Source: Bdellovibrio sp. SKB1291214 (lineage in GTDB: Bacteria; Bdellovibrionota; Bdellovibrionia; Bdellovibrionales; Bdellovibrionaceae). Taken from it: a DNA stretch of 64,000 nt. Shown here in pieces: positions 1 through 64,000 of this stretch (position 1 is the stretch's first letter; each line of letters begins with the position of its first letter). The stretch lies in contig NZ_CP106855.1 in NCBI RefSeq assembly GCF_002209355.2, positions 2,356,001-2,420,000 on the forward strand, read 5' to 3'. The position numbers and the translations under genes are program-made. The notes under the pieces were generated by a model that was not told the origin of the DNA, did not search any database, and saw only the letters and a program-made list of their open reading frames with translations.

Positions 1-53
1 TACATTTAAATGGAGTGGTCGAAAATCTTCGTGTGGTGATTAAAGGAGCCTAA
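1..53 (+). CDS. 3' end of an unidentified CDS (partial)
   Basis: Frame 3 is open from the window edge and ends in TAA at 51-53, giving a C-terminus that reads HLNGVVENLRVVIKGA. The alternating hydrophobic pattern looks like a protein end, but 17 codons are too few to name a family. Its stop codon would overlap the stop of the convergent RluA-like gene by 4 nt, a junction seen twice more in this window. Another frame is also open to position 43, so this is only a likely call. Confidence 0.35.
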   Translation, partial: HLNGVVENLRVVIKGA

Positions 54-898
54 ATTTTGAAATGATGATGATCGCCGGTGAGGGGATTTAAGAACTCTAA
101 TTCGCAGGCGGTCAGTTCAATTCGCTCGTCATCCCATCTTTTTTTTGCACCATAGGTATGATCGCCGATGATCGGGGATTTTTCGAACCCAAGTTGAGCG
201 CGAATTTGATGCGTTCTGCCTGTGTGCAAATGAATCTTTAATTCCATATGTTCTTGATGGGGAATCACTTCCAAAATCTCAAGCACGCATTCTTGCCATT
301 TGTCCCGGGGTTCGTGACTGACGACTTTCGGCGCACGTGGGGAGGGCTCCATATAATGTTTCAGAGTTTTCGCCGTGGGCGCGGGGCCTTCAATCAAGGC
401 GCGATAGATTTTTTTGATCTCCCGAGCGATCAGTAATTTATTGAACGCTGTTTGGAAGTCCACCGTTTTTGCATAAATAATTAAACCATTCGTCGGAACA
501 TCCAGACGATGAGTGACATACAATTTTTCTTGAAGAGCTTCTTCCATGTAAGATTGCAAATTTTCGCGGATGTTATCAACACTTCCATGAACGGGCATTC
601 CAGAGACTTTGTTCACGACCACGAAGTGCTCATTCTGAAAAATAATACGCTTTGTGAAGTCGACATTACCTTTTGGGAATCTGCGGGGTTTTGTATGGAC
701 TCGTAAATAGTCTCCAGATGAAACCAAAACGTTTTCGAGAATGCGACTATGGTTTAGATAGATGGCACCCAGGTGTAACAAATAGTCCACTTCTTCCGAA
801 GAGACTTGTAGAATGCTTAATAAAACATCACGCACCGACCCGGATATCGGGCTGATGATGTGTTTTACTCCGTATTCAAATCCTCTTTCGCTCTGCAT
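50..898 (-). CDS. RluA-family RNA pseudouridine synthase
   Basis: Isomerises specific uridines in rRNA or tRNA to pseudouridine; acts in the cytoplasm. The N-terminal ~70 residues look like an S4-type RNA-binding region. The catalytic block HRLDVPTNG lies at about residues 130-138, with D133 as the expected nucleophile (family form HRLDxxTSG, so the usual Ser is Asn here). The RTHQIR motif characteristic of RluA/RluC/RluD follows near residue 228. I chose ATG 898 because the longer frame to 970 adds 24 residues unlike the family; the protein is then 282 aa. The target base cannot be told from sequence. It converges on a partial gene at the window edge, with the stop codons overlapping. Confidence 0.88.
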   Translation of the reverse strand: MQSERGFEYGVKHIISPISGSVRDVLLSILQVSSEEVDYLLHLGAIYLNHSRILENVLVSSGDYLRVHTKPRRFPKGNVDFTKRIIFQNEHFVVVNKVSGMPVHGSVDNIRENLQSYMEEALQEKLYVTHRLDVPTNGLIIYAKTVDFQTAFNKLLIAREIKKIYRALIEGPAPTAKTLKHYMEPSPRAPKVVSHEPRDKWQECVLEILEVIPHQEHMELKIHLHTGRTHQIRAQLGFEKSPIIGDHTYGAKKRWDDERIELTACELEFLNPLTGDHHHFKI

Positions 899-995
899 AC
901 TATTCCTTATGACGGAAAGTGACCATAGCACAGCGTGACGTGGGTGTTCAAGTGCGGGAGATAACTGCATAGTAGGTTACCTAGGAGAATTGCTT

Positions 996-1670
996 TTGGA
1001 ATTTGCTAACGAGCCGATATTTCAGTGGATGTCGCAGTTTGCTTACCAGCCATACACGGTTTACTTCGCGTTGATCGGTATGATGTTGTTGTCAGCAGTT
1101 GGCTTGCCGTTGCCGGAAGAAGTGACTCTTATTAGCGTTGGGATTCTGGCGTTCATGGGTGCTCACCCAGATCATTTTCCTCCGCCGTATCCGGGTGCTC
1201 CCGTGGTCAACGTTCATACCGCTGCCATTATTGCATTCTTTGCCGTCTTCTTAAGTGATTTCCTCATTTATGGTGTGGGCAGGGTGTTTGGTCGGAAGCT
1301 TTTGTATCACCCTCGCGTTCATAAGATGTTCCCGCCGCACTTGATGAAGCGTGTGGAAGAGTGGACTCATAAATACGGTGCCTATGCATGCGGTATCTTC
1401 CGTTTCACTCCAGGTATTCGTTTCCCAGGCCACTTGGCGTGCGGGATGCTGCACTTCCCAGTTTGGAAATTCTTGCTGATCGACGGTTTAGCGGCAGCGA
1501 TCAGCGTTCCGACCCAGATTTACCTTTTGGCTCATTACGGGGAGCCGATCCTGATGAAGCTTCGCCAGTTTAAACTGGTGGTTTTCGGAGTGATTGGGTT
1601 GTTGTTAATTTACTTCCTCTTCAAAAAGATCCGCGAAAAAATGCTGCAAAAGAAAAACGCAGCTACATAA
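996..1670 (+). CDS. DedA/VTT-family membrane protein
   Basis: DedA proteins are polytopic inner-membrane proteins, several of which move phospholipids or undecaprenyl phosphate across the membrane. The roughly 224-aa protein has the family's N-terminal hydrophobic re-entrant segment with GLPLPEE, a central amphipathic stretch, and the RFTPGIRFPGHLACG block that corresponds to the conserved arginine/proline motif. A last membrane helix and a Lys-rich cytoplasmic tail close the protein. The start is a TTG: AGGAG at 983-987 sits 8 nt before TTG 996, while the upstream in-frame TTG at 990 is too close. A terminator hairpin follows directly. Confidence 0.85.
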   Translation: MEFANEPIFQWMSQFAYQPYTVYFALIGMMLLSAVGLPLPEEVTLISVGILAFMGAHPDHFPPPYPGAPVVNVHTAAIIAFFAVFLSDFLIYGVGRVFGRKLLYHPRVHKMFPPHLMKRVEEWTHKYGAYACGIFRFTPGIRFPGHLACGMLHFPVWKFLLIDGLAAAISVPTQIYLLAHYGEPILMKLRQFKLVVFGVIGLLLIYFLFKKIREKMLQKKNAAT

Positions 1671-1675
1671 AAAGC

Positions 1676-1706
1676 AAAAAGCCTGGCTCATCACCAGGCT
1701 TTTTTT
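1676..1706. terminator. Bidirectional intrinsic terminator
   Basis: AAAAAGCCTGG pairs with CCAGGCTTTTT across a 7-nt loop. T-runs lie on both sides, so the hairpin can serve the dedA-like gene on plus and the convergent unknown gene on minus. Confidence 0.85.
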
Positions 1707-1739
1707 ATTGGATCTTTTTTAGCGATTTTCGCAAGCGGC

Positions 1740-2798
1740 CTATGCCGCTTTTACCCCGTGAACCAACTCTTCAGAAACTTCGCACGACAAGTGCAAAGCG
1801 ACTGGTTTGTTGTGGCTCTTAGGCTCGATGTCTTTCCAAAAGATTTTTTCATAACCGTTTTGAAGGGCGAAAATTTCTTCGCGGATTTTAAATAACAAAC
1901 CAGCAGGGGACCCTAACAACCAATCGATTTGAACCAAATAGAAAGCTTCTTCAAGCTCCACCGGATTTAAACTTGTGATGAACGATTTCGGCAAGTTATG
2001 AACCAAATGGCAAGCATTGTGCGAGTATTTTTGGAATGCTTTTTCCATTGGCGACGCGAACAACTTTTCAACGCGTGAATCTGGTGTGCCCCGGCCAGTG
2101 AAAGGTTCCGAGAAACGTTTGAAGTTCCAGTAAAGCAAAGCATCGTTCACCACGTATTCAACACGCGGTAGGTAATCAGTTACAGCGTCTACTTTAACGG
2201 CTTCGTGAGAGGCGTCTTGAACGTGAGCATTGTGATCGATCGCGACCAAACTGCGAAGGTTATAGAGGAACGAATACAATGTATGAAGTTTATCCATGAA
2301 GGGCTTAGAAAAATTCAATCCAAAGTTGTAAAGCAAAGGAGACTCGGTCTTGTTTTCAAACCAAGAGAAAGTTTCAAGCAAAGGTCCTAATGCTGTCAGA
2401 TCAATACCAGACGGAGTGATCGCCATTTCGAATGTTTCGTTAAAATGCTCTTCAAAAAGAGTGCAGATTTTAGGATCAGTCACCGCAATGAGGGATTGAA
2501 GAGAACGAACACGTTGTTGAGAACGCTCGTAAATCTCGACGTGGGGATCCAACGTTTTCCAAGCTTCCATCGCGAATGGATAGTTCATGTTCTTTGTTGC
2601 CAAAGGCGACTTGATATAAGAGTTCAGTTTGACAAGTGACAAACCCACCAGGGCATCACTCATGTATTTGAATGGCGCATGGGGTTTGAATTTTTGAAAA
2701 GAGTTTTCATCACTCCAAAATTGAACCTTCTGGGGCTTCATTGTCGCGCCCTTCGCCATAGAGACATCAAATCCTAAACGTAGACCCTTGTGCTTCAT
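1740..2798 (-). CDS. Hypothetical protein, 352 aa
   Basis: I do not recognise a family. The start is ATG 2798, with GGAG five nt upstream; the longer frame uses GTG 2804 and is less likely. The protein has no signal peptide or membrane segment and reads as a soluble, mostly helical cytoplasmic protein rich in aromatic residues. It has no cluster of conserved Asp/His/Cys that would suggest an enzyme. It is transcribed alone, divergent from the TatD-like gene, with a perfect inverted repeat in the shared upstream region. Probably a lineage-specific protein. Confidence 0.75.
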   Translation of the reverse strand: MKHKGLRLGFDVSMAKGATMKPQKVQFWSDENSFQKFKPHAPFKYMSDALVGLSLVKLNSYIKSPLATKNMNYPFAMEAWKTLDPHVEIYERSQQRVRSLQSLIAVTDPKICTLFEEHFNETFEMAITPSGIDLTALGPLLETFSWFENKTESPLLYNFGLNFSKPFMDKLHTLYSFLYNLRSLVAIDHNAHVQDASHEAVKVDAVTDYLPRVEYVVNDALLYWNFKRFSEPFTGRGTPDSRVEKLFASPMEKAFQKYSHNACHLVHNLPKSFITSLNPVELEEAFYLVQIDWLLGSPAGLLFKIREEIFALQNGYEKIFWKDIEPKSHNKPVALHLSCEVSEELVHGVKAA

Positions 2799-2814
2799 AC
2801 ACACTCCTTCGCAA

Positions 2815-2839
2815 TCTCATTTATCGGCCCGGAATGAGA
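2815..2839. promoter_or_regulatory. Inverted repeat in a divergent promoter region
   Basis: TCTCATT (2815-2821) and AATGAGA (2833-2839) are perfect inverted halves with an 11-nt spacer. They lie 17 nt upstream of the minus-strand start at 2798 and about 90 nt before the likely TatD start. A regulator-binding site is plausible but unproven. Confidence 0.35.
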
Positions 2840-2931
2840 CTTGTTAGAGTCCTGAAATTATGCAAACCTTAAGTCGAGGAAAAGTTACCTGGTACCTTTT
2901 CCTTCACTCGGCGCAGCACTTTGGGGGGGCT

Positions 2932-3765
2932 ATGACGGCTTTTGGAAGATGGATCGATGCTCACGGGCACTTGGCGGACCCACGCTGGAATGGCAAGCAG
3001 TCTGAGATCATCGAAGCGGCTCGTGGTAAGGGCATCCATTTCTTTATGCAAGGTGGAGTGGGTCCTGAGGACTGGGAACGCCAGCGACTTTTGAAAGCGC
3101 GTTATCCTTATCACATTGGCCTTTGCTATGGTGTGCATCCTTACTGGGTGGCGGACCATTCCGATGACGAACTGGAAGAGGCTTTGAATTTACTGGCTCA
3201 GCAATTGCCCGAAGCAATGGGCTTGGGCGAAGTCGGCTTGGATTTCCGTCCCCATATTATGAAGGACTCTCGTGACCGTCAGATTACGGCCTTCGAAGAG
3301 CAATTGGAATTAAGCCACATTGGCAATCGACCGCTCGTTTTACACATCGTTCAAGCCCACCACGAAAGCTTGATGATCATGGACCTCTTTGGCCTCCCCC
3401 CACAAAAAGGGATGATTCATTCGTTTAATGGCAGTGTGAAGAAGGCCGAGGATTTCCTCAGCCGAGGTTTGTATTTATCTGTCGGCGGGCCCGTGGCACG
3501 CGAAGACAACCAAAAGCTTCACCAAGCGGTGAGGGAGATTCCGCTGGAGTACCTTTTAATCGAAAGTGACAGCCCTGATCAGGCACCACCGGCCTATAAA
3601 GATCAGCTAAATCCACCTGAATCCATTTGGGAGGTAGCAAAGACTATAGGGAAGCTAAAATCCCTTGATCCTTTGGAAATATTAGATATCACTACGGGGA
3701 ACTTTCATCGTCTTTTTGGCTCGACAGATCAGCATTTGGTCGACCCTCAGGACAGTATGCATTGA
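2932..3765 (+). CDS. TatD-family metal-dependent hydrolase
   Basis: TatD proteins are amidohydrolase-fold TIM barrels, several with 3'-5' exonuclease or DNase activity, in the cytoplasm. From ATG 2932 (277 aa) the metal-binding DAHGHL lies at residues 9-14, followed by GEVGLD, two conserved His regions (LVLHIVQAHHE and MIHSFNG) and the terminal ESDSPDQ. All metal ligands expected for the family are present. An upstream in-frame ATG at 2860 would add 24 residues that do not fit the family. It begins a plus-strand run with tcdA, 6 nt before that gene, so cotranscription is likely. Confidence 0.85.
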   Translation: MTAFGRWIDAHGHLADPRWNGKQSEIIEAARGKGIHFFMQGGVGPEDWERQRLLKARYPYHIGLCYGVHPYWVADHSDDELEEALNLLAQQLPEAMGLGEVGLDFRPHIMKDSRDRQITAFEEQLELSHIGNRPLVLHIVQAHHESLMIMDLFGLPPQKGMIHSFNGSVKKAEDFLSRGLYLSVGGPVAREDNQKLHQAVREIPLEYLLIESDSPDQAPPAYKDQLNPPESIWEVAKTIGKLKSLDPLEILDITTGNFHRLFGSTDQHLVDPQDSMH

Positions 3766-3771
3766 GGCTCC

Positions 3772-4677
3772 ATGGATACAACGATCACAGAAAATAAAAA
3801 CCCTTCTCAACCTCAACAACCGCCAGAAACGGAATACGTTCTGCATCGCCGTTTTGATCGTATGGGTCGCCTGGTGGGCGATGCCACGATGAAAAAGTTG
3901 ATGAACACACACGTCATGGTTGTCGGTATCGGTGGCGTGGGTTCGTGGGCGGCTGAATCTTTGGCGCGTTCGGGTGTTGGTCACATCACGGTGGTTGATT
4001 TCGACGAAGTTTGTATCACAAACACCAATCGTCAGTTGCACGCCGTTCAAGGCATGGTCGGTAAGAAAAAAGCCGAAGTCATGGGTGAGCGTCTGCGCAA
4101 AATCAATCCTCAAGCTAAAGTGACTGTGATCCCTGAATTTTATAACGCTGAAAATTCCGAACGCATGCTGGCGATCAAACCGGATTACTTAATCGACGCT
4201 ATCGATAATTTGACGGCAAAAGCACACCTTCTTGCGACTTGCGTGAAGGAAAATATTCACGTGATCACTTCTGCAGGTTCTGCTGCGAAAATGGATCCAC
4301 TTCGTATCCAAAAGAAAGATTTGGCAGAGACACACACCTGTCCTTTGGCGCACCAGTTGCGTAAAATTCTTCGTCAAAAATACGATTTTCCAGAAAAGAA
4401 ATTCGGCATTCCTTGCGTGTTCTCCGACGAACCCGTGATGATGCCCGAAGAGCTTACGTATGATAAGGGCATGGGCTTTAAATGCGTGTGTCCCAAAACG
4501 AATGATTTCCACGGTTGCGACAACCGCAATATGATTTATGGTTCTGCAAGTTATATCACAGGGACCTTCGGTCTGGTGATGGCTTCACACATTGTGAATG
4601 AAGTACGTGCCCAGGTCGCGCGCAGTGCTGAAGGCCCGGCAGGGACAGAAGCTGAAACAACAGAGGGAGTTCAGTAA
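3772..4677 (+). CDS. tcdA: tRNA threonylcarbamoyladenosine dehydratase (TcdA/CsdL type)
   Basis: Family members use ATP to cyclise the t6A base at tRNA position 37 into ct6A, improving decoding of ANN codons. The 301-aa protein has a ThiF/E1-like Rossmann fold: GIGGVGS near residue 53 binds ATP, VDFDEVCITNTNRQ holds the adenylation Asp and Arg, and DAIDN follows. The DxxDP-like and C-terminal GSASYITGTFGLVMAS segments fit TcdA rather than MoeB or ThiF. An internal insertion with several Cys (CVCPKTNDFHGC) is unusual and could bind metal. It ends at a TAATG junction with a small membrane-protein gene. Confidence 0.88.
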   Translation: MDTTITENKNPSQPQQPPETEYVLHRRFDRMGRLVGDATMKKLMNTHVMVVGIGGVGSWAAESLARSGVGHITVVDFDEVCITNTNRQLHAVQGMVGKKKAEVMGERLRKINPQAKVTVIPEFYNAENSERMLAIKPDYLIDAIDNLTAKAHLLATCVKENIHVITSAGSAAKMDPLRIQKKDLAETHTCPLAHQLRKILRQKYDFPEKKFGIPCVFSDEPVMMPEELTYDKGMGFKCVCPKTNDFHGCDNRNMIYGSASYITGTFGLVMASHIVNEVRAQVARSAEGPAGTEAETTEGVQ

Positions 4678-4814
4678 TGATCGTAGCGATGTGGTTTACC
4701 ATGGTTGGAATGGTGATCATTGCGGGTTTCGTGATGGTCGGTTTAACATTAAGACATTGGGCGAAACAAAAGAAGATGACCAATGGCAAAGAAGCAGCAG
4801 CGACTCAAAAATAA
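4677..4814 (+). CDS. Small single-pass membrane protein, 45 aa
   Basis: This short ORF begins in the A of the tcdA stop codon (TAATG), with a GGGAG ribosome site about 8 nt upstream. It encodes a Met-rich hydrophobic helix at residues 5-25 and then a basic, Lys/Ala-rich tail of 20 residues, so it is predicted to sit in the inner membrane. It overlaps the start of the methyltransferase gene by 32 nt in another frame, which suggests translational coupling of three genes. No family was recognised. Position, ribosome site and composition all support a real gene. Confidence 0.6.
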   Translation: MIVAMWFTMVGMVIIAGFVMVGLTLRHWAKQKKMTNGKEAAATQK

Positions 4815-5841
4815 ATTAAGCCTGGGCTATTCTTTAGCCCGCTCCGCGCACTTTACTGCGCAACAGTTTACTTTGCCTTTGCTGGAAGCATTGGTGACTA
4901 GATCCATGCAAGGTCGCCCTGCGCTAGAGCTTAAAAATATCAAAAAGTCGTACACCGAACTTTATAACCTTCTTAAAAAAGACACTGACAACATCGATAA
5001 GGGACTTTATCCCCTCGAAGTCCTGTATCCCGAAAGCTTTGCAAAGCATGCACTTCGTTTTCCCCAGATTGTGGCTGATGGAGTGCACATTTCTCGTCGC
5101 CGTCGGGGCCGGGAATCTAAGGAATTCAATCAGGAAGCTCGAGAATACTTGGCTGATCTGCCGGAGTACTATCAACGTAATTTCCATTATCAAAGTGGCG
5201 GCTATCTGACTGAAAAATCCGCTGAGCTCTACGAACATCAGGTGGAAATCCTGTTCGCAGGCGCCGCAGATGCGATGAGAAGACTGATCATCCCTCTGGC
5301 CAAAGATGTTTTCTTAAATGAGGGAGAAGGCTTAAGGTTTTTGGAAGTGGCAGCAGGTACGGGGCGCCTGACTCGGTTTATGAAACTGGCTTTCCCAAAA
5401 GCTCAAATCACCGTTCTAGATCTGAGCGAGCCTTATTTAAAACAAGCACGCAAAAGTCTGGCACAGTTTCGGGGCCTTGATTTTGTCCAGGGTGCCGCTG
5501 AAGAGTTACCATTTAAGGACAATCACTTTGATTTCGTCTATTCTTGCTTTCTTTTTCACGAGCTCCCAGCAGATGTTCGGGATGGTGCCGTTTTGGAAGG
5601 CCTGCGCGTTTTAAAACCGGGCGGTTTTTATGGATTTGTCGACTCCCTGCAAAAGGGCGAAACGGAAGACCTGAATTGGGCTCTCGAGCAATTCCCAAAG
5701 GACTTTCACGAACCATTTTACAAAAACTACCTTCTCCATCCCATGGAGGATTTGTTGCGGGATTGCGGCTTTTCAGACCTTCGAAAAGACACAGGTTTTT
5801 TCAGTAAGGCCGTTCTTGCACAAAAGCCATTCTCTGCTTGA
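4783..5841 (+). CDS. Class I SAM-dependent methyltransferase
   Basis: A 352-aa protein with two parts. Residues 1-170 are helical and do not match a domain I know. Residues ~185-300 are a class I methyltransferase fold, with motif I FLEVAAGTGR at 187-196 for SAM binding, an acidic VLDLSEPYL strand after it, and the LPFKDNHFDFVYSCF and LRVLKPGG blocks typical of ubiquinone/menaquinone-type methyltransferases. The substrate is unknown. It starts inside the 45-aa ORF, with no strong ribosome site of its own. The N-terminal domain may choose the substrate; a lipid or quinone-like target is a guess. Confidence 0.8.
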   Translation: MAKKQQRLKNKLSLGYSLARSAHFTAQQFTLPLLEALVTRSMQGRPALELKNIKKSYTELYNLLKKDTDNIDKGLYPLEVLYPESFAKHALRFPQIVADGVHISRRRRGRESKEFNQEAREYLADLPEYYQRNFHYQSGGYLTEKSAELYEHQVEILFAGAADAMRRLIIPLAKDVFLNEGEGLRFLEVAAGTGRLTRFMKLAFPKAQITVLDLSEPYLKQARKSLAQFRGLDFVQGAAEELPFKDNHFDFVYSCFLFHELPADVRDGAVLEGLRVLKPGGFYGFVDSLQKGETEDLNWALEQFPKDFHEPFYKNYLLHPMEDLLRDCGFSDLRKDTGFFSKAVLAQKPFSA

Positions 5842-5894
5842 GTTTTTGCTTAAACATGCTACTTTTGCGCCTCTTCGCATAACAGGAGCATGTA

Positions 5895-6866
5895 ATGGGA
5901 CCGATTTCTCAATTTATCGAACATCACTATCGTCATTTCAACGCCGCGGCACTTAAAGACGCAGCTGTTGGTTATAAAAAACACATCGATAATAAAGGCC
6001 AAATGCTTGTGACACTTGCTGGTGCAATGTCTACAGCTGAGTTGGGTCTTTCTTTGGCTGAAATGATCCGCCAAGGTAAAGTACATGCGATTTCTTGCAC
6101 AGGTGCGAACCTTGAAGAAGACGTGTTCAACTTAGTCGCTCACAATCACTACGAGCGTATTCCTAACTACCGTGACTTGACTCCGGCTGACGAACAAAAA
6201 CTTTTGGAACGTCACTTGAACCGCGTTACTGACACTTGCATCCCTGAAGAGGAAGCAATCCGTCGTATCGAAAACGTTGTATTGGAATACTGGCAGGAAG
6301 CTGACCAAAAAGGTGAGTCTTACTTCCCTCACGAATTCATGTACAAAATCCTTCTTTCTGGGAAACTAGAACAGTACTACCAAATCGATCCTAAAAATTC
6401 TTGGTTGTTGGCTGCTGCTGAAAAAAACCTTCCAATGGTTGTTCCAGGTTGGGAAGACTCTACTTTGGGTAACATCTTCACTGGTCACATCATCAAAGGT
6501 GACATCAAGAAATCGACGACTGTTAAAGGCGGTATCGAATACATGAAGACGTGGGCAGAGTGGTACATGTCTGCTTCTAAAAAAGCCCCAGTGGGCTTCT
6601 TCCAAATCGGTGGTGGTATCGCTGGTGACTTCCCAATTTGCGTGGTTCCAATGTTGGAACAAGACTTGGGTCACGAAGACATCCCGTTGTGGAGCTATTT
6701 CGCACAGATCTCTGACTCTACAACGTCATATGGTTCATACTCTGGCGCGATCCCGAACGAGAAAATCACTTGGGGTAAACTAGCTCCAACGACTCCTTCG
6801 TACATCGTTGAGTCGGATGCTACTATCGTAGCACCACTGATCTTCTCCTACGTTCTGGGCTTGTAA
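5895..6866 (+). CDS. Deoxyhypusine-synthase-like protein
   Basis: In eukaryotes and archaea this family moves the aminobutyl group of spermidine to a lysine of eIF5A. Bacteria lack eIF5A; bacterial homologues are thought to act on polyamines. The 323-aa protein is close to family size. It carries the Rossmann-like GAMSTAELG and ISCTGANLEEDVFN segments near the N-terminus, and the C-terminal WGKL motif with K295 in the place of the catalytic lysine, followed by ESDATIVAPLI. The retained lysine suggests an active aminobutyl transferase. It stands alone on the plus strand before a terminator. Homospermidine or spermidine synthesis is the likeliest role. Confidence 0.85.
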   Translation: MGPISQFIEHHYRHFNAAALKDAAVGYKKHIDNKGQMLVTLAGAMSTAELGLSLAEMIRQGKVHAISCTGANLEEDVFNLVAHNHYERIPNYRDLTPADEQKLLERHLNRVTDTCIPEEEAIRRIENVVLEYWQEADQKGESYFPHEFMYKILLSGKLEQYYQIDPKNSWLLAAAEKNLPMVVPGWEDSTLGNIFTGHIIKGDIKKSTTVKGGIEYMKTWAEWYMSASKKAPVGFFQIGGGIAGDFPICVVPMLEQDLGHEDIPLWSYFAQISDSTTSYGSYSGAIPNEKITWGKLAPTTPSYIVESDATIVAPLIFSYVLGL

Positions 6867-6890
6867 TTAGATTTTAGAATCTTAAAATTG

Positions 6891-6926
6891 AAAACCCCAG
6901 CTCACAAGGCTGGGGTTTTGTTTTTT
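6891..6926. terminator. Bidirectional intrinsic terminator
   Basis: AAAACCCCAGC pairs with GCTGGGGTTTT around a 7-nt loop, followed by a T-rich run. It lies between the convergent deoxyhypusine-synthase-like gene and the hemerythrin gene and can stop transcription in both directions. Confidence 0.9.
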
Positions 6927-6929
6927 GGT

Positions 6930-7466
6930 TTACAGGTGTTTGGGAGTGTTGGATTTCCTGAAGGCGTTGGTGAATCGGTTGGGCATGAGGTTTGCCACCA
7001 TCTCCCACGTTGTAGCTATAATCGTCTCATCTTTAATTTCGGGCTTCATTCTTTCAAAGGCTTCGCCCATCATAAGGGCTTCTTCTTCGGTGAAGTTTTT
7101 CTTTGCGACTTCGAACATAAGCCCTTCCTCTTCTTCGACGTGGTGCTCAAGGGCCTCTTTAAGTTTTAGAGCGGTGTCTTTCCAGTCAAGACTGGCAATG
7201 TCTTTCAGCTGAAGGATGCGAAGCAAAGATTCTGCCTCCATGTGCTCTTTATAGCCATGCATGGCGATGTCTGATGTGGGCTTGAATTCTCTCAAAGTAT
7301 TATAGAATACGGCCTCTTCAGCGCGCGAATGGGGGACGAGCTCATCACGAATCATGGTAACTAATTCACTGCGAGTCTGGTCGTCATCTTCGCTTAAATT
7401 TACCAACTGATTTAAAAGTGCTTTGACCTTGTCATGATCATTCTTTAACGCTTCGTAAATAATCAT
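6930..7466 (-). CDS. Hemerythrin HHE-domain protein
   Basis: Hemerythrin-like proteins use a four-helix bundle with a non-haem di-iron centre for oxygen, NO or iron handling. From ATG 7466, with GGAGG five nt upstream, the protein is 178 aa. Ligand candidates appear in the expected order: H11 (NDHDKV), H46 and E50 (PHSRAEEAVFY), H70/H75, and H108-H109 with E113 (HHVEEEE). The C-terminal ~50 residues form an extra helical tail. It is the last gene of a minus-strand group with two DUF1990-like genes, so a stress-related role is possible but unproven. Confidence 0.88.
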   Translation of the reverse strand: MIIYEALKNDHDKVKALLNQLVNLSEDDDQTRSELVTMIRDELVPHSRAEEAVFYNTLREFKPTSDIAMHGYKEHMEAESLLRILQLKDIASLDWKDTALKLKEALEHHVEEEEGLMFEVAKKNFTEEEALMMGEAFERMKPEIKDETIIATTWEMVANLMPNRFTNAFRKSNTPKHL

Positions 7467-7548
7467 AATTACCTCCAACTATAGACTAAGACAATCCAGG
7501 GTCTTTACAAACCGTGTGCGAAAAAACACGGACAAATCACAATTCATG

Positions 7549-8184
7549 TTAAATGTTTGGTGAATTGGCTTGTGAGGCAATTCGCTTCAGCCTTCGAATA
7601 GATGAATATGCGAAATGCTTTTGGAGGGGGCGTCCAAAAACTCGAAATCCTGTTTGATAAAATAGATTGTCGATTTTGTCGGGGGTTGAATAGGCATTGA
7701 TCGAAAAATCTATGATGCCGGTATTCAGATTTTTTGAGACCACAAAGGTGATTTCACCGACTTCGAAATGACCTTTGAGAGTGCGGTAGGAATAGCCCCA
7801 CATTTTCATTTGGGTATTATTGATGGTTTTTATTTCATCAATCACTCGAGTGACCCGGACCCCGAAGTTAAAAGTCATTCCCATAAAATGGGCAATCATA
7901 TACATGTTGCGACCTAAAAGTTCATCATGGGGATCAAAAACAGCTCGAATCAGTCGGGGATTTGGAAAATGATAGAGCTCTACTGCCAGCCTGACTCTTT
8001 CATAGGGGCCCTCGCTGACAGGGGCACCCGGCGCTTCTTTTCCGACGACGGCGTGATAGCGGTCGATCTTCCAGCCTCTTTTATCTTTTTTGGTATGATA
8101 GGTGGTGACATCATAGTTGTAGTCTAACGAGGAAATGTTTTTGATCTGATCTTTGTAATCAGTCCAACTCAGATTCTTTGCCAT
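7549..8184 (-). CDS. DUF1990-like protein, copy 1
   Basis: A 211-aa cytoplasmic protein whose C-terminal half fits the DUF1990 pattern: a GYSYRTLKGHFEVGEITFVV core, then strands ending in FSINAYSTPD, and a YQTGFRVFGRPLQKHFAYSSIRRL tail. No catalytic residues are known for the family. Its start overlaps the end of the upstream DUF1990-like gene by 16 nt, so the two are probably translated together. The shared TLKGH-E-GEI core shows the pair arose by duplication, although the sequences have since diverged strongly. Confidence 0.7.
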   Translation of the reverse strand: MAKNLSWTDYKDQIKNISSLDYNYDVTTYHTKKDKRGWKIDRYHAVVGKEAPGAPVSEGPYERVRLAVELYHFPNPRLIRAVFDPHDELLGRNMYMIAHFMGMTFNFGVRVTRVIDEIKTINNTQMKMWGYSYRTLKGHFEVGEITFVVSKNLNTGIIDFSINAYSTPDKIDNLFYQTGFRVFGRPLQKHFAYSSIRRLKRIASQANSPNI

Positions 8185-8741
8185 AGGCCTCGGTCCTCGT
8201 CGAATCGCTCGGTTTCGATGTCTATCATGAATTCATCTTCGGGCAATCCCGTGGCCGCTTTTGCAAAGCGCTTACAAAAGATGACCCACATCGCGGACTG
8301 TGCGACTTTGCCGATTGGAATTTTATCATACATCAAGTCGACTAAAAAATCCCGACTGCGCGCAATGGATTCAATCTGAAAAATGGTGGCGCCACTGCTG
8401 TCTTGAAGCAACTTAAAGAATATCTCGCCCGCTTCCAAGTGGCCTTTTAAAGTCACCAAAGAAAAAGAAACGTCCGTGACATCGGTGACACGCACAGGTC
8501 CATTCCAGGGGCCTGTGATGTGGACTTGAAATTCGTCATTCACGCAAAGGTCATCCTTTTCGCCGCTCAATTTTTCGAAGGAGGCGATCAGCGTGGGACA
8601 GAAAACATTTAAATCTTTTTTCAATTCACGCAAAGCTAACTTGGCCTTACGAAAACTAGTAGGCAGCGTTACTCGAAAAATTCGATGGTGCATCGGGCCA
8701 AAACCATCTGTGATATCTTGGGGCGTTTTGCGCTTCTCCAT
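8169..8741 (-). CDS. DUF1990-like protein, copy 2
   Basis: About 190 aa from ATG 8741, or 199 aa from TTG 8768; neither start has a clear ribosome site. The centre has SLVTLKGHLEAGEIFFKLL, matching the core of the next gene (TLKGHFEVGEITF), and is followed by an IARSRD turn like the family's FSRP. This is a divergent paralogue of its downstream neighbour. A two-copy arrangement could give a heterodimer. It follows the transglycosylase gene by 77 nt and may be in the same transcript. Confidence 0.65.
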   Translation of the reverse strand: MEKRKTPQDITDGFGPMHHRIFRVTLPTSFRKAKLALRELKKDLNVFCPTLIASFEKLSGEKDDLCVNDEFQVHITGPWNGPVRVTDVTDVSFSLVTLKGHLEAGEIFFKLLQDSSGATIFQIESIARSRDFLVDLMYDKIPIGKVAQSAMWVIFCKRFAKAATGLPEDEFMIDIETERFDEDRGLWQRI

Positions 8742-8818
8742 AGACAGATGATATAGAAAGATTCCCAAGTTTTGAGGACTTTCAAGGTCAATGCGTGAAA
8801 AATCAAAAACTAGACTGA

Positions 8819-9760
8819 CTACTCCGATTTATCAATCGTGGCGGTTTTGTTTTCGATTGGAACCGGAATCATGGCTGGCACTTTTTGTGCGATATTCAAA
8901 ATGCCGTTCGCATAATCACGGCTGTTGTTATATTTCATCAGCGCTGCCACTTGGGCTTCCAAGTTCGCGGTTTGCCAGCCATTTTTTTGCAGATAGTTTG
9001 CAACGCTCATGATGGCATCGTTGGGTTGCGTAATATTTGGAGTGGCGTCGGGCACCAAAGACTCAGCATAATCGCGATAACTCGACGGAATGAACTGGGG
9101 CAGACCGAAAGCACCCGCGTAAGAACCACGCAATTTTTTAAGGTCTAAATGCTTTTTCTTTCTGATCTCTGCCAAAGCGATCAGTTGTTCTTCCGCCCAT
9201 TTTGATTTTGCAACGACACGTTTTTTCATCAACTCGCGAAGTTCTGCAGGAGTTTCGTATTTTTTAACTTCTTTATTTTTCAAAAGAGCCAAGCGAGTCA
9301 GTTTATTTAAATTTTCGGGGCGTTTTGCTTGTAACAAGTGCAGATAGACACTCACGATATGGAACGTTCCCATGTCGGCGCCATGACGTGTCTCAATCCA
9401 CAAAAGGGAAGAGACGACTTCTGCAGGAACTCCAAATTGTTTTTCAGCAGCTTGGAAGGCTTCAGGATTTTCTTTGATAAAGTTTGCTGCTTTCTGAACA
9501 GCTTTGGGATCAAGCTCGGTCAAATGGGCTCCAGATGGTGTCAGAAAACCCAGTAAATTCAGAGTAACGACTTTGTCGAAACTTTTTGGTTCATAGTGTT
9601 CAACGGATTCTTCCGTAAACGCTTTGGAAAAGCCAATACGGTGCATTTTCGAGCGAACCCATTCTTGATCGGCCGCGATCAATTTGGGCTTCGCCGGGCG
9701 AGCAGCAATGCTCACATCAGCCGTGAATGTAAGGAGTAAGACCATCAAGATTGTCCGCAC
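8819..9760 (-). CDS. MltB-like lytic transglycosylase (SLT_2 type)
   Basis: Cleaves the MurNAc-GlcNAc bond of peptidoglycan with formation of a 1,6-anhydro ring, in the periplasm. A GTG start at 9760, with GGAG six nt upstream, gives a good signal peptide (residues 1-20, ending SIAA); the longer frame from 9784 spoils it. E123 in LLWIETRHG is the expected catalytic glutamate. GSYAGAFGLPQFIPSSY, DAIMSVANYLQKNGW and YNNSRDYANGIL are all typical of the MltB family. No lipobox is seen, so it is probably soluble. A role in self or prey wall remodelling is plausible but inferred. Confidence 0.88.
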   Translation of the reverse strand: MRTILMVLLLTFTADVSIAARPAKPKLIAADQEWVRSKMHRIGFSKAFTEESVEHYEPKSFDKVVTLNLLGFLTPSGAHLTELDPKAVQKAANFIKENPEAFQAAEKQFGVPAEVVSSLLWIETRHGADMGTFHIVSVYLHLLQAKRPENLNKLTRLALLKNKEVKKYETPAELRELMKKRVVAKSKWAEEQLIALAEIRKKKHLDLKKLRGSYAGAFGLPQFIPSSYRDYAESLVPDATPNITQPNDAIMSVANYLQKNGWQTANLEAQVAALMKYNNSRDYANGILNIAQKVPAMIPVPIENKTATIDKSE

Positions 9761-9796
9761 CTTTATCTCCTCTGGTTTCATCAACCCGTAAAAGAT

Positions 9797-9807
9797 TATG
9801 CTATGCT
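9797..9807 (+). promoter_or_regulatory. Possible -10 region of the structured leader
   Basis: Two overlapping TATGCT hexamers (9797-9802 and 9802-9807) lie just before the folded segment, placing a start of transcription near 9811-9814. No convincing -35 was found, so this call is weak. Confidence 0.3.
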
Positions 9808-9810
9808 AAA

Positions 9811-9892
9811 CAACGGTGGGATGGCTTCCACAGAGTGAAAAACGGACCTGAAGTCGCAAAGACTAAGGTCTTGTGTATGCCCTCCGCCGTTG
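9811..9892 (+). ncRNA. Candidate structured leader RNA (riboswitch-like)
   Basis: The transcript can fold into nested helices. A 9-bp closing stem pairs 9811-9819 with 9884-9892 (one G-U). GGC 9823-9825 pairs with GCC 9879-9881, CACA 9829-9832 with TGTG 9872-9875, and GGACCT 9844-9849 with AGGTCT 9866-9871. GTC/GAC closes a GCAAA loop at 9853-9863. The segment 9853-9871 partly resembles the GACGCAAAGC core of GEMM-I c-di-GMP riboswitches, but the GNRA hairpin and other conserved parts are not clear. It ends 13 nt before the ATG of a sugar porter that has no Shine-Dalgarno of its own. Confidence 0.45.
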
Positions 9893-9905
9893 CTACGATC
9901 ATTGT

Positions 9906-11159
9906 ATGAATTATCCAAGCGAAGCACAACGTAAGAAGGCATTAATTACCGTTTCCACCATTTTTTTTATGTGGGGGGTTCTAACGTGTCTAAATGACAT
10001 CTTAATTCCACATTTGAAGGCTGTTTTCTCGCTGAGTTATGCGCAGAGCGCCTTAATCCAATTCACCTTTTTTGGGGCGTATTTCATCATGTCGCTTCCA
10101 GCTGGAACACTGGTCTCAAAACTTGGCTACAAAAATAGCATCAGTGCGGGGCTCTTGGTGTCTGCCATCGGTGCCTTTATGTTTATCCCGGCGGCCAAGG
10201 TGGAATCATATGGTTTATTTTTATGTGCTCTGTTTGTGTTGGCTTCGGGTATCACGGTGTTGCAAGTCGCAGCGAATGCCTATGTGACTTTGTTGGGCCC
10301 TGAGGAAACAGCATCCAGCCGTTTGAATTTAGCACAGGCTTTGAACTCCCTGGGAACGACGGTCGCGCCTAAGATAGGCGGGCTGTTTATTCTTTCTGCG
10401 ACCGTGCTTACGGCGGATCAAATAGCGGGTCTTGGAGTGGCTGAACAATTGGCTTACAAAACTCAACAGGCCCAAGCGGTTCAAGGACCTTACACTGTCC
10501 TTGGTGTCATTTTACTTTTGCTTGCGGTGGGAATGTATTTGCTGCGTTTGCCCAACCTGAAAGAGGAAAAGAATACTGACGTCAAATCCACTGCTACGTT
10601 TGCAGATGCCTTCAAACACTCGAACTTATCATTGGGTGTGATTGCAATGTTCTTGTACGTGGGTGCTGAAGTTTCTATCGGAAGCTTTCTGATTAATTTC
10701 ATGGCTCAATCCGATATCATGGGCATTTCCGAAAGTACGGCAGCGGGTTACGTGCCATTTTATTGGGGCGGAGCTTTGGTAGGTCGGTTTGTGGGCTCTT
10801 TCCTTATGAGAAAATTAAATCCAGCAAAGATGTTGGGAGCTTGTGCCCTGGTGACGACTTTGCTTGTGGCAATCGCAGTTTCCACGTCCGGACCGATGGC
10901 CGCTTGGATGTTGCTTGCAGTGGGATTGTTTAATTCCATCATGTTTCCGACGATTTTTAGTTTGGGAGTACGTGGTTTGGGAGCCGCGACAGAAAAAGCT
11001 TCAAGTTTGTTAATCATGGCGATTGTCGGTGGAGCGATCATTCCCCTGATCCAAGGTGTGGTGGCGGATCATGTGAATCTTCAACATGCCTTCGTCCTGC
11101 CTCTGGTTTGTTACGTCTTTATTTCGTTCTATGGTTTCAAAGAGGGTCGTAAGACATAG
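9906..11159 (+). CDS. FucP/GluP-type MFS sugar:H+ symporter
   Basis: A 417-aa inner-membrane porter with about 12 helices. The FHS family signatures are clear: FFMWGVLTCLNDILIPHLK at the first helix, and GLFNSIMFPTIFSLGVRGLG in the second half, as in L-fucose and glucose/galactose permeases. The exact sugar cannot be read from sequence. I chose ATG 9906 over the in-frame GTG 9873, which lies in a stem of the leader structure. No Shine-Dalgarno precedes the ATG, so translation may depend on the leader fold. For a predator, uptake of prey-derived sugars would be sensible. Confidence 0.85.
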   Translation: MNYPSEAQRKKALITVSTIFFMWGVLTCLNDILIPHLKAVFSLSYAQSALIQFTFFGAYFIMSLPAGTLVSKLGYKNSISAGLLVSAIGAFMFIPAAKVESYGLFLCALFVLASGITVLQVAANAYVTLLGPEETASSRLNLAQALNSLGTTVAPKIGGLFILSATVLTADQIAGLGVAEQLAYKTQQAQAVQGPYTVLGVILLLLAVGMYLLRLPNLKEEKNTDVKSTATFADAFKHSNLSLGVIAMFLYVGAEVSIGSFLINFMAQSDIMGISESTAAGYVPFYWGGALVGRFVGSFLMRKLNPAKMLGACALVTTLLVAIAVSTSGPMAAWMLLAVGLFNSIMFPTIFSLGVRGLGAATEKASSLLIMAIVGGAIIPLIQGVVADHVNLQHAFVLPLVCYVFISFYGFKEGRKT

Positions 11160-11222
11160 ACTTACTTGGGATGCGCTGCGGAGAGGTTGACGGAACCAGC
11201 ATTGGCGCCGTCTAATAAAGTC

Positions 11223-11654
11223 ATGAGAATTTCAAAAGCTTTGATCATCGCAGCCGTTCTAGTTCCTTCACTTTCTTTCGCCGCTCGTTTGTCGGATGGG
11301 AAAGACCATATCAAGTTGTCGGGTAAAAAAATCAACACGACATTGGATAAAGGTTTTCATTTCAGCGTTCCATCTCCATCTGGTCTTTATATCGATGGCG
11401 AAATGGGGGCGATTGATCCTGTTAAAAAAACTGAAAAACTAATTCAGTTCGATGCGACGAAAGCCGGCGATAAACCGTTCACAATCAGCTTTTATGTTTG
11501 TGACGATGCTAAGACAGTGTGTGAATCCCATGAAGTCGCTTTGAAGATCGAAAAAAAGAAACTAGTTAAAATCGAAAAGCCACAACCGCAAATGGTAAAA
11601 CCTGAAACAGGTGCTCCGGTTGCAGCTCCCGCTGATCCAAAAACTGTTCAATAG
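11223..11654 (+). CDS. Secreted hypothetical protein, 143 aa
   Basis: Starts at ATG 11223 with a clean signal peptide (residues 1-20, cleavage after LSFA). The mature protein is a small beta-rich domain with a single pair of Cys in YVCDDAKTVCE, which can form a short disulfide loop. Loosely this recalls the N-terminal domain of DsbD, but I would not assign it. The last ~25 residues form a Lys/Pro/Ala-rich tail (QPQMVKPETGAPVAAP) that could reach toward the wall or a partner. It is 6 nt from the MOSC gene and on the same strand, so an operon is likely. Confidence 0.7.
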   Translation: MRISKALIIAAVLVPSLSFAARLSDGKDHIKLSGKKINTTLDKGFHFSVPSPSGLYIDGEMGAIDPVKKTEKLIQFDATKAGDKPFTISFYVCDDAKTVCESHEVALKIEKKKLVKIEKPQPQMVKPETGAPVAAPADPKTVQ

Positions 11655-11660
11655 TTTCTG

Positions 11661-12452
11661 ATGCAAGTTTCTGAGCTTAATATATATCCGTTGAAATCGG
11701 GGAGGGCCCAAAGCCTTCCTCAAATGAAAATCACTCACGAAGGTCCCGAGGGCGATCGCGAGTGGATGCTTATTGATGAAGCTGGTAAATTCATTTCGCA
11801 AAGAACGTTGCCAAAGCTATCGACGGTCAACGCAGTTTTTGAACCGGCTTCCTTGACTCTTGCCTTTGAAAAAATGTTTTTTAAAATCGGGCGTAAGAGT
11901 TCCTTTAGCCGAGAGGTGAAGGTTCAAGTTTGGAACGATTCCCTTACGGCGTCCTTGGAGCCTGATCTTTATTCGCAAGCCTTGTCTCAATACTTGGGTG
12001 TGAATGTGCGCTTGGTGCGCTATGCTCCGTTTTCACAGCGCCGCGTGCTTTCGACCCAGAAAGAATGGAAACCCGAAGTTCGCTTTGCTGACGGCAGGCC
12101 CATCTTGTTAACAAATACCAAAAGTCTTGAGGATTTGAACTCGAAACTTTTATTTCCAGTTCCAATGAATCGTTTCCGTCCCAATATCGTGATTCAAGGC
12201 GAGAAGCCTTTTGAAGACGATCAATGGAAACGCATCAAAATTGGCGAGGTTATTTTCTCTCAACCTAAACTGAGTGCTCGTTGTCATATTATCAACATTG
12301 ATCAACAGACCGGCCAATCTCATGGAGCCGATCCTTTACGAACACTTGCGACGTATCGCCTTGATGGAAACAAAGTCAATTTTGGGACTCTGTGGATTCC
12401 CGAAAATGAAGGACTTCTGTCTTTGAACGACGCCGTAGAAGTGCTTTCTTAA
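11661..12452 (+). CDS. MOSC-domain protein (YcbX/mARC-like)
   Basis: MOSC proteins carry the molybdenum cofactor through a conserved Cys and reduce N-hydroxylated compounds or handle sulfur. This 263-aa protein has the MOSC N-terminal beta-barrel at 1-110 (starting ELNIYPLKSGRAQSL with GPEGDREWMLID) and the MOSC domain after it, with MNRFRPNIVIQG and KLSARCHIINID. The Cys in SARCHI is the likely cofactor ligand. The ferredoxin domain found in some YcbX proteins is absent, so it would need a separate electron donor. It ends before a strong terminator. Confidence 0.82.
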   Translation: MQVSELNIYPLKSGRAQSLPQMKITHEGPEGDREWMLIDEAGKFISQRTLPKLSTVNAVFEPASLTLAFEKMFFKIGRKSSFSREVKVQVWNDSLTASLEPDLYSQALSQYLGVNVRLVRYAPFSQRRVLSTQKEWKPEVRFADGRPILLTNTKSLEDLNSKLLFPVPMNRFRPNIVIQGEKPFEDDQWKRIKIGEVIFSQPKLSARCHIINIDQQTGQSHGADPLRTLATYRLDGNKVNFGTLWIPENEGLLSLNDAVEVLS

Positions 12453-12472
12453 GTATCGCTTTCATATGAAAT

Positions 12473-12502
12473 AAAAAAAAGGACTCGGGAGAGTCCTTTT
12501 TC
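12473..12502. terminator. Bidirectional intrinsic terminator
   Basis: AAAAGGACTC pairs with GAGTCCTTTT around a GGGA loop. Runs of A on the left and T on the right make it usable for the MOSC gene on plus and the von Willebrand A lipoprotein on minus. Confidence 0.9.
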
Positions 12503-12526
12503 GGAATGGCATTAGAAGGGCCTGTG

Positions 12527-13585
12527 TTATTCTTGCACGCAGCTATAAGCCGCCGAGTAAGAACCCTCTGCCAAGTTCGAAGCGAAAGTCACCGTCGTAC
12601 CGCTAATAGAATAACCAGCAGCCACTTTGTTTCCTTTGCTATCAAGCAACGAGAAATCAAGGTCTCCGTCGCCATTGGCATCAGCAGGTTTGCAGTTCAG
12701 GTTGATGGATTTTAAAAGCTCAACGGTTTTATAACCCATTTTAGTTAAAGTCGCTGTGTAATCAGTTGCGCAGACAGAACCGATGAGACCACCGGTCAGC
12801 TTAGAAATAGCTTCGTATATCGGAGCCGCTGTCGCTGTTGTACAACCTGTATCGCTTGGTGCCTTCACGATAGAATTGAACATGAAAACTTTGTCTGTAC
12901 CAAAGCGATCGTGAACGAGTTTAACCAAGTTCTCAGGAACACTTTTTTCGGGTGCTGTACTGCATTTACCATCCGAACATTCGTCTTCGTCAGAGATCGC
13001 AATAACGATCAGTTTTGATTTCTCGCGGAAGAAATCTTGGTTGGCTGGTGTATTGGAAGTGCGTTCGATAGCGCGGTAAGAAGCATTAATAGAACGCTCA
13101 GAACCATCACCCAGCAAACCGACCTGAACAGCCGAAGCCAACATTTTTTGTGCATCAGCCAAAGAGTGTTGACCCGCTTTTAAAACATAAAGGCTGCCAG
13201 AGTCGGAATCGAAAGGGCGGAATTGTCCGTCACCCCAAGCACGGCTTGATTTATCTGGAGCAACTGTGTTGACCTTTGGATCTGTTGTCGTCAAAGCCAC
13301 ATGCCAGTTTGCATCTTTGATGATGTCCATAAAGCCATTGATTTTTGCAGCAATGTTTTTTTGCTCGGCATCCATAGAGCCCGAGTTGTCGACGACAAAC
13401 AAGATGTCGACGTCTGTATTCGCTTTAACTTCAAAGCTTTGTGCTACGCTTTTATAAGTCACACCGCCACCAGCTGAAGAAGCTAGATCCTGATGAACCG
13501 TCTGGAAAGCGACGTCAGGAGCGCAAGCGCTAAGAAGGATGCCGGATGCTATAATCGAGATGACTCCATACTTATGATTTCTCAT
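12527..13585 (-). CDS. von Willebrand factor A domain lipoprotein
   Basis: A 352-aa predicted lipoprotein with lipobox LLSAC and lipidated C21. The vWA domain follows, with the metal-binding MIDAS motif DNSGS at 66-70 (VVDNSGSM) and later conserved Thr and Asp positions (ALTTTDP, ISDEDE). Several Cys in the C-terminal third (CSDGKC, GCTTAT, SVCATD) suggest disulfides, and an ADANGDGDLDF segment near the end looks like a calcium-binding loop. Likely a surface or periplasmic protein that binds partners through a divalent metal. It is monocistronic, with a hairpin directly upstream of its ribosome site. Confidence 0.82.
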   Translation of the reverse strand: MRNHKYGVISIIASGILLSACAPDVAFQTVHQDLASSAGGGVTYKSVAQSFEVKANTDVDILFVVDNSGSMDAEQKNIAAKINGFMDIIKDANWHVALTTTDPKVNTVAPDKSSRAWGDGQFRPFDSDSGSLYVLKAGQHSLADAQKMLASAVQVGLLGDGSERSINASYRAIERTSNTPANQDFFREKSKLIVIAISDEDECSDGKCSTAPEKSVPENLVKLVHDRFGTDKVFMFNSIVKAPSDTGCTTATAAPIYEAISKLTGGLIGSVCATDYTATLTKMGYKTVELLKSINLNCKPADANGDGDLDFSLLDSKGNKVAAGYSISGTTVTFASNLAEGSYSAAYSCVQE

Positions 13586-13599
13586 GTGATTTCCCCCAC

Positions 13600-13622
13600 G
13601 CCCTTATATATTGCAAGGGCGG
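13600..13622 (-). promoter_or_regulatory. Hairpin in the 5' leader of the vWA lipoprotein
   Basis: CGCCCTT (13600-13606) and AAGGGCG (13616-13622) are a perfect inverted repeat with a 9-nt AT-rich loop. In the transcript the stem sits only a few nt from the GGGGG ribosome site upstream of ATG 13585, so it could alter translation or protect the 5' end. Confidence 0.4.
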
Positions 13623-14092
13623 GGCCACCTGTATTCCGCGTAAATTCGTTCCAAGTGTTGACGAAGGGAACACCGTCTAAAATTCTGATAGTAATTCTGA
13701 TCGCATTCTTACTTTGAGACATTGAAGTCATTTGCAAAATACGACATTTTCCCGAACGAAAGAGGCTAAAATGACTCAATGCAATTCGTTTTCTTTAAGA
13801 TATATGGTCTTAAGTCTGGAAATGGCTGAAATACTCCAGCAAAACTTATCGACATCTCATCACAAAGAATCTTCATTTCGCACAAATTTTAAACAGATTT
13901 CCTAGTGCAAATACCTGGGTGGGTGCGCCTCAACCAAAAAGTGAGAAACAATATTTCCTCTCTAAACCAGCCCTTTTCCAGACCGAAGTTCCTGATATTA
14001 AGCCCTGCATTAATTTCAATTGAGAAAGGTGCGTGGCCATCTCTTGATTTGATACTTGTAATGCTGTTCCCTTAAGGTTGTTAGAGGACAAA
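13623..14092. other. Intergenic region between divergent genes
   Basis: About 470 bp holding the upstream regions of the vWA lipoprotein (minus) and the PAS hybrid kinase (plus). It is AT-rich. I found no ORF with a ribosome site, tRNA or clear promoter hexamers, apart from AGAGGA a few nt before ATG 14093. Confidence 0.5.
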
Positions 14093-15739
14093 ATGGATGT
14101 AGTTAATAAAGCACTTAATAAAGAGCAAGCGCAGGCCCTGCAGAACGAGAGCTTTGAGGTTCTCGTTCAAAGCGTACAGGACTATGCGATTTTTGCATTA
14201 GATCGCTTCGGTTATGTGAGCACCTGGAATGCTGGGGCGGAGCGTATCAAAGGCTACAAAGCGGATGAAATCTTAGGTAAACACTTTTCAACGTTCTATC
14301 GTCAAGAGGATATCGATCGGGGGCATCCTTCGCATGAACTGGAAGTCGCCGAAGCCACGGGGCGTTTTGAAGAAGAGGGGCAACGATTAAGAAAAGATGG
14401 CAGTTTGTTTTGGGCAAATGTGGTGATCACCGCCTTATTTGATAAAGATAAAAACCTGACGGGATTTTTAAAAGTCACACGCGATATCACGGATCGCAAA
14501 AATGCCGAAGAAGCCCTGAAAAAACTAAACGCTGAACTTGAGCTTCGTGTCTTAGAAAGAACGTCGCAATTACAACTGCGTGAGAAAGAACTGAAATTCG
14601 CTAAGGATCAGGCGGAGCGCGCCAACGCTGCGAAAAGCACTTTTTTGGCGAATATGAGTCATGAGATTCGCACTCCACTGGGCGCGATCCTTGGGTTCAC
14701 CGATATGATCGTAGAAGATAACATCAGTGGTGAAGATCGCGAGACCGCTAAGGAAGCCATTCAAAGAAATGGTCAATTGTTGATGAACTTGATCAACGAT
14801 ATCTTGGATCTTGCCAAAATCGAGGCAAGCAAACTTGAGCTCGAGAAGGAATCCGTCAACTTAGCTTCCTTGAAGCAAGAACTTATTTCTACATTCCAGT
14901 CGCCTGCTAAAATAAAAGGGGTTGAGCTGACTGTCGAGTTTCACCCGAATCTTCCGGCGAATATCATCAGTGACAACGTTCGTTTAAGACAGATTTTGTA
15001 CAATTTAATTGGTAATGCAGTGAAGTTCACCAATCGCGGTAAAGTCAAAATATTTGCCAGACCTCGCGGCGGATCTCACATGGCTATTTCAGTTGAGGAT
15101 CAAGGGATTGGAATCTCTGAAGATCAACAAAGTACTTTGTTTCAACCTTTTCAGCAGGCCGATCCTTCTATCACGCGTTCCTTCGGGGGAACGGGTCTGG
15201 GCTTAGTGCTCTCGCGGAATTTAGCGCAGGCCTTGGGCGGGGATCTAGATCTTACGGAGAGTGAACTCGGCAAAGGATCGACTTTTACCTTAACACTTCC
15301 GATCGTAGAAGATTTCGATTTTTCCGTGAAGGAAGAACAAGATGTTATACTCTCTGCACCAGATTCGGTACGTATTATGGTTGTTGATGACAATGCCGAC
15401 AACCGTCGTCTGCTTTCCATCACTTTGCGAAAGCAGAATTATATTGTTGAGAGTGCAGCGGATGGTCTTGAGTGTTTAGAAAAAGTTCCAGTTTTCAAAC
15501 CCGATATCATTTTCATGGATTTGCAAATGCCTCGTATGGATGGCATTTCGACGACATTAGAACTTAAGAAGCGTAATTTTAGAATGCCAGTCGTCGCTTT
15601 GACGGCAAACGCCTTGAAGGAAGAGCGCGAGAAGTGTCTGGGATTGGGTTTCGCAGAGTACCTTACGAAGCCGATCAATCGAACACTGATAGAACAAGCT
15701 GTGGTCAGAAATCTTGCGGACAGCACTGTCCGCAAATAG
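14093..15739 (+). CDS. PAS-domain hybrid sensor histidine kinase
   Basis: A 548-aa cytoplasmic hybrid kinase without membrane segments. In order: a PAS domain (residues ~20-140, GYVSTWNAGAERIKGY), a short coiled linker, HisKA with phospho-acceptor H190 in [14 protein letters not shown], HATPase_c with NLIGNAVKFTNRG and FGGTGLGL boxes, and a C-terminal receiver (VVDDNADNRR, FMDLQMPRMDG, KPI). The PAS region should sense a soluble signal such as redox or light; it has no obvious haem or flavin signature. No response regulator lies next to it, so output probably passes through a phosphotransfer protein elsewhere. ATG 14093 has an AGAGGA site; TTG 14078 is the alternative. Confidence 0.88.
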   Translation: MDVVNKALNKEQAQALQNESFEVLVQSVQDYAIFALDRFGYVSTWNAGAERIKGYKADEILGKHFSTFYRQEDIDRGHPSHELEVAEATGRFEEEGQRLRKDGSLFWANVVITALFDKDKNLTGFLKVTRDITDRKNAEEALKKLNAELELRVLERTSQLQLREKELKFAKDQAERANAAKSTFLANMSHEIRTPLGAILGFTDMIVEDNISGEDRETAKEAIQRNGQLLMNLINDILDLAKIEASKLELEKESVNLASLKQELISTFQSPAKIKGVELTVEFHPNLPANIISDNVRLRQILYNLIGNAVKFTNRGKVKIFARPRGGSHMAISVEDQGIGISEDQQSTLFQPFQQADPSITRSFGGTGLGLVLSRNLAQALGGDLDLTESELGKGSTFTLTLPIVEDFDFSVKEEQDVILSAPDSVRIMVVDDNADNRRLLSITLRKQNYIVESAADGLECLEKVPVFKPDIIFMDLQMPRMDGISTTLELKKRNFRMPVVALTANALKEEREKCLGLGFAEYLTKPINRTLIEQAVVRNLADSTVRK

Positions 15740-15818
15740 AATTAAACATCAGAAATTTAGTTCAATTCAGTTGAGTCTTCCAGTGAAATTCTTAACGATG
15801 TGGCCTTAAGGAGAACTT

Positions 15819-17198
15819 ATGGCCACTTCGACTTTGAACCCTGCATTCGGTAAAGCAGCGAACGCCCCGGTTGAGAAAAGCAAAATCTGGAAGGTCATTG
15901 CGGCATCCAGCGCAGGAACCTTGATTGAATGGTACGACTTTTATATTTTCGGAAGTCTTGCCACTATCATCGCGGCGCACTTTTTTCCTAAAGGACATGA
16001 AACCGCAGCATTGCTCAGTACTCTTGCTACATTTGCAACGGGCTTTGTGGTTCGCCCTTTTGGTGCGTTGGTTTTTGGTCGTATCGGTGATGTTGTGGGC
16101 CGAAAGTATGCTTTCATGGTTACATTGCTGATCATGGGACTTGCTACGACGGCGATCGGTTTATTGCCAACTTATGAACAAGTCGGAATACTGGCTCCGA
16201 TCTTGTTATTGCTTTTGCGTTTAATGCAAGGCTTGGCATTGGGTGGGGAGTACGGTGGTGCTGCCACTTACGTCGCAGAACACAGTCCTGATGGCAAACG
16301 CGGTTATTACACGAGCTACATCCAAACCACGGCAACACTGGGACTGTTTGTCTCACTGGGCGTGATTCTGATGACTCGTTTAGGATTGGGTGAAGATCCA
16401 TTTAAGGAGTGGGGATGGAGAATTCCATTCTTGCTTTCCGTGGTTTTGGTGATCGCCTCCTATTTCATTCGCAGAAAGATGGATGAATCGCCGGTGTTTA
16501 CGCAAATGAAGGCCGAAGGAAAAGCTTCGAAATCTCCATTGAAAGATAGCTTCGTGAATCCTGCGAATCGTCGGTTGGTGATTTTGGCGTTGTTTGGTGC
16601 GACGGCAGGGCAGGGGGTTGTTTGGTACACGGGGCAATTCTATGCTCTTTATTATCTGCAAACAGTTTTAAAAATCGAGTTCGTTCAAGCCAATAAAATC
16701 ATTGCCACGGCCTTGCTGTTAGCAACTCCGTTCTTTGTGGTTTTTGGTGCTTTGTCAGACAAAATTGGACGTAAGAAAATCATTATGGCCGGATGTTTGA
16801 TTGCCTCGGTCTGTTATATTCCGATTTACAAAGCCATGGAGTACTATTCTGGATGGGATGCCGCAAATCCGATGGCCACACCTTTGAATTCGAATGTGCC
16901 AATGTTGGTTTTCCTTATTTGGATTCAAGTGATTTTCGTGACGATGGTGTATGGGCCCATCGCTGCCTTTCTGGTGGAGTTGTTTCCCACGCAGATTCGC
17001 TACACATCGATGTCACTTCCATATCACATCGGAAACGGCGTCTTTGGTGGCCTAGTACCCTTTATCGGAACGGCATTGGTTGCGGCCACTGGTAATCACT
17101 TCGCGGGCTTGATGTATCCCATGACCATTGCGATTATGACCTTTGTGATCGGTATGCTCTTTATTAAAGACCCGACCGGGGTTCAATGGCATAAATAA
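15819..17198 (+). CDS. MFS transporter, metabolite:H+ symporter (MHS) family
   Basis: A 459-aa inner-membrane symporter with about 12 helices. MHS-family signatures include GTLIEWYDFYIFG in the first helix, RPFGALVFGRIGDVVGRKYAF between helices 2 and 3, and LGGEYGGAATYVAEHSP. Relatives carry organic acids, proline/betaine or shikimate; the substrate cannot be read here. The C-terminal half has a longer periplasmic loop (~residues 340-370) than most. The start has AAGGAG five nt upstream. It is separated from the hybrid kinase by 79 nt and could be its target, which is a guess. Confidence 0.85.
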   Translation: MATSTLNPAFGKAANAPVEKSKIWKVIAASSAGTLIEWYDFYIFGSLATIIAAHFFPKGHETAALLSTLATFATGFVVRPFGALVFGRIGDVVGRKYAFMVTLLIMGLATTAIGLLPTYEQVGILAPILLLLLRLMQGLALGGEYGGAATYVAEHSPDGKRGYYTSYIQTTATLGLFVSLGVILMTRLGLGEDPFKEWGWRIPFLLSVVLVIASYFIRRKMDESPVFTQMKAEGKASKSPLKDSFVNPANRRLVILALFGATAGQGVVWYTGQFYALYYLQTVLKIEFVQANKIIATALLLATPFFVVFGALSDKIGRKKIIMAGCLIASVCYIPIYKAMEYYSGWDAANPMATPLNSNVPMLVFLIWIQVIFVTMVYGPIAAFLVELFPTQIRYTSMSLPYHIGNGVFGGLVPFIGTALVAATGNHFAGLMYPMTIAIMTFVIGMLFIKDPTGVQWHK

Positions 17199-17227
17199 AA
17201 AAAAGGGCAGGTGATGAACCTGCCCTT
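17197..17227 (-). terminator. Intrinsic terminator of the PA14-like gene
   Basis: GGGCAGGT pairs with ACCTGCCC around a 5-nt loop. On the minus strand it is followed by an unbroken run of eight T, so it mainly ends the PA14-like gene. On plus the tail is weak but could help the MHS porter gene. Confidence 0.85.
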
Positions 17228-17259
17228 AAAGTAGCGGTTTAAAGCTCTTATTAGACCGA

Positions 17260-18549
17260 TTACGGCGTGATCATATAGTCTGGGGAGCTGATCACTTGAT
17301 TGCCCTTAGCGTCTACAGAGATCGCATTGATGATGTAGTAGATACCAGACACCAAGCCATCCAATTGAACTTCGTGGTTCGTTACCAGCTCAGAGTTCAC
17401 TTCTGTATAAATAACCTCACCCGTGAAGAAGTTCGAAATTCTCATTTGGCTTGTCGCTGGAACGTTGGTTTTCCAGATGATATTTGCTTTCGGAGCCACC
17501 ACTGAAGTTGCGATCACGTCAGTGATAACCAGTTTCTCCTCGACGCAAGGGTTGGTTTTTTGCTCTGGCATTTTGTAGTTCGCATTCGCGATCACAGTCC
17601 AACCCGTGGATTCCAGCCATTTAGTAACGGCCGTTGGTTTTTCTGTTTTTGGACTATAGAACAAGTCATTACCACTTCTGCCGCACACCCAGTTGTCTTT
17701 ATAGGACTTCTGGAAGGCTTTTTGGTCTTTGTGATACTTCCACATTAAAACATTCGAGATGTGGTAACGAGGACCTTGGTAGTAAAGAACTTTGATAGGT
17801 ACTTCAGTCTCTTTTTTCATTGTCAGAGTTCTGAAGGTGCAACCAAAACGGGAAGGATGATTGCCATCGTTATTAATCAATTCTTTCCATTGATCATTTT
17901 CTTTAAAGAACACACGGGCACCGTCGTCGGAGATGATACCCAATTCGTATTCACCTTCTTTATCGCCTTCAGCAAGTTTCAGGATAGAGTTGTATTCCAC
18001 CGCGAAGTTTTCAATTAACTTTTTGCCGCTGCCATCGATCAGAGTTGCACCACTTTCGTTAGTGAAACCCTTATCAAACATGCGAGTCGGCACGTTGATC
18101 GAGGCAAAGTAAAGGTCTTGGTCCATGCGGATACCCTTAGTATAGTAATCCATCACGCCAGTTACGGTTTTCATCTCTGGACTGCGCACATAGAGCTTAG
18201 CAGCTAATCCCAATGTGCGTGATTCTGAAGGAGTACTTGAAAGGGGGTCGCAGACAGTTTGATCTGGATCTGCTTCTGGAAACTCATAGACAGCGTTGGG
18301 ATCAACACCGTAATTGCTTCCATGATATGTGCAGCTGATTTTCTTAAGAAGACCAAGGGTCTTACGTAATTCTTCCAGCGATTGTTGATCGGAATTAGCG
18401 CTTGTTGAGTTCGATCCTGAACTTGCCGGTTGTCGGCTTTCCTGCTTGGAAGCGGTGCTAAAAATGGATTTTAAAATGTCGCCTAGTGATAGGGCGTGTG
18501 CCTGAGATGCAATCAAAGACACAGCAAGCAAAGCAGCTGTTTTTTTCAT
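17260..18549 (-). CDS. Secreted PA14-like / fibronectin III-like protein
   Basis: A 429-aa protein from ATG 18549, which has AGAGG upstream. A signal peptide (1-19, ending AHA) is followed by a Ser/Gln-rich linker and then a PA14-like domain of roughly residues 115-270 with the typical GEYELGIISDDGARVFF strand (DDG at 208-210). PA14 domains often bind carbohydrate. Residues ~330-429 look like a fibronectin III fold (TSVVAPKANIIWKTNVPATSQ, then DGLVSGIYYIINA). It follows the fibre gene on the same strand by 128 nt, so it may be an extracellular partner of that locus. Confidence 0.72.
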   Translation of the reverse strand: MKKTAALLAVSLIASQAHALSLGDILKSIFSTASKQESRQPASSGSNSTSANSDQQSLEELRKTLGLLKKISCTYHGSNYGVDPNAVYEFPEADPDQTVCDPLSSTPSESRTLGLAAKLYVRSPEMKTVTGVMDYYTKGIRMDQDLYFASINVPTRMFDKGFTNESGATLIDGSGKKLIENFAVEYNSILKLAEGDKEGEYELGIISDDGARVFFKENDQWKELINNDGNHPSRFGCTFRTLTMKKETEVPIKVLYYQGPRYHISNVLMWKYHKDQKAFQKSYKDNWVCGRSGNDLFYSPKTEKPTAVTKWLESTGWTVIANANYKMPEQKTNPCVEEKLVITDVIATSVVAPKANIIWKTNVPATSQMRISNFFTGEVIYTEVNSELVTNHEVQLDGLVSGIYYIINAISVDAKGNQVISSPDYMITP

Positions 18550-18676
18550 TTTTACGTACCTCTTACGTGAATAAATTAATGTTACCACGGTTAGGTGCAA
18601 TAAAAAGATTTACGAGTTGTTGTTATTATAATGGGACAAACAATTGGAGGTTTTGGAGTCGAAGGTCAATATTATT

Positions 18677-21631
18677 TTACAGTCCCAGCTGCTTCTTTAT
18701 CAAATTGAGATCATTATGTAAGTTCTCGTTTTGTTTTTTCAGCTCTTCGTTTTCTTTTTTTAATCTTTCCATCTCAGCGCGATTCAAACTATTTTGTAAC
18801 TCGATCGAAGCAATTCGACGGTCATGGTCGGAAAGCTTTTCTTCAGTCGCAGTGAGCTTATGGTAAAGCGATTTCACAGCTTCGATAAGTGGCGCGACCA
18901 AGTGATCGTAGGCAACAGCTTTAAATCCAGTTTTTTCATCAGTGATCACGACCTGTGGGAAAACTTTTTCAACGTCTTGAGCAATCACGCCCACTTGTTG
19001 TTGGTTGGTGAAGCGAGTCTTATCGATGTAGTTATACGTCACACCCTCAAGCTTTAAGATGCTGTTCAAAGAGTCTTGTAAAGGTTGAATATTTTCTTTC
19101 AGGCGACGGTCCGAAGTCGAAGTACATCCCGCAGACGAACAAATTTGTGTCCCAGCGATTCTATAAACATTTCCAGAGGTGATGTTTGTATCACCGGCGA
19201 TATCCAATCGATAATTCGGTATCGCAACTCCGATACCGACATTACCGGTCGAGTTCATAACAAAGTTAATCGCCTGAGAGGCTGAGTTGTCGCCTTTTGT
19301 TGTGAACATGATACGACCGCCGTACCCAGAGGCACCCCCTGAGCCGTCAGTCAGAACTTGAATACTTGCGAGTGTTTTTGCACCTGCATTGTTGGCAGCG
19401 TTGAACGTGACTTTACCACCGTAAGTACCTGTGGCTACGGTCGAAATATTATTATTCAGCTCCAAGATTCCAGTGTCCGTGATTGATGAGCCTTGACCGC
19501 TGACTGTCAAAACACCCGGACCAGATGCTGAAGCCAGATTCGTCGTGGTCCCGCCGATACCCACGGCCCCGGCGGAATCGATAATCATTCTGGTTTTAGC
19601 AGCAGTTTCATCATTAATAACAAAAGCACTCGCACCGTAACTAGAACTTAAACTTCCAGTATTCAAAGAATAGCTGCGTGCCGAGTTCGAGTTTACGATG
19701 TGGAAAGAAGTCCCTGAAGCCAGGGCAGAAGTTAATGCCAAAGGCACGTTCGAAACAGCTGTGGAGCCGATGCCGACATAACCAGACTGATTGATGTGCA
19801 TGCGTGTACTGCTATTCGTTTTAAAATACAGACTATAAGCATCTGACAAACCAACAGTCGCATCAGCACCAAAAGAATTTCCGGCACTTGTAAAGTAGTT
19901 TGGTGTGGCCCATGTCAGACCTGAACTTTGCCCCGAATCGGCGTAAAGCAATTGTCCTGTCGTACCCGCAGGCAAACGAATGTTGTTCGTACCATCTGAT
20001 GTTACTAAATCACCCTTCGCCGTAATCGGGGAGAGGTTGTTAAACGCCGTCGCCTTAGTTGTGGCACCCGTACCACCCTGTGAGATCGACACTGTTGAAG
20101 ACAAGCTTGAAGCAACCACATTGGTTAGTTGAGAACCATCCACCGCTGGCAGCTTTCCAAGAACATCCAGAGCGACAATTTTATTGGCGGTGGTTCCAGT
20201 ATCAACGACCAAGCTGTTGGAGGAAACCGTCAAGCCTGCCCCGTAACTTAAACCTAAACTTGATCCGGTCACGTTCAGGGGAGCCGTGGTTCCCAAAGTG
20301 GCGTAAGTTCCTGAACCGGTTCTCTGTACGATGCCTGTTCCAGTGACAGTGCTAAGATCCGTCGCCAGAGGCGTTGTCCACTTAAGACCCGTCGTCTGCG
20401 AGCTATCCGCTGTGAGGACCTGTCCAGTAGTTCCCGTTGCTAAAACAGAAGGGGCAGAACCCGAATAAGAAATCAAATCACCCTTTGCTGTCATCGGAGA
20501 CAGCGCCGTGAATGCAGCACTCGCTGTGGATGCTCCCGTTCCGCCCTTTGTAATAGGAACCAGGGAGGGGAAGTTTGATGGGTCTGCCGAAATAGTTCCT
20601 GATGTCACGGCGATACCAGAACCGATTTGCACGACACCTTGTGCGGTTGTGCTTGCTGTACCAATGGCAATGACGGGCGCCGCCGCTGTGCCGGTATTGG
20701 TGACTGGAGCAGTAACTCCCAAACTTCCAATCTTACCGTTGAACGCTGTAAAGTCAGCTGCAGACAGCAGACCTCTGTTTGTTGCAGACGCCGTCGGAAT
20801 ATTGAAAGTGTGAGTCGTGCCTGTTGAAGCAATATTGAAATCAGTACCAGCATTACCTGTCGCGAATGTTTGTGTGGTACCCGTAAGGCCGTTTAAGCTT
20901 GAAATGCCGCCGGAGCCCGTCGAATCATCGGCGACGGTCCATTTCGTTGTCGTCGCATTGTACTTAAGGATTTTACCATCTGCCAAACCCGTCGTATCAA
21001 CACTCACGCCTTTGATTTTATCAACTGAAGTTGTCGATTGAGTGCCGCTAACGTCACCAGATAACGATCCAGTAAAGTTCGTCGCGGTCGTGGCTGTTAG
21101 AGTTCCGCCAAGATAAGCCGCCATTAAGTTATTTAAATTTGTTTGTGTCGTATTGGTGCCACTGACTTGCAAGAATTCAGAGGCACCCTTATCCGCTAAT
21201 TTTTGCGAATTGATAGAGACGGGGATATTCCCAATTGTCACATCAGGGGTGAGGTCCACGCCGCCCACTGAAATGCGCAAAGCGCGTGTCGAAAAACCCG
21301 ACATAGTCACAGCCGTCGTCCCATCGCAGTTCACGCTGCCACCAGAAGCAAATATGCGATCTGCTGTGTTGTTGGTGGCATCAGTGCGAGTCCCGGTGCC
21401 CACGATCACTGAGAATTCTCCAGCAGAGCCCGGAGAGATCGATTGTGTTTCTGAATACATCACACAGGTCCCGTACAATACTTTGAACGTGACTGTTTGA
21501 GCTGTGGTGATCGGTGTCCCGCTTGAATCCGTCAGTACACCTTCATAGGTCAGTAGCGAGCCTGGCGATACGGCATGAGCTGCATTCATCAAAAGCATCA
21601 GGAGTGCGGAGGTGAAAAGGGCTAACTTCAT
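18677..21631 (-). CDS. Trimeric surface fibre with S74 chaperone (MAT-like)
   Basis: A 984-aa protein that resembles phage tail fibres and the mosaic adhesive trimer proteins described in B. bacteriovorus. A signal peptide (1-20) leads into a beta-sandwich-like N-terminus (LLTYEGVLTDSSG). Two ~62-residue shaft repeats at 360-421 and 517-577 share GGTGA, SPxTAKGDL and ATGTTGQxL-type blocks. Three GxVGIG turns (about 617, 688 and 797) mark a beta-helical part. The C-terminal S74 intramolecular chaperone starts near 838, with S840 and K845 (SDRRLK) as the autocleavage dyad, and ends in a coiled coil (~895-980). It begins in the stop codon of the upstream lipoprotein gene. Confidence 0.85.
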   Translation of the reverse strand: MKLALFTSALLMLLMNAAHAVSPGSLLTYEGVLTDSSGTPITTAQTVTFKVLYGTCVMYSETQSISPGSAGEFSVIVGTGTRTDATNNTADRIFASGGSVNCDGTTAVTMSGFSTRALRISVGGVDLTPDVTIGNIPVSINSQKLADKGASEFLQVSGTNTTQTNLNNLMAAYLGGTLTATTATNFTGSLSGDVSGTQSTTSVDKIKGVSVDTTGLADGKILKYNATTTKWTVADDSTGSGGISSLNGLTGTTQTFATGNAGTDFNIASTGTTHTFNIPTASATNRGLLSAADFTAFNGKIGSLGVTAPVTNTGTAAAPVIAIGTASTTAQGVVQIGSGIAVTSGTISADPSNFPSLVPITKGGTGASTASAAFTALSPMTAKGDLISYSGSAPSVLATGTTGQVLTADSSQTTGLKWTTPLATDLSTVTGTGIVQRTGSGTYATLGTTAPLNVTGSSLGLSYGAGLTVSSNSLVVDTGTTANKIVALDVLGKLPAVDGSQLTNVVASSLSSTVSISQGGTGATTKATAFNNLSPITAKGDLVTSDGTNNIRLPAGTTGQLLYADSGQSSGLTWATPNYFTSAGNSFGADATVGLSDAYSLYFKTNSSTRMHINQSGYVGIGSTAVSNVPLALTSALASGTSFHIVNSNSARSYSLNTGSLSSSYGASAFVINDETAAKTRMIIDSAGAVGIGGTTTNLASASGPGVLTVSGQGSSITDTGILELNNNISTVATGTYGGKVTFNAANNAGAKTLASIQVLTDGSGGASGYGGRIMFTTKGDNSASQAINFVMNSTGNVGIGVAIPNYRLDIAGDTNITSGNVYRIAGTQICSSAGCTSTSDRRLKENIQPLQDSLNSILKLEGVTYNYIDKTRFTNQQQVGVIAQDVEKVFPQVVITDEKTGFKAVAYDHLVAPLIEAVKSLYHKLTATEEKLSDHDRRIASIELQNSLNRAEMERLKKENEELKKQNENLHNDLNLIKKQLGL

Positions 21632-22194
21632 TCAGCAACCCTTCCTGAAACTTTAAAGCCTCCGCCGCTTGCAGTTTGCTGTTGATGGGCAAGAATGCGA
21701 CCTCGCAGAACAAGACCCGTCCCAGTTTGTACACCTGCTCCAGCAAGGATGCCTTGCTTGATTTGCGCCGGCGGCACGTAGCGAACCGTCACTTCGCGAT
21801 AGACATATATACCCGCGCGAGACCAAGCACGAAACTTCACGATGAAGGAATCACCGTTATTAATTGTCATTGAATTCAATGGAGCTTTAGAATTTGAAAG
21901 GGTGATTTCGTAGGTGCCGTCTTTAGAACAAATCACATAACCAGGATCATATGCATCGGACGAGGTCCAAGTGGTACCCCCATCAAATGATAGATCTACA
22001 GATGTTATAAATCGGGAACACTCGGCATGCAGAGGAATCGTCGTCAGCGTTGATGTCACGACATCCTTGCTAGGCTTGAATTCGAAGTTATCCATTGGAC
22101 GCAAAAATGAAACGGTCGGCTTCGCATCCGAACATCCCAAAACAAAAACTAAACAAAAGACAGTCAGTACTGACTGAACAAAAACTCTTTGCAT
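21628..22194 (-). CDS. Fibre-associated lipoprotein, 188 aa
   Basis: Signal peptide with lipobox VLGC and lipidated C21. The mature part is Ig-like (FDGGTTWTSSDAYDPG, then WSRAGIYVYREVTVRYVPP), with two or three Cys that could bridge, and ends in a Gly/Gln-rich tail (AHQQQTASGGGFK). It overlaps the fibre start by 4 nt (ATGA), so the two are translationally coupled. Coupling and lipid anchoring suggest an envelope anchor, chaperone or secretion partner for the fibre. No named family was recognised. Confidence 0.75.
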   Translation of the reverse strand: MQRVFVQSVLTVFCLVFVLGCSDAKPTVSFLRPMDNFEFKPSKDVVTSTLTTIPLHAECSRFITSVDLSFDGGTTWTSSDAYDPGYVICSKDGTYEITLSNSKAPLNSMTINNGDSFIVKFRAWSRAGIYVYREVTVRYVPPAQIKQGILAGAGVQTGTGLVLRGRILAHQQQTASGGGFKVSGRVAE

Positions 22195-22237
22195 CTATAG
22201 AAAATATCGGAAGATTCCAATACTTACTGAAGTGGAC

Positions 22238-23584
22238 CTAACTGATAAATCTCTGACTGAGACGATGAAATCTATAGGTGAGAAGTATGGAGGCGAATAT
22301 GAGGCCTATCAAAAGTCCTATCCATATACCAATTGGACCCACTCCTAGATGAAAGGCAAGGTAATAGCCGCCGGGCAGTCCCATAATCCAATAGGCGAAA
22401 AACGCGATGACCCCTGGCCATTGCGTATCACTCATACCACGAAGTGCACCGATCGCGACTGCCTGGACCCCGTCAAAGATCTCGAATAAAGCGACCACGA
22501 CAAAGAATTGAGCAGCCCAAGCAATAACATCAGGATCACTTACATAGAAAGTCGGAAGCCAGTGGCGCAGGACAAAGAAGCCCAAGCCACACAAAGTCAT
22601 ATAGGCGCCTCCCAAAAGGATGGCCGTGAGGCCCGCATGACGAGCCATCTTGTAATCGCCTCGGCCTAATTCAAAGCCTACTCGAATGCTCGATGAAATC
22701 CCGATACCCATGGTGACCATGAAGCTGGTACTGGCAAGACTTAAGGCAATTTGGTGGGCAGCCAATGGAATGGCGCCAAACCATCCCATCATCACCGCAC
22801 ACGAAGCAAAGGCACCCACTTCGAAAAAGAACGTAAAGCCGCTGGGAATTCCCAAGCGGATGATGTTTTGCAGAGTCTGTTTGTCAAAGGAGCGCAGCCA
22901 AGGATTTACCAAATGTTTTTTGAATTGCGGATGAAAATGCACATAACAGATCATGGTCAGCATCATCAAAACACGTGCAGCCAAAGACGCCCATGCTGCT
23001 CCCACCAGCCCCAATTTAGGAAAGCCATAATGGCCGTTAATCAATAAATAGTTGCCCACCACATTAATCACAACACCTGCCAACATCACATACATCGCGA
23101 CTTTGGTGCGACCCAAGCCATCGGTGAATTGTTTGTAGGCTTGATAAATCAATGATGGAATGATCGACCAGGTGATCACTTGATAAAATGCGGCCCCGGC
23201 TTCTAATACCTCAGCTCGTTGCCCAAAAATATGCAGGTAGGGCAAAAGACCCATTAAGACGGACGTTAAAACCACACCGATACCCAATGCTACCAGGAGG
23301 CTGTGTCCCAGCAGAGTCCCGCCGCGCGGATGGTCTTCCTGACCTTGAGCATGAGCAAACATCGCCGTCATCGGCGCTAGCATTCCCAGACCGAAAATCA
23401 AAAAGACGATGAACACGCTGCTAGCAAACGCAGACGCACCCAAGGCCACCGGCCCCAAGTGGCCCACCATGACGGTGTCAGCCAGCTGGATCAAGTTTTG
23501 ACCTAGCTGTCCAATGATAATAGGGCCCGCAAGTTTTAGTAAAAGTTTAGACTCGTTGACGGTCTCAGATCGCAAGAACTTCAT
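22238..23584 (-). CDS. MATE-family multidrug efflux transporter (NorM type)
   Basis: Exports organic cations using an H+ or Na+ gradient. The 448-aa protein has 12 predicted helices in two related halves, with QLADTVMVGHLGPVALGA in the first half and AAHQIALSLASTSFMVTMGIG in the second, both typical of NorM-like proteins. Length fits the family. Its start overlaps the end of the Nfu gene by 20 nt, so it is cotranscribed with it. The substrate cannot be read from sequence. Confidence 0.9.
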   Translation of the reverse strand: MKFLRSETVNESKLLLKLAGPIIIGQLGQNLIQLADTVMVGHLGPVALGASAFASSVFIVFLIFGLGMLAPMTAMFAHAQGQEDHPRGGTLLGHSLLVALGIGVVLTSVLMGLLPYLHIFGQRAEVLEAGAAFYQVITWSIIPSLIYQAYKQFTDGLGRTKVAMYVMLAGVVINVVGNYLLINGHYGFPKLGLVGAAWASLAARVLMMLTMICYVHFHPQFKKHLVNPWLRSFDKQTLQNIIRLGIPSGFTFFFEVGAFASCAVMMGWFGAIPLAAHQIALSLASTSFMVTMGIGISSSIRVGFELGRGDYKMARHAGLTAILLGGAYMTLCGLGFFVLRHWLPTFYVSDPDVIAWAAQFFVVVALFEIFDGVQAVAIGALRGMSDTQWPGVIAFFAYWIMGLPGGYYLAFHLGVGPIGIWIGLLIGLIFASILLTYRFHRLSQRFIS

Positions 23585-24119
23585 GGATTTCCGGGAACAA
23601 TTCTTTCATGCGAACTTCGATGCCATCTTTCAGCGTTGCCTGAGAAGAAGGGCAGCCTGCGCATGCTCCACGCATGTGGATGTAAAGTTTGTTGTCCTCG
23701 TACTTATTGAAAACAATGTCACCGCCATCAAGAGCTACAACAGGACGAATTTCGCGGTTCAAAACAGATTTAATATTACGCACCAGTGGGGAGTCGTTTG
23801 GATCGTCAACGTCTGTATGTTTCACGATTTGCACAACCACGGGTTCTTTGTTGTCCATATGTTCTTGGATCAACCCCGTCAAAGGGGACGCCAGCAACTC
23901 CCAGTCAACCCAGTCTTGCTTAGTCACGGTAATGAAATCAGTGCCCACGTAAACGGAGCTCGTCCAAGGGAAACCAAAAATTTTCGAAGCTAAAGGTGAT
24001 GAGTCTGCGTCTTGCGCAGTTGGGCAATCAAAGCCCACGTCTGCCACTTTCGTATGCAGAAGGAACTTCATGGTTGCTGGATTGGGAGTAGCTTCGAAAG
24101 AAACTCTTTGCGTGCTCAT
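23565..24119 (-). CDS. Nfu-type iron-sulfur cluster carrier
   Basis: A 184-aa Fe-S scaffold or carrier that delivers [4Fe-4S] clusters to target enzymes. It has an Nfu N-terminal domain (residues 1-90, FEATPNPATMKFLL) and a NifU-like C-terminal domain with the cluster-binding C153-x-x-C156 (GACAGCPSS) after RPVVALDGGDIVF. ATG 24119 has an AGGTGA ribosome site just upstream; the longer frame to 24209 is not supported. Unlike E. coli NfuA, which has a degenerate A-type domain, this is the mitochondrial/cyanobacterial-type Nfu layout. It overlaps the MATE gene. Confidence 0.9.
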   Translation of the reverse strand: MSTQRVSFEATPNPATMKFLLHTKVADVGFDCPTAQDADSSPLASKIFGFPWTSSVYVGTDFITVTKQDWVDWELLASPLTGLIQEHMDNKEPVVVQIVKHTDVDDPNDSPLVRNIKSVLNREIRPVVALDGGDIVFNKYEDNKLYIHMRGACAGCPSSQATLKDGIEVRMKELFPEIHEVLAI

Positions 24120-24294
24120 ATTCACCTCAAGGGAAAAATCGATGCCCACAGTATACCACAGAATCCGCTTTGGAAAGGAAATTGCTGCGATGCTCGCCAT
24201 GATGTCCACGCTTGATTATCCCTAGAAAGTTCACTAACGTTGAGCCCGCTAATTAACTGAGTATTCACATTTTTCATCATTTTCTGGAGCACAC

Positions 24295-25218
24295 ATGACA
24301 CCAAGAGTTAGAGAGATTTTGAACTGGTACGGAGCTGACAACCCAGGCGTATTGACGAACCTGGCTCGCATTATGAATCACGGTAAATTGGCTGGTACGG
24401 GTAAGATGGTTATCTTGCCGGTGGATCAAGGCTTTGAGCACGGTCCAGCTCGTTCTTTTGCAAAAAATCCAGATGGCTACGATCCTAACTACCACGTGGA
24501 ACTTGCGATCGAATCTGGTTGCAACGCTTACGCAGCACCGCTTGGTTTCATTGAAGCTATTGCTCGTGACTATGCCGGCGAAATTCCATTGATCTTGAAA
24601 ATCAACAACTCTGAATCTCTTTGGGGCAGCAAAGCGCCTATCTCTGCAGTGACGTCTTACATCGACGATGCTTTAAGACTGGGTTGCGTGGGTATTGGTT
24701 TCACAGTTTACCCTGGTTCTGCGGAACGTAAGCAAATGTACGAAGAAATCGCAGAAGCAGCTCGCTTGGCAAAACAAGCGGGCCTTGTCGTGATCATCTG
24801 GTCTTACCCTCGTGGTGAGCAACTTTCTAAAGAAGGTGAACAAGCTATCGACGTGATCGCTTACGCGGCTCACATCGCAGCTCAATTGGGTGCGCACATC
24901 ATTAAAGTTAAACCTCCAACAGCACACATTGAACAAGCAGCGGCTGCAAAAGTTTACGCTGAACAAGGTATCAAAGTATCAACAATGACTGATCGTATCC
25001 GTCACGTTGTTCAATCTTGCTTCAACGGTAAACGCATCGTGATCTTCTCGGGTGGCGAAGCGAAAGGCACAGAAGAGCTTCTGAAAGAAGTTCAAGAGAT
25101 GGGTCAAGGCGGAGGCTTTGGTTCAATCATGGGCCGTAATGCGTTCCAACGTCCTAAGAAAGAGTCCATCGCTCTTCTTCACGGTGTTATGGAAGCATTT
25201 GCTGGTAAAAAACTTTAG
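24295..25218 (+). CDS. fbaB: Class I fructose-bisphosphate aldolase (FbaB/DhnA type)
   Basis: Splits fructose 1,6-bisphosphate to DHAP and glyceraldehyde 3-phosphate through a Schiff-base lysine. The 307-aa protein matches the archaeal/bacterial FbaB family, with LPVDQGFEHGPA near residue 41, NNSESLWGSKAP, and the HIIKVKPP strand with K204 as the likely Schiff-base lysine. The C-terminal FSGGEAKGTEELL and GGGFGSIMGRNAFQR form the phosphate site. Lysyl-tRNA synthetase follows 26 nt later with no terminator, so the two are probably cotranscribed. Codon use is strongly biased, which suggests high expression. Confidence 0.9.
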   Translation: MTPRVREILNWYGADNPGVLTNLARIMNHGKLAGTGKMVILPVDQGFEHGPARSFAKNPDGYDPNYHVELAIESGCNAYAAPLGFIEAIARDYAGEIPLILKINNSESLWGSKAPISAVTSYIDDALRLGCVGIGFTVYPGSAERKQMYEEIAEAARLAKQAGLVVIIWSYPRGEQLSKEGEQAIDVIAYAAHIAAQLGAHIIKVKPPTAHIEQAAAAKVYAEQGIKVSTMTDRIRHVVQSCFNGKRIVIFSGGEAKGTEELLKEVQEMGQGGGFGSIMGRNAFQRPKKESIALLHGVMEAFAGKKL

Positions 25219-25244
25219 TCATTAATTTAGGTATTTGGAAAAAT

Positions 25245-26723
25245 ATGTCGATTCAAGAAAACGCGCTGCGCGCGGAAAAACGTAAAAAATTGCATGCTCT
25301 TCGCGAGAAGGGCATTAATCCTTATCCATATTCGTTCGAAAATAAAACAGCGATCAAAGAGATCGTTGAAAAGCACGCTGCTGGTTTGCAAGCAGGCGAA
25401 AAAAAGCCTGAATCTGTATACCGTGTCGCAGGTCGTTTGATGACTTTGCGTGCGATGGGTAAGGCTTGTTTCTTCAACGTTCAGGATCAATCCGGAACTG
25501 TGCAAGTTTACGTAAAAACGGAAGAGTTGGCAGAAAAAGAAAAAGCCGCTTTTGATTTGGTGGACCTAGGCGACATTGTGGGTGTCGAAGGTTACGTTTT
25601 CAAATCTCAAAAAGGTGAATTCTCCATTTACCTAAAACACTTTGAAATCTTGACGAAATCGATCGAACCATTGCCAGAGAAATTTCACGGCGTGCAAGAT
25701 ATCGAAATCAAATACCGTCACAGACATTTGGATCTAATGACGGACGCGGATTCTCGTAAAGTTTTCGAAACTCGTTCTAAAATTATTTCTGAAATCCGCA
25801 GATTCTTGGACTCTCGCGGTTTTATGGAAGTGGAAACTCCAACGCTTCAGCCCATCTATGGTGGTGCAGCTGCGACGCCATTCACAACTCACCACAAAGC
25901 TTTGGATATGAAGCTTTACATGAGAATTTCCCCTGAACTTTACTTGAAACGTCTCTTGGTGGGCGGCTTCGAGAAAGTTTACGAAATCTCTAAAAACTTC
26001 CGTAACGAAGGTATCGACAGAACTCACAATCCAGAGTTCTCTTTGCTTGAGTTCTATGAAGCTTACACAGACTACAACTATCAAATGAATCAATTCGAGG
26101 AACTTGTTTCTCAATTGGCATTGAAAATCACTGGCAGCATGAAGGTTTCTTACCAAGGGAAAGAAATCGATTTCACGCCTCCATGGAGACGTTTGACTGT
26201 TCATGATGGTGTTCGCGAATACGCGAAGATCGATCCAGACAAGGCAACGGACCAAGAATTGTTCGAAGCTGTTAACAAAATGGGCGGTGACTTGGATGCT
26301 CCAGGTAAGCGCGGTGAAATGATCATGGAGTTGTTCGAACTTACAGCAGAACAGCACTTGTTCCAGCCAACATTCGTTATGGATCATCCCAAAGAAATTT
26401 CTCCACTGACAAAGATCCATCGTAAAGATGATCGTCTGGTAGAGCGTTTCGAACCGTTTGCGGCGTGCATGGAAATCGGGAATTCATACTCTGAGTTGAA
26501 CGATCCTGAAGATCAGTTAGCACGTTTGAAAGAACAAGAAGCTGCTCGTGGGACGGATGAAGAGGCTCATCCGATGGATGAAGACTTCTTGTTGGCGATC
26601 GATGCCGGGATGCCGCCGACAGGTGGCGTGGGGCTGGGAATTGAGCGTATCGTGATGATCCTGACGGATCGTCCTTCGATCCGCGATATTATTTTCTTTC
26701 CGACCATGAGGATAACTAAGTAA
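25245..26723 (+). CDS. lysS: Lysyl-tRNA synthetase, class II
   Basis: Charges tRNA-Lys with lysine using ATP. The 492-aa protein is full length. It has an OB-fold anticodon-binding domain at ~60-160 and a class II catalytic core with motif 1 (FLDSRGFMEVETPTLQ), motif 2 (FRNEGIDRTHNPEFSLLEFYEAY) and motif 3 (GGVGLGIERIVMILTDRPSIRD). A TTGGA stretch just before the ATG is a modest ribosome site. It follows the aldolase gene directly. A large palindrome lies just after its stop codon. Confidence 0.95.
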   Translation: MSIQENALRAEKRKKLHALREKGINPYPYSFENKTAIKEIVEKHAAGLQAGEKKPESVYRVAGRLMTLRAMGKACFFNVQDQSGTVQVYVKTEELAEKEKAAFDLVDLGDIVGVEGYVFKSQKGEFSIYLKHFEILTKSIEPLPEKFHGVQDIEIKYRHRHLDLMTDADSRKVFETRSKIISEIRRFLDSRGFMEVETPTLQPIYGGAAATPFTTHHKALDMKLYMRISPELYLKRLLVGGFEKVYEISKNFRNEGIDRTHNPEFSLLEFYEAYTDYNYQMNQFEELVSQLALKITGSMKVSYQGKEIDFTPPWRRLTVHDGVREYAKIDPDKATDQELFEAVNKMGGDLDAPGKRGEMIMELFELTAEQHLFQPTFVMDHPKEISPLTKIHRKDDRLVERFEPFAACMEIGNSYSELNDPEDQLARLKEQEAARGTDEEAHPMDEDFLLAIDAGMPPTGGVGLGIERIVMILTDRPSIRDIIFFPTMRITK

Positions 26724-26724
26724 C

Positions 26725-26831
26725 GGGTGGAGGCGGCCCTCAAGGCACCAGCTGACGTCGTTGCTTCGTCGTCGGCGTACAGGGAGTACGCCTTCCTCCT
26801 TGCGCCTAGCATCTGGTACCTTGATGACCAC
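26725..26831. repeat. Large imperfect palindrome (REP/REPIN-like or leader element)
   Basis: A 107-bp inverted-repeat element between lysS and the rhodanese gene. From outside in: GGTGG pairs with CCACC, TCAAGGCACCAG with CTGGTACCTTGA (one mismatch), and an apical GGCGTAC with GTACGCC around a 5-nt AGGGA loop; the arms between are partly paired. It is more GC-rich than its flanks and encodes no plausible peptide. No target-site duplication was found. It could be a repeated palindromic element, a terminator-like structure, or a leader RNA. Confidence 0.6.
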
Positions 26832-26858
26832 CTGAAGTTAGTCTTTTTAGGAGTTCTT

Positions 26859-27788
26859 ATGAGAAATATTCTTGGTGCGTTGATTGTTCTTCTTGCCTTC
26901 GTCGCATGTCAGACGAAACCTACGAAAATAACATCTGAACAGGGTGTGGTTGGTGCTCCTGAAAAGTTGATGGATGGAAGTCCTGTTATTCTGGATGTTC
27001 GGGCGCCGTTTGATTTTAATCTTTCCCATGTGCCGGGGGCTATCAATGTTCGTTGGGAGGATTTCTCTTCTCAAGATCCGAATTCTCGTGGGGTTTTGCA
27101 GGAAGATCTTTTTGCGATTGCTCGCAGACTGGCTTTGATCGGTATTGATCCGGACTCAAAGGTCGTGATTTTGGGTAAGGGTAACTTGGGCAACGGAGAA
27201 GAGGGTCGTATTGCTTGGACCTTGAATGTTTTGGGGGTAAAGAACGTTCACACAGCTTTGCACACAGTCGCTCGCGCCATGAACCCTAAAGGTGATGAGC
27301 CTTTGGTCAAGAATAAGCCTATCTGGAAGCCTGTTGTTGATGAATCCCTGTTCATTGATGCTCGCAACTTTAAAGCCTATGCGACTCAAACACTTTCTCC
27401 CTTGAAAATGACGGGGAAAAAGAAAAACAAAAAGTCCATGGATCTTCCGGTCAGCTCATTATTCGGAATGAACTTTAACGATGCCAAAGGCAAAGTGGTT
27501 ATTTTGGATGTGCGTGCATCGGCCGAATACGGCATCAATAATTTGACGAAGTATAAGAACGTCAAAGCGCCGGTGGTTCAGCTTGAATGGAAAGAGTTCT
27601 TTAACGAAGACAATTCTGTGAAAAAAGATATCGAAAAAAAGTTAGAATCTAAGGGCATCACTAAGGACAAAATCGTGATGTTGATCAGCAACCATGGGGT
27701 GCGTTCCGGAGCTGTGACTTATGCTCTTCGTGAAATGGGTTTCCGTCAAAGTGTGAATTTTGCCGGGGGCTATGAGCAGTGGAAGTAA
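26859..27788 (+). CDS. Tandem rhodanese-like lipoprotein without catalytic Cys
   Basis: A 309-aa lipoprotein starting at ATG 26859 (AGGAG five nt upstream), with lipobox VAC and C17 as the lipidated residue. Two rhodanese-like domains follow, each with the ILDVRAxxxF/Y-type entry (VILDVRAPFDFNLSHVPGA and VVILDVRASAEYGINN). The active-site loops read GKGNLGNG and SNHGVRSG, with no Cys; C17 is the only cysteine in the whole protein. It therefore cannot do sulfur transfer and is more likely a binding or sensing protein at the membrane. The thioesterase gene starts inside its last codons. Confidence 0.8.
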   Translation: MRNILGALIVLLAFVACQTKPTKITSEQGVVGAPEKLMDGSPVILDVRAPFDFNLSHVPGAINVRWEDFSSQDPNSRGVLQEDLFAIARRLALIGIDPDSKVVILGKGNLGNGEEGRIAWTLNVLGVKNVHTALHTVARAMNPKGDEPLVKNKPIWKPVVDESLFIDARNFKAYATQTLSPLKMTGKKKNKKSMDLPVSSLFGMNFNDAKGKVVILDVRASAEYGINNLTKYKNVKAPVVQLEWKEFFNEDNSVKKDIEKKLESKGITKDKIVMLISNHGVRSGAVTYALREMGFRQSVNFAGGYEQWK

Positions 27789-28270
27789 ACTCTCAAGATC
27801 TAATTAAAATCCTTTCAGATAATATTAAACTTTATGAGCACTTGGGAATCACCGTGGAAACACTTAATTCCCATCGCGTGGTTTTAAAAGTCGACCTTCA
27901 AAAAAATCTGAATCACAAGGGCACAGCTTTTGGTGGCAGCCTGTATGCAACGGGAGTTTTAAGTGCTTACGCTTTAGTGTTGGCAGGCTTGAAACACTAT
28001 CAAATCGACACGGAAAATATCGTGATTGCCAAGGGCGTGATTGAATATCATCGACCGATCGATTCGGATTTCCGAATCGTCTGCGCGTTTGCGGACTTGG
28101 CCCAGGAGCAGTCTTTTTACCAGGAACTCAAAGATAAAAAACGAGTTCGTCGTGATCTTCAAGTTCACATATTCAAGGATGGTGGTTCAGAGGGTCTACT
28201 CCGCGGTGTCATTCCCGAGTCGGGTGTCCTGGGAGCGTCGCTCGTAGGCTCTTTCGTCGTCAGGATGTGA
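27779..28270 (+). CDS. YiiD_C-type hotdog thioesterase
   Basis: A 163-aa protein of the YiiD C-terminal thioesterase family, expected to hydrolyse acyl-CoA or acyl-ACP thioesters. [17 protein letters not shown] is the family signature, and [12 protein letters not shown] and the final [12 protein letters not shown] strand fit the hotdog fold. Its GTG start at 27779 overlaps the end of the rhodanese gene by 10 nt. The last ~34 codons run into the 3' end of the convergent kinase gene. The family's final strand lies in that overlap, so the frame is likely real to its stop. Confidence 0.8.
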
Positions 28271-30348
28271 GACAGGGTCTGTAAGACCTCTGATTTCTTC
28301 ACCGGTTTTACCATGTACATATCGCAGCCAGCGACCAAAGCTCGCTGCAGATCTTCCAATACGGCTGTTGCCGTCAAAGCCACAATCGGTGTGTGACCTT
28401 TTTTATTTTCTTTTTCAAAATGGCGGATCAATTCCGTCGCTTTATATCCCGACATGATAGGCATTTGCATGTCCATGAATACCAGATCAAATTTTCCTTC
28501 TTTGAATTTATCAACGGCTTCTTTACCATTCACAGCTTCCGTTAAATTAAAAGGCTGCGTTTTTAGATAGTGAGTCATCAACAGTCGGTTGTCTTGAGAG
28601 TCATCCACCAGCAAAAGATTTAAGGTTCTGCCTGCAAACTGTTGGTTTAGATTAACCACCGCAGTTGTTTTAACTTCGGTTGTAGTGACCTCTTCAGGTT
28701 GGTGAGGCAAGACGATTCGAAACGTCGTGCCACGACCGGCAAGGCTGCGCAATTCAAGACGGCCACCCATGATCTCCACCAAGTTTTTTGAAATAACTAA
28801 ACCCAAGCCGGTTCCGCCGTAACGGCGAGTGGTACCCTCTTCAGCTTGATAAAAAGGAGAGAACAAGCTGCTTTGCTTATCGCGGGGGATACCGATGCCT
28901 GTGTCGCGTATTTCTAAAACCAGATAGGGATGGGGATGGGCGATGTTTTCAATCCCCACGTGAATATCGACTTCACCTTCTTCCGTGAATTTTAATGCGT
29001 TACCAATGAGGTTGAATAAGACCTGGCGCAAGCGAGTGGGATCCCCACGTTGATAGAGGGGGACATTTTCATCTATGTGCAGTTGAAAGTTCAAACCTTT
29101 TTCTTCCGCTTTGATTTGCAGAATTTCAAACACGGAACGGACGGTGCTATGAAGATTGTAAGTGATGCTTTCGATGGAAAGGGCTTTGGCTTCGATTTTG
29201 GAAAAATCTAATAAGTCGTTGATCAACGCTTTGAGGTTTTCTCCAGCATGACTGAATAAAGTCAGATAACGCTCTTGATCTTTGGAGAGATTGGTTTCTT
29301 TTAATAGCTCCAGCATTCCCAGGACGGAATTTAAAGGTGTACGAATCTCATGACTCATGCGAGCCAGGAAATCAGATTTTGCACGCGAGGCCTCTTCGGC
29401 CTGTTCTTTGGCGGATTTTAATTCTTGCTCCGTGTCCCGCAAGCGATCCACCTTATCAGTAAGTCCCGACACCGCAGCGCCGGCCATCAAGGCTGAAAAA
29501 CAAAGAGTTAAAAGTGTGGCGGGTGTTTGAACTGCCGAGAAATCCTGAGGCCAGGGATTTCCCATCAAGATAGGCATGGCCAAGGCCAAGAAGGCGACCC
29601 ATGTGTTCACGAAAATCGCCGTTTTTAAACCGTACCAGCTTGCGCAGAATAGCACGACGATCCCATAGGCGTACCACGACTGTGATAAAGGAAGTTTAAG
29701 ACTCAGTCCCAAGCTGATCGCCAGCAAAGAGGCCATCACGATTTTTTCTTTTTTCGAAAGATGATAGAACCAGCGCATTTCCACATACTCAGCTGGAAAT
29801 TTCGATAGACGTTTTTTATCAAGCCACGGTGACAGCAAAATCAGTAAGGGCAGTGATAGGACGACACCGCTCATGAAATTTCCGATAAGACTTAAGACAC
29901 TGGTCCAAACAAATTGCTCGCGATTGATTTGTCCTGCTCCTAAAAGGATGCCTTGTACACCGATCGAAAGAAGGACTGAAGGGATGATAATCCCATATAA
30001 GGTGTAGAGTGAAATGCCTTTCGGAGATGAACTCCAACCATCCATTTTAAAGCGCTCTTTAACTAAGATCCATGACAGGGCCACGTGCAAAGTTTCCGGT
30101 AATGCGTTTAAGGGAAAAAGCAGGGGGTTGGTGACTCCCCACATAGGGGCTGTCAGCGTGGCGTTTAGAAAAAGTGGAATAAGAACCCCGGGTCCCCACC
30201 AAAGAGTCATGGGAATTGCAAACGCCACGGGAAAATTCACGAAGGATGCGCCCGTCGTGGCAATATAGTTCAGACTAAGATGGGTATTGATATGGAAAAT
30301 ACCGAAACACAAAACCCATATCCACCAAGGTAAACGCTTTTTGTTCAT
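28165..30348 (-). CDS. MASE1-like membrane hybrid sensor histidine kinase
   Basis: A 727-aa inner-membrane kinase. The N-terminal ~300 residues hold eight or more hydrophobic helices resembling MASE1 sensor modules. A short coiled linker leads to HisKA with H333 ([14 protein letters not shown]), HATPase_c ([26 protein letters not shown]), and a receiver ([26 protein letters not shown]). The last ~34 residues form a Pro/Ser/Thr-rich tail after the receiver, which lies exactly where the gene overlaps the thioesterase on the other strand. No response-regulator gene is adjacent. The signal is unknown. Confidence 0.88.
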
Positions 30349-30414
30349 GGCTCCATTTTAGGAGCAATTTGAAAAGCCGCAGCTCAAGATTCAGGTAATT
30401 GTGAAGGAACAAAT

Positions 30415-30436
30415 ATGCCAGACGTTACTCTGGCAT
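30415..30436 (-). terminator. Hairpin at the end of the cytochrome-like gene
   Basis: ATGCCAGA pairs perfectly with TCTGGCAT around a 6-nt loop that includes part of the stop codon of the minus-strand gene ending at 30425. The run after it on the minus strand is only moderately T-rich, so termination is likely but not strong. Confidence 0.5.
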
Positions 30437-31369
30437 TCCTGCGTCGATCCAGCGTTTTAGATAATCCGCTTCGGCAGCCGTCAGCGGCATATTCAACCGA
30501 GCCGGCGGCATAATACTGTCAGTAAGACCGGGAACTGTGATTTTATACAAGAAACTATCGACACCACTTCGTGGTGTAACGATCGGCTTATCATACATAT
30601 CTTTAGCTTCCACAATGCGCGCGACTGAATCCAGGCGTGGATCCTTAGGGCGTTTTGACAAATCACTGTGGCAGCTCAAACATTTCGCATCAAAGAAAGC
30701 CATGCGCAGATTTTTAAAACTCAGTTCCAACTGCCCCAAGTCCGGCTGCGGGGTCGGCGTCGGTGTTGGGTTTGTTCCACTGCCCGGAGGATTTGTCGGT
30801 GGAGGAGGCGGAGGGCCTGGAGGGCCTGGTGGTTTCGGCGGCGCCGGCGGTGCGCCTGGAGGCCCCGGAGGACCTGGCTGAGTCGTCGGCGGAGTTGGTG
30901 TCACCGTTGGGGAAGGAGTAACCGTCGGCGCTGGAGTCGGCGCGGGCGCAGTCGCAGAACTGCACTCGGGAAGCTCCTTCACACGTTGTGCCGCGCGATT
31001 ATTCGTTTTGTTATCAAAGTACGAACGTAAGATTTGTAATTCACAGGCACTCAGAGATAGGTATCCCTTATGACGAGGAGGCATATCGCCAGATTCAACT
31101 GTCGCCATGATGTCATCGCGATTGTCATACACGCTCTCTTCAGTGTCTAGCACCGGAGCTTTCGAGGTATGGCAGTCCAGGCACGTGCGAAGGGAGGTTT
31201 TGTTAACGATGTAATAGTCGATCAGCGACTCGGAAAACTCATTCACCTTGGGTGTTTTCAAAATGATGTCGCCGGTTTTAAATAAACCCATCTCTTCCAT
31301 CGCGTAGCCGCAACCGGAAAGTGAAGAAGCAATCAGAATGGATTTAAGCAACAGACCCCAGGTTTTCAT
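30425..31369 (-). CDS. Dihaem c-type cytochrome-like lipoprotein with proline-rich linker
   Basis: A 314-aa predicted lipoprotein from ATG 31369, with lipobox SGC and C20. Two CxxCH haem-attachment sites lie in separate domains: CLDCH at 63-67 and CLSCH at 230-234. Met residues that could be distal ligands follow each (M96 in GDMPPRH, and M287 or M294 in the second). Residues ~140-210 are a Pro/Thr/Gly linker with poly-Pro stretches. Two haems tethered by a flexible arm suggest electron transfer to a partner across the periplasm or at the outer surface. A palindrome lies in its upstream region. Confidence 0.8.
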   Translation of the reverse strand: MKTWGLLLKSILIASSLSGCGYAMEEMGLFKTGDIILKTPKVNEFSESLIDYYIVNKTSLRTCLDCHTSKAPVLDTEESVYDNRDDIMATVESGDMPPRHKGYLSLSACELQILRSYFDNKTNNRAAQRVKELPECSSATAPAPTPAPTVTPSPTVTPTPPTTQPGPPGPPGAPPAPPKPPGPPGPPPPPPTNPPGSGTNPTPTPTPQPDLGQLELSFKNLRMAFFDAKCLSCHSDLSKRPKDPRLDSVARIVEAKDMYDKPIVTPRSGVDSFLYKITVPGLTDSIMPPARLNMPLTAAEADYLKRWIDAGMPE

Positions 31370-31438
31370 CGATATATCTTTTATCAAAGGATTCGCAGAC
31401 TTGGGAGGAGTCGTCAGAGGAAAAGAAAAACTTGCTGG

Positions 31439-31459
31439 AGTGTCACAAATTTTGACACT
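31439..31459. promoter_or_regulatory. Palindromic operator candidate upstream of the cytochrome-like gene
   Basis: AGTGTCA (31439-31445) and TGACACT (31453-31459) are perfect inverted halves around a 7-nt centre, 70 nt upstream of ATG 31369. Size and symmetry resemble sites of CRP/FNR-family regulators, but the spacer is not the usual one, so the regulator is unknown. Confidence 0.4.
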
Positions 31460-31481
31460 CACTGCAGGGTTCAAATCAAAA

Positions 31482-31512
31482 TAAAAAAAGCCAGAGAGTG
31501 AATTCTGGCTTC
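31482..31512 (-). terminator. Intrinsic terminator of the Cys-rich secreted protein gene
   Basis: AGCCAGA pairs with TCTGGCT around an 8-nt loop, with seven T after the stem on the minus strand. It separates the HD-GYP and secreted-protein pair from the cytochrome-like gene downstream. Confidence 0.85.
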
Positions 31513-31535
31513 TTCAAGTTAGCTTGTCGAATGGA

Positions 31536-31925
31536 CTATTTGCTCTTTTTGATCGTGAGAGACTGGAACCGGGCTTGTTGAGAGGCCGGTTTGCGATCCG
31601 AACGGGCTGAAGTCACACACTCGAAACGTTGGGTGTCAGACATTTCAGTTTCCTCACCGCATTTATCCAGAGCAGAAGGGTTAAAGGCTTGGCCTTGAAT
31701 AGAATCCCAACATTTCCAGAACTGAGTGTCTTCTTTTTGCAAGTTACACACTGTCACTGCATACCAATCCACGTTTTCGTTTTTTTGAACTTTTTCGCGA
31801 CATTGTTCGGCGTCTTTTTCACTCGTAAAACGATCGCAAATCCCGGGAGGATTCGTCGGCTCTAACGCCAATGCGATAAGTGGAACAAGTGCTACCAACG
31901 CGATTGAATGCAGGACCTTTTTCAT
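31536..31925 (-). CDS. Secreted Cys-containing hypothetical protein, 129 aa
   Basis: A signal peptide (1-20, ending IALAL) is followed by a mature domain with six Cys (GICD, EQCRE, TVCNL, WKCWD, DKCGE, FECVT) that suggests three disulfides, then a basic Lys/Arg/Gln-rich tail. No family recognised. It starts 5 nt after the HD-GYP stop on the same strand, so the two are cotranscribed. Confidence 0.7.
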   Translation of the reverse strand: MKKVLHSIALVALVPLIALALEPTNPPGICDRFTSEKDAEQCREKVQKNENVDWYAVTVCNLQKEDTQFWKCWDSIQGQAFNPSALDKCGEETEMSDTQRFECVTSARSDRKPASQQARFQSLTIKKSK

Positions 31926-31929
31926 TTTC

Positions 31930-32874
31930 TTATGCAGCCTTTATCTTAAACAGTACAGAGTACAGTGCCTTAAGCATGTCGGGATCATATCGACCCGCCA
32001 GCTTCTCTTTCATCATTGTCACTGCATCTATCGGCTTAAGTGGCACATTATATGAGCGTTGAGTTGTCATGGCATCATAGGTATCGGTGATTGCCACAAT
32101 TCGAGCAAATGGATGAATCTCGTCCCCCATCAATTGTTGGGGATAACCGTTCCCAGACCAGGACTCATGGTGCTCAAAGCAGGCGGCTTTAATGGCGTCT
32201 GAGATGTTAGGGTGGTTGTTCAAGATAACTAGACCATACTGAGGATGCATTTTCATTTGCTCCCACTCAGCATCAGTCAGTCCGCCTTTTTTGCAAAGAA
32301 TATCAAGACTTACATTGCGTTTACCAATGTCATGGAAAAGAGCACCCACACCCAGTTCTTCCAGCTCTTTAGGGTTGTACCCCATAGCCTTACCTAAACC
32401 CAACGAGTAGATACTGACGTCCAGGGAGTGGTTGTAAGTGTAAAAGTCATGACCGGAAAGGGAGATCATAAAGCCCATCGCCTCGGGAGCATTCTCCATA
32501 AGGTCGATAAAGTCTGTGATGATAGGCCGTGATTCATCAAGGGCTTTGTTGACATCAGGGTTTTCAAAAAGATCTTCCATCAAAGCGACCGAAGATTCAC
32601 GAAGGATTTTTGCTTTCTCGAAAGGATCTAGCTTATCAGAGTTCATTTCCTCTTTGACCCAGTCACGGTACGTCTGCTTATCTTCCATACGAACAAAGAA
32701 TGAGTCACCCGTATCGCGAGAGTGCAGGCGTGTGATCTTGCCATCAGAGATTTTATCCCCGGCGCGAAGATACAAAATATACTTGCCATCCACTGCGACA
32801 AAAATGTCGAAGCTAGTGATTTTGTCAGGACGTAAAGTAGCAAGACGAATGCGGAAATATTGGCTATCGGTCAT
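31930..32874 (-). CDS. HD-GYP domain protein (probable c-di-GMP phosphodiesterase)
   Basis: A 314-aa cytoplasmic protein. Residues 1-120 form a separate N-terminal domain that I do not recognise. The HD-GYP domain covers ~140-310: H149 (YNHSLDVS), the HD pair at 181-182 (FHDIGKRNV), H210 (MHPQYG), H235/H236 (EHHESW), the GYP motif as GNGYP at 241-245, and D264 (AITDTYDAMT). All metal ligands and the GYP loop are intact, so it should hydrolyse c-di-GMP. In Bdellovibrio this messenger controls motility and predation. It is divergent from the HExxH gene. Confidence 0.88.
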   Translation of the reverse strand: MTDSQYFRIRLATLRPDKITSFDIFVAVDGKYILYLRAGDKISDGKITRLHSRDTGDSFFVRMEDKQTYRDWVKEEMNSDKLDPFEKAKILRESSVALMEDLFENPDVNKALDESRPIITDFIDLMENAPEAMGFMISLSGHDFYTYNHSLDVSIYSLGLGKAMGYNPKELEELGVGALFHDIGKRNVSLDILCKKGGLTDAEWEQMKMHPQYGLVILNNHPNISDAIKAACFEHHESWSGNGYPQQLMGDEIHPFARIVAITDTYDAMTTQRSYNVPLKPIDAVTMMKEKLAGRYDPDMLKALYSVLFKIKAA

Positions 32875-33061
32875 AGGGAAATTCTGCCATGAACACAGAT
32901 GCTTAGGAATTAAATCCGCATCGGTTTTTAACTTAAGTCCTTGGTCTAGATTGAGGGCGCGAATGTCGCTCGGAAAGTACCAATCTGAGTCGACAGAGAA
33001 AGCCTATATCCTCAATAAGTTTTCTCTATCGAACTATTTCAAGAAATCCGAACAGTTCTGT

Positions 33062-34672
33062 ATGAAATGGACCGCTACAATTGTCTTTAGTCTGCTGTGT
33101 GCTTTCTCAGTGCCGATGGTTGCGCAGGCGCAGATTATTTCTTGTCTGAAAATCTCCAGTCAAGAAATGGTAGCAGAAAAAGCTTCTTTGAAAAATGTGG
33201 TGAGTTCTTGCCAAGAACAAATGAAGAAGGCCCGTTGTGATCAGTGGTTTAAAGTTCATCCTCAGGCCCTAGAAAAAGCTCGCAGTTGTGATCCAATTAA
33301 GATTTGCTCAAGCCCGGGAAAAATAAAAGATTACGCGGCATCTTGTTCGGCGGGGGTGTGGAATTCTTCGGTGGATTTAGTGAAAGGTGCTATCGACTTT
33401 GTGGTGGGCAGTTCCAACATCTCTCCTGAAACCAAAGCCCGTGAAGATTTTTTCAAAGCGTGCACCACGGCTGAATGTAAACTACAGATGCTGGGTCCCT
33501 ATGCGGATTTGTTCACACCCGAAGAAATAGTAGGCAGTCCTAACACCAAGGGTTTAAACTCCCAGGATGTGGTTAATCAAGTTTACCTGAACGGGTACAG
33601 CGCAAAAACTTTGTATCGCAAACTGCAAGAAAAACTTCGCGAACGGGCTAAGGGCAAAAACTCTGCCGACGTGTTCATTGAACCCTGGTCAGGAAATCCC
33701 GCTTTACCTAAAAGAAGTGTGGATCAATTGATCGAAGAAATGATGACTGCTGCGGGGATTGAAAACACGACGTGTTTTGATCCAGAGGTGGTGTGGGAAG
33801 CACGCTGTTATGCACTGGCAACGGTTCTTGATCCCTTGGCGGCATCTGTATCACTTTTGCGAATGAAAAAGATCGCTGCATTGATGAAGATGTCTGACGA
33901 AAGGACCATGGTTAGGTCCGCAATCAAGGACGACTACATTCGTTCGAAAGTCATGAAAAGTTCATCAATTGATGCTGAAAAATTAAAAGCGGTGATGAAT
34001 CCCATTTGGGCTGATCCGAAATTAAGTTACGAACAAAAATCTCAGGCACTGTTTGATAAATATTATGAATTTAGAAGCTCTGCCATGGAGAAAGAAGTCA
34101 AAGAGTTGGCTGACAAAGTCATCGCTGATATTCAGCCAATGAAGGGTTCGGAAGCTTACTACAACATATACACGCAAAAAATGTCTGTGGGCTTGGAACT
34201 TGCGGCAGATCCCTTAAGTCGCGTCATGACAATTGCCCATGAGTTGGAACATGTGGCTCAGTATCCGTATAAAACCGGATTGATTCGTCAGTTTGCAAAC
34301 GCCCTTGAGCAAAAGCTAAAAAAATTAGAAAGACCCCACGGTGTCACATCCCGTTTGCAGGCGGAATTTGAAGCGATGAGTGCGCAGTGGGATATCATTC
34401 AGTCTGTTCCCTTGGATGTGCGCAAAAAAGCCATCGAGTCCATTCGTGCGAATAAAAAGCTCAGTAATCAGGCGAAATCCTCGGCCATTGCTGACATCGA
34501 AAAAGCCAGTTTAAGCCGCGAGGAATATTTAAAATCCGTCGCAGGGCTGCACGGATACACCTCATACAACTCGCTGCGTACCAAAAGTACGCTCATCGTA
34601 AGCGCGTTATTAGTTCAGATGTCTGTAGTTGGCGCCGAGGAAGTAAAAACTCAGTGGCAGAGCCGCAACTGA
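33062..34672 (+). CDS. Secreted putative metallopeptidase (HExxH)
   Basis: A 536-aa protein with a signal peptide (1-23, ending VAQA). Residues ~25-145 hold ten Cys and so probably several disulfides. The C-terminal part has a zincin motif H393-E-L-E-H397 in VMTIAHELEHVAQ, and a possible third ligand E437 in AEFEAMSAQW about 40 residues on, as in gluzincins. No named peptidase family was recognised. The frame is open far upstream to 32516, but only ATG 33062 gives a signal peptide. A secreted protease fits the lifestyle inferred for the host. Confidence 0.68.
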   Translation: MKWTATIVFSLLCAFSVPMVAQAQIISCLKISSQEMVAEKASLKNVVSSCQEQMKKARCDQWFKVHPQALEKARSCDPIKICSSPGKIKDYAASCSAGVWNSSVDLVKGAIDFVVGSSNISPETKAREDFFKACTTAECKLQMLGPYADLFTPEEIVGSPNTKGLNSQDVVNQVYLNGYSAKTLYRKLQEKLRERAKGKNSADVFIEPWSGNPALPKRSVDQLIEEMMTAAGIENTTCFDPEVVWEARCYALATVLDPLAASVSLLRMKKIAALMKMSDERTMVRSAIKDDYIRSKVMKSSSIDAEKLKAVMNPIWADPKLSYEQKSQALFDKYYEFRSSAMEKEVKELADKVIADIQPMKGSEAYYNIYTQKMSVGLELAADPLSRVMTIAHELEHVAQYPYKTGLIRQFANALEQKLKKLERPHGVTSRLQAEFEAMSAQWDIIQSVPLDVRKKAIESIRANKKLSNQAKSSAIADIEKASLSREEYLKSVAGLHGYTSYNSLRTKSTLIVSALLVQMSVVGAEEVKTQWQSRN

Positions 34673-34711
34673 CATTGACTTAAGATAGAATTCCGCAATA
34701 CTGACGGGGCC

Positions 34712-36799
34712 ATGGCTCTTCGTCTCGATTCTCAAATCATGTACTTAAAAGGAGTAGGCCCAAAATTGGGGGACCTGTTCGCACGTAAAGGTTTAAAGAC
34801 CTTGCGCGATCTTTTTGAGTTCTATCCGCGAGCCTTCGAAGACCAGCGTGCTGCGCGCAATATCGCAAGCCTCAGACCCGATGATATCGTGAGTATCAAG
34901 GCCACAGTCGTTTCCGTTCACGGCGTGAACATGGGACGCTCATCAAGAAAAATGTACGACGTTGTTGTGCGTGATGCCTCTGGCCAAATTCACTGCAAAT
35001 ACTTCCGTGTTCCTTATAAGGGTTATTTCGAGCGCTTCAAACCTTTTTCTGAAGTGCGCGTTGTCGGTAAGGTCACAGAATACCGTGGCCGTATTGAATT
35101 TCATCATCCCGATATTCGAGACATCGACCCCGAGGAAGAAAACCAAGATGCATTGATTCCGCTTTATACAGAGATCGAGGGCTTAGCCACAGCTAAGATT
35201 ATGAAGTTGATCCGCTTGGGCCTTCAGCAAATCGAAGAGTGGCCCGAAGAGACTTTGCCCAAATGGATGCGGGAAAAATACAATCTGAAACCGCGCAAAG
35301 ACGCGTTGATGGAGATGCATCATCCCAATCCAGCCAAAGCTCAAGAATACACTCAGTTTAAAAGTGAGGCGCAACGCCGTTTGATCTTTGAAGAGTTCTT
35401 TTGGCTCGAGCTCTTTTTAGCAGCGAAGAAAACTGGTTTTCAAAAAGAAGCAGCCCCTCTGATTCAAAATGCGGGGGAAAAATATCAAGCTTTGGAAAAG
35501 TCTCTGCCATTTCCATTAACCGGGGCACAAAAACGCGTATTTGCAGAAATCAAAGCGGATTTGGAAAAAGGTCATCCCATGCATCGCTTGGTGCAAGGGG
35601 ATGTGGGCAGTGGTAAAACTTTGGTCAGCTTTATGGCGGCAGTTTATGCAGCCGAAAGTGGATTTCAATCTTGCTTAATGGCGCCGACAGAAATTTTAGC
35701 AGAACAGCATTATAAAAACGCTGTCAAAGTATTAGAACCTCTGGGTATTCGGTTGGCCCTGTTAGTTGGTAAAACCAAAGCTGCGGAACGCCGTGAAACG
35801 TTGGCGGATCTTGAGGCGGGAAATGTTGATTTAATCATCGGTACCCACGCTTTGATCGAAGCGGATGTGAAATTTAGAAGCTTAGGTTTGGTGATCATTG
35901 ACGAACAACATCGTTTCGGTGTCGAGCAACGTGGTATTTTGAAAACCAAAGGCAATTCTCCTCATTTCCTAGTGATGACCGCCACTCCGATTCCAAGAAC
36001 ATTGGCGATGACGGTCTATGGTGATTTGGATGTTTCAATTATTGATGAAATGCCGCCAGGACGCAGCCCTATTCAAACCCGCGCGATTTTTGAAAACAAA
36101 CGCTCTCAAGCTTTGCAATTCATGCTGGAGCAGTTACAAAAGGGTCGCCAAGCCTATTTCGTTTATCCGCTCGTAGAAGAATCTGAAAAAATCGATTTGA
36201 AAAACGCCGTCGAAGAATACGAAAAGCTTAAAGTCCAATTTCCCAAAGTGACCTTCGGATTGTTGCACGGAAAAATGAAACCCGACGAAAAAGAAGCAGT
36301 GATGAATCAATTCCGTCGTCACGAAATTCAAGTTCTGGTTTCCACGACGGTTATTGAGGTCGGTGTCGACGTTCCTAATGCCAACATCATGATCATCGAG
36401 CATGCTGAGCGCTTCGGATTGTCACAGCTGCATCAGCTGCGTGGCCGTGTGGGGCGGGGAGAACACAAGTCTTTCTGTATTTTGATAATGGGCTATGCCG
36501 TTTCTGAAGAAGGAAAACTGCGCACGGAATTCATGGAAAAAACCACGGATGGATTTAAAATTTCTGAATTCGATTTAGAAATGCGTGGCCCGGGTGAATT
36601 CATGGGCACTCGACAATCTGGATTGCCGGGCTTTAAAATGGCAAACTTAGTGCGGGATATGGAATTGCTTCAGCAAGCCCGTGAAGCGGCCTTCGAAGTT
36701 CTCAGAAAAGATCCATCTTTAGTTTGGCCTGACAATCGCCCTATGAAGCAAGAGCTTCTACGGGAGCATGGTCCCGCTGCTTTGGCCTCCATCGCGTAA
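34712..36799 (+). CDS. recG: ATP-dependent DNA helicase RecG
   Basis: Remodels stalled replication forks and Holliday junctions. The 695-aa protein has the N-terminal wedge/OB domain (~60-160) and both helicase domains: Walker A VQGDVGSGKT, DEQH box (VIIDEQHRFGVEQR), MTATPIPRTLAMT, and QLRGRVGRGEHKSFC. The C-terminal motif GPGEFMGTRQSGLPGFKMANL marks RecG over other SF2 helicases. Length fits the family. ATG 34712 lies 39 nt after the HExxH gene, and no terminator was seen between them. Confidence 0.95.
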   Translation: MALRLDSQIMYLKGVGPKLGDLFARKGLKTLRDLFEFYPRAFEDQRAARNIASLRPDDIVSIKATVVSVHGVNMGRSSRKMYDVVVRDASGQIHCKYFRVPYKGYFERFKPFSEVRVVGKVTEYRGRIEFHHPDIRDIDPEEENQDALIPLYTEIEGLATAKIMKLIRLGLQQIEEWPEETLPKWMREKYNLKPRKDALMEMHHPNPAKAQEYTQFKSEAQRRLIFEEFFWLELFLAAKKTGFQKEAAPLIQNAGEKYQALEKSLPFPLTGAQKRVFAEIKADLEKGHPMHRLVQGDVGSGKTLVSFMAAVYAAESGFQSCLMAPTEILAEQHYKNAVKVLEPLGIRLALLVGKTKAAERRETLADLEAGNVDLIIGTHALIEADVKFRSLGLVIIDEQHRFGVEQRGILKTKGNSPHFLVMTATPIPRTLAMTVYGDLDVSIIDEMPPGRSPIQTRAIFENKRSQALQFMLEQLQKGRQAYFVYPLVEESEKIDLKNAVEEYEKLKVQFPKVTFGLLHGKMKPDEKEAVMNQFRRHEIQVLVSTTVIEVGVDVPNANIMIIEHAERFGLSQLHQLRGRVGRGEHKSFCILIMGYAVSEEGKLRTEFMEKTTDGFKISEFDLEMRGPGEFMGTRQSGLPGFKMANLVRDMELLQQAREAAFEVLRKDPSLVWPDNRPMKQELLREHGPAALASIA

Positions 36800-36956
36800 T
36801 TGCGTAATAATTCATCTCTGTTCGCTTAGTTATTCAGCACAATAAAGTCTCACTCGTAGAAACTGCACACGCATTAAGCGCTCGCTGCGGATTGATTTAG
36901 CAGAAAATGGTTTTTGATTCTGAGTGTTCCTTTGACGTGTTAAAAGCTCGAACCTT

Positions 36957-38150
36957 ATGCAACATGAAATACAAAAAGCGGATGATCAAAAAATCCGCAC
37001 GAACCTGTTTTCGACTTCGAACCTCATCATCAAGAAAATCCGCAAACTCGAGAAAGACCACTCCGATTTTATTTTGTGTGATCAAATGATGTATCACGAC
37101 TGGCGTAAGCTGACTTTTCGGGAAGAGCTGCAAGAAATTGAGGCACTCGAAAAACGCCAAAAAATTCTGCACACCTTTCAAATACATCTTAATTATGTCG
37201 CAGCGACTTCCAGTGTTTCTCCCAAGGAAGCTTACGCCATGCTTAAAGAAGAAGAAGGTCAGTATCAGTGCGGCGACGACACTTGGAAGTACGTCATCGA
37301 TAACTTGCGAAAAACCAGGTATGAATCAGCGACTCAAGCTTATGCTCAAGCTTTACCGGGAGTTTCGAAAAAACACGATGAGCCGGCTGAGCGCGTGGAT
37401 TTTTCCGAGATCTTTTTTAAGGATAATTCTGCCTTAAGCGGACTGAAGAGGACTGCGCGCTCGGTCTATCATTATCTTAGCGGTATTGATAATCAAAAGA
37501 TCGAACAGCATCTTGCGGTTCCAAATGCTGGATACCGTCTGTTTAAAGAAAGTTTGCAGATCACCATAAAATGCGGCGACTGGGATCTCTTAGGAAGGCT
37601 TTGGAAAAGTGCCGATGCTAGTTATCAGCAACGGTATCTTCATAATATGCCACTGCATCTAAAAAAGTTTTGGCAAAAAGTGATTTCTGAAAATGATCGA
37701 GATGATGCCGATTCGGAACTGCGCATGGTTTATAGCAAGCTCGCTCGTCTGCTTCATCCTGATCGACTTGTGGATGAAACCGTAGAATACCAACAATGGG
37801 CCTCAGTTAAATGGCAAAGAGCGCAAATCGCTTATCAAGAAGGTGACGCCGCGGCATTAAAGCGACTCGAGCTGCTGTGTTTGGCGGAGCTCGGGCAGTT
37901 GAATGACCTGACGCTGGCTGAGATCTCTCAATGTTCGGAACTTTTCCAAACAGAACTCGAGTCGTTAAAGAAAAAACTCGCTCTTTGCACTCAGCACCCT
38001 GCGTGGAAGTTTTCGAGTCGTCGCAGTTACGATTCTTTAAAGCAAAGTGAACAGGCTGAAATAAAAAAGCGCCTGATCCCGTTGCGCGCTGATGTATCAG
38101 CCATTGAAGTTTTATTGGAAGGATACTCAAGCAACAGTCCTCACAGTTAA
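36957..38150 (+). CDS. Divergent J-domain-like protein, 397 aa
   Basis: A charged, helix-rich cytoplasmic protein with no membrane segment. Near the C-terminus, ELRMVYSKLARLLHPDRLV (from ~254) looks like helix II of a J domain with the HPD triad at 267-269; a long helix follows, with a basic KWQRAQIAYQEGDAAALKRLE stretch. J domains stimulate DnaK-type ATPases. The rest (1-245) does not match DnaJ's Gly/Phe or zinc regions, so this would be a specialised co-chaperone. The start has no clear ribosome site. It follows recG by 157 nt. Confidence 0.65.
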   Translation: MQHEIQKADDQKIRTNLFSTSNLIIKKIRKLEKDHSDFILCDQMMYHDWRKLTFREELQEIEALEKRQKILHTFQIHLNYVAATSSVSPKEAYAMLKEEEGQYQCGDDTWKYVIDNLRKTRYESATQAYAQALPGVSKKHDEPAERVDFSEIFFKDNSALSGLKRTARSVYHYLSGIDNQKIEQHLAVPNAGYRLFKESLQITIKCGDWDLLGRLWKSADASYQQRYLHNMPLHLKKFWQKVISENDRDDADSELRMVYSKLARLLHPDRLVDETVEYQQWASVKWQRAQIAYQEGDAAALKRLELLCLAELGQLNDLTLAEISQCSELFQTELESLKKKLALCTQHPAWKFSSRRSYDSLKQSEQAEIKKRLIPLRADVSAIEVLLEGYSSNSPHS

Positions 38151-38217
38151 AAAAGTCTGTCCGTCCAGCGTCAAACGTCGAACTTGCTTTAGGAAAAAAA
38201 CTCCCTCATGCTTTTGT

Positions 38218-38244
38218 TAGAAGTGGCTCGGATTGCGACTTCTA
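38218..38244. promoter_or_regulatory. Inverted repeat upstream of a small secreted protein
   Basis: TAGAAGT (38218-38224) and ACTTCTA (38238-38244) are perfect inverted halves separated by 13 nt and end 22 nt before ATG 38267. They could be an operator or an mRNA hairpin. Confidence 0.3.
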
Positions 38245-38266
38245 CGTACACAAGGATGTGTTCTCA

Positions 38267-38674
38267 ATGACTCAATTTTTAATTGGCATGGCTGCCGTTT
38301 CCATTTTTATTTCAACGTCGGCATTCGCCGCGGTTCCTCAATATAAATTAAACATGCGTGTGGGCCTTAAGGGTTCTGCTCCTATTTCTATTAACACGGT
38401 TACGAAATCTGGCAAAAAAGCATATATCAGCGAATTTTCTGACGACGGACAAAACGAAACCATCGTCGAAGTGATGGCTCGCAAATCCCAACAAAACAGC
38501 AAAGCGGGATTGTATATGGATGTGACAGTGACGAAGCGTGTTCGTGGTAAGCAGAAAGTATCTGAGCGCACTCAGCTTTTCGCGCCGGAAAATCAAGAGA
38601 CAGAGTACGGTGTAGGTGCCAAAGGGAAGACTGCAGGAAATTTATCTCTTGCCGTCGTGGCGCATCAACTTTAA
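38267..38674 (+). CDS. Secreted hypothetical protein, 135 aa
   Basis: A signal peptide (1-21, ending SAFA) precedes a small beta-rich domain with alternating polar and hydrophobic strands (KLNMRVGLKGSAPISINTVTK, GLYMDVTVTKRVRGKQKV). There are no Cys. No family recognised. It lies just upstream of the subtilase gene on the same strand, so an inhibitor or partner of that protease is a thinkable but unproven role. The start could also be GTG 38258. Confidence 0.6.
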   Translation: MTQFLIGMAAVSIFISTSAFAAVPQYKLNMRVGLKGSAPISINTVTKSGKKAYISEFSDDGQNETIVEVMARKSQQNSKAGLYMDVTVTKRVRGKQKVSERTQLFAPENQETEYGVGAKGKTAGNLSLAVVAHQL

Positions 38675-38743
38675 TAAAATTTGTGAAGTTTCTTTGCTTT
38701 GGTGGGTTCAGCATGATGCAATTTTTCTCTCATGGAGGGAAAT

Positions 38744-40852
38744 ATGCAAAAATGGACTCGTCTATTTGTTACGTCAGCATTGGTAGCGTCTGCTACTAGT
38801 CCTGTTTATGCGGGAAGCTTGTTGAGATTTAACTCAGGAACAGTAAATCCTGGCTTGCAATCTCAAGCGCTTACTTTTTCAGAGAATGTCGCGAGCGATT
38901 ATATCGTTCAATTCTCAAATAAGATCACAGCGAAGGATCGCTCTGCTCTTCAGGCTCGTTTCGAAGTGTTTGGTTACCTTCCAGATGACGCCTTGGTAGT
39001 GCGTGGCACATGGGCGGACTTGAATTCATTCCGTCAATCTCACCCAGGTATTTACGCAGTAGCGAAGTATCAAGCTCAATACAAAATCAGCAATGATATC
39101 GCTCCTGTATCTGTATTTAATAAAGATCAAACTCAAAGTATTTTGATTCAACTTTTCAAAGCAGCTGACTCGAAGCAAGTTGTAGCCGCATTGAAAAATA
39201 TGAAAGCGGATCTTCAAGTTGTGAGTGGAAAATCAATCGTGGCATTGGTTCCTCGTGCACAAATTTATAACGTTGCGGGTCTTACGGGCGTGGAGCACGT
39301 TCAAGCGACTCCTGAAATCCAAACAATGGATTTCCCATTGGATCACCGCATGGATCCAGTGATTAAAGGTGCAGGCGACTATTCAGACCTGACTGGCGAT
39401 GAATCAGGAACTCAAGTCATGAAATTTGATTCGGCTTGGAAGTTGGGTCTTACGGGTAAAGGCCAAACAGTTTCTATGGCTGATACGGGTTTAGATTCTG
39501 GTAGCACAACAGCTATCGCTTCGGATTTCTCCGGCGCAGTTAAGTCTGGTTATGCTTTCGGTTTATGGGCTAAAACTTGGGAAGATCCAATGGGTCATGG
39601 AACTCACGTAGCGGGTTCAATCATGTCTCGTGGTACAGCTTCTGGTGGTCGTCTTAAAGGTGGCGCATACGATGCAATGATGGTTGCAGAAGGTATGTGG
39701 TCTCCTATGCTTAATGGTTTAAGTGTTCCTTCTAAGCTTGCAGATTTGTTTGATAAAGCAAACAATGACGGAGCTCGCGTTCACTCCAACTCTTGGGGTG
39801 CTGTGAAAAACTTCGGTGCTTACGATGCCATGGCAGTTCAAGTGGACGAGTGGATGAACAACAACCCAGACATGTTGGTTGTTTTCGCGGCTGGTAACAG
39901 CGGTGTGGATATGAACAAAGACGGTCGTATCGACGCGGGTTCTATCGGAACTCCGGGAACTGCTAAGAACGTTCTGACTGTGGGTGCTTCTAAAAATAAA
40001 ACGAAGACGGGTGGTATCCAAGTTCCAGTCAGTAAGCTTCGTGCAGCTGCTGAAGCATGGTCGGCAGAGCCTATCTTCTCTTCGATGTTGTCGGATCGTG
40101 ATGATGGTATCGCGATGTTCTCTTCACGTGGTCCAACTTTGGATGGCCGTGTGAAACCAGAAATCGTAGCTCCAGGTACAAACATCCTTTCCAACCGTTC
40201 TCACATCAAAAATGCTTCTCCGCTTTGGGGCGCATACAATGATGACTACGCTTGGTCAGGTGGTACTTCTATGGCGACTCCTCTAACTTCTGGTGCAGTG
40301 GCTGTTGCCCGCCAAATGTTGGTTGAAAAATGGGGCGTTCAAAATCCTTCAGCGGCAGCGTTGAAAGCGATGATCATGCACTCTGCGGATGACTTGTACC
40401 CAGGTCAGTTCGGTGAGATCGGTGCAGCTAAGGGCCAAGAGCTTTTGACTCGCAGACCAAACTCCGACGAGGGTTACGGTCGTGTGAACATGGATAACAT
40501 GGTTCAAATGATGAAAAACACTTTCGTTGCAGACAACCGCGATGGTTTGGCGACAAACCAAGAAGAGACTTACCAATTCAAATTGGATTCTTCCGGTAAA
40601 TTGTATGCAAACTTGGTTTGGACAGATGCTCCAGGTTCAGCGAATGCTTCTAAAGCACTAGTGAACGACCTTGATTTGGTCCTTGTTGGTCCAAATGGAA
40701 CGGTTTCTATGAATGATCACATCAACAACAACGAGATGATCGAACAAGTATTGCCTGCAGGCGACTATAAGCTGATTGTTAAAGGTGCTAACGTGCCAAA
40801 CGGTAAAAACGGTGGCCGCCAAGCCTACGCCCTTGTTTGGAGCGTTCAATAG
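38744..40852 (+). CDS. Secreted subtilisin-like serine protease (S8)
   Basis: A 702-aa exported protease. The start is ATG 38744, with GGAGG five nt upstream. A signal peptide (1-23) and a propeptide region to ~230 precede the S8 catalytic domain, with the triad D247 (MADTGLD), H285 (GHGTHVAGS) and S509 (GGTSMATP), plus the oxyanion N385 (AAGNSG). The C-terminal ~150 residues form a beta-sandwich P-like domain (NDLDLVLVGPNGTV). This fits the kp43-type subtilases. It ends before a strong terminator. A role in prey protein digestion is plausible. Confidence 0.92.
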   Translation: MQKWTRLFVTSALVASATSPVYAGSLLRFNSGTVNPGLQSQALTFSENVASDYIVQFSNKITAKDRSALQARFEVFGYLPDDALVVRGTWADLNSFRQSHPGIYAVAKYQAQYKISNDIAPVSVFNKDQTQSILIQLFKAADSKQVVAALKNMKADLQVVSGKSIVALVPRAQIYNVAGLTGVEHVQATPEIQTMDFPLDHRMDPVIKGAGDYSDLTGDESGTQVMKFDSAWKLGLTGKGQTVSMADTGLDSGSTTAIASDFSGAVKSGYAFGLWAKTWEDPMGHGTHVAGSIMSRGTASGGRLKGGAYDAMMVAEGMWSPMLNGLSVPSKLADLFDKANNDGARVHSNSWGAVKNFGAYDAMAVQVDEWMNNNPDMLVVFAAGNSGVDMNKDGRIDAGSIGTPGTAKNVLTVGASKNKTKTGGIQVPVSKLRAAAEAWSAEPIFSSMLSDRDDGIAMFSSRGPTLDGRVKPEIVAPGTNILSNRSHIKNASPLWGAYNDDYAWSGGTSMATPLTSGAVAVARQMLVEKWGVQNPSAAALKAMIMHSADDLYPGQFGEIGAAKGQELLTRRPNSDEGYGRVNMDNMVQMMKNTFVADNRDGLATNQEETYQFKLDSSGKLYANLVWTDAPGSANASKALVNDLDLVLVGPNGTVSMNDHINNNEMIEQVLPAGDYKLIVKGANVPNGKNGGRQAYALVWSVQ

Positions 40853-40903
40853 AACTGTTTAGTAATTAATCGATATTCAATTAACTAATTGAAATGATTG
40901 AGT

Positions 40904-40932
40904 AAAAGCCCCATTTTAAATGGGGCTTTTTT
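40904..40932 (+). terminator. Intrinsic terminator after the subtilase gene
   Basis: AAAAGCCCCATTT pairs with AAATGGGGCTTTT around a very short loop, followed by more T. A strong Rho-independent terminator. Confidence 0.92.
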
Positions 40933-40944
40933 CGTTGAAAAACC

Positions 40945-40961
40945 TTGGAAAACTTTTCCAA
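40945..40961. promoter_or_regulatory. Perfect palindrome upstream of carD
   Basis: TTGGAAAACTTTTCCAA is a perfect 17-bp palindrome centred on one C, about 80 nt before the carD start. Further down, TATAAGTGG is repeated twice just before the ribosome site. A regulator site is likely. Confidence 0.45.
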
Positions 40962-41042
40962 CGCTCCGCTCAGATTTGATAACTCGTGTCAAATTTGATA
41001 GAACTACCACGGTTATAAGTGGCTATAAGTGGAGGTTTCCTG

Positions 41043-41537
41043 ATGCTGACGTTCAATATCGGTGATAATGCAGTTTATCCCGGCTACGGCGTAGTTAAAG
41101 TTGTAGCTATCGAGACGAAAGAAATGCTCGGCGCTAAAATCTCGTTCTACAATATGCAATTGGTAGATACGGGCCTTAAAATCATGATCCCTACAACTAA
41201 CGTTAAATCAGCGGGTCTTCGCCCTATCATCTCTAAAGATGAAGCTGCTCGCGTTGTAAGCATTCTTAAAGAAAAAGACGTCAAAATCGACAACCAAACT
41301 TGGAACCGTCGTTACCGTGAATACATGGAAAAGATCAAAACGGGTTCTGTATTCGAAATCGCTGAAGTTTTACGCGATTTGTTCCTTTTGAAAGCTGATA
41401 AAGAGCTTTCCTTCGGCGAGCGCAAAATGCTTGATTCAGCTCGTTCCCTTTTGTTGAAAGAGCTGACTTTGGCAACTAGCGAAGCTGAATTGTTCAACGA
41501 AGAAGAGGTAAAAGCTATCTTCGGTATCACAGGTTAA
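41043..41537 (+). CDS. CarD/CdnL-family transcription regulator
   Basis: CarD proteins bind the RNA polymerase beta subunit and stabilise open promoter complexes. The 164-aa protein has the N-terminal RNAP-interacting Tudor-like domain (FNIGDNAVYPGYGVVKVVAIETKEMLG) and a helical C-terminal domain (RYREYMEKIKTGSVFEIAEVLRDLFLLKADKELSFGERKML) typical of the CarD_CdnL_TRCF family. The start is ATG 41043, with GGAGG seven nt upstream; the longer frame begins in the leader. Such proteins are often needed for rRNA expression. It ends with its own terminator. Confidence 0.92.
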   Translation: MLTFNIGDNAVYPGYGVVKVVAIETKEMLGAKISFYNMQLVDTGLKIMIPTTNVKSAGLRPIISKDEAARVVSILKEKDVKIDNQTWNRRYREYMEKIKTGSVFEIAEVLRDLFLLKADKELSFGERKMLDSARSLLLKELTLATSEAELFNEEEVKAIFGITG

Positions 41538-41593
41538 TTTGCCGGGTGTCCTGACAAATCGTCAGTGGACGAATCCAAAAATTCATATTAGTT

Positions 41594-41622
41594 TTAAGGC
41601 CTGGATTTTCCGGGCCTTTTTC
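41594..41622 (+). terminator. Intrinsic terminator between carD and gltX
   Basis: AAGGCC pairs with GGCCTT, extended by a GG/CC pair closer to the loop, and a run of five T follows. It lies 19 nt before the gltX ATG, so it may be an attenuator for read-through from carD. Confidence 0.8.
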
Positions 41623-41640
41623 ATTTTTGGAGCCGATTCG

Positions 41641-43128
41641 ATGTCTTCACAAGCTTCTTCTAAAGTTCGCGTTCGTTTTGCACCTTCTCCGACGGGTTAT
41701 TTGCACGTTGGTGGCGCAAGAACGGCTTTGTACAACTACCTTTTTGCCAAAAAAAATGGTGGTGAATTCATCCTTCGTATCGAAGACACCGATGAGGCTC
41801 GCTCCACTCAAGAATCTTTGCGTGGGGTGGTGGATGACCTGGTTTGGCTGAACCTCTTGTGGGCAGAAGGGGTAGACCCTGTCACTTTGAAAGATGTGGG
41901 ACCCAATGGCCCTTACAAACAAAGTGAGCGCATGCATATCTATAAGCAAATTGCGGAACAGCTTTTAGCTGAAGGCAAAGCTTATTACTGTTTCCTGACG
42001 GATGCGGAAATTGAAGCTCAACGTGAAGCTCAGATGAAAGCGGGCGGTCAGCCCCATATTCAATCTCCATATGCTGATTGGACTTTGGATCAAGCCAAAG
42101 CAAAAATGGCAGAGGGTGGGACTCCACCGGTTGTTCGTTTTAAAACGAAGCATCTTAAAAAAGACTATATCTTTAACGACATCGTTCGCGGTGAAGTGAA
42201 GTTCCCATCTGATATGGTGGGTGACTTTGTACTTCTTCGTGGTGGCGGTATGCCGGTTTATAACTTCTGTTGTGTGGTGGATGATCATTTGATGAAAATG
42301 ACCCACGTGTTCCGTGCAGAGGAGCATCTTCCAAACACTCTTCGTCAGTTGATGATTTACGAAGCGATGGGATGGAGGGCACCAGAGTTCGGTCACATGG
42401 CTTTGATTTTGGATGAAGACCGTCAAAAACTTTCTAAACGTAAAGGTGCCGTCGCTTGTGGCCAGTTGAAAGACGAAGGCTATTTGGCGTCTGCTGTTTT
42501 GAACTTCATCGCGCTTTTGGGATGGTCACATCCAGAAGGTAAAGAAATCATGTCGGTTGATGATATGGTTTCTGCTTTCGATATCTCTCGTCTAAATCCT
42601 TCGGGCGCGATCTTTGACCGCGTGAAATTCAAATGGATGAATGCGCAGCACTTGCGTGCTCTTCCAAATACGGAGTTGTGGAAAGCGATTCAGCCGTTCC
42701 TGGCTCGCGAAAATATGCAGTTGCCTTCAGATCCAGTTTGGCAGGACAAGTCTTTGAATTTGTTTAAGCCTTATATGGAAGTTTTAGCTGACGCGATCAC
42801 TTTGTACCGTCCACTGAATGACAACTCTTACGTGATTCAACCAGATGCCGAAGAAGTTATGAAGCTTGAAACGACCAGAGCTGTTTTGACGACTTGGAAA
42901 GAATTGGTTCAGGCGCACGGTGCTGAATACATGACTGAGGAAGAATTCCTAAAAATCCAAGATGAAGTAAAAAACAAAACGGGTGCTAAAGGTAAAAACC
43001 TGTTCCAGCCTATTCGTGTGGCTGTGATCGGTCAACCTCACGGAGCCGAGCTAAAAATTCTGGTGCCGTTGATGAAAAAGCAGTCCCTTGTGGCCCGTGC
43101 GGAAAAAGCACTAGCGAGCATCGCCTAA
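41641..43128 (+). CDS. gltX: Glutamyl-tRNA synthetase, class I
   Basis: Charges tRNA-Glu with glutamate. The start is ATG 41641 (GGAG eight nt upstream), giving 495 aa. The HIGH-type motif is APSPTGYLHVGGARTALYN at ~13-31, and the KMSKS-type motif is KLSKRKGAVA near residue 265. The C-terminal helical anticodon-binding domain is present and family length is met. Whether it discriminates against tRNA-Gln cannot be read here. It is cotranscribed or closely linked with cysS, 96 nt downstream. Confidence 0.95.
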   Translation: MSSQASSKVRVRFAPSPTGYLHVGGARTALYNYLFAKKNGGEFILRIEDTDEARSTQESLRGVVDDLVWLNLLWAEGVDPVTLKDVGPNGPYKQSERMHIYKQIAEQLLAEGKAYYCFLTDAEIEAQREAQMKAGGQPHIQSPYADWTLDQAKAKMAEGGTPPVVRFKTKHLKKDYIFNDIVRGEVKFPSDMVGDFVLLRGGGMPVYNFCCVVDDHLMKMTHVFRAEEHLPNTLRQLMIYEAMGWRAPEFGHMALILDEDRQKLSKRKGAVACGQLKDEGYLASAVLNFIALLGWSHPEGKEIMSVDDMVSAFDISRLNPSGAIFDRVKFKWMNAQHLRALPNTELWKAIQPFLARENMQLPSDPVWQDKSLNLFKPYMEVLADAITLYRPLNDNSYVIQPDAEEVMKLETTRAVLTTWKELVQAHGAEYMTEEEFLKIQDEVKNKTGAKGKNLFQPIRVAVIGQPHGAELKILVPLMKKQSLVARAEKALASIA

Positions 43129-43136
43129 AGGTACGT

Positions 43137-43208
43137 CCTTACCTGCAGAGGTAGGGCCTTACTTGGTAAAATTAATATTGAATGAACGGCATTGCTAAGT
43201 AAGGCCGT
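43137..43208 (+). promoter_or_regulatory. cysS leader with competing hairpins
   Basis: CCTTACCT (43137-43144) pairs with AGGTAGGG (43149-43156) around a GCAG loop. GGCCTTACTT (43155-43164) can pair with AAGTAAGGCC (43197-43206), but ACGGC (43186-43190) pairs with GCCGT (43204-43208), which uses the same right arm. The alternatives exclude one another, as in attenuators. No T-tract follows, so a translational switch before the GAGGA site is more likely than termination. Confidence 0.4.
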
Positions 43209-43224
43209 ATCTTTTGAGGAAATT

Positions 43225-44676
43225 ATGTCATTGAAGATTTACAACTCACAATCTCGTCAGTCCGAGGAATTTGTTCCTTACGATCCTAAGCACGTGAAAA
43301 TGTACGTGTGTGGTCCGACGGTTTATAACTTTCTTCATGTGGGTAATTTCCGTGGACCTGTTGTTTTCAATATGGTTCGCAATTGGTTGGAGTATCTTGG
43401 CTATAAAGTGACTTACGCTTTAAACTTTACCGATGTCGACGACAAAATCATCGCGAAGGCGAATGAAGTCGGCATGACGCCAGGGGAGTTATCTGAAAAG
43501 TATATTGCTGAATACAAGCATGACTTTGCAAGTTTGGGCCTTCGTCCTCATGATATGAATCCTAAGGTCACCGAGCACATGGAAGACATTTTGTCCATGG
43601 TCGGTACATTGATCGAGAAAAACGCCGCTTACGAAACACAAGGTGACGTGCTTTACTCGATTGAGTCCTTCAAAGACTACGGTAAACTGAGCGGTCGTCA
43701 CACTGATGAATTGCTAGCAGGTGCTCGTGTTGAAGTGGACGAGAAAAAACGTTCACCGATGGATTTTGCTTTGTGGAAGGCTGCAAAGCCAGGAGAAATT
43801 TCTTGGGCTTCTCCGTGGGGGCCTGGCCGTCCGGGTTGGCACATCGAGTGTTCGGCGATGATTAAAAATATTTTTGGTGATCAGATCGACATTCACGGTG
43901 GTGGAATGGATTTGATTTTTCCGCATCACGAAAATGAAATCGCGCAATCGGAAGGCTGCACAGGGAAGCACTTTGTGAAGTACTGGATGCACAATAACAT
44001 GCTAAATTTTGGCGGTCAGAAGATGTCAAAGTCTTTGGGCAACATTGTTTCGTTGCGTGAATTTGTGACGACGTACAACGCTGAAATTTATAAATGGATG
44101 ATTCAGTCTGTGCACTATCGCACGATGAGTGAGTTCGGTGATGCGGCTGTGGATCGCGCGATTTCCGGTCTGGCTCGCGTATATTCGGCTCTTGCCATGG
44201 CGGAATCTTATCTGACGCCGGAAGTGACTCAAGCGGATGCTGGATTTGCGAAAATCACTGAAGACGCTTGGAAAAAAGTGGAAGCAGCGATGAATGATGA
44301 CTTCGGTACACCTGAAGTTTTTGCGACCATGTTTGAAGTGGTCCGCCAGTTCAACACTCAAGTTCGCCGTGGTATGAAAGTGAACCCAGCAATTCAAGGC
44401 AAAGCTTTGGTGTTTTCTCAGTTTATCAAGAAGGTCGGCAGCATGATGGCAATGTTCCAAGAACCTGCACATGATTTCTTGGTCAAGGTTGATGATATGT
44501 TGCTGGATAAGGCGGGAATAAAACGCGCCGAAGTCGATGCTGTCGTAGCAGAGCGTTCGCAAGCTCGTGCTAATAAAGACTTTGCAAAATCGGATGAACT
44601 TCGTAACAAGCTTGTAGCTATGAATATTTCAGTTAGTGACACACCGGAAGGCTCGTTCTGGGAAGTTTCTAAATAA
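43225..44676 (+). CDS. cysS: Cysteinyl-tRNA synthetase, class I
   Basis: Charges tRNA-Cys with cysteine. The start is ATG 43225 with GAGGA four nt upstream; the protein is 483 aa. The zinc-site Cys and HIGH-type motif appear in MYVCGPTVYNFLHVGNFRG, followed by HGGGMDLIFPHHENEIAQSE and the KMSKSLGN signature. The C-terminal DALR-type anticodon domain is complete. A leader with alternative hairpins precedes it. It is followed by a 317-bp non-coding stretch with a tandem repeat array. Confidence 0.95.
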   Translation: MSLKIYNSQSRQSEEFVPYDPKHVKMYVCGPTVYNFLHVGNFRGPVVFNMVRNWLEYLGYKVTYALNFTDVDDKIIAKANEVGMTPGELSEKYIAEYKHDFASLGLRPHDMNPKVTEHMEDILSMVGTLIEKNAAYETQGDVLYSIESFKDYGKLSGRHTDELLAGARVEVDEKKRSPMDFALWKAAKPGEISWASPWGPGRPGWHIECSAMIKNIFGDQIDIHGGGMDLIFPHHENEIAQSEGCTGKHFVKYWMHNNMLNFGGQKMSKSLGNIVSLREFVTTYNAEIYKWMIQSVHYRTMSEFGDAAVDRAISGLARVYSALAMAESYLTPEVTQADAGFAKITEDAWKKVEAAMNDDFGTPEVFATMFEVVRQFNTQVRRGMKVNPAIQGKALVFSQFIKKVGSMMAMFQEPAHDFLVKVDDMLLDKAGIKRAEVDAVVAERSQARANKDFAKSDELRNKLVAMNISVSDTPEGSFWEVSK

Positions 44677-44993
44677 ATAATTCAGCAGGAAAACGAGAAT
44701 AGGTAACGGGAATTGAGAGAGTGCATTCACTCGTGCTTGCACTCATTCACTCACGCTCTCACGCTCTCATGTTTTCAAGTTTTCATGTTTTCATGTTTTC
44801 ATGTTTTCATGTTTTCATGTTTTCATTTCATGTTTTCATGTTTTCATGTTTTCATGTTTTCATGTTTTCATGTTTTCATGTTTTCATGTTTTCAAGTTCT
44901 CAAGTTCTGCCGCCTCAATACCCACCGTATCCCCCGTGACGCATGCAGTAACCGGAACGGAGGTAGATTTGGCAATTTTGACCGCATTTACAT
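44677..44993. other. Non-coding region with tandem repeats
   Basis: About 317 bp between cysS (plus) and the GT39-like gene (minus) without a credible gene. Its middle is an 8-bp repeat array (44756-44904), and its left part is made of degenerate CACTC-like units that look like decayed copies. Open frames through the array encode only a low-complexity Phe/Met/Cys/His pattern and are rejected. Confidence 0.6.
44756..44904 (+). repeat. 8-bp tandem repeat array (TTTTCATG)n
   Basis: The core has twelve perfect TTTTCATG copies: five at 44780-44819 and seven at 44833-44888. Between them is a 13-nt unit (44820-44832) that looks like two copies with 3 nt deleted. Edges carry variants (CTCTCACG, CTCTCATG and TTTTCAAG on the left; TTTTCAAG and TTCTCAAG on the right). 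Perfect copies in the centre and decayed ones at the edges are typical of slippage. Copy number probably varies between isolates. Confidence 0.9.
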
Positions 44994-46814
44994 TTAAGTG
45001 ATCTCTGAAAGTGGTTTTCTCTTCATTGTAAGGGCTCTGATCGCCGCAGTGACAAGGCTCCCGCAATAGACAATTCCTAAACTGCTCCACATCAAGAACA
45101 ATCCATCGAATGGAACTCTGAACCTGTTCTCTGATTTGAAAATATAAACGGTAAAGAAAATTGTTAGGGCCATCAAAGCGCAGACTTCGTTCAAATCGTT
45201 ACGGCGCCGGGAATACGACAGCGCTCCGATAACAGCCAAAGGTAAAAGGCCCCATTCGAAAATTGGCGCCCAGATTTTATAAAGGAAATCAATCGGGGAG
45301 CCAGCAACCGGCCATGTGCTATTGCCATAGAAAAGATAATTGATATAGCGCAGGCTTTCCGCCATGACCCATGGGTTTTCCTTCACGCAGTCAGCCCCCG
45401 CTTTCCAGAAATACGCCTGGTCTGTGAAAGGTCGATCCCATTTTTTAAAAGTAGTTTCTTTTAAAGTCACAAACAGCGGTGACATCCAAGACGCCCCGGC
45501 CGAGTCAGCATTGTTTTTGGAAGGACATTTTCCCTCGACAAAATTCAAAGCTCCCGCAGTGGGTCCCCATTGAAATTGATTGTAGGCAAACTTTGTGAAT
45601 GCCAAATGGGGCAGCATCACGATGAAACAGCCCATAGCAAGAATGCCTACTTTCTTAAAGGCAATTTTATACTGATCGCGCTCACGATATAAAAGCCATA
45701 AACTAAATGCCGGAATAAAGAATGCGTGATTTCCCTTAAAGTAAAAAGACACCATCAATAGGACGCCAACCAGAAAGTAATCTTTAAGACGTTTTGACTC
45801 TAACGCCTTCATAATCCACCACAAAGTCAGCATGATTAAAAAACTGTACGGGGACTCTGCCATATGACGAGCCGTAAAGCCGACCTGGGGCGCATCAAGG
45901 CAAACGAATAAAAGTGTCAAAAGAGCCGCGGTTTTCCCAAAATTTTTCAAAACCAAAAGATAAGCAAGCAGTGCCGTCCCCAGGGAAACAAAAATGCTAG
46001 TCCATTTTAAAAGTTCCCAATCACCCAGAATTCTTAAAACCAAAGTGTAAAGGGTGTATCCGATGGGTTGAAAGGTTTGCCCTAAGTTGAAAGAGCCACG
46101 AAGCATCTGAACTCCTCGCTGAAAATATCCTGACATGTCTGAAAACAGATACATCTCCGGAGGCATTGCAACCTGGGTGGTCCAAAATCGTAGTAAAAAA
46201 CCTAATAGAAAAACAGCGATGACGGGAATCTTCCAGCGATCCTGAGGCAAGGGGAGTGTCGCGTACAGTATCCCGCAAAGGGCTAAGCAAAGAAAAAACA
46301 ACCCGACAAGCAGTTGCGGAGAACTCCAGTCCTTATCTAGGTAAAATCCAAAACTTCCACCAAAAGAATCTCCACTGAGGTTCCAAGTGGTGGTTTTGCT
46401 AAATGTGTTAGCGGGAATTTTAAGCGCCATTCCGCGTTCATTATTGCAGCGAGCTTCCGGCGAAGATGGCAACGTCCAGTCTTGTCCGTTCGTGGACAGG
46501 GTGTTTAAACAACTTAAAGTCCGTAAACGTAAATCCTGAGGCATCATCCACGAGGGCAGGTAATTGGCGCGAGTCGTAAACTGCAACCAAAACAAACCAC
46601 TTTCGTTGGGATTGTAATCTTTGATTACAATCGATGAAGGAGCCTTCGTATCCGTTTGTAAGTTCGGATGTACGATCTGAATGTTTTCCATCTTAGGAGT
46701 GAGTAACTGAAACCAGTTCAGACAAACGATCACGATGAACAGACTTAATAAAAACAGGCGAGTGGAGAAGAGTTTGCTCCCGGTGTTTGCTGAAAGATTT
46801 GATGAATTTCCCAT
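44994..46814 (-). CDS. GT39-like polytopic glycosyltransferase
   Basis: A 606-aa inner-membrane protein with about 12 hydrophobic helices and a periplasmic domain between helix 1 and helix 2 (~45-165). The acidic LFSDMSGYFQRGVQML loop near residue 225 resembles the catalytic Asp loop of ArnT/PMT-type transferases, which use polyprenyl-phosphate sugars. Acceptor and sugar cannot be read from sequence; glycan or lipid decoration of the envelope is likely. It is followed on the same strand by no close gene, and its start is 60 nt downstream of the penicillin-acylase-like gene. Confidence 0.75.
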   Translation of the reverse strand: MGNSSNLSANTGSKLFSTRLFLLSLFIVIVCLNWFQLLTPKMENIQIVHPNLQTDTKAPSSIVIKDYNPNESGLFWLQFTTRANYLPSWMMPQDLRLRTLSCLNTLSTNGQDWTLPSSPEARCNNERGMALKIPANTFSKTTTWNLSGDSFGGSFGFYLDKDWSSPQLLVGLFFLCLALCGILYATLPLPQDRWKIPVIAVFLLGFLLRFWTTQVAMPPEMYLFSDMSGYFQRGVQMLRGSFNLGQTFQPIGYTLYTLVLRILGDWELLKWTSIFVSLGTALLAYLLVLKNFGKTAALLTLLFVCLDAPQVGFTARHMAESPYSFLIMLTLWWIMKALESKRLKDYFLVGVLLMVSFYFKGNHAFFIPAFSLWLLYRERDQYKIAFKKVGILAMGCFIVMLPHLAFTKFAYNQFQWGPTAGALNFVEGKCPSKNNADSAGASWMSPLFVTLKETTFKKWDRPFTDQAYFWKAGADCVKENPWVMAESLRYINYLFYGNSTWPVAGSPIDFLYKIWAPIFEWGLLPLAVIGALSYSRRRNDLNEVCALMALTIFFTVYIFKSENRFRVPFDGLFLMWSSLGIVYCGSLVTAAIRALTMKRKPLSEIT

Positions 46815-46874
46815 GACCGAAGCTGTAGCCTCGGTCGGGATTCACGGCAAGTTACCAAGTCGACATTATCACCT

Positions 46875-49193
46875 TTATTGCGATGCAATTGGTGCGCTTT
46901 TCAAAACCAGTTCGTGGGTCTTATTCGCCTCAATCTCCTTGGAATCCATTAATTGTGGACGGTGAAATCCCGTTACAAAAAGTTCAACTTGGTCTTTGTA
47001 AAACGGGGATAGCATATGGCCGCTAATGCCAATGGGATTAACTCCCCAGCTGTGAGTCACATTTGCCATGTCGACCACTCGGCGAGTGGACGCACCCGCA
47101 ACGACATTGAAATCACCGCCCAAGGAGCGCGCCTTGTTATTCGTGATTTCATTGTAGGCACCACCCAGCGGATAAGGACCTAAATTGAAAATGTAATTTA
47201 AAGGTTTTTCTCGGCCCAGCGGGTGAACATACTCAATGGTGTGAATGTCTCCCCATTGAGGAGGGCGGGACCATTTTGCCATTGTGTTGCGGAAAGCATG
47301 AGTAAACAACTCGTCAGGTTTGACTAATTTCCACCATGGAGAATTTTCGTTTTGCACAACTCTCTCAAAAAACATCCAAGCGTGAGGGGTTGTCAGATAG
47401 GCGGCCCGTTGATCCTCCAGAGGAGCTAGCAGCAAAAGCAGACTTTCGTTAATCCAGCTATAGTAAAGACTCGCTTCACGAGAATCCCTGTCGGAAATAA
47501 AATTCCACTTTTTAAGGCGGTCCAGGATTGGACCGTGTTTAATAAATTCGTCCGCTGTTAGTTTTAAGTGACTCAGCATTTTCGCCATTAAAACGTGGTT
47601 CGCCGCATTGAAGTTCTTCACTTGCAGACTGCGCATTTCTTCGGCGTTCCAAAGCTTTTTAGTCTCAAGAATTTCGGTGATGGTTTTCTGGCGGTCCGCA
47701 CTTTGCCAGTCTCCACGAAGTTCCGATTCGATATCTGTCGGGCGAGTGTTGGCAGTCACAATGATTCCGTTTGCTGGATTTACGACATGAGGTTTTTGCT
47801 CCCAGCTTAATAATCCTTTGTATTCGTCCTTGCCGCTCGTACCGTCCAGAATCATATCGGAATTAGGATTGTGCTTAGTCGCGACATCACCAAACATCCA
47901 CCAAGCGATGTTTTTTTCATCCGCATACATGACATTTAATCCTGGAGCACTTCCAGTCTTTAATGCATTTTCGAAAGTCTTCATGTCTTTGGATTCGCCC
48001 ATTGTATACAGAGCTTGCAATGGATCGTTGTCGATCTTGGGATAGGCCCATTTCAGGGAAAGGTCTGCATCGACCACGTAATCCATTAAAGGCCCGTGAG
48101 GAGTTTGAATCACTTCCATCTGAACGGGGGCTTGCTTTTTAACCATGATGGTTTCGTTACGAACAGTGTAGGGTTGTTCTTTGCCGTTAAAAATCAAAGT
48201 CTTTTTTGTACGATCAATTTTTTCGGAGTAAAGATCCATGTCATCCGTCTGAGACATTGTAAATCCCCAGGCGTGATGGGGAGTGTGACCCAAGATCGCA
48301 AAAGGAACGAGCGGCAGATAGTGTCCATAGATTTCAAATTCCGGGGTGTGAATGTGCGCCTCGAACCAAACCGATGGATGATTAAAGCCAATGTGGGGGT
48401 CGTTGGCAAAAATGCTTTTGCCACTTGCAGAACGTGAAGGCCCGACGAGCCAAGAGTTGCTGCTATCGAAAACCGCTGCAAAGGAGCTGTCTGCCAACTT
48501 ATAAAGGGGGCTTAAGTCGACTTGACTTGCGACGCTATAGGGAGTTTTTAACGGATCATTGCGAAGCTCTTGAAACATTTCGGGCGACAATTTTTTCGCC
48601 AGCAACGTCATCGTAGGGTCTACTCGTAAAGCGATCCCAAAGCTATAAGCGATTTGTCCGGTCATGACGTAGGAGTCGATGGGTGAAAAGGGAGCAAGCT
48701 TGGTAATCCCTAGAATCGCCAGGTCATAGGGAATCGGGCGAGTCGCGACGTATTGATTCACGCCGTCGCAAAAGGACTCCATCATTTTCCACATTTCCGG
48801 ATCGAAGGTGCCGTCTTTGCGTTTTTTCTCAAGCATCTTTTCTGAGGTCTTTTTCAACCCAAGACTGCGATATAGCATGTCTGATTTTACGGCTCTTTCA
48901 CCGATGACTTCTGCGAGAAGACCTTGTGTTTGGCGGCGAGCCATTTCCATTTGGAAAAGTCTTTCGCTGGCCATCACATATCCGAGTGCTTTAAACGCAT
49001 CTGATTTGTTTTGAGCGAAAATGTGGGGAATCCCATAGGTGTCACGTTGCACTTTGACGTCTTTAGAAAGGTTTGTCAGAGAGATTTCGCCATCAAGCGG
49101 CGCCAATGATCGACGCATAAACGAATAGGTTCCCAAAACCACAACCAAAAGAACTGCAGCAAAAACAACGAGGGAAATTTTAAGTTTTCTCAT
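46875..49193 (-). CDS. Penicillin acylase family (Ntn) hydrolase
   Basis: A 772-aa protein with an N-terminal membrane anchor (residues 5-25) and then a penicillin-amidase fold. These enzymes self-cleave to expose an N-terminal Ser that hydrolyses amides such as beta-lactam side chains or acyl-homoserine lactones. The nucleophile block is FDSSNSWLVGPSRSASGKSIFANDPH, with S245 before Asn as the likely new N-terminus. Other family segments (HAWGFTMSQTDDMDLY and GANY-like turns) are present. ATG 49193 is the likeliest start. The natural substrate is unknown; peptide or signal amides are possible. Confidence 0.87.
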   Translation of the reverse strand: MRKLKISLVVFAAVLLVVVLGTYSFMRRSLAPLDGEISLTNLSKDVKVQRDTYGIPHIFAQNKSDAFKALGYVMASERLFQMEMARRQTQGLLAEVIGERAVKSDMLYRSLGLKKTSEKMLEKKRKDGTFDPEMWKMMESFCDGVNQYVATRPIPYDLAILGITKLAPFSPIDSYVMTGQIAYSFGIALRVDPTMTLLAKKLSPEMFQELRNDPLKTPYSVASQVDLSPLYKLADSSFAAVFDSSNSWLVGPSRSASGKSIFANDPHIGFNHPSVWFEAHIHTPEFEIYGHYLPLVPFAILGHTPHHAWGFTMSQTDDMDLYSEKIDRTKKTLIFNGKEQPYTVRNETIMVKKQAPVQMEVIQTPHGPLMDYVVDADLSLKWAYPKIDNDPLQALYTMGESKDMKTFENALKTGSAPGLNVMYADEKNIAWWMFGDVATKHNPNSDMILDGTSGKDEYKGLLSWEQKPHVVNPANGIIVTANTRPTDIESELRGDWQSADRQKTITEILETKKLWNAEEMRSLQVKNFNAANHVLMAKMLSHLKLTADEFIKHGPILDRLKKWNFISDRDSREASLYYSWINESLLLLLAPLEDQRAAYLTTPHAWMFFERVVQNENSPWWKLVKPDELFTHAFRNTMAKWSRPPQWGDIHTIEYVHPLGREKPLNYIFNLGPYPLGGAYNEITNNKARSLGGDFNVVAGASTRRVVDMANVTHSWGVNPIGISGHMLSPFYKDQVELFVTGFHRPQLMDSKEIEANKTHELVLKSAPIASQ

Positions 49194-49311
49194 GCCCCTC
49201 ACTGTCACAAAGACCAGAGATTCATGCAAGTCTGCGAGATGTCACTGCGCAAGATAGAAATGACCAGGAGCCTCTAGCGAACTGGCTTTTATTTGTGCTA
49301 CGATCAGAGGG

Positions 49312-51390
49312 ATGGCCAAAGCTTATAAAAAGAACTTTCAATTGGTGTCTGAGTTTAAACCTTCTGGGGATCAGCCAAAAGCGATCGAGCAGATGCTGGA
49401 AAATTTTGGTGCGGGTCTGAAGCATCAAACATTACTGGGTGTCACCGGTTCCGGAAAAACATTCAGTATGGCGCACACGATTGCGCGGATGAATCAACCG
49501 GCCCTGGTGCTTGCCCCCAACAAAACATTGGCAGCGCAATTGTATGCTGAGTTCAAAGAGTTATTCCCGCACAATGCGGTTGAGTACTTTGTTTCTTATT
49601 ATGATTACTATCAGCCCGAAGCCTATATTCCCTCGACCGACACTTACATTGAAAAAGACTCGGCGATTAATGAGCAAATCGATCGCATGCGCCACTCGGC
49701 CACGCGTTCTTTGTTTGATCGTCGCGACGTTATTATCGTGAGTTCGGTTTCTTGTATCTATGGTTTGGGTTCGCCTGAAGCCTACGAAGGCATGATGATT
49801 CAGGTTGTCTCGAATACCGAGATGAAACGTGATCATCTTTTGCGTGAACTCATACGTGTACAATATCAACGAAACAACGTCGACTTTTCGCGCGGCACAG
49901 TTCGGGTGCGCGGGGATAATGTCGAAATCTTCCCTCCGTACGAAGAAGAGCGCGCAATCCGCGTTGAGTTCTTTGGTGATTTCATCGAAAGACTTTCGTG
50001 GATTGATCCACTGACTGGTCAGGTACTGGAAGAGATCGATCAAATCGGTATCTATCCGGGAAGTCACTATGCAACAGGTGATGATAACTTGAAACGCGCG
50101 ATCAAGACGATCCAAGATGAGTTGCGGGATCAGCTGCAGTTCCTGAATAAAAATATGAAGTTCTTAGAAGCTCAACGATTGGAGCAAAGAACTTATTACG
50201 ATATCGAGATGATGGAACAAATGGGTTTTTGTCAGGGGATCGAGAACTATTCTCGGCACTTAACAGGCCGTGGACCCGGCGAACCACCTCCGACATTGCT
50301 AGAATACTTCCCGAAGGACTTTATCACGTTCATCGATGAATCACACGTGACCGTTCCTCAAATCGGGGGGATGTACCGCGGGGATCGTGCTCGTAAGTCA
50401 ACTTTGGTTGAGCATGGTTTCCGTATGCCATCAGCCTTGGACAATCGCCCTTTGAACTTTCAAGAATTTGAAAAGATGATGGATAAGTGCGTGTATGTTT
50501 CGGCGACGCCGGGCACTTATGAATTGCAAAAATCCGAAGGTATTATCGTTGAACAGATCATCCGCCCAACAGGTTTGATTGATCCGATTGTGGAAGTCCG
50601 TCCCGTAAAACATCAGGTCGATGATTTACTGAAAGAAATCCGTGAGCGTATCAAATTGAAAGAACGCGTTTTGATCACGACTTTAACAAAACGCTCCGCC
50701 GAGGATTTGACCGAGTACTACGAAAATTTGGGAATCAAAATCAAATACTTGCACAGCGATATTGATACGATCGAGCGTTCAGAAATCCTGCGCGATTTGC
50801 GCTTGGGAGTGTTTGACGTTTTGGTAGGTATCAACTTATTGAGAGAAGGTCTGGATATTCCAGAGGTCAGCCTTGTCGGTATCACCGATGCCGATAAAGA
50901 GGGATTCCTTCGTTCCGAAAGATCGCTGATTCAAACAATTGGTCGAGCAGCTCGTAATATCAATGGACGGGTGATCTTGTACGGGGATGTGATGACCGAA
51001 AGTATGACCAAGGCCATCGGTGAAACCGAACGTCGTCGTCGTATTCAGCAAGAGTATAATGAAGCCCATGGCATCACTCCACAATCTATTCGTAAGAAAA
51101 TTCGCGACGGATTGGGTGAAGCCTTTGACGGCTCTGTGGGTGGAGCACCATTGAAAGGTGAAAACCGTCAACAGGCCATCGTTAATAAGTACTCGCACGA
51201 ACCGGATAAATTGACTCAAGAGATTGATAAGCTTCGCGATAAAATGCGCAAACTTTCTAAGAACTTGGATTTCGAGGAAGCGGCGAAAGTACGCGACGAA
51301 ATCAAACGTTTGCAAATTGTTGAATTGGGCATTCGCAGTGGGGAAGTCGAAGGCGAGAGTGCCAAGGTGAATAAAGATGGCCTCGAGTAA
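49312..51390 (+). CDS. uvrB: Excinuclease ABC subunit B
   Basis: Damage-verifying helicase of nucleotide excision repair. The 692-aa protein has Walker A GVTGSGKT near residue 44, the beta-hairpin region [21 protein letters not shown], the DESH box, SATPGTYEL and the [24 protein letters not shown] motif VI. The C-terminal UVR domain for UvrC contact ([24 protein letters not shown]) is intact. It overlaps uvrC by 14 nt, so the two are translated together. Confidence 0.96.
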
Positions 51391-53266
51391 ATTTGACGAA
51401 ATCCGCGATAAGGTGCGCGAATTTCCCACGCAAAGTGGTGTGTACCTGATGAAGGGGCCTGGCGATAAGATTATCTATATCGGTAAGGCCAAAGTTCTTC
51501 GTAATCGCGTGCGTAGTTATTTTACAGACAGCAAGGATCATTCTCCCAAGACTCGTTTGCTGGTTTCGAATATTTTGGATGTTGAATACATCCTTACTAA
51601 AACTGAAGTCGAAGCTTTCTTATTGGAAGCTTCACTGATTAAGAAACATCGTCCCAAGTACAACATCCGTCTGCGTGATGATAAGGCCTATCCTTACATT
51701 CGCCTCAGCTGGTCCCAGGAGTTCCCGCGATTGTATGTCGCACGTAAAGTCAAACGGGATGGGTCTCTTTATTTTGGTCCTTATACTTCGGGATTAGCAG
51801 TGCAAGGGACGATTCGTTTCTTGAACCGCACTTTTAAAATACGCGATTGTACAGATGCGATGTTCACATCACGCAAGCGTCCTTGCATGACCTATCAGAT
51901 TGGTCGTTGTACGGCGCCATGTGTGGATTACATCAGTCAGCAGGATTATAAAAGTGAAGTTGAAGGGGCGAAGCTTTTCCTAAAAGGCCAGAACAAAAAG
52001 GTCATTAAAGCTTTAAAAGACAAAATGATGGGAGCAGCTGACGAAGAGAAATTCGAAGTGGCAGCACGTCTGCGTGATTCTATCGAAGCCATTAAAACTA
52101 TTTTGGAAAAACAAGCTGTCATCAATGATACTTCTGAAAAGGACCAAGATGCCGTGGGCTTTTATGGCGATGAACGGGGTTGCTTGATTGAAACCGTCCA
52201 CGTTCGTGGGGGCCGTGTCATTGGAACACGACCTCACTTCTTGCCACATTTTGATCCGAATGATTCTGCCGAAGATCCAAGAGAATGGATGGTGGATTTC
52301 CTGAATCAGTATTACGAAGACAATTTCATTCCCGATGATGTATTGTTGCCATTGGATATCGGCAGTGATCTGAATAAACTTATGGAGCAGGTTCTAGAGT
52401 CCCGTTCCGGAACTAAAGCGGCAGTGCGTTTTGCAACAGACGAGCGAGGTCGTTCTTTGGTTGAGATGGCTAACGAAAACGCTAAAGCGCATTTCTTAAA
52501 ATATGTCTCTAAATCCGAAGAAAAACTTCGAGGTCTGCAAGAGATCAAAGAAAAATTCAATCTGCCCGAGCTTCCTCGTCGTATCGAGTGTTATGATATT
52601 TCGACCTTCCAAGGGGCTGAAACGGTCGCCTCGCAAGTGGTGTTTGAAGAGGGCGTGCCAGCCAAGGATCACTATCGTCGCTATAAAATTAGAACTGTGG
52701 AAGGTATTAATGACTTTGCCTCTATGTATGAGGTGCTGAGCCGTCGATTCAAACACACGGAATACGAAGACCCACAGTTAGTGGTCATCGACGGTGGTAA
52801 AGGGCAGTTGTCTCAAGCCATGAAAATTTTGGCGGAGATCGGTCGCAGCGACATTCCGGTGGTGGGCCTAGCAAAAGCACGGACGGAGAGCGATTTCCAA
52901 AAAGCCGAAGTGGAGTCCACAGAAGAAAGATTCTTCCTGCCGGGGCGTCAAAACCCTGTGATTTTCAAAAACAACTCCGAAGCTCACCATATTTTAGTGG
53001 GAATCCGTGATGAAGCCCATCGTTTCGCAATTACGTATCATCGTAAGCTGCGTGAGGGGACATCTCTTGAGAGCGAACTTGATTACGTTGTGGGTCTTGG
53101 CGAAAAAAGAAAGAAAACTCTTTTGACTCAGTTTAACTCTATTGATGAAATTAGGATGGCCGATCCAAGTGAGATTGCAAAGTTAAAGAGCTTTAACCGC
53201 GTTTTAGCGGAGCGAATTATTTTGCAACTGAACGAATCGGAAGAAGAAGAAGTCGAAGCAGAATAG
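51377..53266 (+). CDS. uvrC: Excinuclease ABC subunit C
   Basis: Makes both incisions in nucleotide excision repair. The 629-aa protein has the N-terminal GIY-YIG nuclease ([29 protein letters not shown]), a Cys region ([15 protein letters not shown]), the UVR domain near residue 205, the RNase H-like nuclease ([21 protein letters not shown]), and the C-terminal HhH region. Full length. It starts within the end of uvrB and is followed 7 nt later by murJ. Confidence 0.96.
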
Positions 53267-53273
53267 AGTTCAA

Positions 53274-54839
53274 ATGAAAAATCACGCGTTTTTAGTCGGG
53301 ATCGCCATTTTCTTAAGCCGTATCGCGGGCCTTGTGCGCGAGCGTGTGTTTGCTCACTTTTTTGGTAACTCGGCAGCGGGCGACGCTTTCAAAGCGGCGC
53401 TAAAAATTCCAAATTTTCTACAAAACTTGTTCGGTGAAGGTGTTCTTTCCGCAAGTTTCATCCCCGTTTATGCCCAGCTCTTAGCAAAGAAACACGATGA
53501 AGAGGCCGCTAAGGTCGCCTCGGTAATCGGAAGTTTGATGTTTTTGATGACGTCCGTCTTGGTTATATCAGGTGTTTTTGCGACACCCGTTTTGATCGAT
53601 TTAATTGCCCCAGGGTTTGAGGGAGAAAAGCGTGAATTGACGATTAAAATCGTTCAGATTCTATTCCCGGGAACGGGATTTCTGGTGATGTCAGCGTGGT
53701 GTCTGGGAATTTTAAATTCCCATAAAAAGTTTTTCCTTTCCTATGTGGCGCCGGTCATCTGGAATTTGACTATCATCGCGACACTGGTTGCATGGGGTTC
53801 GCGCCAGACTCAGTTTGATTTAGCGATCACCGTGGCCTGGGGGTTGGTCGCAGGAAGTTTCTTACAATTCTTTGTGCAATTGCCATCGGCTTTACGTTTG
53901 GGAAAAAAAATCTTGCCGTCATTGGATCTGAAACTATCTAGTGTCACAACCGTGATGAGTAATTTTGTACCCGTCGTGGTGTCCCGGGGCGTTGTTCAAG
54001 TCAGCGCGTACATTGATAGTATGCTTGCCAGTCTGTTGCCAACGGGAGCTGTGTCTTCATTGGCCTATGCGCAGACTCTTTATCTTTTGCCGGTCAGCCT
54101 ATTCGGAATGAGTGTTTCCGCAGCAGAGCTTCCGTCAATGTCGCAAGCGGTGGGCAGTGATGAAGAAATTCGCACTTATCTGCAAGGCCGTCTGAATCGG
54201 GGTTTGCAACAAATTGCATTTTTTGTCATTCCAAGTGTCGTTGCCTTTTTACTGTTAGGGGATTTGATCGTGGGTGCCGTATTTCAAACGGGGCAGTTTG
54301 ATGCAAATAGCACACAAACGGTGTGGATGGTGTTGATTGGCTCCACGGTGGGATTGCTGGCTTCGACTTTGGGGCGTTTGTATTCTTCGACGTTTTACTC
54401 GTTGAAGGACACTCGCACTCCCTTAAAGTTTGCGATCATTCGGGTGATTGCAACGACGGGATTGGGTGTTTTGTTTGCTTTCTATATTCCTAAATGGATG
54501 GGCTTAAGCCAGGATTGGGGAACCCCCGGTTTGACGGCATCAGCTGGGATTGCAGGTTGGATTGAGTTTTATATGCTCCGCAAGTCTTTGAATAAAAAGA
54601 TTGGCGAAACGGGGCTGCCGATGAAATTCCAATTCAAAGTCTGGGCGATTGCCATTGTCAGTGCGGCAGTGGGGGCAGCTGCGGGACGCTTTTTGCTTCC
54701 TCAGCAGCTGCATGTAATTGTTCGCGCCGTGCTTGCCGTCGGAACATACGGAGTGTTGTATTTTGGACTCGGTTATTTCTTCCAGGTTGAACAAGCGCAG
54801 GGTTTTATCCAAAAAGTTTTGCGTCGTTTGAAACGCTAG
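53274..54839 (+). CDS. murJ: Lipid II flippase MurJ
   Basis: Flips lipid II across the inner membrane for peptidoglycan synthesis. The 521-aa protein has about 14 helices of the MVF type, with RIAGLVRERVFAHFFGNSAAGDAFKAALKIPNFLQNLFGEGVLSASFIPVYAQL matching the MurJ N-terminus, and the conserved Arg/Asp pattern of that region. It follows uvrC by 7 nt and ends in a terminator, so it belongs to the uvrB-uvrC-murJ operon. Confidence 0.93.
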   Translation: MKNHAFLVGIAIFLSRIAGLVRERVFAHFFGNSAAGDAFKAALKIPNFLQNLFGEGVLSASFIPVYAQLLAKKHDEEAAKVASVIGSLMFLMTSVLVISGVFATPVLIDLIAPGFEGEKRELTIKIVQILFPGTGFLVMSAWCLGILNSHKKFFLSYVAPVIWNLTIIATLVAWGSRQTQFDLAITVAWGLVAGSFLQFFVQLPSALRLGKKILPSLDLKLSSVTTVMSNFVPVVVSRGVVQVSAYIDSMLASLLPTGAVSSLAYAQTLYLLPVSLFGMSVSAAELPSMSQAVGSDEEIRTYLQGRLNRGLQQIAFFVIPSVVAFLLLGDLIVGAVFQTGQFDANSTQTVWMVLIGSTVGLLASTLGRLYSSTFYSLKDTRTPLKFAIIRVIATTGLGVLFAFYIPKWMGLSQDWGTPGLTASAGIAGWIEFYMLRKSLNKKIGETGLPMKFQFKVWAIAIVSAAVGAAAGRFLLPQQLHVIVRAVLAVGTYGVLYFGLGYFFQVEQAQGFIQKVLRRLKR

Positions 54840-54851
54840 GCTCTGTTGCGT

Positions 54852-54879
54852 GACAGGTCGGGGACTTGACCTGTCTTTT
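54852..54879 (+). terminator. Intrinsic terminator of the uvrB-uvrC-murJ operon
   Basis: GACAGGTC pairs perfectly with GACCTGTC around an 8-nt loop, followed by TTTT. It lies 12 nt after the murJ stop. Confidence 0.88.
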
Positions 54880-54926
54880 AAGAAGCAATTGGTGGCCTTG
54901 ATTTTTCATAGTATCCTTTCACCGTC

Positions 54927-56141
54927 ATGAATGATTCATCTCTGTGGTCTCCACTTAAAATTTCTGTCTATCGCAACTTTTGGATCTGTGCTTTTTTGTC
55001 TAATCTTGGAACTTGGGTTCAAGATGTGGCAGCAAGCTGGGTGATGACTCATCTTTCAACTTCTCCGCTCATTGTCTCTTTGCTTTCATTCACCAGTAAT
55101 TTACCCGTGGTGTTTTTAAGTATTGCTGCTGGTTACTTTGCTGACCAAGGACATCGCCGTCGTATTTTATTATTTTCTGAAAGTATGATGTTCATCGCTG
55201 CCGCTTTACTGGCCTATCTGGTGTGGCAAGAAAAAATCACGGAAGGCATCTTGTTGCTTTTGTCATTAGTGATGGGCGTTGGGTTTGCGTTATCGAATCC
55301 TCCCTTCCAAAGTGTGCTGACGGATTTAGTACCTAATGAGCGCCAAGCTCAAGCTGTACTGGTTTACTACATTGGTATCAACATTACGCGAGTTTTGGGT
55401 CCCACATTCGGGGGAATCATCTTGGGAGGAGTCGGTCCCGCCGCCGCATTCTTCCTAAATAGCTTGTCGTTCCTGGGATTGATATTATTTTTCTGGAAGT
55501 GGCCTGTGAAGGAAGCTGCTCCCCAGCACGAGGAAAAAAAGGAAATCAAATTCACACAGAAAGAATTTGAATTTCTTTTTTCATTCCACAATATGAAATT
55601 ATGGGTTGAGATCTTTATCGTCACCTTCTTTGCTTCCAGTCTGTGGGCTCTGTATCCGACGAGGGGTCGTTTGGAGTTAGGACTGAATAGCTGGCAGTAT
55701 GGGTCCTTGTTGGGGTTCCTGGGTCTAGGCGCATGTTTCAGCACCGTTTATTCAAGCAAGATCATGCTTCCTGAAAGAACATCATTGTCGTTAGCAGGAG
55801 CTTACTTTGTCTATGCCGTGGGGTTGATGTTTATCGGAATTGCACCAAGCTACATATACATGTGCCAAGGTATGTTCTTTGCGGGTATCGGTTGGTTGAT
55901 CCTAGCGACATTGATGAACATGAGTTCCAGACAGCTCACAGGCAAGTCTCATTTAAAAGCCACGATGCTTGGAGTTTTCTTAGCTGTTTTTTACGCAGGC
56001 ATGGCTCTGGGTTCCGTCAGTTGGGGAGCCTTTGCTCGTATGAGTACGACCACAGCATCCCTGGTGACTTCAGCTGCTGGTTTAACAGTGATTGCTCTTT
56101 ATAAGTTTTTAAGCTCGAAAAAAATCGAAAGTCAGCTCTAA
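54927..56141 (+). CDS. MFS exporter (EntS/MFS_3-like)
   Basis: A 404-aa inner-membrane protein with about 12 helices. The N-terminus (FRNFWICAFLSNLGTWVQDVAASWVM in form) and the LPVVFLSIAAGYFADQGHRRRILL loop match the MFS_3 exporter group that includes EntS. Later, NPPFQSVLTDLVP and RVLGPTFGGIILG also fit. The substrate is unknown; siderophore or drug export is known for relatives. Its stop overlaps the stop of the convergent secreted-protein gene by 4 nt, and no terminator lies between them. Confidence 0.82.
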   Translation: MNDSSLWSPLKISVYRNFWICAFLSNLGTWVQDVAASWVMTHLSTSPLIVSLLSFTSNLPVVFLSIAAGYFADQGHRRRILLFSESMMFIAAALLAYLVWQEKITEGILLLLSLVMGVGFALSNPPFQSVLTDLVPNERQAQAVLVYYIGINITRVLGPTFGGIILGGVGPAAAFFLNSLSFLGLILFFWKWPVKEAAPQHEEKKEIKFTQKEFEFLFSFHNMKLWVEIFIVTFFASSLWALYPTRGRLELGLNSWQYGSLLGFLGLGACFSTVYSSKIMLPERTSLSLAGAYFVYAVGLMFIGIAPSYIYMCQGMFFAGIGWLILATLMNMSSRQLTGKSHLKATMLGVFLAVFYAGMALGSVSWGAFARMSTTTASLVTSAAGLTVIALYKFLSSKKIESQL

Positions 56142-56629
56142 AGACCTTGAGTGGCAACCTTTAAAGGCGAATCGTTGTTAGCGATTCCGGTCGGAGCACG
56201 GGTCGCTTTGCTAACGATTCCAAAGGGAATGTCACCCCACCATTTTTCAATGACAATGCCATTTTCTGTAGTGCTCATTTTACAAGTTTTGTATTTGCCA
56301 GGACTTGTTTCCAAAGTTTCAATCACGCCGCCGTGGGACTCACATTCCTTTAAAACTTGATGGTATTTTTCAGGCGTAAATAAATCTGCCGTCTCGATAG
56401 TTTCGGATGAAGACTCTTGACCCACTTTGGTGTCGATTTTTACCTTCCAGATTTTGTTGGTGGAATTAAATCCTACCACTTCTTTGGTGATATGAATTTC
56501 TGAGTTTTCCCCCTCAGCGGTTTTAAATTCTCCGGACCAAGTGACCTTGTCACCAATGCTGGGATAGGCGTGGACAAATGCAGAAGCCAAAGTCACAAAT
56601 GTAAAAACAAAAGCGATACGTGCCGTCAT
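56138..56629 (-). CDS. Secreted hypothetical protein, 163 aa
   Basis: ATG 56629 has GGGAGG five nt upstream and a signal peptide (1-21, ending VHA). The mature part is beta-rich (KVTWSGEFKTAEGENSEIHI, KIWKVKIDTKVG) and carries two Cys (KECES, KTCKM) that could pair. No family recognised; it may be an export-linked beta-sandwich. It converges on the MFS gene with overlapping stops. Confidence 0.68.
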   Translation of the reverse strand: MTARIAFVFTFVTLASAFVHAYPSIGDKVTWSGEFKTAEGENSEIHITKEVVGFNSTNKIWKVKIDTKVGQESSSETIETADLFTPEKYHQVLKECESHGGVIETLETSPGKYKTCKMSTTENGIVIEKWWGDIPFGIVSKATRAPTGIANNDSPLKVATQGL

Positions 56630-56796
56630 AACGACCTCCCAAAAGGCTCCAAACAGGAGCTTTTTAAGAATGTCATAGGGGGTTCACCGACGGGGATTAA
56701 ATCTTGGGCAGGTTGCTATGAATCAAAGCTCACAAAGCAGTGCATTAACGCCGGTTTTTATAGTCTAGAAATGGTCGCCGGAGTAAGCTTGCGCCC

Positions 56797-57312
56797 ATGA
56801 AGGACTACGTACAATATTTAGAAGAGGTTTTAGGACTGCAAAAGGTCATGCTCAATGACATGAGCCCGGCAAGTGCAGCACCATCAACAGATGCCGTTGT
56901 AAAAACCCGATTCTTTACTCAGCAAGGTCCTTACGTTCCCAAAGAAATGGTTCACCGCGAGTTGGTATTCCTAAATATTCTGACTCAGGCTAAAGAAAGT
57001 TTCTTCCGTCCCGATGTGCGCGATCTTTTTGATAAGATGAAATCGGCGATGAAAATTCGCAACATTCAAGTTTTAGAATTAGACTGTACGGTGGAAGATC
57101 GTTCTTTGTTGCCTTCCGAATTGGCGCAGTTTTGTGAAAGCAAAGTCGTTGTGGTCTTTAGTTCTTTCCCTAAAGATTTGGGGGAAATGATATTTAAAGG
57201 TCCCGGCAAGTGGATTGAAACTTACAGTCCTGCTTATTTACTTGAAGATGCGGCGGCTAAGAAAGTCGTCTGGAATGACCTTCAAAAAGTGATGAGGGAG
57301 TTGAATCTATGA
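56797..57312 (+). CDS. Protein with a UDG-like C-terminus, 171 aa
   Basis: A cytoplasmic protein whose end, WIETYSPAYLLEDAAAKKVVWNDLQKVMREL, closely resembles the tail of family 4 uracil-DNA glycosylases (TYHPAYLL... K..VW.DL). But the family's N-terminal GEAPG-type catalytic motif and its Fe-S cysteines are absent, so glycosylase activity is unlikely. It could be a degenerate fold or a partner protein. Its stop overlaps the NfeD start in an ATGA, so it is translationally coupled to the NfeD-slipin pair. The Shine-Dalgarno (GGAG) is rather far from the ATG. Confidence 0.65.
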   Translation: MKDYVQYLEEVLGLQKVMLNDMSPASAAPSTDAVVKTRFFTQQGPYVPKEMVHRELVFLNILTQAKESFFRPDVRDLFDKMKSAMKIRNIQVLELDCTVEDRSLLPSELAQFCESKVVVVFSSFPKDLGEMIFKGPGKWIETYSPAYLLEDAAAKKVVWNDLQKVMRELNL

Positions 57313-58598
57313 AGAAACTCTTTGTTCCTGTGCTGCTACTGATGATGTTGTTGCTGGGAGCGAGAGTTTCCTTTGCCGCAAATTGCACGCTGGCGATCAC
57401 GATCAACGAAGCAATCACCGCATCTACCACAGACTATCTGGAGCGCGCGGAAAAACGGGCGCAAGACAACCAATGTGATTCCATCTTTATTCGTATCAAC
57501 ACCCCTGGTGGTAGCCTGCAAAGCACTCGCCGTATTGTTGAGCGTATGTTGGCATCAAAAACACCTTATCTATGCTTGATCACTCCACGCGGAGGTCATG
57601 CGGGCAGTGCAGGCGCAATTATTCTGCAGGCTTGCCACGTGAATGGGGGAGTTGTGGCAACAAACGTGGGCGCTGCCACTCCGATCTTAGGTACCGGTGA
57701 AAAAATGCCTGACGATCTTCGTAATAAGATGATCAACGACACAGTCAGCTGGCTAGAAGGTGTGACAAGACTGCGTGGTCGAGATTTAAAATTTTCCAAA
57801 GACATCGTGACGGAAGCTAAATCTGTCAGTTCCAGTGAAGCCGTGGAAATGAAAGCCCTGGATATTTTGGCGGAAGATGAATCGGATTTTCTAAAAAAAG
57901 CAGAGGGCCGTAAGGTTCTGTTGCAGGGTAATGAAGCCAAGCAAGTTGTTGTCGGTGATCTAAGAGAATTCGCACCGGATACTCGCTATCAGATTTTAAG
58001 CTTTATCGCAGACCCTGAGTTTGCGTACTTGTTATTCATGGGGAGCCTGGGTCTGTTGTATGTGGAGCTGACCCATCCAGGATTGGTTGCCCCGGGAGTT
58101 ATTGGCGGAATCGGTTTGGTGTTTTCTATGATTGCTTTCCACAAGCTTGAAGTGGTGTGGGGCGGACTGGCACTGATTCTTTTGGGAATTGCTTTTTTGA
58201 TCGCGGAAATCTTTGTTCCAAGTTTTGGTGTCTTGGGCATCGGGGGCTTGGTTGCGCTGTTTGTGGGAAGTGTGTTTTTGTTTGATGCCAGCACTGGATA
58301 TACATTGCCGTACACGGTCATCTTACCTGTGGTGCTCGCCATCGGCTTAGTGTTTTTTGGCGTGGGTTTCATGGCCTTAAAAACACTGCGCCTGAAATCT
58401 CGCGATGCAGATCATGATTTAAAAGAAAACGAAGGTGTCGTGATAAGCACCGATGAAAATGGTCATCGGGGGCAAATTGCGATTATGGGAGAAACTTGGA
58501 ACTATGTTTCTGAGGATTTCTTGACGGCCGGAGATCGTGTGCATGTCACTGATCGCCAGGGTCTTACCTTGAATGTTAAAAAAAAGAATAAGGAGTAA
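57309..58598 (+). CDS. NfeD-type membrane-bound serine protease (long form)
   Basis: A 429-aa protein with signal peptide (1-23), an extracytoplasmic ClpP-like serine protease domain (~25-230), several membrane helices (~240-355) and a C-terminal OB-fold NfeD domain (~365-429). The Ser-Lys dyad is S100 (GGHAGSAGA) and K140, with spacing like that of archaeal PH1510, whose protease cleaves stomatin. The slipin gene follows 5 nt later, the classic partner. It is preceded by a 4-nt overlap with the UDG-like gene. Confidence 0.9.
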
Positions 58599-58603
58599 GT
58601 GAA

Positions 58604-59353
58604 ATGGAATTTATGATTATATTGCTGGTAGTCGGCGCGATCATTCTAAGCTCGATGGTTAAAATTTTGAACGAGTGGGACCGCGGTGTGATCTTGCGCT
58701 TGGGTAAGGCTGTTGGCGTGCGTGGACCTGGTTTGATCGTTTTGATTCCGTTCGTTGAACGTATGATCAAAGTCGACACTCGTACCATCGCGATGGATGT
58801 GAAGCCCCAAGACGTCATCACCAAAGATAACGTTTCTATGCAAGTAAATGCCGTCGTCTACTTTAAAGTCATTTCTCCACTTGAGGCGATCACAAAAATT
58901 GAAGACTTTTATTTTGCCACTAGTCAGTTGGCGCAAACGACATTGCGTTCCGTGATGGGGCAGTATCCTTTGGATGACGTGCTTGAACACCGTGATAAAA
59001 TCAACGGCGCTTTGCAGGGCATCCTAGATAAGCACACGGAGGCGTGGGGTATTAAAGTAACGATGGTTGAAGTGAAGCAAATCGATTTGCCAAAAGAAAT
59101 GCAAAGAGCGATGGCACGTGAGGCTGAGGCTGAACGTGAGCGCCGCGCCAAAGTTATTTCTGCAGACGGGGAGTTGCAGCGTGCCGAAAAGTTGGCTCAC
59201 GCCTCTCAAACGCTTTCTAGCTCTCCCTCGGCCTTACAGCTGGCTTATTTGCAGACTCTGACTGAGATTGCAGGAGATAAGACCAATACGGTCATCTTCC
59301 CGTTGCCACTAGATTTGGTTAAACCGTTCCTGGATGTGACGAACAAAAACTAG
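58604..59353 (+). CDS. Slipin (stomatin/SPFH family)
   Basis: A 249-aa membrane protein with an N-terminal hydrophobic hairpin (1-25) and an SPFH domain. [36 protein letters not shown] is typical of slipins, and [27 protein letters not shown] forms the coiled coil that builds oligomers. It has AAGGAG about eight nt upstream and sits right after its cognate NfeD protease. SPFH proteins organise membrane microdomains and are often cleaved by NfeD. Confidence 0.92.
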
Positions 59354-59400
59354 ACTTTCATCCTCGCGGGATTGTTTGGTTTAATAGATATGTATCTGCA

Positions 59401-59429
59401 AGAGGCCTACGGATTGGGCCTCTTTTTTT
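59401..59429 (+). terminator. Intrinsic terminator of the NfeD-slipin operon
   Basis: AGAGGCC pairs perfectly with GGCCTCT around a 9-nt loop, followed by a run of T. It lies about 50 nt after the slipin stop. Confidence 0.9.
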
Positions 59430-59454
59430 AACTCTAGGGATGGGGACTGCCTGC

Positions 59455-60690
59455 GTGAGAATTTTTTGGGCTCTTGTATGTTTTCTAGCGGCGATGACAT
59501 TAACGATCACCGACGCCCAAGCACAAATTTCCCCTCAAACTTCTGAAGTCTCTCCATCTCTCGTACCCACTGCCGCAAAGGTGGCACCTTCCTACGATAA
59601 AGAATTAGTTCGCGTGCGCATTGCAACGCTTTCTAAACGTGTGCAAGTTGCCGGTCTTGGTTTGCGTTTTCAAATTCTTTCTCAGCCCTACCGTCACGTG
59701 GCGATTCCCGAAATGGGGCCGGGGACGGCTGAAGTGCGTGTGATGAAAAAAAATGGCAAGAACATCTGGGCCCTTCGTTTAAAGGGGCGCGACAGTGAGC
59801 ACTTGTTTAAAGAAAAATATCTAATGATCCAAGGCGAGAATTTGCGTGTTGGCGCTCAAAGCTTGCCGTCCCGAATTTTGCTTTCAGCAGGCTCTGGCAA
59901 TCAAGTGGACGTCGTCGGGGTGTTGCCTTTAGACGAGTACATTGCTGGTGTGATCTCAAGCGAAATGCCAATCAACTGGCCGATTGAAACTTTAAAGGCT
60001 CAGGCCGTGGCTGCAAGATCTTATGCCTTGTCTGTGATGGAGGAGCGCTCTGATAAACCCTACCACCTAGAAAGTTCCGTGTTGGATCAGGTTTTCCGTC
60101 ACATTGCAGACGGTGATGAAAGCGATCCTAAATTGCAAAAGGCGTTAAAGGCGGTTCGTGATACGGCAGGGATTAAGCTTTTTTCTGCTAAAGGTCACGA
60201 TGTCTTAAAGGCGTATTACCATGCGGACTGCGGCGGACACACGACTCTGGCAAAAAACGTGTGGAGTGGCGGTGTTAATAGCGGTGTGGCGGTTGATAGC
60301 TCCTGCCCGACAAATCCCAAAGCAAATTGGACAGTCAAGTTGACTCGTGCCGAGATCGCTGAAAAATTGCAAATGTCTGATGTGACGAAAATCACTTTAG
60401 ATCGCGCGAATAATGAAACCCGTGTGCGCGGCGTGCGTGTTGCCCTTAACGAAACAGAACAAAGATACATCAGCGCCAACGAATTCCGCCAAGCCTTGGG
60501 TTTTTCAGAATTACGCAGCACTTTATTTGAAATGAAACAGCAGGGTGATGAATTCACATTCACTGGTCGTGGATTTGGGCACGGTGTGGGACTGTGTCAG
60601 TGGGGCAGTCGCGCCATGGGGCTTAAAGGTCAAAACTTCGTGCAGATTTTAAAACACTATTATCCTGCAGCTCGTATCGCTCGGAATTAA
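59455..60690 (+). CDS. SpoIID/LytB-domain protein
   Basis: An exported protein of about 411 aa from GTG 59455, which has GGGGA eight nt upstream; ATG 59440 is the alternative. A signal peptide ends near AQAQ. The SpoIID domain (~150-400) shows AQAVAARSYALSVME, YYHADCGGHTTLAKNVW and GRGFGHGVGLCQWGSRAMG, the family landmarks. SpoIID is a lytic transglycosylase of denuded glycan in sporulation; homologues in non-sporulating bacteria act on the cell wall. The stop overlaps that of the convergent gene by 4 nt. Confidence 0.88.
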   Translation: MRIFWALVCFLAAMTLTITDAQAQISPQTSEVSPSLVPTAAKVAPSYDKELVRVRIATLSKRVQVAGLGLRFQILSQPYRHVAIPEMGPGTAEVRVMKKNGKNIWALRLKGRDSEHLFKEKYLMIQGENLRVGAQSLPSRILLSAGSGNQVDVVGVLPLDEYIAGVISSEMPINWPIETLKAQAVAARSYALSVMEERSDKPYHLESSVLDQVFRHIADGDESDPKLQKALKAVRDTAGIKLFSAKGHDVLKAYYHADCGGHTTLAKNVWSGGVNSGVAVDSSCPTNPKANWTVKLTRAEIAEKLQMSDVTKITLDRANNETRVRGVRVALNETEQRYISANEFRQALGFSELRSTLFEMKQQGDEFTFTGRGFGHGVGLCQWGSRAMGLKGQNFVQILKHYYPAARIARN

Positions 60691-61520
60691 TCAATACTGA
60701 ATGGAATGATGCTGGGAGTGTCGTACGCGTGGTTTTTCGGCGTGCGCGAAAAGATTTGAACTCTCTTTTGCCCTTTGAATCCCACCCATTCCTCTAAAAT
60801 TTCATTATACTTTGGCGAGACCTTTAACATCGCAAGTCCGATGTCGTATTTTTTCATCAATCCTGACGTATCTTTATGCTTTTTTGAGAAATGCACAAAG
60901 ATCGCTTCTTCCGAAAGCTCCAAGACCGTGTGAAACTGGTTTTTAAAATCGGGATGATTTTTTAGATAGTAATAATAAACGTATTCGTCGATGGCGACGA
61001 AAGACACGCGATTGGACTTTAACATCATCAAAGACGTCAGGTCGCTAGAGGTAAAGATTTTATTGATCTGGGTGTTCTCATCGAACTCTTTCCCAAAGGG
61101 GAATTCTGCCGGCAAGGCGACGGATTTACCTTCAAGATCTTTCACCCGATTTGGTTTTTTACGAACTGTGATATTGTTTGCAAGGATCAGCCCTTTGGAT
61201 TTAAAGAGAGGTTCTTTGGGAAAAACAAAATCGGAATCCATCTCTTTGGAGTGGGCCGAATTAAAGCACGCCACATAGCGACCGGTCGCGGTTTGAGCCT
61301 TGCAGCGTGTGTAGGGAACTTGTACGAGTTCAATCGTTTCACCGACGTTTTTAAATGCTGCTCGGACAATATCAATCGACATTCCGACGGCGCGGTTTTC
61401 TTTTTTAAATGCAAAGGGAGGCCAAGAATCTTCAACGAGAATTTTGATAGGTTTTGCAGTGGCGGAAGTGCTTGCAAAGAATAGAAAGACTGTCAGGAAT
61501 AAGTTGAGCGCCAAATGCAT
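60687..61520 (-). CDS. Periplasmic solute-binding protein (SBP_bac_3 type)
   Basis: A 277-aa protein with signal peptide (1-22, ending TATA) and the amino-acid-binding-protein fold. ILVEDSWPPFAFKKENRAVGMSIDIVRAAFK at the N-terminus is typical, as are the paired lobes (YVACFNSAHSKEMDSDFVFPKEPLF, VKDLEGKSVALP). It has no permease genes next to it, so it may serve an unlinked transporter or act as a sensor. It converges on the SpoIID-like gene. Confidence 0.83.
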   Translation of the reverse strand: MHLALNLFLTVFLFFASTSATAKPIKILVEDSWPPFAFKKENRAVGMSIDIVRAAFKNVGETIELVQVPYTRCKAQTATGRYVACFNSAHSKEMDSDFVFPKEPLFKSKGLILANNITVRKKPNRVKDLEGKSVALPAEFPFGKEFDENTQINKIFTSSDLTSLMMLKSNRVSFVAIDEYVYYYYLKNHPDFKNQFHTVLELSEEAIFVHFSKKHKDTSGLMKKYDIGLAMLKVSPKYNEILEEWVGFKGQKRVQIFSRTPKNHAYDTPSIIPFSID

Positions 61521-61577
61521 AGCTGTTGTTTAACAGGCGCTACTCTTGCGATCATCTTACTTGTATGTAATAGAAAA

Positions 61578-61655
61578 CTAGAAACCCATGAAAACTCGAG
61601 CTGCGAACATGAATACAGCGCCGAGAATCAAAACATTAGTAGCAGTGACAGTCAT
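61578..61655 (-). CDS. Possible 25-aa membrane peptide
   Basis: A short ORF from ATG 61655 with AAGGA about eight nt upstream. The peptide is one hydrophobic helix (TNVLILGAVFMFAARVFMGF) with a single Arg. It lies in the gap downstream of the solute-binding gene's start, and no other gene explains the segment. Too short to name; only the ribosome site and composition support it. Confidence 0.35.
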   Translation of the reverse strand: MTVTATNVLILGAVFMFAARVFMGF

Positions 61656-61875
61656 TTTTGCGTCCTTTTTATACGTGATACATCCCATTTCGGTAATGTT
61701 AGGGAAAATCTTAAATATTATTTTTGCGTCCAATACTTTTACATGTCTTATTTTTAGATTAAGTGCCGCAATTGCGCCTACCCCTTGGCCCTTAGTCACT
61801 CCTGCTTGTTTGTCTCATCCTGAGAAACAGCGGTTTTCTGGCCTTTAATCGATGAGTTAGGCCACTTGCTCGATC

Positions 61876-61892
61876 TTGGCACGGGCATGGCA
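61876..61892 (+). promoter_or_regulatory. Sigma-54-type promoter
   Basis: TTGGCACGGGCATGGCA matches the -24/-12 consensus (TTGGCACG-N4-TTGCA) with one mismatch and has GG and GC spaced by exactly 10 nt. The start of transcription would be near 61903, 31 nt before the ribosome site of the lipoprotein at 61945. No enhancer-binding protein gene lies nearby. Confidence 0.65.
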
Positions 61893-61944
61893 TTACAGAA
61901 CCGTGAGGACCCACCTTTGAAACGGGCCCTTGAAAGAGGAAGAT

Positions 61945-62721
61945 ATGAACAACAAATTTAACGCTCCAATGATGATCTTGGTGGCCGCAATCGCACTAGC
62001 TGGTGTGGGGTGTGGTAATAATAAGATGGCCGTTGCTGAGTCCACAGCTGTTGTGAATACTTCTAATGGCGGCGGAACAGGGACAATTCCAACATCACCT
62101 GATGGCTCATCCACGGGTACTGATGGATCAACTAGTTATTCCAATGAAGCGACGTTCACGCCGGTATCTATTAATGAGCTGAATAATTACGTCGGAACTC
62201 GCCCCGTAAATAATCCAACAAACTTTAAGCTTAAGATCCAATTGGCTCAAGTCGGCTCCACTGGGAAATACGCAGGTACTGTGAGCTTGTCTTACACAGA
62301 TTCAGGCGTTCTCTACACGGGTACTTTCACAGCAGGTTCTGGTAAAAACTCGAGCTACTCTGGTTTGAAAGATAACAACACTTATGAAGCTGAATACAAC
62401 AGATGGTTCACCTCTGGCGGCAAAACGGTCTTCTCTGGTTTTTTCCAAGATCAGTGGGGTGGTGTGGTGCTAGTCGTGGATAACGTTATCAGCCAAGGTG
62501 ATGCACAAGGTGGTACGATCGTAACGGGTTCTTTGTACTATAAGAACTTTGCACAATCCTACGCAACTCAATCGCCTTACAGAAGATGCTGGTTCATCTA
62601 TGACGGTCCCTATAACTGCCGCTCGGGCTCAGTGATCAATAAATCCGCTGTAGCTCCGAATGATGGATACATCAAACTTGGTACATTCTCCGGAGTGTCG
62701 AAGGCAGCAGCTTTCCAGTAA
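61945..62721 (+). CDS. Lipoprotein, 258 aa
   Basis: ATG 61945 has AGAGGAAG just upstream. The lipobox is AGVGC with C23. A Gly/Ser/Thr-rich linker (~45-70) leads to a beta-rich domain (KLKIQLAQVGSTGKYAGTVSLSYTDSG, RCWFIYDGPYNCRSG) with a Cys pair that may bridge. No family recognised. It is the first gene after a sigma-54-like promoter and precedes a second lipoprotein on the same strand by 109 nt. Confidence 0.72.
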   Translation: MNNKFNAPMMILVAAIALAGVGCGNNKMAVAESTAVVNTSNGGGTGTIPTSPDGSSTGTDGSTSYSNEATFTPVSINELNNYVGTRPVNNPTNFKLKIQLAQVGSTGKYAGTVSLSYTDSGVLYTGTFTAGSGKNSSYSGLKDNNTYEAEYNRWFTSGGKTVFSGFFQDQWGGVVLVVDNVISQGDAQGGTIVTGSLYYKNFAQSYATQSPYRRCWFIYDGPYNCRSGSVINKSAVAPNDGYIKLGTFSGVSKAAAFQ

Positions 62722-62739
62722 TAGATTATTAACCTAAAA

Positions 62740-62760
62740 CTCTCCGGTTCTGCCGGAGAC
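62740..62760 (+). other. Hairpin between the two lipoprotein genes
   Basis: CTCCGG pairs with CCGGAG around a 5-nt loop, 20 nt after the first lipoprotein stop. No T-run follows, so it is more likely an mRNA stabiliser or weak pause than a terminator. Confidence 0.4.
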
Positions 62761-62830
62761 GAAACTTTTAAGAGCGATCTAATAAAGGTAATCCCCTTAC
62801 GGGGCTTACAGTAAAACGAGGAGTAACTTT

Positions 62831-63538
62831 ATGGAAAATTCTAATTATAAAAGAATTAATTTTCCGACATTGATCATGCAGCTGATAGCGATGCTTGCCA
62901 TTTCGGCATTCATGGCTGCTTGTGGTGATAATGGCGGTGGCGGTACAGCGGGCAATGTCTATGCAAATGGCCAAGGCTTCGTGCAAGCAACGCAAATGGG
63001 TTCTGTACAAAGTGTGAATCCTATGAACAGCGTTTCAATGGCGTTGAATGTGATCGTGGATAGTGGTGTGAACAACACTTACAACACGTATAATAATGGT
63101 TATTACAATAACGGTTATTATAATACGGGCTACTATAACAACGGCTATTATAATGGAAGCGCGACAACGCCGATCAGTGGCACTGCAACGAATATCGCCG
63201 GTTACTCCAATCTTGGAACAAACTTGAATCTTTATAATGGTCCGGTGGCTTTCCAAGGGACTATGGTTGTTGGTACAAACTGGTATGACCTTTACGGTTC
63301 TGGCTGTCAGGTTCCTCCAGGCACGTACACAGTCGATACTATTACGACCGGTACAATGGGCTCTGGTGGATTGATGTCGACAGTGAGAGTGGTTGCGAAC
63401 CCAGGTAACATCATCATGGAAATCAACGGCGGTATGATCAATGGCAACCGTTTGGTCGCTTTGCCCCCAGGTGGTATCCACGTAGCGCAAGCTAACGGTA
63501 TCAATTGCAGCCCCGTGTTTGGCGGCTCGTTCAACTAG
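62831..63538 (+). CDS. Asn/Tyr-repeat lipoprotein, 235 aa
   Basis: Has GAGGAG about eight nt before ATG 62831. The lipobox is MAAC with C31. Residues ~83-110 form a Tyr/Asn/Gly repeat with a YYNNG or YYNTG unit repeated at least four times, typical of amyloid-like or sticky surface segments. A small beta domain follows (GTMVVGTNWYDLYGSGCQVPPGTYTVDTI). No family recognised. Likely a surface protein, possibly cotranscribed with the upstream lipoprotein. Confidence 0.72.
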   Translation: MENSNYKRINFPTLIMQLIAMLAISAFMAACGDNGGGGTAGNVYANGQGFVQATQMGSVQSVNPMNSVSMALNVIVDSGVNNTYNTYNNGYYNNGYYNTGYYNNGYYNGSATTPISGTATNIAGYSNLGTNLNLYNGPVAFQGTMVVGTNWYDLYGSGCQVPPGTYTVDTITTGTMGSGGLMSTVRVVANPGNIIMEINGGMINGNRLVALPPGGIHVAQANGINCSPVFGGSFN

Positions 63539-63562
63539 GTCGTTCTGTTTCAGATATATATC

Positions 63563-63605
63563 AAAAAATGCCTTTCACTGACCTCGCAGTGAAGGGCATT
63601 TTTTA
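63563..63605 (+). terminator. Intrinsic terminator after the lipoprotein pair
   Basis: AAAAAATGCC and TTCACTG pair with CAGTGAA and GGCATTTTTT around a 6-nt loop, with one T-G wobble. Long, stable, and followed by T, so strong in both directions. Confidence 0.92.
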
Positions 63606-63665
63606 TTTTAAATCGTGACATAATATCTCTTGCGCTTGGTCTAAAGTCTGGTTCTAATATTCACT

Positions 63666-64000
63666 ATGGAACTACCTCTTTGGATCGACTTCTTTGATGA
63701 ACTACAAAATGTGCGTGGACGTTCCCAAAATACGGTGATGGCTTATCGTCGTGATCTGGAACTCTATATCGAGTATCGCAAAACCCACAACAATGTGACT
63801 GGCTTTTATGAGTTTATGAAAAAGAATAAACTCTCCACTCGCTCTCAGGCGCGGGTGATTTCGTCACTTCGTACTTACTTCAAATTTTGTGAAACTCGTG
63901 GTCACAACAGCCCTGAACTTCGTGAACTTCGCCCACCCAAGGTCAAAGTGGGACTTCCTAAAGTTTTAACTCCGCAGGAATTTCAGCAGCTATTCGATGC
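63666..64000 (+). CDS. Tyrosine recombinase XerC/XerD-like (5' part)
   Basis: ATG 63666 opens a frame that runs off the window after 111 codons. The visible part is the N-terminal core-binding SAM-like domain of Xer recombinases (IDFFDELQNVRGRSQNTVMAYRRDLELYIEYRK, then VISSLRTYFKFCETRG) and the linker LPKVLTPQEFQQLFDA that leads into the catalytic domain. It resembles chromosome-dimer-resolving XerC/D rather than phage integrases. The catalytic R-K-H-R-H-Y residues lie outside. Confidence 0.82.
   Translation, partial: MELPLWIDFFDELQNVRGRSQNTVMAYRRDLELYIEYRKTHNNVTGFYEFMKKNKLSTRSQARVISSLRTYFKFCETRGHNSPELRELRPPKVKVGLPKVLTPQEFQQLFD

Follow-up and report, generated by a model that had tools for sequence, protein, structure and literature searches.

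A lipoprotein gene overlapping a mosaic adhesive trimer fibre gene in Bdellovibrio, and the association of such coupling with the fibre head

A three-gene fibre locus

The minus strand of a 64,000-nucleotide stretch of the Bdellovibrio sp. SKB1291214 genome (the stretch being termed 'the window' here, in a host genome of 3.68 Mb) carries three genes arranged head to tail, which encode, in order, a lipoprotein (LPP), an S74 fibre and a PA14-containing protein. A previous sequence-only reading of the same DNA had placed these genes in this order (calling the last product PA14/FN3-like), and had noted that the fibre gene begins within the stop codon of the 188-residue lipoprotein; both statements are borne out by the open reading frames, as listed below in window coordinates.

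21628-22194, minus strand: LPP, a 188-aa lipoprotein with a lipobox, an Ig-like middle (putative) and a two-repeat C-terminal tail
21631-21753, minus strand: LPP tail, about residues 148-188, two short beta-type repeats (QTGTGLVLRGRI / QQTASGGGFKVSGRV)
21640-21646, minus strand: Shine-Dalgarno sequence AGGAAGG for the fibre gene, within the last LPP codons, 8 nt upstream of the fibre start
21628-21631, minus strand: ATGA, a four-base overlap of the fibre start codon and the LPP stop codon
18677-21631, minus strand: 984-aa mosaic adhesive trimer (MAT) fibre, positional orthologue of Bd3182
21137-21574, minus strand: MAT head domain, about residues 20-165, in which YEGVLTD replaces the common YQGRI
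18947-19114, minus strand: S74 intramolecular chaperone/protease domain, S840-D-R-R-L-K845
17260-18549, minus strand: 429-aa secreted PA14+FN3 protein, with a signal peptide and without a lipobox
17203-17227, minus strand: terminator-like intrinsic hairpin beyond the PA14 gene (10-bp stem and T run)

The fibre begins with a signal peptide, followed by a MAT head of approximately 130 residues that matches both NCBIfam NF053851 (Bdello_MAT_N; 100.7 bits against a cutoff of 60, residues 11-157) and a head profile built for this study (E 5e-39). Near its C-terminus, residues 840-895 match Pfam Peptidase_S74 (PF13884; 69 bits, cutoff 22) and include the SDxxxK motif as SDRRLK. The signal peptide and the S840/K845 self-cleavage site named in the sequence-only reading are thus confirmed, and its description of a predator's prey-recognition fibre holds in the sense that the protein is a MAT adhesive fibre; MATs are known prey-recognition adhesins of Bdellovibrio. 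A Pfam search placed Adeno_shaft below its cutoff in this protein, and matched no autotransporter anchor domain.

The equivalent locus of B. bacteriovorus HD100 has the same LPP-fibre-PA14 arrangement. Its fibre (922 aa, with SDARLK at S782) matches PDB entry 8OJN, which is Bd3182 (PMC10769870), over residues 632-782, and the window fibre is therefore the positional orthologue of Bd3182. That protein is the representative S74 MAT, and resembles the window fibre in its signal peptide, head, long shaft, C-terminal S74 SDxxxK motif and gene neighbours (PMC10769870; NF053851); self-cleavage, trimer formation and surface display have been shown for it or for other MATs (PMC10769870). The two genomes differ in their repertoires: the window fibre is the only S74 gene product of its genome, which has three MAT heads, as compared to 13 S74 genes and 21 MATs in HD100. 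A C-terminal S74 chaperone domain with a Ser/Lys cleavage motif is also found in S74 phage tail fibres and endosialidases, from which the window fibre differs in being bacterial and secreted, in carrying a MAT head, and in a coupling to a lipoprotein that is independent of S74.

LPP displays the lipobox LGC21-SD (a predicted lipidation site at Cys21, with Ser at position +2) and matches no Pfam or NCBIfam family above cutoff; a sub-threshold match to Pfam Big_7 suggests that its middle region is Ig-like. The PA14 domain of the third protein scores 29.1 bits (Pfam cutoff 24), and its start is more likely the ATG at 18549 than the TTG at 18600. An AlphaFold model of this protein, poor elsewhere, is better defined over an FN3-like C-terminal domain (pLDDT about 70-86), for which the best Foldseek match is an FN3 domain (E 8e-5).

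Conservation of the locus in the genus

LPP is encoded in 21 of 24 Bdellovibrio species genomes (that of the window included), and in every one of those 21 it adjoins a fibre gene, so that the objection raised in advance against a dedicated partner, namely that its homologues might never be found beside fibre genes, falls away. The LPP/fibre junction reads ATGA or GTGA in all 21 loci, and the order lipoprotein, fibre, PA14 recurs in every locus of the genus with enough contig, which argues that the layout is not due to chance. The genes that flank the triad vary (a MATE gene, a 365-aa gene, a 252-aa gene) while the triad itself is kept. Conservation of both order and overlap across 21 species strongly supports the earlier suggestion of a dedicated lipoprotein partner.

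The three remaining species (G004, G013 and G015) have neither LPP nor an orthologue of the PA14 protein; the one match to LPP in G013 is weak and lies within a 908-aa protein. Because all three branch inside the genus in a LysS tree, some branches of which are weakly supported, separate losses are indicated. Among 16 triads, median identity to the window is highest for the fibre head (63%), followed by the LPP tail (56%), the PA14 protein (53%), the LPP middle (48%), the S74 region (47%) and the shaft (32%). In one species (G017, L055:7342-8994, minus strand) the triad fibre has only 550 residues and a non-S74 tip, with both its LPP and PA14 neighbours kept.

Several related loci were also observed. 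The triad fibre reading frame of G016 (L057:5987-8843, minus strand) is split into 818 and 148 residues, with S74 in the second part, representing either a frameshift or a sequencing error. Lipoproteins of 908-912 residues in G013, G009 and G001 (L076:5003-7729, L077:5364-8099 and L078:5647-8385) possess an LPP-like N-terminus (hmmsearch E 3e-9 to 3e-8, Z=1000) and adjoin the MATE gene, at the site of the window's triad. In another genus (G029; L074:1807-8642, minus strand), a 203-aa relative of LPP overlaps a 2075-aa S74 MAT by 4 bases, and is followed by a third gene that differs from that of the window.

Beyond the genus, homologues of the PA14 protein are encoded by stand-alone genes that do not adjoin fibres, most of them with lipoprotein N-termini. 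The window's PA14+FN3 protein is related to this order-wide, mostly lipoprotein family but is not itself lipidated, and its link to the fibre appears specific to Bdellovibrio, given that homologues elsewhere stand apart from fibres.

Coupling follows the class of fibre head

The sequence-only reading had tied the lipoprotein to S74 fibres. A partner gene does lie beside the fibre, but the coupling goes by the class of the fibre's N-terminal head rather than by its S74 tip; as a mark of S74 fibres it was rejected, in that the fibre of G017 and other non-S74 MATs are coupled as well. The 188-aa family is found at Bd3182-type loci; the lipoproteins of other MATs are smaller, with a tail that resembles its own.

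Two sets of loci bear on this point without bias, the MATs of HD100 and a survey of MAT loci gathered largely through S74, without regard to lipoproteins. The full HD100 set offers the clearest test: the head profile finds 21 loci there, equal to the published MAT count of 21 (PMC10769870). None of the 14 MATs with a YQGR head has an adjacent upstream lipoprotein gene, as compared to six of the seven with a variant head, where it lies directly upstream (Fisher p 1.3e-4); the exception is variant-head MAT 2781728, with no adjacent lipoprotein. Two lipoprotein matches near YQGR genes of HD100, at distances of 128 and 203 bases, were rejected as spurious by sequence. The variant-head set includes the fibres that match PDB entries 8OL4 (Bd2439), 8OKW (Bd2734) and 8OKS (Bd2740), and the lipoprotein partner of Bd2740, encoded 53 bases from the fibre, has an LPP-like start (CSDVTPQVSFL).

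In the S74-based survey, all 68 heads without an upstream lipoprotein read YQGR, and the two variant heads found beyond the triads (L070 and L181) each have a lipoprotein upstream; four surveyed loci had no MAT head (one at a contig edge, three with unusual N-termini). Overall, variant heads reading YEG, FQGV, ISGR, YHGR and VSGK have a lipoprotein gene directly upstream, often overlapping. Two further loci of the G007 genome were noted. At L154, next to prfA, the fibre reading frame is fused behind a PrmC-like N-terminal domain, reflecting either the insertion of part of a fibre gene into prmC or an error of assembly; at L157:1267-3003 (minus strand), an S74 protein has a type IV prepilin-like N-terminus (GFSLVEILLALGI) and is possibly a pilin-borne fibre tip.

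A tree of heads divides the fibres by coupling, requiring 5 changes of label as compared to 45 when labels are shuffled, and the divergence of heads is correlated with that of lipoprotein tails (rho 0.55, 0/1000 permutations; without the triads, rho 0.41, 0/1000; for the 21 triads alone, not clearly so, rho 0.21, 55/1000), although both kinds of count are biased where they include loci L227-L312, which the lipoprotein had itself served to find. Taken alone, the correlation is weak evidence, in that linked genes may diverge together without contact.

Most other MAT partners form one family of small lipoproteins (about 86-160 aa) with two C-terminal repeats, and members that were tested match no Pfam or NCBIfam family. 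Many of their genes directly precede variant-head MATs. Of 119 genomes of the order, 61 match the family profile, and each of these has MAT heads; none of the 22 genomes with no MAT matches (Fisher p 1e-8, uncorrected for kinship). One type ('A') adjoins YQGR MATs in many Bdellovibrio but stands by itself in G013, in G015 and in the genome of the window, and for this reason a shared role is proposed for it; G018, which has many YQGR fibres and no A-type lipoprotein, contradicts the idea of a shared anchor. The A-type gene of the window's genome (L227:11139-11408, plus strand) has no MAT within about 7.5-11 kb.

The last 41-42 residues of LPP give a gapless alignment of 37 columns with the tails of one class ('C') of small lipoproteins, with an hhalign score of 20.9 that was reached by 0/300 column shuffles (mean 7.9, sd 1.8, maximum 13.9), class C being one among a few tail comparisons made. 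The corresponding comparison to A and B tails is not significant (17/200 shuffles reach the score), and alignment of whole LPP to a first set of small lipoproteins recovered the signal peptide alone. The membership of LPP in this family is thus supported via one class only. A possible relationship to the hit-locus protein Bd0109 was considered and set aside.

A possible role for the lipoprotein partners

The reading that we favour, and consider reasonably probable, is that LPP, fibre and PA14 genes form a single MAT-fibre operon in which LPP holds or seats the fibre via its head, LPP itself representing one member of a broader set of lipoprotein partners. Gene pairing, matching by class and similarity of tails are what the data show, and head-tail contact, outer-membrane location and anchoring are inferred from them. 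The fibre would be exported by means of its signal peptide and would then trimerise, and its S74 domain would be expected to cut itself off. LPP would be lipidated at Cys21, probably reaching the outer membrane, and would bind the N-terminal head of the fibre, most likely by its two-repeat tail, with the Ig-like part acting as a spacer; the PA14+FN3 protein would serve as a conserved secreted accessory. An anchor or head-assembly partner is the best reading of a protein that is lipid-anchored, encoded just before the fibre, and matched to its head rather than its tip. An S74 fibre of about 540 residues in G015 (L178:1570-3192, plus strand), which has no MAT head, is itself a lipoprotein (SSCSDINPEVS), and so supports a lipid anchor in principle, in cis. 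A broader proposal, in which the Bdellovibrionales possess a set of lipoprotein anchors matched by head class, is more tentative, and we would not yet lean towards it: each variant-head MAT would have its own lipoprotein encoded directly upstream, whereas YQGR fibres may have in common a single small lipoprotein whose gene lies elsewhere.

That lipoproteins can assist trimeric adhesins is already known in principle, and the SadA/SadB system (PMC3953254) gives weight to a different role, in which the lipoprotein is not an anchor at all but a periplasm-facing assembly chaperone that helps the head to fold, trimerise or cross the outer membrane. SadB is a lipoprotein that helps to display the trimeric adhesin SadA, the gene overlap at the window's locus puts lipoprotein synthesis first, and matching by head class fits a chaperone equally well. 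The two systems differ in that SadA is a trimeric autotransporter adhesin, whereas the head of MAT fibres is N-terminal and the window fibre shows no match to an autotransporter anchor; SadB, for its part, resides in the inner membrane and adopts a MATH-like fold, for which LPP shows no similar match in Pfam or NCBIfam (the AlphaFold model of LPP, from four sequences, is poor, with a pLDDT of 43, and too weak for a comparison of folds). Against a chaperone, the Asp at position +2 that signals inner-membrane retention is found in 0 of 51 paired lipoproteins (an E. coli rule, which may not apply here), and the lipobox of the G015 fibre suggests that a lipid anchor can suffice. We regard the chaperone as an unlikely alternative to the anchor, though one to be taken seriously. 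Co-inheritance without cooperation, in which the three products are separate surface factors co-expressed from one cassette, would suit the mosaic nature of MAT fibres and the fact that linked genes diverge in step regardless of contact, but is improbable given that coupling tracks head class over paralogues and genera rather than locus, that LPP and the PA14 protein are jointly absent from three species, and that the small-lipoprotein profile is confined to genomes with MATs.

The main text of PMC10769870, which defined the MATs, contains neither the word 'lipoprotein' nor a head-class rule, nor an explanation of how these fibres are held and displayed at the surface; within the literature searched, the partner proteins appear to be new, as do the rule by head class and the extent of its spread. 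A known fibre family gains an apparent and previously unremarked partner system. The prediction by head class names lipoprotein genes beside fibres that have already been tagged or crystallised (Bd3182, Bd2439, Bd2734 and Bd2740), which makes the question of fibre display directly testable. If the set of anchors matched to head class is real, it would constitute a bipartite system for displaying trimeric fibres, unrelated to autotransporters.
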